Notes under the pieces: model-generated
Database searches by the model: none
The model's input: only the letters and a program-made list of their open reading frames with translations
Told to the model about the DNA's origin: nothing
Part shown: positions 1-32,605 of the stretch, piece by piece
Position numbering within the stretch: the first letter of the stretch is position 1
Layout: each line of letters starts with the position of its first letter
Made by a program: the position numbers and the translations under genes
Assembly (NCBI GenBank): GCA_016931115.1
Contig: JAFGFM010000198.1
Coordinates: 1-32,605, forward strand
Length of the DNA: 32,605 bases
Direction of reading: 5' to 3'
From: Deltaproteobacteria bacterium
GTDB taxonomy: Bacteria; Desulfobacterota; DSM-4660; Desulfatiglandales; HGW-15

Positions 1-145
1 CGCAAAGGTAAATACTTAAAATAAAACTGTTTTTCTTGGTGTTCTTTGCGGCTTTGCGTGATAACTTACCTTTTTACAATGTTGTCAGTAGTGGCCTTCC
101 CGCCAAATGTAGCGATGATACTTTTTACTAATATCCCAATTTCAG
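1..145. other. Gene-free left edge with short CTTTGCG repeats
   Basis: I see no convincing coding frame here. The heptamer CTTTGCG occurs at 44-50 and 52-58, and its inverse CGCAAAG at 1-7. This could be the end of a dispersed intergenic repeat cut by the window edge. It is too short to classify. Confidence 0.3.
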
Positions 146-541
146 TTATTGCTGCACGTTCTCCTCTGTAACCTCACCCTTTATCTGGTCAGCCTTGAAT
201 TTGCCCTGGATAGATTCTATTTTCCCCTGATCAGCCTTAAACTTCCCCTGTCTTGAATCTATCTTTATCTGGTTTGATTTGAATTTCCCCTGGTTTGACT
301 CTATCTTTACCTGGTTTGATTTGATCTTGCCCTGGGTTGAATCGATTTTACCCTGCACTGATGAAACATTCTGTTCATCCTGTGTGGTGATGTTTTCATC
401 TCCTGCCAGGACATCCTGTACAGGAACGCCAAGGGATATGCCCAGAGATGCCGCAACCGCAGCAACAGCAAGGTTCTTTTTAAGTGACCTTCCGCCACCC
501 TTTTGTTTCTCAGGGCTGTAATTAATTTTTTTTGTTTTCAT
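146..541 (-). CDS. Secreted lysine-rich heptad-repeat protein, function unknown
   Basis: This 131-residue protein has no family that I recognise. Residues 1-22 are basic. A hydrophobic, alanine-rich segment follows (about 24-39) and ends in a VLA-G signal-peptidase-like site near residue 46, so export is likely. From residue 63 to 125 the mature part is nine tandem heptads of the form Q-G/V/I-K-I/F-D/K/E-S/A-x, with a nearly invariant Gln and Lys and one hydrophobic residue per unit. The regularity suggests a fibrous, coiled-coil or solenoid protein. An AAAGGAG ribosome-binding site lies about 9 bases before the ATG. The gene follows the CxxCxxCC protein by 19 bp on the same strand and probably shares its transcript. 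A structural or adhesive role, or a role as substrate of the neighbouring enzyme, is only inference. Confidence 0.7.
   Translation of the reverse strand: MKTKKINYSPEKQKGGGRSLKKNLAVAAVAASLGISLGVPVQDVLAGDENITTQDEQNVSSVQGKIDSTQGKIKSNQVKIESNQGKFKSNQIKIDSRQGKFKADQGKIESIQGKFKADQIKGEVTEENVQQ
167..355 (-). repeat. Nine tandem 21-bp units encoding heptads
   Basis: The repeats encode residues 63-125 of the secreted protein: nine exact-length seven-residue units with no indels. Copies differ mainly at positions 4 to 7 (I/F, D/K/E, S/A, variable), while Gln1 and Lys3 are kept. Copy number could vary between strains by slippage. Confidence 0.85.
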
Positions 542-560
542 AGTTTCATTCTCCTTTAAG

Positions 561-1241
561 TTATGCTGCCCACTTTCGGACGGCGGTTATATGTAATGCC
601 ATTTTTTCATCGATTGTTGATGGCACAGGTTGACCCGAACGTCTGCAAAAATCGGCAATGGTTTGATCCATATCTATCCACTTAAGCTCATTCTCTCCGG
701 CTTTTCCCTCGGTGATATTCTGCACTGTTTCAAGTACTCTATCGGCCTCGCCTGACGAAAGGGGCTTATCCTTAAGCGTCTCAAGTAAAAAGCAGAGGAG
801 TTCCAGATAAAGGTCTGCTGCCCGCATAAATGCAAAAGCCCCCTGTGTTTCAAGATATGTTTCTATGGTTCCGCCCTGATTGAATCTCCCCTTGCATTCA
901 GGTTCAGACTCAAACTGTGAAAAGGTTTCAATCCATGGATACCTGATATGGCGGCCAAGTGGGTAAAGACGGCATACAAGGGGCCGGTCAGGATGTATGC
1001 TGCAACCATTTGTTTCGAGGAATATACATGTGCCATCCTCCCTGTTTTTGAGGATCGTGCCCCTGGCAGTATAGTCAGCAATAAATTCTGTGGTCGAAAT
1101 GCCAAGGTTACTAGCCATGCGGGCAATCTCATATGGATTGAGCTGTATCTTTTTATTTCGGCAGCAGCTCATGCAGCGTCCGCATGAGAATCCAAAGGTT
1201 GATTCCCGGTTAAGCCCATGTTTAAATACAGACAGGTTCAT
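561..1241 (-). CDS. YkgJ/FliB-like CxxCxxCC metal-cluster protein
   Basis: This 226-residue protein belongs to the cysteine-cluster family that includes YkgJ and the flagellin lysine N-methylase FliB. The signature CxxCxxCC is at residues 20-27 (Cys20, 23, 26, 27). Further conserved cysteines are at 72, 80 and 90, the last in a RPLVCRLYPLG-like block typical of the family. These residues are thought to bind zinc or an iron-sulphur centre. No signal peptide is visible, so it should be cytoplasmic. It lies just upstream of the secreted heptad-repeat protein and is probably co-transcribed with it. The repeats carry a lysine in every unit and FliB methylates lysines, so an enzyme-substrate pairing is conceivable, but nothing in the sequence proves it. 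Confidence 0.82.
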   Translation of the reverse strand: MNLSVFKHGLNRESTFGFSCGRCMSCCRNKKIQLNPYEIARMASNLGISTTEFIADYTARGTILKNREDGTCIFLETNGCSIHPDRPLVCRLYPLGRHIRYPWIETFSQFESEPECKGRFNQGGTIETYLETQGAFAFMRAADLYLELLCFLLETLKDKPLSSGEADRVLETVQNITEGKAGENELKWIDMDQTIADFCRRSGQPVPSTIDEKMALHITAVRKWAA

Positions 1242-1451
1242 TTTATTACCTGTTATACACCCCGGTTATTGATAAGAAAAAATTTTTATAGCGAAGTATA
1301 GGTAGTGCTGCGTTTCAAGTCAATAGAAAGAAAAATCATGGGGTTAAACATCTTTATTGATTTGTCCTTGATATAAAAAAAAGGTTCACATTTATTCTGA
1401 TTCATATAAAATATCCAGATAAAACAACCAGAAATGAAAAGGAGATGAAAA

Positions 1452-1871
1452 ATGAAAAGGGCGATAAAGGCTTTTTCTTTTTTTGTATTATTCATTGTTA
1501 TATTTTTAAGCATATCTTGCGCTACAACCCTCCCGCCTGTTCCTGAAAAATACAACTTTGATAATAAGCTTGAAAAGGTAGATCGGATCGTGACCTTCAG
1601 GGAGCCCACCTGGGAAGAGCTGGATGCCCAGTCTATTATTCTCAGGGTCGCCTTAAATGATTATTACCTGCTCATTCTGGAAAGACCCATCAGTACTAAT
1701 CACTTTGACATAGGTATACCAGGCACCGGTTCCACCATATCAGCCGGTTATGACAGGGTAGTTGTCATTGAAAACACAGTCCCTCTTTATTATAAAATAG
1801 ACAGGATCTACCGCCTGAAAGATAAGAAACAGAAAGAGGAGATCAGGGCGCTGTTAAAAATAAAGAATTGA
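1452..1871 (+). CDS. Small predicted lipoprotein, DUF6491-like
   Basis: This 139-residue protein has an N-terminal hydrophobic segment (about 8-22) ending in LSIS-C, so Cys23 is a likely lipidation site and the mature protein should sit in the periplasm or outer membrane. The rest is a small globular domain with alternating strands and a FREPTWEELD/YYLLILERP pattern, which recalls DUF6491 lipoproteins. That assignment is tentative. The start is supported by AAAGGAG seven bases before ATG. Its stop codon overlaps the -35 box of the next promoter. It therefore ends where the perR-katG unit begins and need not be functionally linked to it. The function is unknown. Confidence 0.72.
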   Translation: MKRAIKAFSFFVLFIVIFLSISCATTLPPVPEKYNFDNKLEKVDRIVTFREPTWEELDAQSIILRVALNDYYLLILERPISTNHFDIGIPGTGSTISAGYDRVVVIENTVPLYYKIDRIYRLKDKKQKEEIRALLKIKN

Positions 1872-1895
1872 CAATCGGGATTTTCAATCTATAAT
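1868..1895 (+). promoter_or_regulatory. Consensus sigma-70 promoter of perR-katG
   Basis: TTGACA at 1868-1873 and TATAAT at 1890-1895 are both perfect consensus hexamers separated by 16 bp. The -35 overlaps the stop codon of the upstream lipoprotein gene. The predicted start, near 1902, falls inside the adjoining 7-1-7 box. Confidence 0.85.
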
Positions 1896-1927
1896 TGATA
1901 ATTATTATCAGTTAGTAATCATTATCG
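1896..1927 (+). promoter_or_regulatory. Fur/PerR-type operator, one perfect and one imperfect 7-1-7 box
   Basis: TGATAATTATTATCA at 1896-1910 is a perfect 7-1-7 inverted repeat. It matches the Fur box defined in Bacillus (TGATAAT-N-ATTATCA) and differs from the PerR box at one position per half. A weaker second unit lies at 1913-1927 (TAGTAAT-C-ATTATCG). Both sit directly downstream of the -10 box, a good place for repression. The likely binder is the regulator encoded next, or a Fur encoded elsewhere. Confidence 0.85.
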
Positions 1928-1965
1928 CTTTACGTATATCTAAAAGAGGGGTGAATTAAGCTGTT

Positions 1966-4622
<2,657 letters not shown>

Positions 4623-4674
4623 AACCGGATTGATTTAATAATCGTCAACTGACAGGATGACATAAATTATACAG

Positions 4675-4700
4675 AGTGGAACGCCATATGGCGTTCCACT
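4675..4700. terminator. Perfect 26-bp palindrome after katG, possible 3'-end hairpin
   Basis: Two 13-base arms, AGTGGAACGCCAT and its exact complement, meet without a spacer. As RNA this can form a 10-bp stem with a CATATG loop 53 bp after the katG stop. No T-run follows, so it is not a textbook intrinsic terminator. It may protect the 3' end or bind a dimeric protein. I see nothing else between the katG stop and 4796. Confidence 0.5.
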
Positions 4701-4796
4701 ATATTGATCACCTCGATATCCTTATACATTGGAAGAGAAATACCTTGGCTTATTAACTCTTTGGTGCCACATTCATTTTTTTCCGCAATTTACAGG

Positions 4797-4837
4797 TTGA
4801 CAATAAACAAAATTATGATATTAGATATCTCTAATTA
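4797..4837 (+). promoter_or_regulatory. feoAB promoter overlapped by a palindromic operator
   Basis: TTGACA lies at 4797-4802. Eleven bases later comes TATGATATTAGATAT, repeated exactly upstream of the flavodoxin leader (13036-13050). The -10 region must lie inside the dyad ATATTAGATA/TCTCTAATTA (4818-4837), which matches its complement at 7 of 10 positions. A repressor bound here would occlude RNA polymerase. Its identity is unknown; a metal-responsive DtxR, Fur or MarR type is possible. Confidence 0.65.
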
Positions 4838-4853
4838 AAATAGAGATCAAAAA

Positions 4854-4940
4854 TGCCTTACGGCTTTCGACCTGTATTGGTGCGTAATGAAGTGAAGGTG
4901 CATTTCGGTAATTATACCGTTTTGCGCCTTTTTTATTTTT
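4854..4940 (+). ncRNA. Structured leader RNA (copy 1) with intrinsic terminator, before feoAB
   Basis: Conserved blocks are CCTTACGGC at 4856-4864 and GAAGTGAAGG at 4889-4898, with a small variable hairpin between them. The second block runs into a terminator: AAGGTGCA (4895-4902) pairs with TGCGCCTT (4923-4930), with an inner helix CGGTA/TACCG and then T6-A-T5. CCUUAC can instead pair with GUGAAGG with one bulged G, which would disrupt the terminator. This is the layout of a transcription-attenuating riboswitch. Two more copies lie at 8241 and 13084. The ligand is unknown, with iron or an iron-related metabolite most likely from the targets. Confidence 0.75.
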
Positions 4941-4948
4941 AAGGAGAT

Positions 4949-5020
4949 ATGGGTTTCGAGATCGCTCTGGACGGGAGCCGTGTTCTTATATGCGGGAGGA
5001 GAGAAGGTAAAATATTATGA
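4949..5020 (+). CDS. Possible 23-codon upstream ORF coupled to feoA
   Basis: A frame of 23 residues starts at ATG 4949 just after AAGGAG. Its TGA overlaps the feoA ATG as ATGA. This arrangement would allow translational coupling, and the peptide contains one Cys. The ribosome site is only 2 bases from the ATG, closer than normal, so this may be chance. No similarity is recognised. Confidence 0.25.
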   Translation: MGFEIALDGSRVLICGRREGKIL

Positions 5021-5241
5021 CTCTTGATAAACTAAAACCCGGAAGCGAATGCCTTGTAAAAAGGCTCTACGCAGAAGACCGGTTGGGCCAAAGACTTATG
5101 GATATGGGGGTGTATCCGGGAATACTGATAAAGGTTATACGCAATGCTCCATTAAAAGATCCTGTGGAGATCGAACTCGAAGGTTTTTATGTGAGTCTGC
5201 GACGTGCGGAGGCATGTTACATTGAGGTTGAAATTCAATGA
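5017..5241 (+). CDS. feoA: Ferrous iron transport accessory protein FeoA
   Basis: FeoA is a small cytoplasmic SH3-like protein that assists the FeoB Fe2+ channel. This one has 74 residues, the usual size. It shows the family pattern of an early LKPG turn, an LGQRLMDMGVYPG segment in the middle and a closing strand with LRRAEA. Its start has a strong GGAGGAGAGAAGG site 9 bases upstream. Its stop overlaps the feoB start (ATGA), so the two are translationally coupled. Expression should depend on the palindromic promoter at 4797 and the leader terminator at 4895-4934. The gene itself looks complete and ordinary. Confidence 0.95.
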   Translation: MTLDKLKPGSECLVKRLYAEDRLGQRLMDMGVYPGILIKVIRNAPLKDPVEIELEGFYVSLRRAEACYIEVEIQ

Positions 5242-7706
5242 TCAGTGGAATGGGTCTCATTGCCCTTGCCGGACAGCCTAATTGCGGAAAATCCACTCTC
5301 TTTAATTTATTAACCGGAGCCAGTCAGCATGTGGCTAACTATCCCGGTGTTACTGTAGAGAAGAAGACAGGCTGGTATACGCACAACAGCAAAAGACTGG
5401 AGGTGGTGGATCTTCCCGGAACCTACAGTCTGACCTCCTATTCACCCGAGGAGAAAGTGGCGCGTAATTTTCTTGTCAGTGAAACGCCCACAGCGGTCAT
5501 CAATGTTGCGGATGCATCAAACCTCAAGCGCAACCTGTATCTCACACTTCAACTGCTTGAGATGGAAGCGCCAGTGATCATGATGCTCAACATGATGGAT
5601 GTTGCCGAAAGAAGGGGAATCGGCATCAATATCAAAGAGCTTGAACATCAGCTCGGCATAAAGGTTATTCCCGCGTCCATGAAAACAGGAGAGGGTAAGG
5701 ATAATCTGCGTCAGGTGCTTGATAATCTAAACGGCCATGAGGTCCTGCAAAGCCGAACCAGGATAGATTATGGCAGGCTTGAGCCCTTTCTTCGTGATAT
5801 TGAGAACAGGGTAAAAGATATTAAAGAGATTTCAGGCAGGTATTCTCCAAGGTGGCTTGCGGTTAAACTATTTGAAAATGACATGGAGGTTATTTCCATT
5901 GCGGGTAAATTTATTCATCAACCGGAAGAATTTTTAGGTTACATAAAAGGGCTCAGGGAAAAGGCATCAGTAGAGAGCGGAGGACCTCCTGAGCATATGA
6001 TATCATTTCAGAGATACAGGGCCGCTGACACAATCATAAGACTGGTACAGGGATCGAAGCATGGCGTAAAAAAGACGTTATCAGACAGGATAGACAACAT
6101 TGTTTGCCACCGCTTTCTCGGGCCTGTGATACTCGTAGGGGTAATTTACCTGCTCTATTATCTTTCCATAGTACAGGGTTATAACCTAACCAATTACACC
6201 TGGCCTTTTCTGGCAAAATTCAGGAGCCTTACTGAATCCATATTGCCTTCCTCAGGGTTTATTGAGATTCCTCTCATTACCTCCTTTGTGCTATGGTTTG
6301 TGGACAGCATAAATGCCCTGCTCAACTATATCCCTATATTTTTTATCCTCTTCGGGCTTATCGCAATACTTGAAGACAGCGGTTATATGCCCAGAATGGC
6401 CTTTATTTTTGACAAGCTTTTTCACAGGTACGGGCTGCACGGCCAATCAACGCTGCCAATGGTCTTAGGCGGTATATATGTTGGTGGATGCGCCGTGCCT
6501 GCAATCATGTCATGCAGGGGAATTCCAGATGAAAGATCAAGGCTTGCCACTATCCTCATAATACCCATGCTAAACTGCCTTGCAAAAATTCCTCTTTATA
6601 TCCTTTTGATCAACATCTATTTTGCTGCACACAAGGGGCTGGCAATGTTTTTTATCTCAACCATCAGCCTGCTGATTGTTCTGCCTGTTGCAAGACTGCT
6701 TACAGCAACAGTCTTAAGGAAAAAAGAGACAGCTCCCTTTATTATGGAGATGCCGCCATATCATATGCCTACCATAAGGGGAGTGCTGGGGCTGGCTGTG
6801 GAAAGGGTGTGGCTCTTTATACGCAAGATAATAACCATTGTTGCTGCAGTGGCGGTGGTGCTCTTTGTTCTGCTCCAGTATCCGGGGCTGGATGATGAAA
6901 GAAAAGATGATTATGAAAACCAAAAGAAAGATGCAATCGCCAGGTTTAATAACCAGATAAGCGGAAGCCCTTTTTCTGAAAAACTGGGAGATGAAAATCT
7001 TATGTCGCTTGTTATTTTCAGTGAAAATTATAAAAGCGCAAAGATGATGGCAAAGGGTAAAGATGCAAACAGGAAGGCGAATGAAAAGTTTGAAAAAAGA
7101 AATCCTGAGTTTTTCAAAATTGTAAGCCCGGATAAAGAAAGTGATGGAGAAAAGGTCAATAAGGCGCTGAAAAATCTCATCAAGACCAGAAAAGGAATTT
7201 TAAGAGAGATCAGAAAGGAAAAGATCAATAACAGCTATCTTGGAAGGATCGGAAAGGCAATTGAACCTGTCACATGTTTTGCCGGATTCAACCGGAATGT
7301 AAATATTGCCCTATTAAGCTCCTTTGCTGCAAAGGAAAGCAGTGTTGCTACCCTTGGCGCACTGTATGAACAGGAAGAGGAAGGAGAGTCCCTTGAAGAA
7401 AGAATGGCAAAAGGTGAAGAGGGTTTTACCTCTCTCCATGCCCTGGCTGTCATGCTTTTTATGGTGCTCTATCCTCCATGCATAGCAACGACAATCATGG
7501 TTAAGGTTCAGACAGGTTCAGTCAAGTGGATGCTTTTTTCGCTTGTTTATCCAATGGTGCTTGGTCTGGCCGCTGCAACGCTGGTTTATTCAGGGGGAAG
7601 CGCCCTGGGGTTGAACGGGCTTGAAGCCATGTTTGCATTTTACGGCCTGGCGCTTTGCGTTACAATTGTGCTGGGGTTGGTAAATACTAAATCAAAACAT
7701 ATTTAA
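5238..7706 (+). CDS. feoB: Ferrous iron transporter FeoB
   Basis: FeoB imports Fe2+ across the inner membrane under anoxic conditions. The 822-residue protein starts with a G domain: G1 GQPNCGKST (12-20), G2 Thr39, G3 DLPG (58-61), G4 NMMD (118-121). A helical spacer follows, then the polytopic gate domain with its two related repeats, including the GGIYVGGCAVPA and FAAKESSVATLGALYEQEEE segments. A hydrophilic, strongly charged insertion of about 118 residues (roughly 553-671) separates two membrane segments and makes the protein longer than the E. coli enzyme (773 aa). It is translationally coupled to feoA. Two small genes for an exported protein and a Cys-rich FeoB companion follow. All nucleotide-binding motifs are intact. 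Confidence 0.97.
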   Translation: MISGMGLIALAGQPNCGKSTLFNLLTGASQHVANYPGVTVEKKTGWYTHNSKRLEVVDLPGTYSLTSYSPEEKVARNFLVSETPTAVINVADASNLKRNLYLTLQLLEMEAPVIMMLNMMDVAERRGIGINIKELEHQLGIKVIPASMKTGEGKDNLRQVLDNLNGHEVLQSRTRIDYGRLEPFLRDIENRVKDIKEISGRYSPRWLAVKLFENDMEVISIAGKFIHQPEEFLGYIKGLREKASVESGGPPEHMISFQRYRAADTIIRLVQGSKHGVKKTLSDRIDNIVCHRFLGPVILVGVIYLLYYLSIVQGYNLTNYTWPFLAKFRSLTESILPSSGFIEIPLITSFVLWFVDSINALLNYIPIFFILFGLIAILEDSGYMPRMAFIFDKLFHRYGLHGQSTLPMVLGGIYVGGCAVPAIMSCRGIPDERSRLATILIIPMLNCLAKIPLYILLINIYFAAHKGLAMFFISTISLLIVLPVARLLTATVLRKKETAPFIMEMPPYHMPTIRGVLGLAVERVWLFIRKIITIVAAVAVVLFVLLQYPGLDDERKDDYENQKKDAIARFNNQISGSPFSEKLGDENLMSLVIFSENYKSAKMMAKGKDANRKANEKFEKRNPEFFKIVSPDKESDGEKVNKALKNLIKTRKGILREIRKEKINNSYLGRIGKAIEPVTCFAGFNRNVNIALLSSFAAKESSVATLGALYEQEEEGESLEERMAKGEEGFTSLHALAVMLFMVLYPPCIATTIMVKVQTGSVKWMLFSLVYPMVLGLAAATLVYSGGSALGLNGLEAMFAFYGLALCVTIVLGLVNTKSKHI

Positions 7707-7725
7707 TTAAAAAGGAGAATAAAAA

Positions 7726-8046
7726 ATGAAAAAGTTAATTATGATGATGGCAATGGGGTTTATGATCATGGGTATGTCGGGTGATGTCTTTGCTCACACG
7801 CCCATCTGTTTATGCTATGAAAATGATGACGGAACAGTTACCTGTGAGGGGGGCTTTTCAAACGGGGCTTCCGCCGCAGGTGTAAAAATAGTTATAAAGG
7901 ATGGCAAGGGCAAGGTTCTGATTGAGGGTAAATTGGATGAAGACAGTGAATACACCTTCAAAAAACCCAAAGTGGCATATAAGGTAATGTTTGAGGCCGG
8001 CGAAGGGCATTCTATGGAAGTAGACAGCAGTGAGATTGCTGAATAG
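7726..8046 (+). CDS. Small exported protein of the feo operon
   Basis: The protein has 106 residues. A hydrophobic, Met-rich signal peptide (about 1-23) ends at VFA-H, so the mature protein of about 83 residues should be periplasmic. It begins with HTPICLCYENDDGTVTCEGG, which contains a His and three Cys that could bind metal or form a disulphide. The rest (SAAGVKIVIKDGKGKVLIEG and later strands) looks like a small beta sandwich, resembling the carboxypeptidase-regulatory-like or NikL-type domains of metal uptake systems. I infer this from the pattern. It lies 19 bp after feoB and before a FeoB-associated protein, so a periplasmic iron-handling role is plausible. The start has an AAAGGAG site. 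The exact function is unknown. Confidence 0.8.
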   Translation: MKKLIMMMAMGFMIMGMSGDVFAHTPICLCYENDDGTVTCEGGFSNGASAAGVKIVIKDGKGKVLIEGKLDEDSEYTFKKPKVAYKVMFEAGEGHSMEVDSSEIAE

Positions 8047-8055
8047 GTAATTTAT

Positions 8056-8214
8056 ATGGATAATATTTTAGTTGGCGCCATAGTTTTTCTTGCTGTTCTG
8101 TATCTTTGCAGGCGTATTGCAGGCAGCGCCAAAGGTAAAGGCAGCGGTTGCTGTTGCGGATGTGATGCCTGCGGTAAGAAACCGCCTAATAGCGTATACA
8201 GCAAAGAGCTGTAG
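8056..8214 (+). CDS. FeoB-associated Cys-rich membrane protein
   Basis: This 52-residue frame encodes one membrane helix near the N-terminus (about 4-18), a basic stretch, and a Cys-rich tail GCCCGCDACG with Cys32, 33, 34, 36 and 39. Size, order and composition match the FeoB-associated Cys-rich membrane proteins commonly found next to feoB. Their role is unproven; they may bind Fe2+ at the cytoplasmic mouth or aid assembly. It starts 9 bp after the preceding stop, with a weak GAATAGGTAA ribosome site. Leader RNA copy 2 begins less than 30 bp after its stop, so this is the last gene before the attenuator. Confidence 0.85.
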   Translation: MDNILVGAIVFLAVLYLCRRIAGSAKGKGSGCCCGCDACGKKPPNSVYSKEL

Positions 8215-8240
8215 CGGGAGACTGATTTCACAATTAGGTA

Positions 8241-8334
8241 TATCTTACGGCCTCATTAAGTAAATAATAGGATTGAGGAAGTGAAGGTGTAACTCTATGC
8301 ATAGTAATGATGCAATGGGTTACACCTTTTTTTT
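8241..8334 (+). ncRNA. Structured leader RNA (copy 2) with intrinsic terminator, inside the feo operon
   Basis: TCTTACGGC at 8243-8251 and GAAGTGAAGG at 8278-8287 match copies 1 and 3. A CCTCA/TGAGG hairpin lies between them. The terminator stem AAGGTGTAAC (8284-8293) pairs perfectly with GTTACACCTT (8319-8328). Its inner helix is TGCAT/ATGCA, and eight T residues follow (8327-8334). No promoter is evident in the short gap upstream, so this copy probably controls read-through from feoAB into the receptor gene. Confidence 0.75.
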
Positions 8335-8379
8335 ATTTTGAACATATTGTGCAGATTATTATCAAGAAGGAGGAATGTA

Positions 8380-10287
8380 GTGAAAAAATGTATTGTAATG
8401 CCAGGGATCATATTCCTGGTAATGCTGCACGCAATGGCGTTTGCAGGTGAAAAAGAAGAGGCAGGGGAATTATCAGAGATTGAAAAAATGGTAGTTACCA
8501 CCACCATGACCGAGAAGATCATGAAGGACACCCCGGGTTCTATAGAGGTGATAACCGAAGAGGATATTATTAGTATGAACGCATTGACAGTTGCTGAGGT
8601 GCTTGAGGAAGCTGCCGGGTTGTTTCTTACAAATGAAGCTGGGAGACAGGAAAGGCCCAGTATCAGGGGTACTGGAAACAAGCATACTCTTGTCCTCATA
8701 GATGGTCGCAGGATTGCATCAGGTTTTAAGGATCTCACAGGTTTGGAACAGATCCCTGTTGATATGGTAAGAAGGATCGAGGTAGTACGCGGGCCTGGTG
8801 CCGCCATATACGGAAGCGATGCCATTGGCGGTGTTGTAAATATCATAACTAAAAAGCCTTCTGAAAAGTTGAACATGGGTCTTACCGGACAATACGGTCA
8901 AAGCACCTATGCCGGGGCTGAAGAAAAGTCAGGAAGCGCCTATATAGCAAGTTCCGCAGGGCCTCTTGGTTTTCTCCTTGCCGGCAGCTACAGGGATAAA
9001 AACGGCTATGACAGGGATGGTGTTACTCCTGATGATGGTGATTCCATAGAACAAAAATCCATTGGTGGACGAATTTCATATAAAATAAAGGATAATCAGG
9101 AGATATTGACTGGCCTTGAGATTGTAGAACTAAACACAGTGGGTCTGAGACCGCTCGAAGGACTTGACAGGATAAGGGAGGCTGATAACAGGAGAATTAA
9201 TTATTTTTTGGAATACAATGTAAAAATGCCGAATATGTCTATGCTTATGCTAAGGGCAAACCGCTCTGAACATAAAACCGAAAATGATTTCACACCTGAG
9301 ACAGCAATGATTCCCGGCGCAATAGGGGATGAGAACAATTCAGAACGGTTTCTTAATCAGTTTGAAGGCCGGTATACAGCCGCCTTATTAGACAGGCATC
9401 TTTTAACCCTTGGTGCGGAATACAGAGAGGAGGTAAGAGAAGACGCATCCGGCATGGACAATGATATCCATAACCTGAGTGTTTATCTTCAGGATGAGTA
9501 TCAGCTTATGGATAGTCTTTACCTGCTTCTGAGCGCCCGTTGGGATGATCATTCCACCTTCGGGTCCAAATACACACCAAGGGCATCATTGACATACAAT
9601 ATTATTGAAAATCTCAGGGTAAAAACCTCATGGGCGCAGGGATTCAGGTCTCCGGATATCTCCGAATTATATGTGCCCACCTATATGAGAAGGGGGAAAG
9701 AGGTTTATGAGCCCAACACAGGTCTTGATCCGGAAAAGTCCGACAGCTATGAAGCAGGGCTTGAGGGTGAGATTGGAAGATTTGATGGGCGTATCATGTG
9801 GTTTAAAAACGATATTAAGGACCTTATTGATCCTGTTTTTTACAGGTCAACGGGTTCGGGTAACAGCAGGATCGATTATTACCAGTACCGGAATATCTCA
9901 AAGGCTACCATGACAGGTCTGGAGCTTGAGACAGGCTACAGGTTAAGTAATGGTTTAAGGATATCCGGGAATATTGCCTGGCTGGATACTGAGAACAATC
10001 TCACAGGGCTGGAACTGGAAGGTCGTCCAGACTACAAGGGTATTGTCAGGATAAGCCATGATCGACTGCCATGGGGTCTTTCCGGAAATATCCGCATAAA
10101 TTATATTGGTGAAAGATACTATGCTGCAGGCAACGAAGATGATGAAACACTGGTGCATGCATATCTATACAAAGAACTCTATAAAAATATAAGGATATTT
10201 GCAGGCGCAGACAACGTGTTTAATACCGGGGACGGGAGTGACATTGAACCTGCCTTTTATTACAGCGGTCTGTCTTTCAGATATTAG
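8380..10287 (+). CDS. TonB-dependent outer-membrane receptor 1
   Basis: This is an outer-membrane active transporter of 635 residues, probably for an iron chelate or haem. I set the start at GTG 8380 because AGAAGGAGG lies 6 bases upstream; an in-frame TTG at 8338 would fall in the terminator T-run. The signal peptide ends near FA-G (about residue 23). The TonB box is KMVVTTT, and a plug domain follows with the YGSDAIGGVVNIITKKP block. The remainder is a 22-strand-type beta barrel ending in an aromatic residue (SFRY). It lies in the feo transcription unit behind leader RNA 2 and is followed by a haem-copper-oxidase-like protein and a binding protein. The substrate cannot be read from the sequence. 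Confidence 0.93.
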   Translation: MKKCIVMPGIIFLVMLHAMAFAGEKEEAGELSEIEKMVVTTTMTEKIMKDTPGSIEVITEEDIISMNALTVAEVLEEAAGLFLTNEAGRQERPSIRGTGNKHTLVLIDGRRIASGFKDLTGLEQIPVDMVRRIEVVRGPGAAIYGSDAIGGVVNIITKKPSEKLNMGLTGQYGQSTYAGAEEKSGSAYIASSAGPLGFLLAGSYRDKNGYDRDGVTPDDGDSIEQKSIGGRISYKIKDNQEILTGLEIVELNTVGLRPLEGLDRIREADNRRINYFLEYNVKMPNMSMLMLRANRSEHKTENDFTPETAMIPGAIGDENNSERFLNQFEGRYTAALLDRHLLTLGAEYREEVREDASGMDNDIHNLSVYLQDEYQLMDSLYLLLSARWDDHSTFGSKYTPRASLTYNIIENLRVKTSWAQGFRSPDISELYVPTYMRRGKEVYEPNTGLDPEKSDSYEAGLEGEIGRFDGRIMWFKNDIKDLIDPVFYRSTGSGNSRIDYYQYRNISKATMTGLELETGYRLSNGLRISGNIAWLDTENNLTGLELEGRPDYKGIVRISHDRLPWGLSGNIRINYIGERYYAAGNEDDETLVHAYLYKELYKNIRIFAGADNVFNTGDGSDIEPAFYYSGLSFRY

Positions 10288-10309
10288 AATTATAGAGAAG
10301 GATCAAATT

Positions 10310-10822
10310 ATGAATAACAATATACCAAAGTATTTTATTTTGACATCGCTGTTTTTTATGGCGCTGGGCTGTCTTGAAGGGCTGATGTTCCCAACCAAAT
10401 TCCAGTTCCAGCCATTTTATTCGGCAATCTTTCACCTTCCTGCCGAATATTTAAAACCTTTTTTTGGTTCATTTTTAGTAAAGATCCATACCCATATCAA
10501 CCTGATCGGATGGGTGGGCTCTGCCCTTATGGGCATTCTGTATTTCATTGCCCCACAGATAAACCCAAAGGGTCATTATAAGCGCATACTGGCATATTTG
10601 AATCTTATATCCCATGTGGCGGGTCTTTTGATTTTCACCACAGGGTTTCATGTGATTGGAGTAGTTGGATTAAAGAGCGGAGCGAACTATGGTTCAGAGG
10701 CATTCAGGGCTGTGGTCGCTCCATACAAAATGTTAACAATGACAGGCGGAATACTGATTACCATATCAGCAGTTATCTTTGCATATAATATGGTCAGGGT
10801 ATTGCTTGCCACAAAAAAATAG
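10310..10822 (+). CDS. Four-helix membrane protein resembling a haem-copper oxidase subunit I fragment
   Basis: I start this 170-residue protein at ATG 10310, after GAGAAGGATC. It has about four membrane helices (roughly 8-26, 62-82, 94-120 and 143-165). The block KIHTHINLIGWVGSALMGILYF is like the HxHxNLxGW segments seen in cbb3 oxidase and NorB subunit I. His60, His62, His102 and His114 lie in or near helices and could bind haem. It is far too short to be an oxidase and lacks the catalytic core. In this setting, next to a TBDR and a binding protein, a haem-binding or electron-transfer role is an inference. Short relatives annotated as subunit-I-like proteins do exist. Confidence 0.75.
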   Translation: MNNNIPKYFILTSLFFMALGCLEGLMFPTKFQFQPFYSAIFHLPAEYLKPFFGSFLVKIHTHINLIGWVGSALMGILYFIAPQINPKGHYKRILAYLNLISHVAGLLIFTTGFHVIGVVGLKSGANYGSEAFRAVVAPYKMLTMTGGILITISAVIFAYNMVRVLLATKK

Positions 10823-10835
10823 AGAGGAGAATATT

Positions 10836-11825
10836 ATGAAAATTAACTGCATTAAAAAAATTAATCTTACAGGTAAAATGGCTGTTTTTATTGTCGTGAT
10901 GAGCCTTTTTTCAGCGTTTCAGGGGATACAAAAGGCCGGGGCTGCGGAGGCCAAGGTCCCGGAAAAGAAACAGGTAATAATGATTGGCGACAGGCTTGTT
11001 GATGTTGCCTATAACCTTGGCGTTGTTCCTGCCGCCATGTCCGTGCGGTGTTCCTTGTGGCCCATGTGCGAGAAACTTCAGACATCCATGCAGATGATCG
11101 GCTGCCCGAATTGTCTTTTAACGAAAAAGGCCAAGCCTCTGCTCGATTTTTCAGAGAAAAGCGGAATCAGTCAGGTAATCATTGAAAGGAGTGAACCTTT
11201 TTGCACCTATATGCCGGGGTTGAAACTGGAAGAGCTTGAAAAGGTTATTAACAACAAAAAGATAGAGATCAGGTATGTCGATTTCACAAAGGGGCTTAAG
11301 AGCGCTGTTAAACAGACAGCGGAACTGCTGGGATGTCCTGAAAGGTTTGAAGCGGTGATGACTGCATATGAAGAGAGGTTAATAAAAACCGGAGATATGA
11401 TAAAGGGCAGGAAATACCCCGAAAAGATAGTCGTAATAAAGGGGACCTATCAGGCTGAAACCGGTAAGAGCTTTTTACAGATAGAGTCCCCCGGGGGTTA
11501 TATCGACAGGTTTATACTGTCTCAGCTTGGATGCAGAAATGCAGGGGATCAGATGATTCCGGCAAATGCAAAGTCTTCAAAGGGTCATGTTACAATTCGT
11601 AAACTTGACAGGCTTGCCGATGCTGCGCCCGACGCCATTATTATCACCGGGGATATCTCATCCGGTCAGAAGGCGCTGGCTGATGCCATCAAAGATAATC
11701 CATCTTTAGCCAGCGTCCCTGCGGTTAAAAACATGAAGGTATTTGGTTTACCCGCATATATAGATTCAAGCGTAATGGAATATCCCATGATCTTAAAAAA
11801 ATGGGCAGATGCACTTGGTGAGTGA
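10836..11825 (+). CDS. Periplasmic binding-protein-like protein (TroA/BtuF fold) with a Cys cluster
   Basis: I start this 329-residue protein at ATG 10836, with AGAGGAGA upstream. An N-terminal hydrophobic segment (about 14-36) ending near AGA-A indicates export. The two-lobed layout, starting with KKQVIMIGDRLVDVAYNLGVVPAAM and ending with a second Rossmann-like lobe (DAIIITGDI, MKVFGLPAY), fits the helical-backbone binding proteins of iron-siderophore, haem and B12 ABC importers. No importer permease or ATPase lies next to it. Cys72, Cys78, Cys90, Cys93 and Cys123 are unusual for this family; the CPNC pair could bind metal or be redox active. It is the last plus-strand gene before a strong hairpin at 11835. 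The ligand is unknown. Confidence 0.75.
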   Translation: MKINCIKKINLTGKMAVFIVVMSLFSAFQGIQKAGAAEAKVPEKKQVIMIGDRLVDVAYNLGVVPAAMSVRCSLWPMCEKLQTSMQMIGCPNCLLTKKAKPLLDFSEKSGISQVIIERSEPFCTYMPGLKLEELEKVINNKKIEIRYVDFTKGLKSAVKQTAELLGCPERFEAVMTAYEERLIKTGDMIKGRKYPEKIVVIKGTYQAETGKSFLQIESPGGYIDRFILSQLGCRNAGDQMIPANAKSSKGHVTIRKLDRLADAAPDAIIITGDISSGQKALADAIKDNPSLASVPAVKNMKVFGLPAYIDSSVMEYPMILKKWADALGE

Positions 11826-11834
11826 TTTACCTAT

Positions 11835-11867
11835 CTCCATCCATAAAGATTTTCTTTATGGGTGGAG
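11835..11867. terminator. Bidirectional hairpin between convergent genes
   Basis: CTCCATCCATAAAG (11835-11848) pairs with CTTTATGGGTGGAG (11854-11867) through 14 bp with one GU wobble and a 5-base loop. It fills the 43-bp gap between the stops of the binding-protein gene and the convergent methyltransferase gene. No long T-run follows on either strand. Confidence 0.75.
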
Positions 11868-11868
11868 A

Positions 11869-12441
11869 CTAACCCGATATTAGCACACTGCGTCCGCCTG
11901 TTTTTTGGGGATAATTGCACACATTAAACCCCAGTTCCCTTATATCCGATATCATCTCTTCAAAAGATTTTTGTGTCACATGCATTTTCGGCTCAACTAT
12001 CAGTATCTTTCCACCTTTATTCAACATGGTTTTCAATTCCGCCAGAAGAGCCCGGGGAGAAGGGGTTTCATGAACCATGTAATAGGCAAGTATAAAATCC
12101 GCCTTCTGATCAAGCCCTACCCTCTCCTGTTCACATTTAAAGAATTGTATGCGCTCTTCAACATGATGCTTTATTGCCTTTTTCCTTACATGCCCCAGCA
12201 TCTTTTCCTGAAGATCCACAGCTATTACCCTTCCCTTCGGTCCGACAAGTTTTGCCATATCTATTGTGAAAAAACCCGGACCGCAGCCAAGGTCAATTGC
12301 TGTATCTTCTTCGGAGATATAGGGCCGAAGCATTTTTACCGGGTTTTGAAATATCCTGCGTATGGGGTTATCAAGCATAAATGCTATCTGATGCGGGCAT
12401 ATACGTCCCGGTTTGTTTTCTTTAACCACGATATTTTCCAT
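11869..12441 (-). CDS. Class I SAM-dependent methyltransferase
   Basis: This is a 190-residue cytoplasmic enzyme with a Rossmann-type methyltransferase domain. Motif I is AIDLGCGPGFFT (about 48-59), followed by an acidic post-I strand (VIAVDLQ), a VHE segment after strand 4, and KGGKILIVEP near strand 5. The overall pattern resembles UbiE-like enzymes. The substrate cannot be deduced. GAGGAGGAAACA precedes the ATG. It is downstream of marR on the same strand but has its own predicted promoter, which carries the same 11-bp element as the marR promoter. It therefore probably belongs to the MarR regulon. Confidence 0.85.
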   Translation of the reverse strand: MENIVVKENKPGRICPHQIAFMLDNPIRRIFQNPVKMLRPYISEEDTAIDLGCGPGFFTIDMAKLVGPKGRVIAVDLQEKMLGHVRKKAIKHHVEERIQFFKCEQERVGLDQKADFILAYYMVHETPSPRALLAELKTMLNKGGKILIVEPKMHVTQKSFEEMISDIRELGFNVCNYPQKTGGRSVLISG

Positions 12442-12462
12442 TGTTTCCTCCTCATTTTTGAG

Positions 12463-12483
12463 CGTATATTAGCTAAACACTAA
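12463..12483 (-). promoter_or_regulatory. Methyltransferase promoter with putative MarR site
   Basis: Read on the minus strand, TTAGTGTTTAG (12483-12473) is followed four bases later by TATACG (12468-12463), a likely -10. The same 11-mer sits at the same distance from the -10 of marR. A shared site at two promoters around a MarR gene suggests that this repressor binds it. Confidence 0.6.
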
Positions 12484-12494
12484 AGATAAAAAAA

Positions 12495-12953
12495 TTACTT
12501 CATTATATTCCGATAAAAGGTCTCCATTTTATCCATTACTTCATTTAAAAATTGCAGTTTATCCTTTGTAATATTACTGAAAAAGGTCTTAAACCCCCCA
12601 TCCATTGTTTCATGCCAGTCCTTGTGTGCGTAATAGGCAGTTTTTCCCCGGGATGTGAGGGCCACATTAACCCTGGAGAGGTTTGCCGGATCTGTCTCCT
12701 TAATTAGAAAACCTTTATTCTCAAGCTTTTTAAGTGTTTGCGACACAGCGCCCTTTGTCACACCGGTTGTCTTGGCAAGGTCTGTAACACTGAGCCTGGC
12801 ATCATTATCGCCTATCAGCTCTATCATGTGTATCTCACTTGCTGTCATGGGTGAACCTGTCCCGTATTCCCTGGGCGCCTTTTCCAGCTCATTTGCAAGA
12901 TTAACAATCCTGGCGAGTTTCTCATGCAACATGTGTAGGTTTTCATTTTCCAT
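12495..12953 (-). CDS. MarR-family transcriptional regulator
   Basis: This 152-residue winged-helix repressor has helices followed by the SVTDLAKTTGVTKGAVSQTLKKLENKGFL recognition region (part about residues 70-100) and a wing with a DPANLSRVNVALTSRGK pattern, both typical of MarR. The inducing ligand is unknown. I start at ATG 12953 rather than the upstream TTG at 12989, because the TTG lies inside the predicted -35. No ribosome-binding site precedes this ATG and the -10 is only about 10 bases away, so the message may be leaderless. It is divergent from the flavodoxin operon. It shares an 11-bp promoter element with the methyltransferase gene, consistent with autoregulation. Confidence 0.9.
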   Translation of the reverse strand: MENENLHMLHEKLARIVNLANELEKAPREYGTGSPMTASEIHMIELIGDNDARLSVTDLAKTTGVTKGAVSQTLKKLENKGFLIKETDPANLSRVNVALTSRGKTAYYAHKDWHETMDGGFKTFFSNITKDKLQFLNEVMDKMETFYRNIMK

Positions 12954-12962
12954 GAAAGAAAG

Positions 12963-12989
12963 AGTATACCTACTAAACACTAATGTCAA
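12963..12989 (-). promoter_or_regulatory. marR promoter with putative MarR site
   Basis: On the minus strand, TTGACA (12989-12984) directly precedes TTAGTGTTTAG (12983-12973). TATACT (12968-12963) follows, so the spacer is 15 bp. The 11-mer lies between the two hexamers, so a bound protein would block polymerase. The -10 lies close to the start codon. Confidence 0.65.
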
Positions 12990-13018
12990 ATAAATTTTAA
13001 AAAGCTAATAAAAAATGT

Positions 13019-13059
13019 TTGACAAAGAAAATAGATATGATATTAGATATATCTAATAT
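13019..13059 (+). promoter_or_regulatory. Flavodoxin-operon promoter with a perfect 20-bp palindrome
   Basis: TTGACA at 13019-13024 is followed after 11 bases by TATGATATTAGATAT, exactly as upstream of feoA. ATATTAGATATATCTAATAT at 13040-13059 is a perfect palindrome and overlaps the expected -10. The shared arrangement predicts one repressor for feoAB and the flavodoxin/CobN operon. The divergent marR promoter lies about 30 bp away but carries a different element. Confidence 0.7.
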
Positions 13060-13083
13060 TTATTGTTTCATCTAAATAAAGTA

Positions 13084-13171
13084 TTTACACCTTACGGCAT
13101 ATAGCCTTTTTGAAGGCGTGTAAAGAAGTGAAGGCGCAAATGGTAATCGGCTACCAGTTGCGCCTTTTTTT
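13084..13171 (+). ncRNA. Structured leader RNA (copy 3) with intrinsic terminator, before flavodoxin operon
   Basis: CCTTACGGC (13090-13098) and GAAGTGAAGG (13125-13134) match the other copies. TTTACAC (13084-13090) can pair with GTGTAAA (13118-13124) around a GCCTT/AAGGC hairpin. The terminator is AAGGCGCAA (13131-13139) with TTGCGCCTT (13158-13166), inner helix TGGTA/TACCA, and then seven T residues (13165-13171). The T-run ends where the flavodoxin ribosome site begins. The stem sequence differs from copies 1 and 2 while the pairing is kept. Confidence 0.77.
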
Positions 13172-13183
13172 ATGGAGGTAATT

Positions 13184-13639
13184 ATGAAAAAGGTTTTGAT
13201 AATCTTCGGTTCTACAACAGGCAACACCGAATATATGGCGGGTATCATAGGCAAAGGTTTCATAGAGGCAGGGTTTAAAACCGCTTTGATTAATGCGGCG
13301 GATTTTGATCCTGGGGAACTTCAGGGTGACCTGAGTGCAATCATCCTGGGCTGCCCAGCTTACGGGCATGACACTGTAGAACTTCAGGATGAGTTTGCGG
13401 TGTTTTTTGAAGAGCTGGACAGCATTGACCTGAAAAACAGATCTTTTGCTGTTTTCGCTCCGGGTGACAGCTCATATGAACACTATTGCGGGTCAGTGGA
13501 TTTGATAGAGGAAAAACTTGAAAGTTTAGGGGCGTTGAGATTATGCGATGGGCTCAGGGTGGATGGCGACCCGCAAAACTGTAAAGGGGAAATCTCTGAC
13601 TGGGCTGATTCTGTAATTAATGGGATTAACATAAAATAA
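13184..13639 (+). CDS. Short-chain flavodoxin
   Basis: Flavodoxin is a small FMN electron carrier that commonly replaces ferredoxin under iron limitation. This 151-residue protein has the phosphate-binding loop GSTTGNT (9-15) and the two isoalloxazine-flanking loops GCPAYGHDTVELQ and APGDSSYEHYCG. Its length fits the short-chain class. I start at ATG 13184, because the in-frame ATG at 13172 is part of the TATGGAGG ribosome site. It is the first gene after leader RNA 3 and a palindromic promoter. It heads an operon for a DUF4198 protein, a TBDR and the CobN-like module, so it may also donate electrons to iron or haem reduction there. Confidence 0.92.
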   Translation: MKKVLIIFGSTTGNTEYMAGIIGKGFIEAGFKTALINAADFDPGELQGDLSAIILGCPAYGHDTVELQDEFAVFFEELDSIDLKNRSFAVFAPGDSSYEHYCGSVDLIEEKLESLGALRLCDGLRVDGDPQNCKGEISDWADSVINGINIK

Positions 13640-13655
13640 CAAAAGGAGAAAAATC

Positions 13656-14477
13656 ATGAAAAAAATTATTTCATCAGGATTGCTTATAATTAGTGCGACA
13701 TTTGTATTTATGACTCAGGCATGGGCATGCCATCCCTGGATAAATGTAAATAATTACAAACCGAAATCAAACAATACCATAAGGTTTCATATGGCATATG
13801 GCCATAATTTCCCGTTTGGTCACAGTTTTTACGATAATGATAAGGTTGAAAAACTTTTTATGCTTACGCCTGAAGGTAATAATGAAAACCCAAGCCTTCG
13901 CCTTCTAGAGAAAGAAAAGTACAGCCAGATTCAGTATGAATCAAAAAACAGTCTCATGGATGGTACATACCTTATTGTAATGGAAAGCAAGGGGAACTTT
14001 ATTGCAAAAACAGATAAGGGTTACCAGCATAAGCCGAAAAAAGAGTTAAAAGGATTTGATGTTAAGGGAAACGTCAAATTTTCACAGAATTTCTGCAAGG
14101 CGATTGTCAATGTTGGCGGAAAAAATTCAGGTGACAGTTATGGCAAGGTACTGGGGCATGGACTTGAAATAGTACCATTGAAAGATCCAGGTCAGTTAAG
14201 GACAAATGATATTCTTCCGGTGAGGGTACTGCATAATGGTGAGGGAATTGATGAATCGGTAATGGTGTATGCGACCTATATGGGATTCAGCAATGAAACT
14301 GATGTTTTTGCATACACCGCATGGGCATCTTCTTCAAAGGGAGGGGTTGCAGAGATAAGAGTGCTGGAACCAGGGATCTGGATGCTGTTTGTTAACCATA
14401 AATTTACCTACCCTGACTCTGAAACGGCAGATGAGTTCAGTTACCAGGCGACATTAACCTTTGAAGTTAAACCTTGA
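13656..14477 (+). CDS. Exported DUF4198-type protein 1
   Basis: This 273-residue protein has a signal peptide (about 1-24, ending AWA-C). The mature protein begins with CHPWINVNNYKP and has a GHNFPFGHSF histidine-rich stretch. Late in the sequence it has LGHGLEIVPLKDP, PVRVLHNGEG and a final beta strand, the pattern of DUF4198 (PF10670) proteins often linked to metal uptake and related to NikM-type domains. It is probably periplasmic or outer-membrane-facing and may bind metal or a chelate. The early Cys follows AWA rather than a clear lipobox, so lipidation is uncertain. A second member of the family is at 25013, also next to a TBDR. An AAAGGAG site precedes the ATG. Confidence 0.85.
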   Translation: MKKIISSGLLIISATFVFMTQAWACHPWINVNNYKPKSNNTIRFHMAYGHNFPFGHSFYDNDKVEKLFMLTPEGNNENPSLRLLEKEKYSQIQYESKNSLMDGTYLIVMESKGNFIAKTDKGYQHKPKKELKGFDVKGNVKFSQNFCKAIVNVGGKNSGDSYGKVLGHGLEIVPLKDPGQLRTNDILPVRVLHNGEGIDESVMVYATYMGFSNETDVFAYTAWASSSKGGVAEIRVLEPGIWMLFVNHKFTYPDSETADEFSYQATLTFEVKP

Positions 14478-14517
14478 AAGCTATTTGAGAAAAATAAATG
14501 TTAAAGGAGATAATCAA

Positions 14518-16578
14518 ATGATAAAAATTTTTTCAAAATTTGTTTTAGTCTTATTCATCATCACCTTTTCCATGGGTCAGATGATCTTTGCTGATAATAA
14601 TACTGACACCTCTGTCGAAATGGAAAAGACAGTTGTTACTGCTACCAGGTCAGAAACGCCAATATCAGACCTGCCGGTAAGTGTAACAGTGATCACAAGT
14701 GATCAAATAGAAGCCATGCCGGTAACAACTGTAGATGATGTGCTCAACAAGGCTGTTGGCGTTCAGATCAGGAGAAACAAGGGACTTGCGAACACGACAA
14801 GTCACACAACCATTTACATGAGAGGGACTGGCGATAGTTCAAGAGTGCTGGTGCTTAAGGATGGAGTGCCCCTGAATAGCGCCTATGGCGGAACAGTAAG
14901 TACATTTAATACTATTTCTCTTGAAGATATAGATCGGATAGAAATTGTAAGAGGGGCATCCTCTGCCTTATATGGTTCCAGCGCAATGGGCGGTGTTATA
15001 AATATCATAACGAAAAAGCCAGAAAAAAAAATAACGGGTAAAGTCAGCATACAAAGCGGTTCACTTGATACCAATATCGGAAATGCATATGTAAGCGGAT
15101 CAACCGATAAATTTGCTTTCAGGCTCTCAGCCGGGCATAAATCAACTGATGGTTATGTTTATTACGACGCTTCATCATGGAGAGATTATTACTCAAAACC
15201 AGAAAATAAACTTACTGACGGATCAGTTGGGTTTGATTTTTGGTTAGGAGAATCAATGCTGCGGCTTGACTATTCGCATCTTATTGAAGAATCTCTTAGC
15301 GCCACTTCTACACAGTATGATGGAAAACAGACAAATGACGAATATATGTTAAGCTGGGGTATCCCAATATCCGGGGGAGATTTCAGCATAAAATCATATT
15401 ACTTTGATACAGAAAGCACATCTGATGCAGATTCATACAATTCTGTAACAGGGAATTTCGACCGCTTTTATTATCTGTCAAGCATACCCAAAGACGAATT
15501 CGGCGTTATGCTGCAATACAGCAGGGATATAGGAAGTCATCGACTCTCAATGGGAAGCGATCTTAAATGGGCAAAAGCTATTTCAGAGTATGCGTATGCG
15601 GCTGGTGATCGTAACTTCAGGGGTAAACAAGATTTTTACTCTGTATTTTTGAATGATGAAATGAGTTTTATCAAGGATAAACTCATTTTAAACGCTGGCA
15701 TCAGGTATGATTACTGGAAAAATCATAGCGGAGATTTTTATGATTCAACAACATCAACGATAAGATCAATAGTTTATCCGGATAAGTCAGATAATGCATT
15801 TTCACCAAAGGCAGGCGCAGTTTATAAGCTCACCGAAAAGACAAAATTAAGGGCATCATTCGGAACCGGGTTCAAGAGCCCGTCTCTTTATGATCTCTAT
15901 AAGTCAGGTCCGCACGGAGCAACAAGGTTTGATCTTGCAAACCCGGATCTTGAGGCGGAGAAGATGAAATGGTCATATGACTTGGGCTTTGATACAAAAC
16001 CCAATAAAGACCTAAACATCAGCATGACCTTTTACAAGAGCATGTTCAAAGATTACCTTGGTGAAAAAACCCTAGCTTCGGATGAGGTTCCTTCATGGTT
16101 TTCTCCTGATCCTGGCATGGCAGTAATCCAACCTGTAAACCTGGGAGAGGTAAAGATATATGGGGTTGAAGCAGGTATAGAATATCATTTCAACAGGATG
16201 TGGTCGGTCTTTGTAAATCATACATATAATGTTTCAAAAATCACTAAAAACGACGAAGATCCTTCAGTAGAAGGAAACTATCTTTCATATACCCCCCGCC
16301 ATATGACACGTCTGGGAGTTACCTATGATAATCCCGAACTATTTTCCATTGGTGTGTTTTTAACCAGTGTGGGTGAGCGTTATGGTGACCTTGAAAACAC
16401 CGATACTACAAAACTGGATGCATACCAGGTGGCAGATGTCAAAATATCCAGGAAGCTATTCTTCGGCGCAGAGATATTCGGAGCAATAAATAATGTGACA
16501 GATGAAGATTACAGAGAGTATTACACAACCCTCAATCCCCCCAGAACCTACATGGTGGGCATGAACTACAATTTCTAG
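14518..16578 (+). CDS. TonB-dependent outer-membrane receptor 2
   Basis: This TBDR has 686 residues from ATG 14518, which follows TAAAGGAGA; an in-frame upstream ATG at 14461 lies inside the DUF4198 gene. The signal peptide ends near FA-D (about 24). The TonB box is EKTVVTATR. The plug includes YGSSAMGGVINIITKKP, and the barrel ends in MNYNF with a terminal Phe, as required for barrel insertion. It sits directly before the DUF2162, ExbB-like, DUF2149 and CobN-like genes. That gene set recalls the hmu haem operons, where the receptor equivalent is HmuR. Haem is therefore the leading candidate substrate, with cobalamin or another metal chelate as alternatives. Confidence 0.93.
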   Translation: MIKIFSKFVLVLFIITFSMGQMIFADNNTDTSVEMEKTVVTATRSETPISDLPVSVTVITSDQIEAMPVTTVDDVLNKAVGVQIRRNKGLANTTSHTTIYMRGTGDSSRVLVLKDGVPLNSAYGGTVSTFNTISLEDIDRIEIVRGASSALYGSSAMGGVINIITKKPEKKITGKVSIQSGSLDTNIGNAYVSGSTDKFAFRLSAGHKSTDGYVYYDASSWRDYYSKPENKLTDGSVGFDFWLGESMLRLDYSHLIEESLSATSTQYDGKQTNDEYMLSWGIPISGGDFSIKSYYFDTESTSDADSYNSVTGNFDRFYYLSSIPKDEFGVMLQYSRDIGSHRLSMGSDLKWAKAISEYAYAAGDRNFRGKQDFYSVFLNDEMSFIKDKLILNAGIRYDYWKNHSGDFYDSTTSTIRSIVYPDKSDNAFSPKAGAVYKLTEKTKLRASFGTGFKSPSLYDLYKSGPHGATRFDLANPDLEAEKMKWSYDLGFDTKPNKDLNISMTFYKSMFKDYLGEKTLASDEVPSWFSPDPGMAVIQPVNLGEVKIYGVEAGIEYHFNRMWSVFVNHTYNVSKITKNDEDPSVEGNYLSYTPRHMTRLGVTYDNPELFSIGVFLTSVGERYGDLENTDTTKLDAYQVADVKISRKLFFGAEIFGAINNVTDEDYREYYTTLNPPRTYMVGMNYNF

Positions 16579-16587
16579 GGCGATAAA

Positions 16588-17325
16588 ATGATAACTGATT
16601 TCTGGGCAGCAGGTATTTTATTCAGCATTATTGTCTTTGCAGGTAAAGCGGGGCTGGTTGCAGGCTCGGCAAATATGAAAACACGATGGATTATCGGGCT
16701 CGCACTGTTATATGGGGTTTTATCCTTATTAATGGGCATTATACTCAAAATACTAAACCCTCTTGACTATTTTGATTTTTTTCAAAAATTTATGTCACAG
16801 GGGGTGATAGTCCATTTCCTATTCTCTATAGGTCTTATGGCATGGGGCCTTTATATTATGCAAAGGTCTTTCAGAGATCATGCAAAATCTTATTCAAGGG
16901 CAGGATACATCCTTATATTCCCATGCCCGATATGTTTGTCGGCCATGCTGCTCAGTTGTTCAGTATTCTCAGCCTTAACCGGTGTTGACCCGGTTAAGAC
17001 TGGCGTAATGATGGCTGCTGTTTTTTTTGTCATAATACTGCTTACTGCCATCTCATCGAGGTTTTTTGTTAGACAGCGGAATAAAAGCAAAAATGGAGAA
17101 CTCCTGCTTGGGTTCATCATGACCATGGCAGGATTGTATTTTATTATATCCATAATTGTAATTCCCGTATACAGCAAGGCAAAGGCCTTGCTTTCGGCAG
17201 GGGGCATGATGATGCGCGATGAAGATATTCATCCAGCTAAAATGGCGTTGCTTGCAGCAGTAGTGCTTTTTATTCTTCTACTCGGATTTGTCGTAAATCG
17301 ACGAAAAAATAACGAAATTAACTAA
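16588..17325 (+). CDS. DUF2162-type polytopic membrane protein
   Basis: This 245-residue inner-membrane protein has about six hydrophobic helices. A FPCPICLSAMLLSCS segment (near residue 110) places three cysteines at a helix start and could form a metal or redox site. It resembles the DUF2162 predicted transporters that occur with CobN-like, ExbB-like and DUF2149 genes in methanogens and several bacteria. I infer family membership from the pattern and the neighbourhood. It starts 9 bp after the receptor stop, with no strong ribosome site, so translational coupling is likely. It may carry the metal or tetrapyrrole handled by the CobN-like protein across the inner membrane. Its direction of transport is unknown. 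Confidence 0.75.
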   Translation: MITDFWAAGILFSIIVFAGKAGLVAGSANMKTRWIIGLALLYGVLSLLMGIILKILNPLDYFDFFQKFMSQGVIVHFLFSIGLMAWGLYIMQRSFRDHAKSYSRAGYILIFPCPICLSAMLLSCSVFSALTGVDPVKTGVMMAAVFFVIILLTAISSRFFVRQRNKSKNGELLLGFIMTMAGLYFIISIIVIPVYSKAKALLSAGGMMMRDEDIHPAKMALLAAVVLFILLLGFVVNRRKNNEIN

Positions 17326-17337
17326 AGAGGTATAAAA

Positions 17338-18054
17338 ATGAATATTCTGGACCTTATGCAAGGGACTCTTTACCTTATAATGAATGCACTGTTATACCCG
17401 GTTATGGCCGTGCTTATTTTTCTTGTCGTATGCACTCTTTTCAGCCTTGGAGGCTTTTTATCAGAATATATGACGAGGAGAAAAAATAAAGATGAAGATG
17501 AGTATGCCTGTATTGAATCGATTGCCGAAAAAATAGCAAGCGATACCATATCAGGCTCCATAACCGATGATATAAAAAAATATTCTTTAAAAAACAGACG
17601 TATCCAAAAATTTCTAAAAGAGCTGCTTGTACAGGCATCATCAGGGGTAAAGGGGCTTGGAATACGGATTGAAAAGCTTATTACTTCTCATGAAAACACG
17701 TCCAGAAAAACCCTGGATAAAACACGGCTTATGATAAGAGTCGGGCCTATGTTAGGGCTCATGGGAACCCTTATACCCATGGGACCAGCCCTGCTTTCAT
17801 TGTCAAAGGGTGATCTGACACAAATGGCCAATTGCCTAATAATAGCCTTTGGTACAACCGTTGCCGGTCTGGCTGTAAGTGTTATTGCCTATATTATATC
17901 CGTAATGAGAGAACGGTGGTACAGAGCGGACGCGGACGATATGGAATATCTTTCAGACCTGATAATGGAAAAATTGGAAGGGATGGGCGATGTTAGTGAT
18001 AATGATGACAAGAGGGTAATGGTTGTTCCCTTATCAATAGGGCATAAAAAATGA
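17338..18054 (+). CDS. MotA/TolQ/ExbB-family proton channel protein
   Basis: This 238-residue inner-membrane protein has a first helix near residues 16-38, a cytoplasmic region of about 90 residues, and two more helices around 129-185. The block RVGPMLGLMGTLIPMGPALLSL followed by FGTTVAGLAVSVIAY is the conserved ExbB/TolQ/MotA channel core. Such proteins convert proton flow into mechanical work through an ExbD/TolR-like partner. The partner here is most likely the next product (DUF2149), whose start overlaps this stop as ATGA. No TonB gene is in the window. The pair may energise the receptors or directly drive the exported CobN-like protein. Confidence 0.88.
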   Translation: MNILDLMQGTLYLIMNALLYPVMAVLIFLVVCTLFSLGGFLSEYMTRRKNKDEDEYACIESIAEKIASDTISGSITDDIKKYSLKNRRIQKFLKELLVQASSGVKGLGIRIEKLITSHENTSRKTLDKTRLMIRVGPMLGLMGTLIPMGPALLSLSKGDLTQMANCLIIAFGTTVAGLAVSVIAYIISVMRERWYRADADDMEYLSDLIMEKLEGMGDVSDNDDKRVMVVPLSIGHKK

Positions 18055-18410
18055 AAGATACCCCCAGAAAAAAGAGAAAGTACCGCAAAATGGAAAGTCA
18101 TGTTCATGATGACGACCCGATGAGCATAGTGGCAAACCTGTTTGATGTTGCAATGGTATTTGCGGTTGGTCTCATGGTCGCAGTGGTAAGCGCTTATCAT
18201 TTGCATGAGCTGTTCAGCGCTGATGAATTGACAATGATAAAAAACCCCAATGAGCCCGGAAAAATGGAGATCATCTCCAAAAAGGGCAAAGAGATAAAGG
18301 TTCAGAAAATGACAAAAGAGATGGCCCAGGGACAGGGAATGAGGCTGGGCACTGCCTACCGTCTGACAGACGGCAAAGTGGTTTATATCCCGGAAGAGGA
18401 GGATCAATAA
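18051..18410 (+). CDS. DUF2149-type single-helix protein, probable ExbD-like partner
   Basis: This 119-residue protein has a short basic N-terminus, then DDDPMSIVANLFDVAMVFAV leading into one membrane helix (about 25-45), and a periplasmic tail. This topology matches ExbD, TolR and MotB proteins, and the Asp in the helix-start region could take the proton-relay role. It fits DUF2149, which typically follows an ExbB-like gene and precedes a CobN-like gene. Its start overlaps the ExbB-like stop, and its stop is directly followed by the next ATG with no gap, so stoichiometric expression is expected. The tail lacks an obvious peptidoglycan-binding motif. Confidence 0.8.
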   Translation: MKDTPRKKRKYRKMESHVHDDDPMSIVANLFDVAMVFAVGLMVAVVSAYHLHELFSADELTMIKNPNEPGKMEIISKKGKEIKVQKMTKEMAQGQGMRLGTAYRLTDGKVVYIPEEEDQ

Positions 18411-21400
18411 ATGATTCGCAGTCTGATTATTATTTTTTTAGCGGCATGTATATTAACGATTTTTCCTACTGTGGGGAGCTCTGATCAGCCGTACCGGATA
18501 ACCTTTCTTATAACGGATGGCAACACCAAGATTCTTTCAGAGGGTATCTCCAGGTTTAACATGGCTTTTCCTCAATTAGCCTCAAAACTTAAGATAACTG
18601 TCATGATAGAGCAGGACCTCGAAGATGCACCTGTTGCAGATAGATTTGCTGACCAGGATGTTATCTTTTTGAACCACCTGGGCTACAAGGTAATGCTTGA
18701 TATGGAGAAGGCCCTGAAGGAGGCCAGGCAAAGGGGTGCAAAGGTTATTGGTGTTGGCGGTTATGAGATATTCAAACAAAAAGGATATTTCAATGTAGAT
18801 GAGGGTGAGTACCCTGAATTGTTTACCTACTGGGACTACAGCGGTGCTGAAAATATCAGGAGGCTGATTGTGTATATCCTGAACCACTTTGGAGGATTTG
18901 ATGATCTAAAGGTAGAAACTCCCGTTGTACAGCCCATGGACGGTATTTTTCATCCTGACGCACCCGATTCAAAGGTATTTGATTCATTCTCCGCCTATAA
19001 AAGCTGGTATGAATCTTCAGGTCATAAAAAAGATGCGCCCTGGGTGGGTGTCACATCCTATAATATATTAAAAACCGGCGATGCGAAAATACCGGAAAGC
19101 ATGATCAGAGGCCTTGAAAAAAAAGGTTTGAATGTGGTCTGTGCAATTGGATATCCGGCAGATATCCTGATAAAAAAGTACATGCTGGTGGATGGTTTGA
19201 ATCTGGATTTGATGATTTCATTGATGTTTTCACATCCAAATGAAGAGACGAATGAACTCTTTGCCCGCCTCAATGTGCCTGTAATTAGAGCAATTTCTCT
19301 TTACAATGAGATTGAGGAGTGGAAAAAAGATCCCCAAGGTGTTGATGCAGCTCAGCTTGCTTCACAGATATTCCTGCCTGAGATGAGCGGCCTTATTGAG
19401 CCTATTGTGGTTGGCGGCAAGCGTATTTATACTGATGAAAAAACCGGGATAAAGGTAACCGAGAGAATACCTGTTGAGGAGAGAATAGAGAAGCTTTCAT
19501 CAAGGGCTGTATCATGGCTGCGTTTAAAGGGGCTTCCAGTTAATGAAAAAAGGGTCGCTGTACTGTATTATAATCACCATACCGGAAAACAGAATATCGG
19601 GGCAAGTTATCTTGACCTGTTTGCAAGCCTCCAGTTACTTTTGGATTCTTTAAAAAAAGCCGGGTATGATCTTGGAGACGATGTGCCTCTGAATAAGGAG
19701 ATACTCCAGGAAGTGATAATTATGCAGGGCAGGAACATAAGCACAAAGGCCCCTGGCGAGCTTAAAAAGATGCTCGATACCGGAAAAATCGAGCTTCTGC
19801 CCATTGAACAATATAAAGAGTGGTACAGCAAACTCCCTGAAGAGTTTAGAAAAGGAGTTGAGGGAAAATGGGGGAATGTAGATAATTCCACACTCATGAC
19901 ATGGGAAGACAAGGAAAAAAATCAAAAATATATTGTAATACCCGGTCTAACATTCGGAAATCTCTTTGTAGGCCCGCAGCCCACAAGAGGCTGGCTTGAG
20001 GAGTCAGATCATTTGTATCATGACGTGACACTCCCACCCCATCACCAGTACCTTGCCTTTTACCTGTGGCTAAAACATGGTTTCAAAGTAGATGCGGTTG
20101 TACATTTTGGCAAACACGGCACCCTTGAATGGACACCGGGAAAACAGGTTGGGCTCACAGAAAACTGCGCCCCGGATGTGCTTATGCAGGATATCCCGGA
20201 TATTTATCCATACCTGATCGATGATGTGGGCGAAGGCCTTCAGGCCAAAAGAAGAGGATATGGCGTAATCATTGATCACATGATTCCTGCCATAAAGATA
20301 TCAGGTCTGTATGAAGAATATGCAAGGTTGAATGAACTGATACCGCTTTATGAACAGGCGAAGGAGCAGACCCCTGCTGTTGCAGAAAAGTATCAGGAAG
20401 AGATCCTTACAATGGCTGACGAACTGGGTATAGCAAAGGACATAGGCATTAAGCTGGAAAAAGATAAGTTTGATGCATTGCTTGACAAACTTCATGACTA
20501 TCTTGCTGAGATAAGGGCTGAAAGTATGCCATACGGGCTTCATGTCCTCGGGCTTTCGCTTGAAGGCGAAAGCCTGGTAAGCATGGTAAACGCCATGCTG
20601 GGGGTTGAATCGGATATCCCTTCACTGAAGGAGATAGTCGCAGGGATCATGGATATGGACTGGAAAAAAATGAAGAAGCGTCCCGGAAAATTTATTAAAG
20701 AGATGGAAAAGGTTGATACAGTATGTGATGTGCTGCTTACAAAGATAATCCTTGAAAATATCCCGCTTGAAAAGGCCATGAATACAAGCCTTGGAACCAT
20801 GTATTCTAAGGCCTCCACCGAAAATAAAGGTAACCTTAAGACATTGCTTTCACGCGGAATCGGTTATGCCAAAGACCTTGGTAAATGTGATGAGGAGATA
20901 AAAAGCATCCTGAACGGTCTCAACGCAGGATATATTCCTCCGGGACCGGGGAATGATCCCATACGTGATCCAGGGGTGCTTCCAAGCGGAAGGAATTTTT
21001 ACGGTTTCAATCCTGAGAAAGTCCCCACCAGGGCATCATGGGAGGTCGGTAAAAAACTTGCTGACGATCTGATTCAAGACTACCTGGATAAGAAAGGCCG
21101 GTACCCACATAAAACCGCACTGGTTTTATGGGCTACAGAGACCCTGAGACATCACGGGGTTATGGAGTCAAAGGCGCTTTATCTCATGGGGGCAAGACCC
21201 ATCTGGGATGGTCGGGGGTCAATAAAAGGGGTTGAACTCATACCAGAACAGGAACTTAAACGGCCTCGTATTGATATACTGGTTTCTGCATCCGGCCTGT
21301 ACAGGGATGTCTTTCCTTTACAGATAGGCCTTATTGATGATGCTGTCCAGCTTGTTATTAACGAAAAGCAGGGTAAATATGATAATTTTGTCCGGCTTCA

Positions 21401-22583
21401 TTCGCTTGAGTCAGAGGAGTTGTTCATCAAAAAAGGTTATTCAAAGGAAGATGCGGAACAGTTATCACGCTTTCGTATATTCGGCTCACCGAATCAGGGG
21501 TACGGCACAGGACTGGATCAGGCTATCCCTGCAAGCGGCACCTGGGAAAAGGAGGACAAGCTTGCTGACCTTTATATGAATCGTATGAACTATGCATATG
21601 GAAGGAATGCATGGGGCAAAAAGTCTGAGGATGCATTCAGGCAGGCATTAAGCGGAACAGACCTTGTGGTGCACAGCCGTTCCACCAATCTGTTTGGAGT
21701 CCTTGATAATGATGATTTTTATCAATACATGGGCGGTCTGGCAATGGCAGTGAGAAATGTCTCAGGCGAAACACCGGAGCTGTATGTCTCCGACGCAAAA
21801 AATCCCGCTGATCCCAAGATGGTAAATTTCGCAAAGTTCATGGGTCTTGAGACAAGGGCCCGTTATTTCAACCCCAAGTGGATTACCGGTATGAAAGAAA
21901 ACGGTTATTCAGGCGCAAGGGAGATGGCAAAGTTTGTGGAACACTTGTGGGGATGGCAGGTTACAACTCCCGATGAGGTTTCAAAGGAGATGTGGGAGCA
22001 GGCACAACAGATTTACGTAGAAGATAAATATGGAATGGAGCTTAAGGAGTTTTTTGAAAAGAACAGTCCACACGCCTTTCAGTCTATCACTGCAAGGTTA
22101 ATGGAGGTGGAAAGAAAGGGATACCAGAAGTTTGAAAAGGAGATGCTGCAAAAGGCTGCTGCCGAGTATATCAAATCGGTTGCAGACAAGGGCATGGCAT
22201 GCTGTGAACACACCTGCAATAATATAGCACTTAACCAGTTTGCGGCAAATATCATGTCGGTTCCGGGCATGGTCTCTCCATCCGAAATGATTAAATTTCA
22301 GCAGCAGGTAAAGCTTACTACTGGCCTGGACATTAAGAATCCTGAGTGGGTAGAAAAGGCAGAGAATGAGATAAAAAATGACGGAATGGCTCCGGGTGAA
22401 AAAGCTGATGATCCTGGAAAAAGTAAAACACAGGAGGTAAAGGGTTATGAGATGAAGGAGAAAAAAGAGGAAGAATCAACAGAGATATCCTCATCAGGTG
22501 CCTCACTGGCGGCAGTTCTTATTGTCCTGGCCATTGTAGCTATAATAGGACGAGGTATATGGAAAGGTATTAAAAAGGATTAA
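18411..22583 (+). CDS. Exported, membrane-anchored CobN-like chelatase (HmuS-type candidate)
   Basis: This 1390-residue member of the CobN/BchH large chelatase family has conserved HFGKHGTLEW (His565, His569 and Glu573), IFGSPNQGYGTGL and NYAYGRNAWG blocks. Unlike cobaltochelatase CobN, it begins with a signal peptide (about 1-23) and ends with a membrane helix (about 1366-1382) and a basic tail, so the catalytic part should lie in the periplasm. A Cys motif CCEHTC is at 1264-1269. No CobS or CobT ATPase genes are present. The neighbours (TBDR, DUF2162, ExbB-like, DUF2149) match the hmu operons of Bacteroidetes, where the CobN-like HmuS is proposed to remove iron from haem without oxygen. I infer a similar dechelatase. 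A cobalt or cobalamin role remains possible. Confidence 0.88.
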   Translation: MIRSLIIIFLAACILTIFPTVGSSDQPYRITFLITDGNTKILSEGISRFNMAFPQLASKLKITVMIEQDLEDAPVADRFADQDVIFLNHLGYKVMLDMEKALKEARQRGAKVIGVGGYEIFKQKGYFNVDEGEYPELFTYWDYSGAENIRRLIVYILNHFGGFDDLKVETPVVQPMDGIFHPDAPDSKVFDSFSAYKSWYESSGHKKDAPWVGVTSYNILKTGDAKIPESMIRGLEKKGLNVVCAIGYPADILIKKYMLVDGLNLDLMISLMFSHPNEETNELFARLNVPVIRAISLYNEIEEWKKDPQGVDAAQLASQIFLPEMSGLIEPIVVGGKRIYTDEKTGIKVTERIPVEERIEKLSSRAVSWLRLKGLPVNEKRVAVLYYNHHTGKQNIGASYLDLFASLQLLLDSLKKAGYDLGDDVPLNKEILQEVIIMQGRNISTKAPGELKKMLDTGKIELLPIEQYKEWYSKLPEEFRKGVEGKWGNVDNSTLMTWEDKEKNQKYIVIPGLTFGNLFVGPQPTRGWLEESDHLYHDVTLPPHHQYLAFYLWLKHGFKVDAVVHFGKHGTLEWTPGKQVGLTENCAPDVLMQDIPDIYPYLIDDVGEGLQAKRRGYGVIIDHMIPAIKISGLYEEYARLNELIPLYEQAKEQTPAVAEKYQEEILTMADELGIAKDIGIKLEKDKFDALLDKLHDYLAEIRAESMPYGLHVLGLSLEGESLVSMVNAMLGVESDIPSLKEIVAGIMDMDWKKMKKRPGKFIKEMEKVDTVCDVLLTKIILENIPLEKAMNTSLGTMYSKASTENKGNLKTLLSRGIGYAKDLGKCDEEIKSILNGLNAGYIPPGPGNDPIRDPGVLPSGRNFYGFNPEKVPTRASWEVGKKLADDLIQDYLDKKGRYPHKTALVLWATETLRHHGVMESKALYLMGARPIWDGRGSIKGVELIPEQELKRPRIDILVSASGLYRDVFPLQIGLIDDAVQLVINEKQGKYDNFVRLHSLESEELFIKKGYSKEDAEQLSRFRIFGSPNQGYGTGLDQAIPASGTWEKEDKLADLYMNRMNYAYGRNAWGKKSEDAFRQALSGTDLVVHSRSTNLFGVLDNDDFYQYMGGLAMAVRNVSGETPELYVSDAKNPADPKMVNFAKFMGLETRARYFNPKWITGMKENGYSGAREMAKFVEHLWGWQVTTPDEVSKEMWEQAQQIYVEDKYGMELKEFFEKNSPHAFQSITARLMEVERKGYQKFEKEMLQKAAAEYIKSVADKGMACCEHTCNNIALNQFAANIMSVPGMVSPSEMIKFQQQVKLTTGLDIKNPEWVEKAENEIKNDGMAPGEKADDPGKSKTQEVKGYEMKEKKEEESTEISSSGASLAAVLIVLAIVAIIGRGIWKGIKKD

Positions 22584-22611
22584 AATAAATATTAATTAAA
22601 GGAGAAAAATC

Positions 22612-22887
22612 ATGAAAAAAATCGAACTGGTAAAAAAGATGGCAAAGGATGCGGAGATCTCTGAGGCGGCTGCAGGCAGGGCGCTTAATTCATTTATCGA
22701 CGGGGTTATAACAACATTGAAGAAAAAGGACGGCAGTTTAACCCTTGTGGGTTTCGGCACCTTTAAGAAGGTGCACCGCAAGGCAAGAAAAGGGCGCAAT
22801 CCTCAGACAGGCGAATCTATAAAGATAAAGGGTAAAAACGTGGTGAAATTTTCCGCAGGCAAGATGTTTAAGGATTTTATTGCCTGA
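22612..22887 (+). CDS. HU-family DNA-binding protein
   Basis: This 91-residue HU/IHF protein is complete: an N-terminal helical dimerisation part (LVKKMAKDAEISEAAAGRAL), the GFGTFKKVHRKARKGRNPQTG beta-arm region, and the closing FSAGKMFKDFI helix. It bends and compacts DNA as a dimer. An AAAGGAGAAAAATC site precedes the ATG. It lies 28 bp after the CobN-like gene, an unusual place for HU. A second, frameshifted copy of almost the same sequence lies at 25950, so the two flank TBDR 3 and the second DUF4198 gene. Confidence 0.95.
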   Translation: MKKIELVKKMAKDAEISEAAAGRALNSFIDGVITTLKKKDGSLTLVGFGTFKKVHRKARKGRNPQTGESIKIKGKNVVKFSAGKMFKDFIA

Positions 22888-22978
22888 TGATTAACACATT
22901 TTGGTGAATTTAACTAAAGAACTGAACCCGGTCTTTTAAACAATACAGGCAGGGCAGAATTATCCAGGGGGAAATATC

Positions 22979-24994
22979 ATGACAAAGGGGAAACTCTTAT
23001 TATTAACTATTTTTATATTTTTTATTTCAGCCATTGTCCTCGCTAATGAAGATACTAATGACGAAGATCTATTTTATCTTGAGGAGATAGTGGTAACTGC
23101 CACTAAAACAGGGGATAAGATAAAAGACATACCTGCAAGCATAAGCGTAATAGAAGGTTCTGATATTATTGATTCGGGTAACCGCGTGATACAGGATGCA
23201 CTGCATCTTGTCCCTGGCATATCGGTTAATGATGTGTCAGGTAACGGCATACAGACAATGATGACAATGCGGGGCATGCCCAACAGTAATTCACAGTATA
23301 TTCTCGTATTGGTTGACGGTGTGCCTCAGAACACCCCCACGGATATAGTCAGATGGGGGAATATACCGATGGATAACGTGGAAAGGGTTGAGGTTATAAA
23401 AGGTCCGGCGGCCGCATTGTATGGAATGAACGCCATTGGAGGGGTTATCAATATCATAACAAAGAAACCGAATGCGTTAGGCGAAGGGAAAATATCCGCA
23501 GGTTTTGGGAGTTACGATGAAAATAAGCAGAAGGTCTCTTTTTCCGGGGTTGCCGCCAAGTTCGGATACTCAATGGGAGGAGCGAGACATCAGTCAGACG
23601 GATGGAGAGACGATAACAACAGTTATGAAAAATATAATCTCTATGGAAAGGTAACAAGGGATATCAATTCAAAACACTCTATTTCCCTGAATCTTGCCTT
23701 TTCAGAATGGGACAATGATTTTCCTGAAAGCATAAGATACAGCGACTATAACGCAGGAAATTTTGATTCAGGAATATACGGCCATGGAAAGGAAAAAAAC
23801 ACCCAGGCTGATAATGCCCTGATTTATGAATACAGGCTGAATGAACAGCAGAAGATAACTAACAGGCTTTACGGCCAGTGGGTAGATACCAAATGGAAAG
23901 ATATTGTTGATGTTGTAGATGAGGATGTGGAATCACTTCGGATCGGTAATGAACTTCAGTATGAGACATTGCATGATTTTATTGGGAGAAAAAACAGGAT
24001 CATAATGGGCTACCAATATGAACATCAGGATGCCGAGGCTGAAAGAAGATTTTCAAGTTATTTTCCTGTTCCTTCAAGGGTGGGGCAAAAATATGTCGCG
24101 AATGATTCTGTTAGAAAGGTTAACGGCCTCTATCTTCATGATATGTTTTATATTAATGACAGCCTTATCCTGTCGGCAGGGGCGCGATACGATTATACTG
24201 ATTTTGAATTTGATAACTACCTTGATCCGGAATTATCAGGCAGCGACAGCATGGATAAAATAAGCCCCAAAATGGGTTTGACCTATAACCTGAATGCGAA
24301 TTTATCATTGTTTACAAATATCGGCACAGGGTTTAAGACCCCCACCGGCGCTCAGGTTGCCAGATACATAGGACTTGAGCCTGAAAAGAATATCAGTTAT
24401 GAGACGGGATTAAAGGGGACCATCTCACAGATCCTATACTTTACTGCCAGCGTCTACCGGAATGACCTTAAAGATCAGATCTCATCTGTTGCAGACCCGA
24501 GAGAACCATCGGGTTACAGCCTTACAAATGCCGGGAAATCAAAGACCGAGGGATTTGAATTTGAGATAAATTTAATTAATCAGGAAAACTTTCAGGCCTT
24601 TGTTTCCTATAATTATAACAGGTCTGAGTTTATAGAGTTTTTCGATCAGGACCTGGAATTGGACTATGCAGGTAATGACTTTGCATGGCAGCCAAGACAC
24701 AAGATCACAGGAGGAATATCCTACAGGCATCCATCAGGGATTATTGCCTCCTTGACAACAAAATGGATTGACGAGCAATACCTGTCAAACGCTAATGAAT
24801 ATACTCAGGATTCCTATTCCATAACTGACCTGTCAATATCCTATACCAGGAATTCATGGGAGGTCTCAATGGATGTAAGGAATCTTTTTGATAAAAAATA
24901 TGCAACATACGGAGAGGACTGGGGCTGGGGTGATGTGTTCCTGACTGAGGGCGATCCTATTACCGTTTTTGGCGAATTGACCTATAATTTTTAA
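22979..24994 (+). CDS. TonB-dependent outer-membrane receptor 3
   Basis: This 671-residue TBDR has a signal peptide (about 1-22, ending VLA-N), TonB box EEIVVTATK, and a plug with YGMNAIGGVINIITKKP. The beta barrel finishes with ELTYNF. CAGGGGGAA precedes the ATG. Together with the DUF4198 gene directly after it, this repeats the DUF4198-receptor pairing seen at 13656-16578, but in the opposite order. The sequence is clearly diverged from receptors 1 and 2, so it probably takes up a different chelate. The 91 bp before it contain no clear promoter, so it may be read from the CobN-HU unit. Confidence 0.93.
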   Translation: MTKGKLLLLTIFIFFISAIVLANEDTNDEDLFYLEEIVVTATKTGDKIKDIPASISVIEGSDIIDSGNRVIQDALHLVPGISVNDVSGNGIQTMMTMRGMPNSNSQYILVLVDGVPQNTPTDIVRWGNIPMDNVERVEVIKGPAAALYGMNAIGGVINIITKKPNALGEGKISAGFGSYDENKQKVSFSGVAAKFGYSMGGARHQSDGWRDDNNSYEKYNLYGKVTRDINSKHSISLNLAFSEWDNDFPESIRYSDYNAGNFDSGIYGHGKEKNTQADNALIYEYRLNEQQKITNRLYGQWVDTKWKDIVDVVDEDVESLRIGNELQYETLHDFIGRKNRIIMGYQYEHQDAEAERRFSSYFPVPSRVGQKYVANDSVRKVNGLYLHDMFYINDSLILSAGARYDYTDFEFDNYLDPELSGSDSMDKISPKMGLTYNLNANLSLFTNIGTGFKTPTGAQVARYIGLEPEKNISYETGLKGTISQILYFTASVYRNDLKDQISSVADPREPSGYSLTNAGKSKTEGFEFEINLINQENFQAFVSYNYNRSEFIEFFDQDLELDYAGNDFAWQPRHKITGGISYRHPSGIIASLTTKWIDEQYLSNANEYTQDSYSITDLSISYTRNSWEVSMDVRNLFDKKYATYGEDWGWGDVFLTEGDPITVFGELTYNF

Positions 24995-25012
24995 GCAACA
25001 GGAAAGGTGAAG

Positions 25013-25912
25013 ATGATGATAATGAAGATAAGGTTTATATTTCTAACCATATTGTGTGTGGTTTCATTTTCTATCAATGCATGGGCTCATACATTCTGGA
25101 TAAACTGTTATGACTCGCAATCACATGAGCCGGGTCATGTCATGGTGTCACTTGGTTATGGCCACAGCGTCCCAATGGATGACCTGCTTGACAGCGACGG
25201 CGCTGAAATGAAACTTACATCCTATGAACTGGTTGACCCGGCCATGAAGAAAAGTTCGCTCCCTATGCCTGTTTTTGATGGTAATCAAGGTATGAAGAAC
25301 GCATCAGGCATTATAGTAAAGAGAGGGGATCTGGGTATTTCAAAGCTCACCTTTTCAGAAGATGCTGAAGAGGGCACCTATCAGATCGGCGCAACCTCTA
25401 AACCTGATTATTATACCCTGGTTGTTAATGACAAAGGGAGGCGGAAATGGATATTAAAACCCATGGACGAAATCAAAGATGCAAAGGAGATCATACAGAG
25501 CACAAAATACCAGGCCATGGCCAAGGGCTTTTTTACCAAAGGGAAATGGACAGATCCAAAACCCCTTGGGCATGAGCTGGAGATTATTCCCATGACCGAT
25601 CTGGCATCAGTAAGGGCCGGTGATCTTGTGGAATTTAAGATCCTTCTTATGAATGAGCCCTTTTCATCCACCCCTTCTCAGATCGAACGTATTACCGCCG
25701 TTAGCAATACCTTTGGGGGGCCGGATAATTTTTATATTGCCGCTGATATTGCTAGGGGCAAGGCGCGCTTACGTTTTTCTACACCCGGTCAATGGATTGT
25801 CAGCGTATATCATGTCAAGGAGGTCAGCAAAGACGAACGGTTAAAAAACCTGGAGAAAAAGTGTATACAGGCGCATTATGTGGCTTCAATAAGCTTTAAT
25901 GTAAGGCCTTAA
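25013..25912 (+). CDS. Exported DUF4198-type protein 2
   Basis: This 299-residue protein starts at ATG 25013, five bases after GGAAAGG; the in-frame GTG at 25007 overlaps that site and is less likely. The signal peptide ends at AWA-H (about 25), and the mature protein begins HTFWINCYDSQSHEPGH. That beginning, the early GYGHSVP block, and the later LGHELEIIPMTD and FSTPGQWIVSVYH blocks match the DUF4198 protein at 13656. Histidines at the mature N-terminus could bind metal. It lies 18 bp after receptor 3 and is probably its periplasmic partner. The exact role is unknown. Confidence 0.85.
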   Translation: MMIMKIRFIFLTILCVVSFSINAWAHTFWINCYDSQSHEPGHVMVSLGYGHSVPMDDLLDSDGAEMKLTSYELVDPAMKKSSLPMPVFDGNQGMKNASGIIVKRGDLGISKLTFSEDAEEGTYQIGATSKPDYYTLVVNDKGRRKWILKPMDEIKDAKEIIQSTKYQAMAKGFFTKGKWTDPKPLGHELEIIPMTDLASVRAGDLVEFKILLMNEPFSSTPSQIERITAVSNTFGGPDNFYIAADIARGKARLRFSTPGQWIVSVYHVKEVSKDERLKNLEKKCIQAHYVASISFNVRP

Positions 25913-25949
25913 AAATTATAGTATCCGGAAAATTATCTTGAAGGTGATC

Positions 25950-26223
25950 ATGAAAAATAGAACTGATAAAAAAGATAGCAAAGGATGCGGAGATCTCTGA
26001 AGCGTCGGCTGGCAGGGCGCTAAATTCATTTATCGACGGAGTTATAACAACATTGAAGAAAAAGGATGGAAGCATAACCCTTGTGGGTTTCGGCACCTTT
26101 AAGAAGGTGCACCGCAAGGCAAGAAAAGGACGTAATCCTCAGACAGGTGAAATCATTAAGATAAAGGGCAAAAACGTAGTGAGATTTTCGTCCGGTAAAA
26201 AGTTAATAGAGTTTATTGCCTGA
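25950..26223 (+). pseudogene. Frameshifted HU-family gene copy
   Basis: This copy is 274 bp against 276 bp for the intact HU gene at 22612. The A-run after the ATG has five A residues instead of seven. From the normal start the frame stops within about 17 codons. After the shift, the second frame reads through the whole HU sequence (helix, GFGTFKKVHRKARKGRNPQTG, closing helix) to a TGA at 26221. The AAGGTGATC ribosome site is kept, and most differences from the paralogue are silent. So the loss is recent, or the frame is rescued by slippage or a non-ATG start (CTG at 25964 is possible). A sequencing error in the A-run is also possible. Confidence 0.82.
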
Positions 26224-26235
26224 TAGGTCTTGACA

Positions 26236-26862
26236 ATGCAGAAAGAAAAACACTGGTCCCGCTTTGCGAATGATTTTGAAAAACGGGTTATTTACGTGGC
26301 CGGAAAACAGAACATACTGGCTATAGAAAAAACATTGGGTGAGCAGCGCCTGAAAGGCAAGGTGCTGGAACTGGGATGCGGCAATGGAACTTATTCCGAA
26401 GCACTTGCCAGATATGCGCAGGTTCTTCATATTACTGACCTGTCTCATCAGATGGTAAGTTTTTGTCAAAGCAGGCATAAAAACCTTAAAAATGTAGTGG
26501 TGGAAAGGCAGGATTGCTTTAACCTGTCATATGCCGCCGGAAAATTCAATGCAGTGGTAATGGTAAACCTGCTGCACATAATTCCCAATCCTGAAGCAGC
26601 GCTTATAGAAGCCCGCAGGGTATTGCAACCGGAGGGTACTATTGTGGTGGTAAGCTTTACCTCAAGCGGTATGAGTTTTTTCAGCAAGCTTGGCATGATG
26701 TATCGCTATTTCAGGGCCTATGGCAAACCGCCTGCAGGCAGCAGAGTCCTTGATGTCGATTCTATATCCCAAATGCTTAAATGCACAGGTTTTTCTGTTG
26801 TCAGCGCAAATCTTATGGGTACCGGCGCAAAGGCTGTTTTTGCGAGAGCAATTGTATCATGA
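26236..26862 (+). CDS. Class I SAM-dependent methyltransferase
   Basis: This 208-residue enzyme starts at ATG 26236; a TTG two codons earlier is the alternative. The Rossmann methyltransferase core is clear: motif I VLELGCGNGTYSEALA, then post-I HITDLS, a VVERQDC acidic segment, FNAVVMVNLLHIIPNP and GTIVVVSFTS. It belongs to the broad Methyltransf_11 type. It lies 12 bp after the frameshifted HU copy and before the ABC transporter pair. The substrate is unknown. It could modify a small molecule carried by the transporter, but the sequence does not show this. Confidence 0.87.
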   Translation: MQKEKHWSRFANDFEKRVIYVAGKQNILAIEKTLGEQRLKGKVLELGCGNGTYSEALARYAQVLHITDLSHQMVSFCQSRHKNLKNVVVERQDCFNLSYAAGKFNAVVMVNLLHIIPNPEAALIEARRVLQPEGTIVVVSFTSSGMSFFSKLGMMYRYFRAYGKPPAGSRVLDVDSISQMLKCTGFSVVSANLMGTGAKAVFARAIVS

Positions 26863-26898
26863 ACAAATCTTTGCGTCTGAACACTATGGAGTATTAAT

Positions 26899-28668
26899 AT
26901 GAATACATTCGCTAAACTGCAAACATACATGACCGGACGAAAAGCGCTCCTGCCTGGGGCGCTGTTACTGTCCGCCCTGAGCGCTTTGGCGTCAATGAGT
27001 CCATACATTCTGATATGGTTTATCATTCGAGAATTTTTAACAGAAGGAGCTGCCGCATCCGGCCTGATTTATACTTACGCTTTATGGGCTGCAGGGTTGG
27101 CGGTGGCTGGCATTCTGCTCTATTTTCTGGCCTTGTCGGCATCACATCTTGCCGCGTTCCGGGTCGAATGTAACATGCGCCGCGTTGCCATGAAAAAAAT
27201 CGTCAATATGCCTCTTGGTTTCTTTGACAACAATACCAGCGGTCGAATTCGCAAAATCATTGACGACAATGCAGGCATTACGCACGGCTTTTTGGCACAC
27301 CAAATGCCCGACCTTGCAAGCACAATTGTTATGCCCCTCTCCGCTGCTGTGTTGATTTTTGTGTTCGATTGGCGACTTGGGCTGGCTTGCCTTTTTCCCA
27401 TATTCTTTTCAATAATAATTATGACATCTATGATGGGAAAACGGGGGCGTTATTTCATGCAAAAGTATATGGACTCGCTCGAAGAAATGAATACTGAAGC
27501 AGTTGAATATGTGCGCGGCATACCTGTTGTAAAAGTTTTTCAACAAACCGTGCATTCATTCAAAAACTTTTATAACAGCATCATCAAATACAAAGAGATG
27601 GTTGGGGTTCATACCAAAATGTGGCAAATACCCATGTCTATTTATACAGTTATTATAAATGGCTTTGCTTTTTTTCTTGTACCTGTTACCATCTTACTCA
27701 TAGGTAATTCGGGCGATTATGCCACAGTAATCCTCAATATGTTCCTTTACATTCTTATTGTCCCGGTATTTTCGCAAAGTATCATGAGGAGCATGTACTT
27801 TAATCAGGCATTCGGACAGGCAAAAGAAGCCATCGACCGCTTGGATAAGCTCACATCTATAGCTCCATTGGCAAAATCGGATAATCCACAGAAGATAATA
27901 AATCATGATATCCGATTTATAGAAGTTTCGTTTACATACCCCGGAGCCAATAAAAAGGCGGTTGACACAGTCAGTTTCGATATTCAACCCGGGCAAACAG
28001 TGGCGCTTGTGGGTGCATCGGGGGGCGGTAAAACAACTATAGCCCGTCTTGTGCCCCGTTTTTGGGATGTGGACGAAGGAGAAGTTTGTATTGGTGGTAT
28101 TAACGTAAAAAATATTGCTCATGACGATTTGATGAATCACATTTCATTTGTTTTTCAAAATACCCGACTGTTTAAAACATCCCTTTTAGAAAATATTAAA
28201 TACGGTAATCACAATGCTTCGCTGGAAGAAGTGAACAGGGCACTTGATTTAGCTCAATGCCGCGAAATTATCGACCGCTTGCCCGATGGCTTAAATACCA
28301 AAATTGGGACGGATGGAACGTACCTTTCCGGAGGAGAACAGCAACGAATGGCTTTGGCAAGGGCTTTTTTAAAAAATGCTCCTATTGTGGTGCTTGACGA
28401 AGCCACAGCCTTTGCCGACCCCGAAAACGAACATCTCATTCAACAAGCATTGAAAAAACTTACCGAAGGCAAAACAGTGCTCATGATTGCACATCGCCTT
28501 ACCAGCGTAATGAATGCCGACAATATTCTTATAATTAACGAGGGGAAAATTGCCGAACAAGGCACGCACTACGAATTGGTGGGAAAAAAGAGAATATATA
28601 CCCGCATGTGGAATGAATATCAAAAGTCCGTAAAATGGACAATTGGAAAGGAGGCTCGCCATGCTTAA
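26899..28668 (+). CDS. ABC transporter subunit 1, exporter-fold (TMD-NBD)
   Basis: This 589-residue half-transporter has a six-helix membrane domain (about 15-300) fused to an ATPase domain. Walker A is GASGGGKTT (372-380), the signature is LSGGEQQR (476-483), Walker B is IVVLDEATA, and the H-loop is IAHRLT. The D-loop region FADPE differs from the usual SxLD. It overlaps the next ABC gene by 8 bases (ATGCTTAA), so the two likely form a heterodimer. Paired exporter-fold transporters next to iron genes include siderophore importers such as YbtPQ and IrtAB. Import of an iron chelate is therefore possible, though export is the default for the fold. Arginine codons are mostly CGN, unlike most neighbours, suggesting lateral transfer. 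Confidence 0.92.
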   Translation: MNTFAKLQTYMTGRKALLPGALLLSALSALASMSPYILIWFIIREFLTEGAAASGLIYTYALWAAGLAVAGILLYFLALSASHLAAFRVECNMRRVAMKKIVNMPLGFFDNNTSGRIRKIIDDNAGITHGFLAHQMPDLASTIVMPLSAAVLIFVFDWRLGLACLFPIFFSIIIMTSMMGKRGRYFMQKYMDSLEEMNTEAVEYVRGIPVVKVFQQTVHSFKNFYNSIIKYKEMVGVHTKMWQIPMSIYTVIINGFAFFLVPVTILLIGNSGDYATVILNMFLYILIVPVFSQSIMRSMYFNQAFGQAKEAIDRLDKLTSIAPLAKSDNPQKIINHDIRFIEVSFTYPGANKKAVDTVSFDIQPGQTVALVGASGGGKTTIARLVPRFWDVDEGEVCIGGINVKNIAHDDLMNHISFVFQNTRLFKTSLLENIKYGNHNASLEEVNRALDLAQCREIIDRLPDGLNTKIGTDGTYLSGGEQQRMALARAFLKNAPIVVLDEATAFADPENEHLIQQALKKLTEGKTVLMIAHRLTSVMNADNILIINEGKIAEQGTHYELVGKKRIYTRMWNEYQKSVKWTIGKEARHA

Positions 28669-30400
28669 TACGATACAAAACAAACTTGCTCTTTCAAAAA
28701 AGGGAGCAAAAGTTTTTATAAAAGGGACATTATGCACCACCTTGCTGGATATAGCATTGATGTTACCTGCCTTGTTTGTTTTTCTTTTTTTAGAGGAGTA
28801 TTTAACCAAAGTATTGAACCCATCAGCAACTATTAAACATGGTTATGGGTATTATGTAATTCTCGGGCTTGCTTTTATGGCAGTTATTTTTATTATAGCG
28901 ATGATACAATACAAAAGTACATATACCACCATTTACGAAGAAAGCGCCAACCGGCGCATCTCTTTGGCTGAAAAATTAAGAAAGTTACCACTGGCGTTTT
29001 TTGGTAAAAAAAATCTTTCAGACCTTACTGCGACCATTATGGAAGACAATGTCGCTTTGGAACATACTTTTTCGCATGCCGTGCCACAATTGTTTGCCTC
29101 AATAATCAGTATCGTCCTTATAGCCGTCGGATTGTTTTTCTATAACTGGCAACTTGCCCTGTCTTTGTTTTGGGTAGTGCCGTTGGCTGCTGCAATATTG
29201 CTTATTGCCAAAAGGAAAATTGAAAAGGAAAACAAAATCGGATACAAATATAAACGCGATGTAAGCGAAGCCATTCAGGAAGGGTTGGATACTGTACAGG
29301 AAATAAAATCATATAATCAGGAAGAAACTTATCTGAAAGATTTAGATACAACAATTGATGTGTATGAAAAATGGTTAATTAAAGGGGAGCTGCTTATAGG
29401 TGTGTTTGTTAACGCATCATCTGCTCTCTTAAAACTTGGTTTGGCTTCTGTAGTAATTGTTGGAGCAAATATGGTTGCTACAGGGGCAACGAGCTTATAC
29501 GTGTATTTTATTTTTCTAATGATTTCTGCCAGTATTTATAATCCTATCAACGAAGTGTTTGCTAATCTTGCAGCCTTGCTTTATCTCAATGTTCGCATCA
29601 ATCGCATGAACGACATGCAGGCCATGCCCATCCAGCAGGGAGGGAACCATTTCACACCGGATCATTACGACATCGAGTTCAGAAATGTTGATTTTTCATA
29701 CGAAGACAACAACCAGGTCCTGAAAAATGTTACCTTCACTGCCAAACAGGGCGAGATTACCGCACTGGTCGGCCCTTCGGGTGGCGGCAAAAGCACATCG
29801 GCCAGGCTGGCAGCCCGCTTCTGGGATATCGATAACGGTCAAATTACGCTGGGCGGCCGGGACATTGGCGAAATTGATCCCGAAACATTATTAATGCATT
29901 ATTCGGTGGTCTTTCAGGATGTGGTGCTGTTCAATGCGTCTGTTATGGAAAATATTCGTTTGGGCAAACGTGACGCTTCCGATGAAGATGTGCTGCAGAT
30001 GGCCAAACTGGCGCAATGCGACGAATTTGTCCGCAAAATGGCCGACGGCTATAATACCATCATCGGTGAAAACGGAAATACCCTTTCCGGAGGTGAACGC
30101 CAGCGTATTTCCATCGCCCGCGCCTTACTGAAAGATGCGCCCATCGTTCTGCTGGACGAAGCCACTGCTTCGCTGGATGTGGAGAATGAAACCAAAATTC
30201 AGGCCGGTATTTCAGAGTTGGTGAAGGATAAAACCGTGCTGATTATTGCCCACCGCATGCGCACCGTGGCTAATGCGGATAAGATTGTGGTATTGGAAAA
30301 CGGTCATGTAGCGGAGACCGGTTCGCCCGAAGCCTTAAAAAAACAAAAAGGAATTTTCTCGAAAATGGTCGAACTGCAAATGCAGCCTGATCTTATGTGA
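28661..30400 (+). CDS. ABC transporter subunit 2, exporter-fold (TMD-NBD)
   Basis: This 579-residue half-transporter starts at ATG 28661 after AAAGGAGG; an in-frame TTG at 28643 is not favoured. It has a membrane domain of about 300 residues with FLEEYLTKVL near the start. The ATPase domain has Walker A GPSGGGKST (371-379), signature LSGGERQR (475-482), Walker B IVLLDEATASLD and H-loop IAHRMR. All catalytic residues are present, so both ATP sites of the predicted heterodimer could be active. Its start overlaps subunit 1. Like that gene, it uses CGN arginine codons far more than the native genes. The substrate is unknown; iron-siderophore traffic is an inference from location. Confidence 0.93.
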   Translation: MLNTIQNKLALSKKGAKVFIKGTLCTTLLDIALMLPALFVFLFLEEYLTKVLNPSATIKHGYGYYVILGLAFMAVIFIIAMIQYKSTYTTIYEESANRRISLAEKLRKLPLAFFGKKNLSDLTATIMEDNVALEHTFSHAVPQLFASIISIVLIAVGLFFYNWQLALSLFWVVPLAAAILLIAKRKIEKENKIGYKYKRDVSEAIQEGLDTVQEIKSYNQEETYLKDLDTTIDVYEKWLIKGELLIGVFVNASSALLKLGLASVVIVGANMVATGATSLYVYFIFLMISASIYNPINEVFANLAALLYLNVRINRMNDMQAMPIQQGGNHFTPDHYDIEFRNVDFSYEDNNQVLKNVTFTAKQGEITALVGPSGGGKSTSARLAARFWDIDNGQITLGGRDIGEIDPETLLMHYSVVFQDVVLFNASVMENIRLGKRDASDEDVLQMAKLAQCDEFVRKMADGYNTIIGENGNTLSGGERQRISIARALLKDAPIVLLDEATASLDVENETKIQAGISELVKDKTVLIIAHRMRTVANADKIVVLENGHVAETGSPEALKKQKGIFSKMVELQMQPDLM

Positions 30401-30470
30401 AAACAGGGGGGTAGTTAATAAATTGCCAGTATATCACGTATGGGAAACAGCTTTTGTATAAGGAATATTT

Positions 30471-31277
30471 ATGAAAAATATAAAGATTAAATCGTCACTT
30501 AAAAATGTGCCTCAGACAATGTTAATACCGCTGAGGGCAAGATATCTTGAAACAAAAAAGCCGGACGGCATTATCTATGATCCGAAATCAGTAGAGATGC
30601 TTGACCGTATTGAATGCGACTTCTCAGGTAAAAAAGAGGTCTCCCGCGGAACACAGACAGGCGTTTCCATACGCACGGAAATACTGGATGAGCTTACAGT
30701 GAATTTCATTTCAAAGCATGATGACGCGGTTGTGATTAATCTGGGTTGCGGACTGGATACCCGTTTTCACAGGCTGGACAACGGGACTGTAACATGGTTT
30801 GACCTTGATGTGGCCGAGGCAATTGATCTCAGGAGTAACTTCTTTAGCGAGACAGAGAGATTCAGGTTTATACCTAGTTCGGTCCTGGAATTTTCATGGA
30901 TTGACATGATCCCAAAGGATCATCCCGTCCTTTTTATCGCCGAGGGGCTGTTGATGTATTTCACCGAATCAGAGGTGAAATCCATTTTAAAAACTATCAA
31001 GGTTAATTTTCCTTATGCTGAGATGATCCTGGAGGCAATGTCGCCTTTCATAGCAAAAAGAACAAACAGGCACCCTGATATGAAAGGCTATAACGCACAA
31101 TTTAAATGGGGAATAAAAACAGGAAAAGAGATAGATGCCTGGAATGCAGGCGCAACCTTTATCACCGAATACTACTATTTTGACAGGCACAAAGATAAAC
31201 AACCTGCTGTTTTAAGGTTTCTGGCACTGTTTCCCGGATTCAGAAAAATGATGAAGATAATTCATCTGCGATTTTGA
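30471..31277 (+). CDS. TcmP/LCM-type SAM-dependent methyltransferase
   Basis: This 268-residue enzyme belongs to the leucine carboxyl methyltransferase/TcmP (PF04072) family of O-methyltransferases. It has the family's hallmark motif I NLGCGLDTRFHRL, the post-I DLDVAEAIDLRS segment and EGLLMYF near strand 4. It should be cytoplasmic, with no signal peptide. The start is supported by AAGGAATATTT. It follows the ABC pair by 70 bp on the same strand and ends before a terminator hairpin. Arginine codon use returns toward AGG, unlike the ABC genes. The substrate is unknown, but family members usually methylate carboxyl or phenolic groups of small molecules. Confidence 0.88.
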   Translation: MKNIKIKSSLKNVPQTMLIPLRARYLETKKPDGIIYDPKSVEMLDRIECDFSGKKEVSRGTQTGVSIRTEILDELTVNFISKHDDAVVINLGCGLDTRFHRLDNGTVTWFDLDVAEAIDLRSNFFSETERFRFIPSSVLEFSWIDMIPKDHPVLFIAEGLLMYFTESEVKSILKTIKVNFPYAEMILEAMSPFIAKRTNRHPDMKGYNAQFKWGIKTGKEIDAWNAGATFITEYYYFDRHKDKQPAVLRFLALFPGFRKMMKIIHLRF

Positions 31278-31300
31278 TGTAATAACCTGTTGTGAGCCGG

Positions 31301-31326
31301 AGGGATGCTCAGAGTTGAGCATTCCT
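31301..31326 (+). terminator. Probable terminator after the LCM methyltransferase
   Basis: AGGGATGCTCA (31301-31311) pairs with TGAGCATTCCT (31316-31326) through 11 bp with one GU wobble and a GAGT loop, followed by TTCC. It lies 23 bp after the stop codon. The T-tract is weak. Confidence 0.6.
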
Positions 31327-31416
31327 TTCCAGATAGAAGTTACTATATAAGCTAAAACAGCGTTCACATCAATTCCGGTATTCATCCATCACCAATTATT
31401 TAAATAAAAAATAGTT

Positions 31417-31456
31417 TGCACAGAATCATGTGCAGCACTGCACACAAACGTGTGCG
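31417..31456. promoter_or_regulatory. Tandem inverted half-sites TGCACA-N6-TGTGC, twice
   Basis: TGCACA at 31417 and TGTGCA at 31429 form one dyad. TGCACA at 31439 and TGTGCG at 31451 form a second, exactly 22 bp (about two helical turns) further on. The middle pair also forms a 7-2-7 palindrome at 31429-31444. The spacing points to a cooperatively bound operator. The binder is unknown. Confidence 0.65.
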
Positions 31457-31565
31457 GGGCCTCTAATCTCGCTGATGCCAGATTCTCAAAACGCCTTAGA
31501 TTACCCGATCTTAATTATTTAACTTCTCACTATAATTGTTTAAAAAACAGGAGGTTGACGTAACA

Positions 31566-31631
31566 ATGTCTGGTTCTGTTTTATCCTATGGTTATTCAAT
31601 CCGGTTATGGCATAAATATTGTAAAAGGTAG
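31566..31631 (+). CDS. Possible 21-residue peptide ORF
   Basis: ATG 31566 follows an AGGAGG ribosome site (about 31549-31554) at a spacing of about 11 and opens a 21-residue basic, aromatic-rich peptide that ends 45 bp before the ParB-like gene. It could be a leader peptide or chance. No similarity is recognised. Confidence 0.2.
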   Translation: MSGSVLSYGYSIRLWHKYCKR

Positions 31632-31676
31632 AAATTCATATAGGCCAACCTCTTAAAAACCGTAGAGGAAAAAACC

Positions 31677-32605
31677 ATGGAATTGATTGATATTAAAAAG
31701 ATTGATACATCCCCTTTTCAACACAGAAAACATATGAGCCCTGATAAGCTCAGGGAGCTTGCTGAAAGCATCATGCGTGAGGGGCTTATTGAGCCTGTAG
31801 TGTTAAGGCGTTGTAACGGGCGTTTTCAGCTTATATGCGGTGAAAGAAGATTAAGGGCCGTCAGGGAGTATACTGATATCAAATCCATACTCTCAAGGGT
31901 TATTAAGGCAAACGACCTTGAGGCAAGGCGCATGTGTGCTGCGGAAAACCTCCAGCGTGAAAATTTATCAGTAATAGAAACAATAGAGACCATTGTTGAT
32001 CTGGTTGATTCCGGGCTTTGCGGTGATGAACTTTATGACAATATGGGTGCATCCGCGATATTGCGTGTAAAAAATCTTCTTTCCAAACTGGATTCTATCA
32101 GGAGCAGCATGGAAAGAGGCTCAAAGTTATCTGACGCAAACATGCTGTTCCATAAATTTATGGAACAGGTGGAAAATATCTTTAATAATTTGCCTAAACC
32201 ATTGAAATGGCGGTCATTTTATGAAAATGATCTGTCTGTTTTACTGGACACATCAGAGGATGTGCTGGTTACTGCAATAGATCACAATCTGAACAGGTCG
32301 CAGGTAAAGGCCCTTGAAGGGCTTAAACGCGCATCCTTTGATGAATTTAAAAGGGTTACTGGAAAAGGGCAGGGTAGTTCTGCCTCTGTAGGCGAATTAA
32401 GCGCCAATGAAATAAAAGGTATTACTGAGAAGGCAATCAAAAGGATGCGGCTTGCGCCGCCCAGTGAAATGGCCTCTGCTGTTTTATCAAAGGATATAGC
32501 CTGCCTTAAGATGGGCATGCTTGGTATCCCTGTTGAAAGGATTGCATCCCTGCTCGATTTGAATCGTAAAACAGTAATGAATCATATTCAAAAAGGTGAG
32601 ATAGC
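31677..32605 (+). CDS. ParB/RepB/Spo0J-like protein, 3' end cut by the window
   Basis: The frame starts at ATG 31677 after AGAGGAAAA and stays open for 309 codons to the window end, so the C-terminus is missing. The N-terminal ParB nuclease-like domain is clear: GERRLRAVREY (about 60-70) and AAENLQRENLSVIETIE (about 93-109) match the two conserved ParB boxes. Near the end, GIPVERIASLLDLNRKTV reads like a helix-turn-helix. Typical ParB proteins have their HTH straight after the second box. Here a long weakly similar region comes between, so this may be a regulator or mobile-element protein rather than a chromosome segregation factor. The TGCACA/TGTGC array lies upstream and might be its target or control site. 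Confidence 0.85.
   Translation, partial: MELIDIKKIDTSPFQHRKHMSPDKLRELAESIMREGLIEPVVLRRCNGRFQLICGERRLRAVREYTDIKSILSRVIKANDLEARRMCAAENLQRENLSVIETIETIVDLVDSGLCGDELYDNMGASAILRVKNLLSKLDSIRSSMERGSKLSDANMLFHKFMEQVENIFNNLPKPLKWRSFYENDLSVLLDTSEDVLVTAIDHNLNRSQVKALEGLKRASFDEFKRVTGKGQGSSASVGELSANEIKGITEKAIKRMRLAPPSEMASAVLSKDIACLKMGMLGIPVERIASLLDLNRKTVMNHIQKGEI

What the first reader, a model, noticed from the sequence alone, without database searches (positions are those of the whole stretch)
4854..4934. New candidate iron-responsive riboswitch family, copy 1 before feoAB
Seen: three leaders in this window share CYUUACGGC, a variable hairpin and GAAGUGAAGG, which runs into an intrinsic terminator. In copy 1 the terminator stem is AAGGTGCA/TGCGCCTT. 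The other copies use different bases but keep the pairing, so selection acts on RNA structure. Known: FeoAB, TBDRs and flavodoxin are all classically induced by iron shortage. Inference: the block CYUUAC can pair with GUGAAGG (one bulged G) and so compete with the terminator, as in an attenuating riboswitch. The motif is not the NiCo/Sensei class or any other class I recognise.
Basis: partly seen in the sequence, partly recalled or inferred. Interest (0 to 1): 0.88.

Follow-up and report, generated by a model that had tools for sequence, protein, structure and literature searches.

The report
RNA switch paired with small protein
The three iron-gene leaders carry a real RNA on/off element that can fold so as to block a transcription stop signal, and it travels across at least four bacterial phyla with an undescribed small protein that probably binds it, so it looks like a new protein-controlled switch rather than a metal-sensing riboswitch.

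Summary
Three (genome-wide four) copies of CUUACGG-hairpin-AAGUGAAGG run into intrinsic terminators before feoAB, a TonB-dependent receptor, flavodoxin and a DUF3450 gene. No Rfam family matches. 72 distinct Desulfobacterota copies show strong covariation: the distal hairpin keeps pairing while bases change, and P1 position 2 covaries three ways with the terminator (U-A-U 56, C-G-C 9). P1 and the terminator are therefore alternative partners of one strand.

The riboswitch interpretation is probably wrong. The element co-occurs with an undescribed ~97-aa helical protein domain (no Pfam, NCBIfam or PDB match): Fisher p 5e-15 (class), 2e-24 (phylum), 4e-11 (Nitrospirota). In Nitrospirota the domain is mostly the output domain of REC response regulators, often with the element directly downstream. 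Acidobacteriota and Pseudomonadota genes found by protein alone also have it (10 of 16 loci). In Desulfobacterota the protein gene usually follows a DtxR-type iron repressor gene, and DtxR-like boxes precede several elements, supporting the iron link.

Best reading: a new protein/RNA antitermination system, analogous to but not a member of ANTAR or LicT/RAT. RNA binding, direction of regulation and sensed signal are inferred, not shown.

The parts
4797..4802 (+). TTGACA, likely -35 of the feoAB promoter (copy 1)
   Evidence: sequence; copy 3 has TTGACA in a similar arrangement
4821..4834 (+). TTAGATATCTCTAA, DtxR-like operator of copy 1
   Evidence: 11 of 72 elements have a perfect TTAGRN4YCTAA box 36-48 nt upstream, 0.09 expected
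4857..4898 (+). RNA element copy 1: P1 5' strand CUUAC 4857-4861, GG 4862-4863, P2 hairpin, AA 4890-4891, P1 3' strand GU(G)AAG 4892-4897
   Evidence: (E 9.5e-13)
4895..4930 (+). intrinsic terminator of copy 1; 5' arm overlaps the P1 3' strand
   Evidence: z -5.35 for the terminator stretch
5017..5241 (+). feoA
   Evidence: PF04023
5238..7706 (+). feoB
   Evidence: PF02421
8244..8287 (+). RNA element copy 2
   Evidence: E 2e-9
8286..8326 (+). intrinsic terminator of copy 2
8380..10287 (+). TonB-dependent receptor (likely GTG start at 8380; listed ORF begins 8338)
   Evidence: PF00593/PF07715
13019..13024 (+). TTGACA, likely -35 for copy 3
13043..13056 (+). TTAGATATATCTAA, DtxR-like operator of copy 3
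13091..13134 (+). RNA element copy 3
   Evidence: E 1.2e-10
13131..13166 (+). intrinsic terminator of copy 3
13184..13639 (+). flavodoxin (likely ATG 13184 after GGAGG; listed ORF begins 13172)
   Evidence: PF00258

Best explanation
A protein-dependent transcription attenuator. SHOWN by comparison: the leader RNA has two mutually exclusive folds. One is a P1-P2 hairpin (P1 CUUAC/GU(G)AAG with a bulged G, a GG/AA internal loop and a variable P2). The other is an intrinsic terminator that uses the same 3' strand of P1. The element co-occurs with a small helical protein domain (~97 aa, motif AFKSKxLExLRKxL), which in Desulfobacterota is usually encoded after a dtxR-type repressor gene and often directly before an element. 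INFERRED: the domain binds the P1/P2 hairpin, reading the bulged G and GG/AA loop, stabilises it as an antiterminator and lets polymerase read into feoAB, receptor, flavodoxin and DUF3450 genes. Without bound protein the more stable terminator forms. In Desulfobacterota iron acts at least through the DtxR-type repressor on the promoters, and so on how much small protein is made. Where the domain is fused to REC, phosphorylation presumably controls it.
For: Covariation: 72 anchored elements, and A6 with 96.1% of cells paired vs 81.8% shuffled and 139 double changes vs 37.6. Three-way P1/terminator covariation U-A-U 56, C-G-C 9. Co-occurrence of element and domain: class 22 both / 2 element only / 3 protein only / 58 neither, p 5e-15; phylum 18/1/7/369, p 2e-24; Nitrospirota 10/0/8/130, p 4e-11, and 2.7e-7 without the training genomes. 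Several strict 'protein only' genomes have an element on inspection (G014, G241, G309, G254). All 8 genomes chosen by DNA motif alone carry the protein (one only as a fragment at a contig end), 0 of 3 controls. Loci chosen by protein alone in two further phyla have the element (nine R2 hits up to E 2e-5 plus L268 by R1), against a strict-scan background of 1 per 1.58 Mb. REC fusions. dtxR next to the protein gene. Terminator more stable than the P1-P2 fold in 58 of 72.
Against: No binding or termination experiment exists. Much of the co-occurrence comes from physical linkage of protein gene and element, although the three window copies lie on another contig than the protein gene. G045 (95% complete, 4 elements) and G043 (87%) lack a detectable protein. 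G007, G028 and G174 have weak REC-type domain hits without a recognised element, and Acidobacteriota loci L269, L271, L272, L275 and L276 show none next to the gene. The predicted protein fold is only moderately confident (pLDDT 79.6, pTM 0.40) and gives no structural match. The Pseudomonadota version lacks the simple bulged G and has a C.A mismatch.
Confidence: 0.75

Rival explanations
1. A small-molecule or metal riboswitch (Fe2+, haem, FMN or an iron-starvation metabolite) whose aptamer is the P1/P2 region; the small protein is only a neighbouring gene of the iron regulon.
For: Attenuator layout, conserved unpaired core (GG/AA, bulged G), iron genes downstream.
Against: Only about 16 conserved nucleotides. 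Co-occurrence with one protein family in four phyla with different target genes. The protein gene often lies upstream of the element, so it is not itself controlled by it. A ligand stabilising P1 would switch genes ON, unexpected if the ligand is iron.
Confidence: 0.12
2. The protein binds the RNA but promotes termination (binding blocks P1 or stabilises the terminator), so the system switches genes off.
For: PyrR and TRAP act this way (background knowledge); co-occurrence data do not give the direction.
Against: The conserved sequence sits in P1 and the internal loop, which are exclusive with the terminator; the terminator loop and inner stem vary.
Confidence: 0.09
3. Leader-peptide attenuation: AUG UCU UAC GGC ... 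GAA GUG AAG encodes a regulatory peptide.
For: 29 of 72 elements have ATGT before CTTACGG, and a few read MSYGxRP...EVKA*.
Against: Core length mod 3 is mixed (33/25/14), the peptides diverge at once after MSYG, and 43 of 72 lack that ATG, including all window copies; pairing, not codons, is conserved.
Confidence: 0.02
4. Not regulatory: a conserved terminator/processing signal or mobile repeat between genes.
For: Several copies per genome and tandem copies (L158, L159).
Against: Specific location before iron/transport or signalling genes, with an alternative structure preserved by three-way covariation.
Confidence: 0.02

Closest known systems
ANTAR antiterminators (AmiR, NasR, EutV; Pfam ANTAR)
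   Same: REC response regulator with a helical RNA-binding output domain; the bound hairpin excludes an intrinsic terminator (PMC3369931, PMC8934654)
   Different: Output domain has no ANTAR match; the RNA is one hairpin with a GG/AA loop and bulged G and a freely varying apical loop, not two hairpins with conserved loop residues (the latter is background knowledge)
LicT/SacY/BglG-RAT antitermination
   Same: Short hairpin with internal loops overlaps the 5' arm of the terminator; protein binding inferred to give readthrough
   Different: No CAT/PRD domain match; different internal loops; no PTS link
HutP and PyrR attenuation
   Same: Regulator gene comes first in the operon and the attenuator lies between it and the next gene
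   Different: No sequence relation found; signal unknown
NiCo/czcD ('Sensei') metal riboswitches
   Same: Metal-transport genes, transcription attenuation
   Different: No Rfam match at gathering score; different structure
Pseudomon-GGDEF motif (Weinberg 2010, PMC2864571)
   Same: Listed in its table as a Pseudomonas cis-regulatory candidate without Rfam entry; our Pseudomonadota elements precede GGDEF genes
   Different: Its structure was not available to compare here; identity is a guess

Membership tests
Any Rfam 15 family (known riboswitches included) | Covariance-model score at or above gathering threshold | tested here: not met
   No element matches in the window or 25 other loci (the C4 antisense hit in L263 is elsewhere); below-threshold hits look like noise
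ANTAR antitermination | ANTAR domain in the protein | tested here: not met
   REC found (PF00072), but the C-terminal domain and the stand-alone protein give no Pfam family
ANTAR antitermination | Response-regulator receiver controlling an RNA-binding output | tested here: inconclusive
   REC architecture present in Nitrospirota/Acidobacteriota members; RNA binding untested
LicT/BglG-RAT | CAT RNA-binding domain | tested here: not met
Transcription attenuator (general) | Mutually exclusive antiterminator and terminator | tested here: met
   three-way covariation; folding; not shown by experiment
Iron-responsive riboswitch | Direct ligand binding by RNA alone | not testable with these tools
   needs in-line probing
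DtxR-type iron regulon (promoter layer) | DtxR-family repressor gene plus TTAGR-N4-YCTAA-like boxes | tested here: met
   Fe_dep_repress/Fe_dep_repr_C in L202, dtxR next to the protein gene, boxes; DNA binding untested

The most novel reading that the evidence does not exclude
An undescribed family of RNA-binding regulators, present in at least four phyla both as a stand-alone protein and as an output domain of response regulators, that recognises one RNA hairpin (bulged G plus GG/AA loop) to cause antitermination. In Desulfobacterota it forms a second, RNA-level layer of iron control under DtxR.
Probability: 0.65. Interest if true: 0.9.

Novelty: new variant of a known kind. Interest (0 to 1): 0.85.

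Why it matters
Few protein families are known to control intrinsic terminators by binding leader RNA, and ANTAR is the one well-described RNA-binding output domain of response regulators found in the papers searched here. A second such domain with its own RNA target, used for iron in sulfate reducers and for signalling genes in Nitrospirota, Acidobacteriota and Pseudomonadota, would add a regulatory system whose targets can be predicted directly from sequence, and would give feoAB operons a layer of control after transcription has started.

Tried and rejected
Known riboswitch families (Rfam, none). Leader peptide (frame not conserved). The delta-proteobacterial Fur box of Rodionov 2004 (PMC545781: WTGAAAATNATTTTCAW) does not resemble the boxes found here; a DtxR-like box does. 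Pairing of UUACG with the CGUAA of the terminator arm was considered as an alternative P1 and dropped because copies with CGCAA or UGCAU break it. Structure searches of the protein (Foldseek, PDB profile) gave nothing significant. Most of the 117 exact motif hits are chance matches in coding DNA and were discarded. The G002 hit (E 0.0076) was judged false and left out of the statistics.

Full report
OBSERVATION. The window holds three + strand copies of CUUACGG-hairpin-AAGUGAAGG at 4857-4898, 8244-8287 and 13091-13134. Whole-genome pattern search gives these three and no reversed-control hit. Each runs straight into an intrinsic terminator, and downstream are feoA/feoB, a TonB-dependent receptor and a flavodoxin. 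Rfam has no match. A fourth, divergent copy lies on another contig before a DUF3450 gene (L202). The first CM search missed it.

HOMOLOGUES. A pattern scan of genome contigs gave convincing homologues, each with a terminator attached, in Desulfobacterota records and one unclassified bin, including the isolate Desulfosarcina alkanivorans. A covariance model (R1) found the element in 25 of 85 genomes of the class (one judged false) and 19 of 395 of the phylum. Downstream genes are mostly feoA/feoB, TonB-dependent receptors, TonB, DUF3450, porins, DUF2325 and flavodoxin.

STRUCTURE. On 72 distinct elements, aligned only on the conserved letters, all five first P2 pairs exceed 2000 shuffles. On the model alignment, 96.1% of cells pair (shuffled 81.8%), with 139 double changes (shuffled 37.6); sliding the partner destroys the signal (that alignment leans towards the structure, the one does not). 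The pair next to the GG/AA loop is C-G, U-A or G-C. P1 position 2 is U-A in most and C-G in nine, and in those nine the terminator 3' arm also changes from U to C. This three-way covariation is the key evidence that P1 and terminator are alternative partners of one strand. The nine may stem from few events. In Nitrospirota and one divergent Desulfobacterota genome, P1 has an extra pair and its inner pairs differ (AAC/GUU, AGC/GUU, GUC/GAC), with the bulged G and GG/AA loop kept.

PARTNER PROTEIN. Upstream of 28 of the first 61 elements, usually directly, lies a gene for a ~97-aa protein without Pfam or NCBIfam match, sharing the motif AFKSKxLExLRKxL. Its distribution matches the element: class 22 both, 2 element only, 3 protein only, 58 neither (Fisher p 5e-15); phylum 18/1/7/369 (2e-24). 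Several 'protein only' genomes have an element that R1 missed. Eight of eight genomes picked by the DNA motif alone have the protein (one as a fragment at a contig end), against none of three controls. Genomes related by descent are not independent and part of the co-occurrence reflects linkage, so the p-values are guides and the cross-phylum tests matter more.

CROSS-PHYLUM TESTS. In Nitrospirota 18 of 148 genomes carry the domain, mostly as the C-terminal part of REC response regulators. A second model (R2) finds the element in 10 of the same genomes, all 10 among the 18 (p 4e-11; 6 of 6 without training genomes, p 2.7e-7). The domain was then sought in Pseudomonadota (5 of 329) and Acidobacteriota (10 of 327) by protein alone. 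The element models hit just downstream of the gene in all five Pseudomonadota loci and in L268, L273, L274, L277 and L278 (L270 borderline), whereas a strict structural scan of unrelated loci gives one hit per 1.58 Mb. Targets there are sensor kinases, response regulators and PAS-GGDEF proteins, so the system is not specific to iron.

IRON LINK. In Desulfobacterota the small-protein gene follows a DtxR-type iron-dependent repressor gene at about 30 distinct loci, and in the own genome the order is dtxR, small protein, feoA, feoB (L202). Eleven of 72 elements have a perfect TTAGR-N4-YCTAA palindrome 36-48 nt upstream (0.09 expected from mononucleotide shuffles), two of them in the window. That this box is a DtxR site rests on resemblance to the known DtxR/IdeR consensus (background knowledge).

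MECHANISM. Inference: the protein binds and holds the P1-P2 hairpin, preventing the terminator. The terminator is the more stable fold in 58 of 72, which suggests default termination. The arrangement resembles HutP/PyrR (regulator gene before the attenuator) and ANTAR (REC fusion), but the protein belongs to none of these by the tests made. Whether the domain itself senses anything is unknown; many members have a CxxxxCP motif, not universal.

LIMITS. No experiment on binding, direction or signal; two genomes with elements lack the protein; structure prediction is inconclusive. Literature searches of an open-access library found no description, and the one possible precedent is the name 'Pseudomon-GGDEF' in PMC2864571, whose structure could not be read here.

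Noticed in passing
window 8057-8213: Small Cys-rich single-pass protein (MDNILVGAIVFLAVLYLCRR...CCCGCDACGKK) after feoB, like FeoB-associated Cys-rich proteins; similar ones precede elements in L144 and L155.
   Followed up: no
L216 (G440): The partner domain carries a Cys-rich C-terminal tail (CSCCGSGDCEKCSC), a possible metal-binding fusion.
   Followed up: no
L158, L159 (G166, G094): Elements in tandem: a second copy directly after the first terminator.
   Followed up: partly
L061, L086, L129, L138, L218: A ~420-aa protein with a C-terminal DUF2325 domain repeatedly follows the small protein and element; function unknown.
   Followed up: partly
window 2427-4622: Large haem peroxidase (PF00141) gene just upstream of the feoAB promoter.
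   Followed up: no
L263-L267: In Pseudomonadota the element precedes genes for globin-like/PAS/GGDEF diguanylate cyclases.
   Followed up: partly
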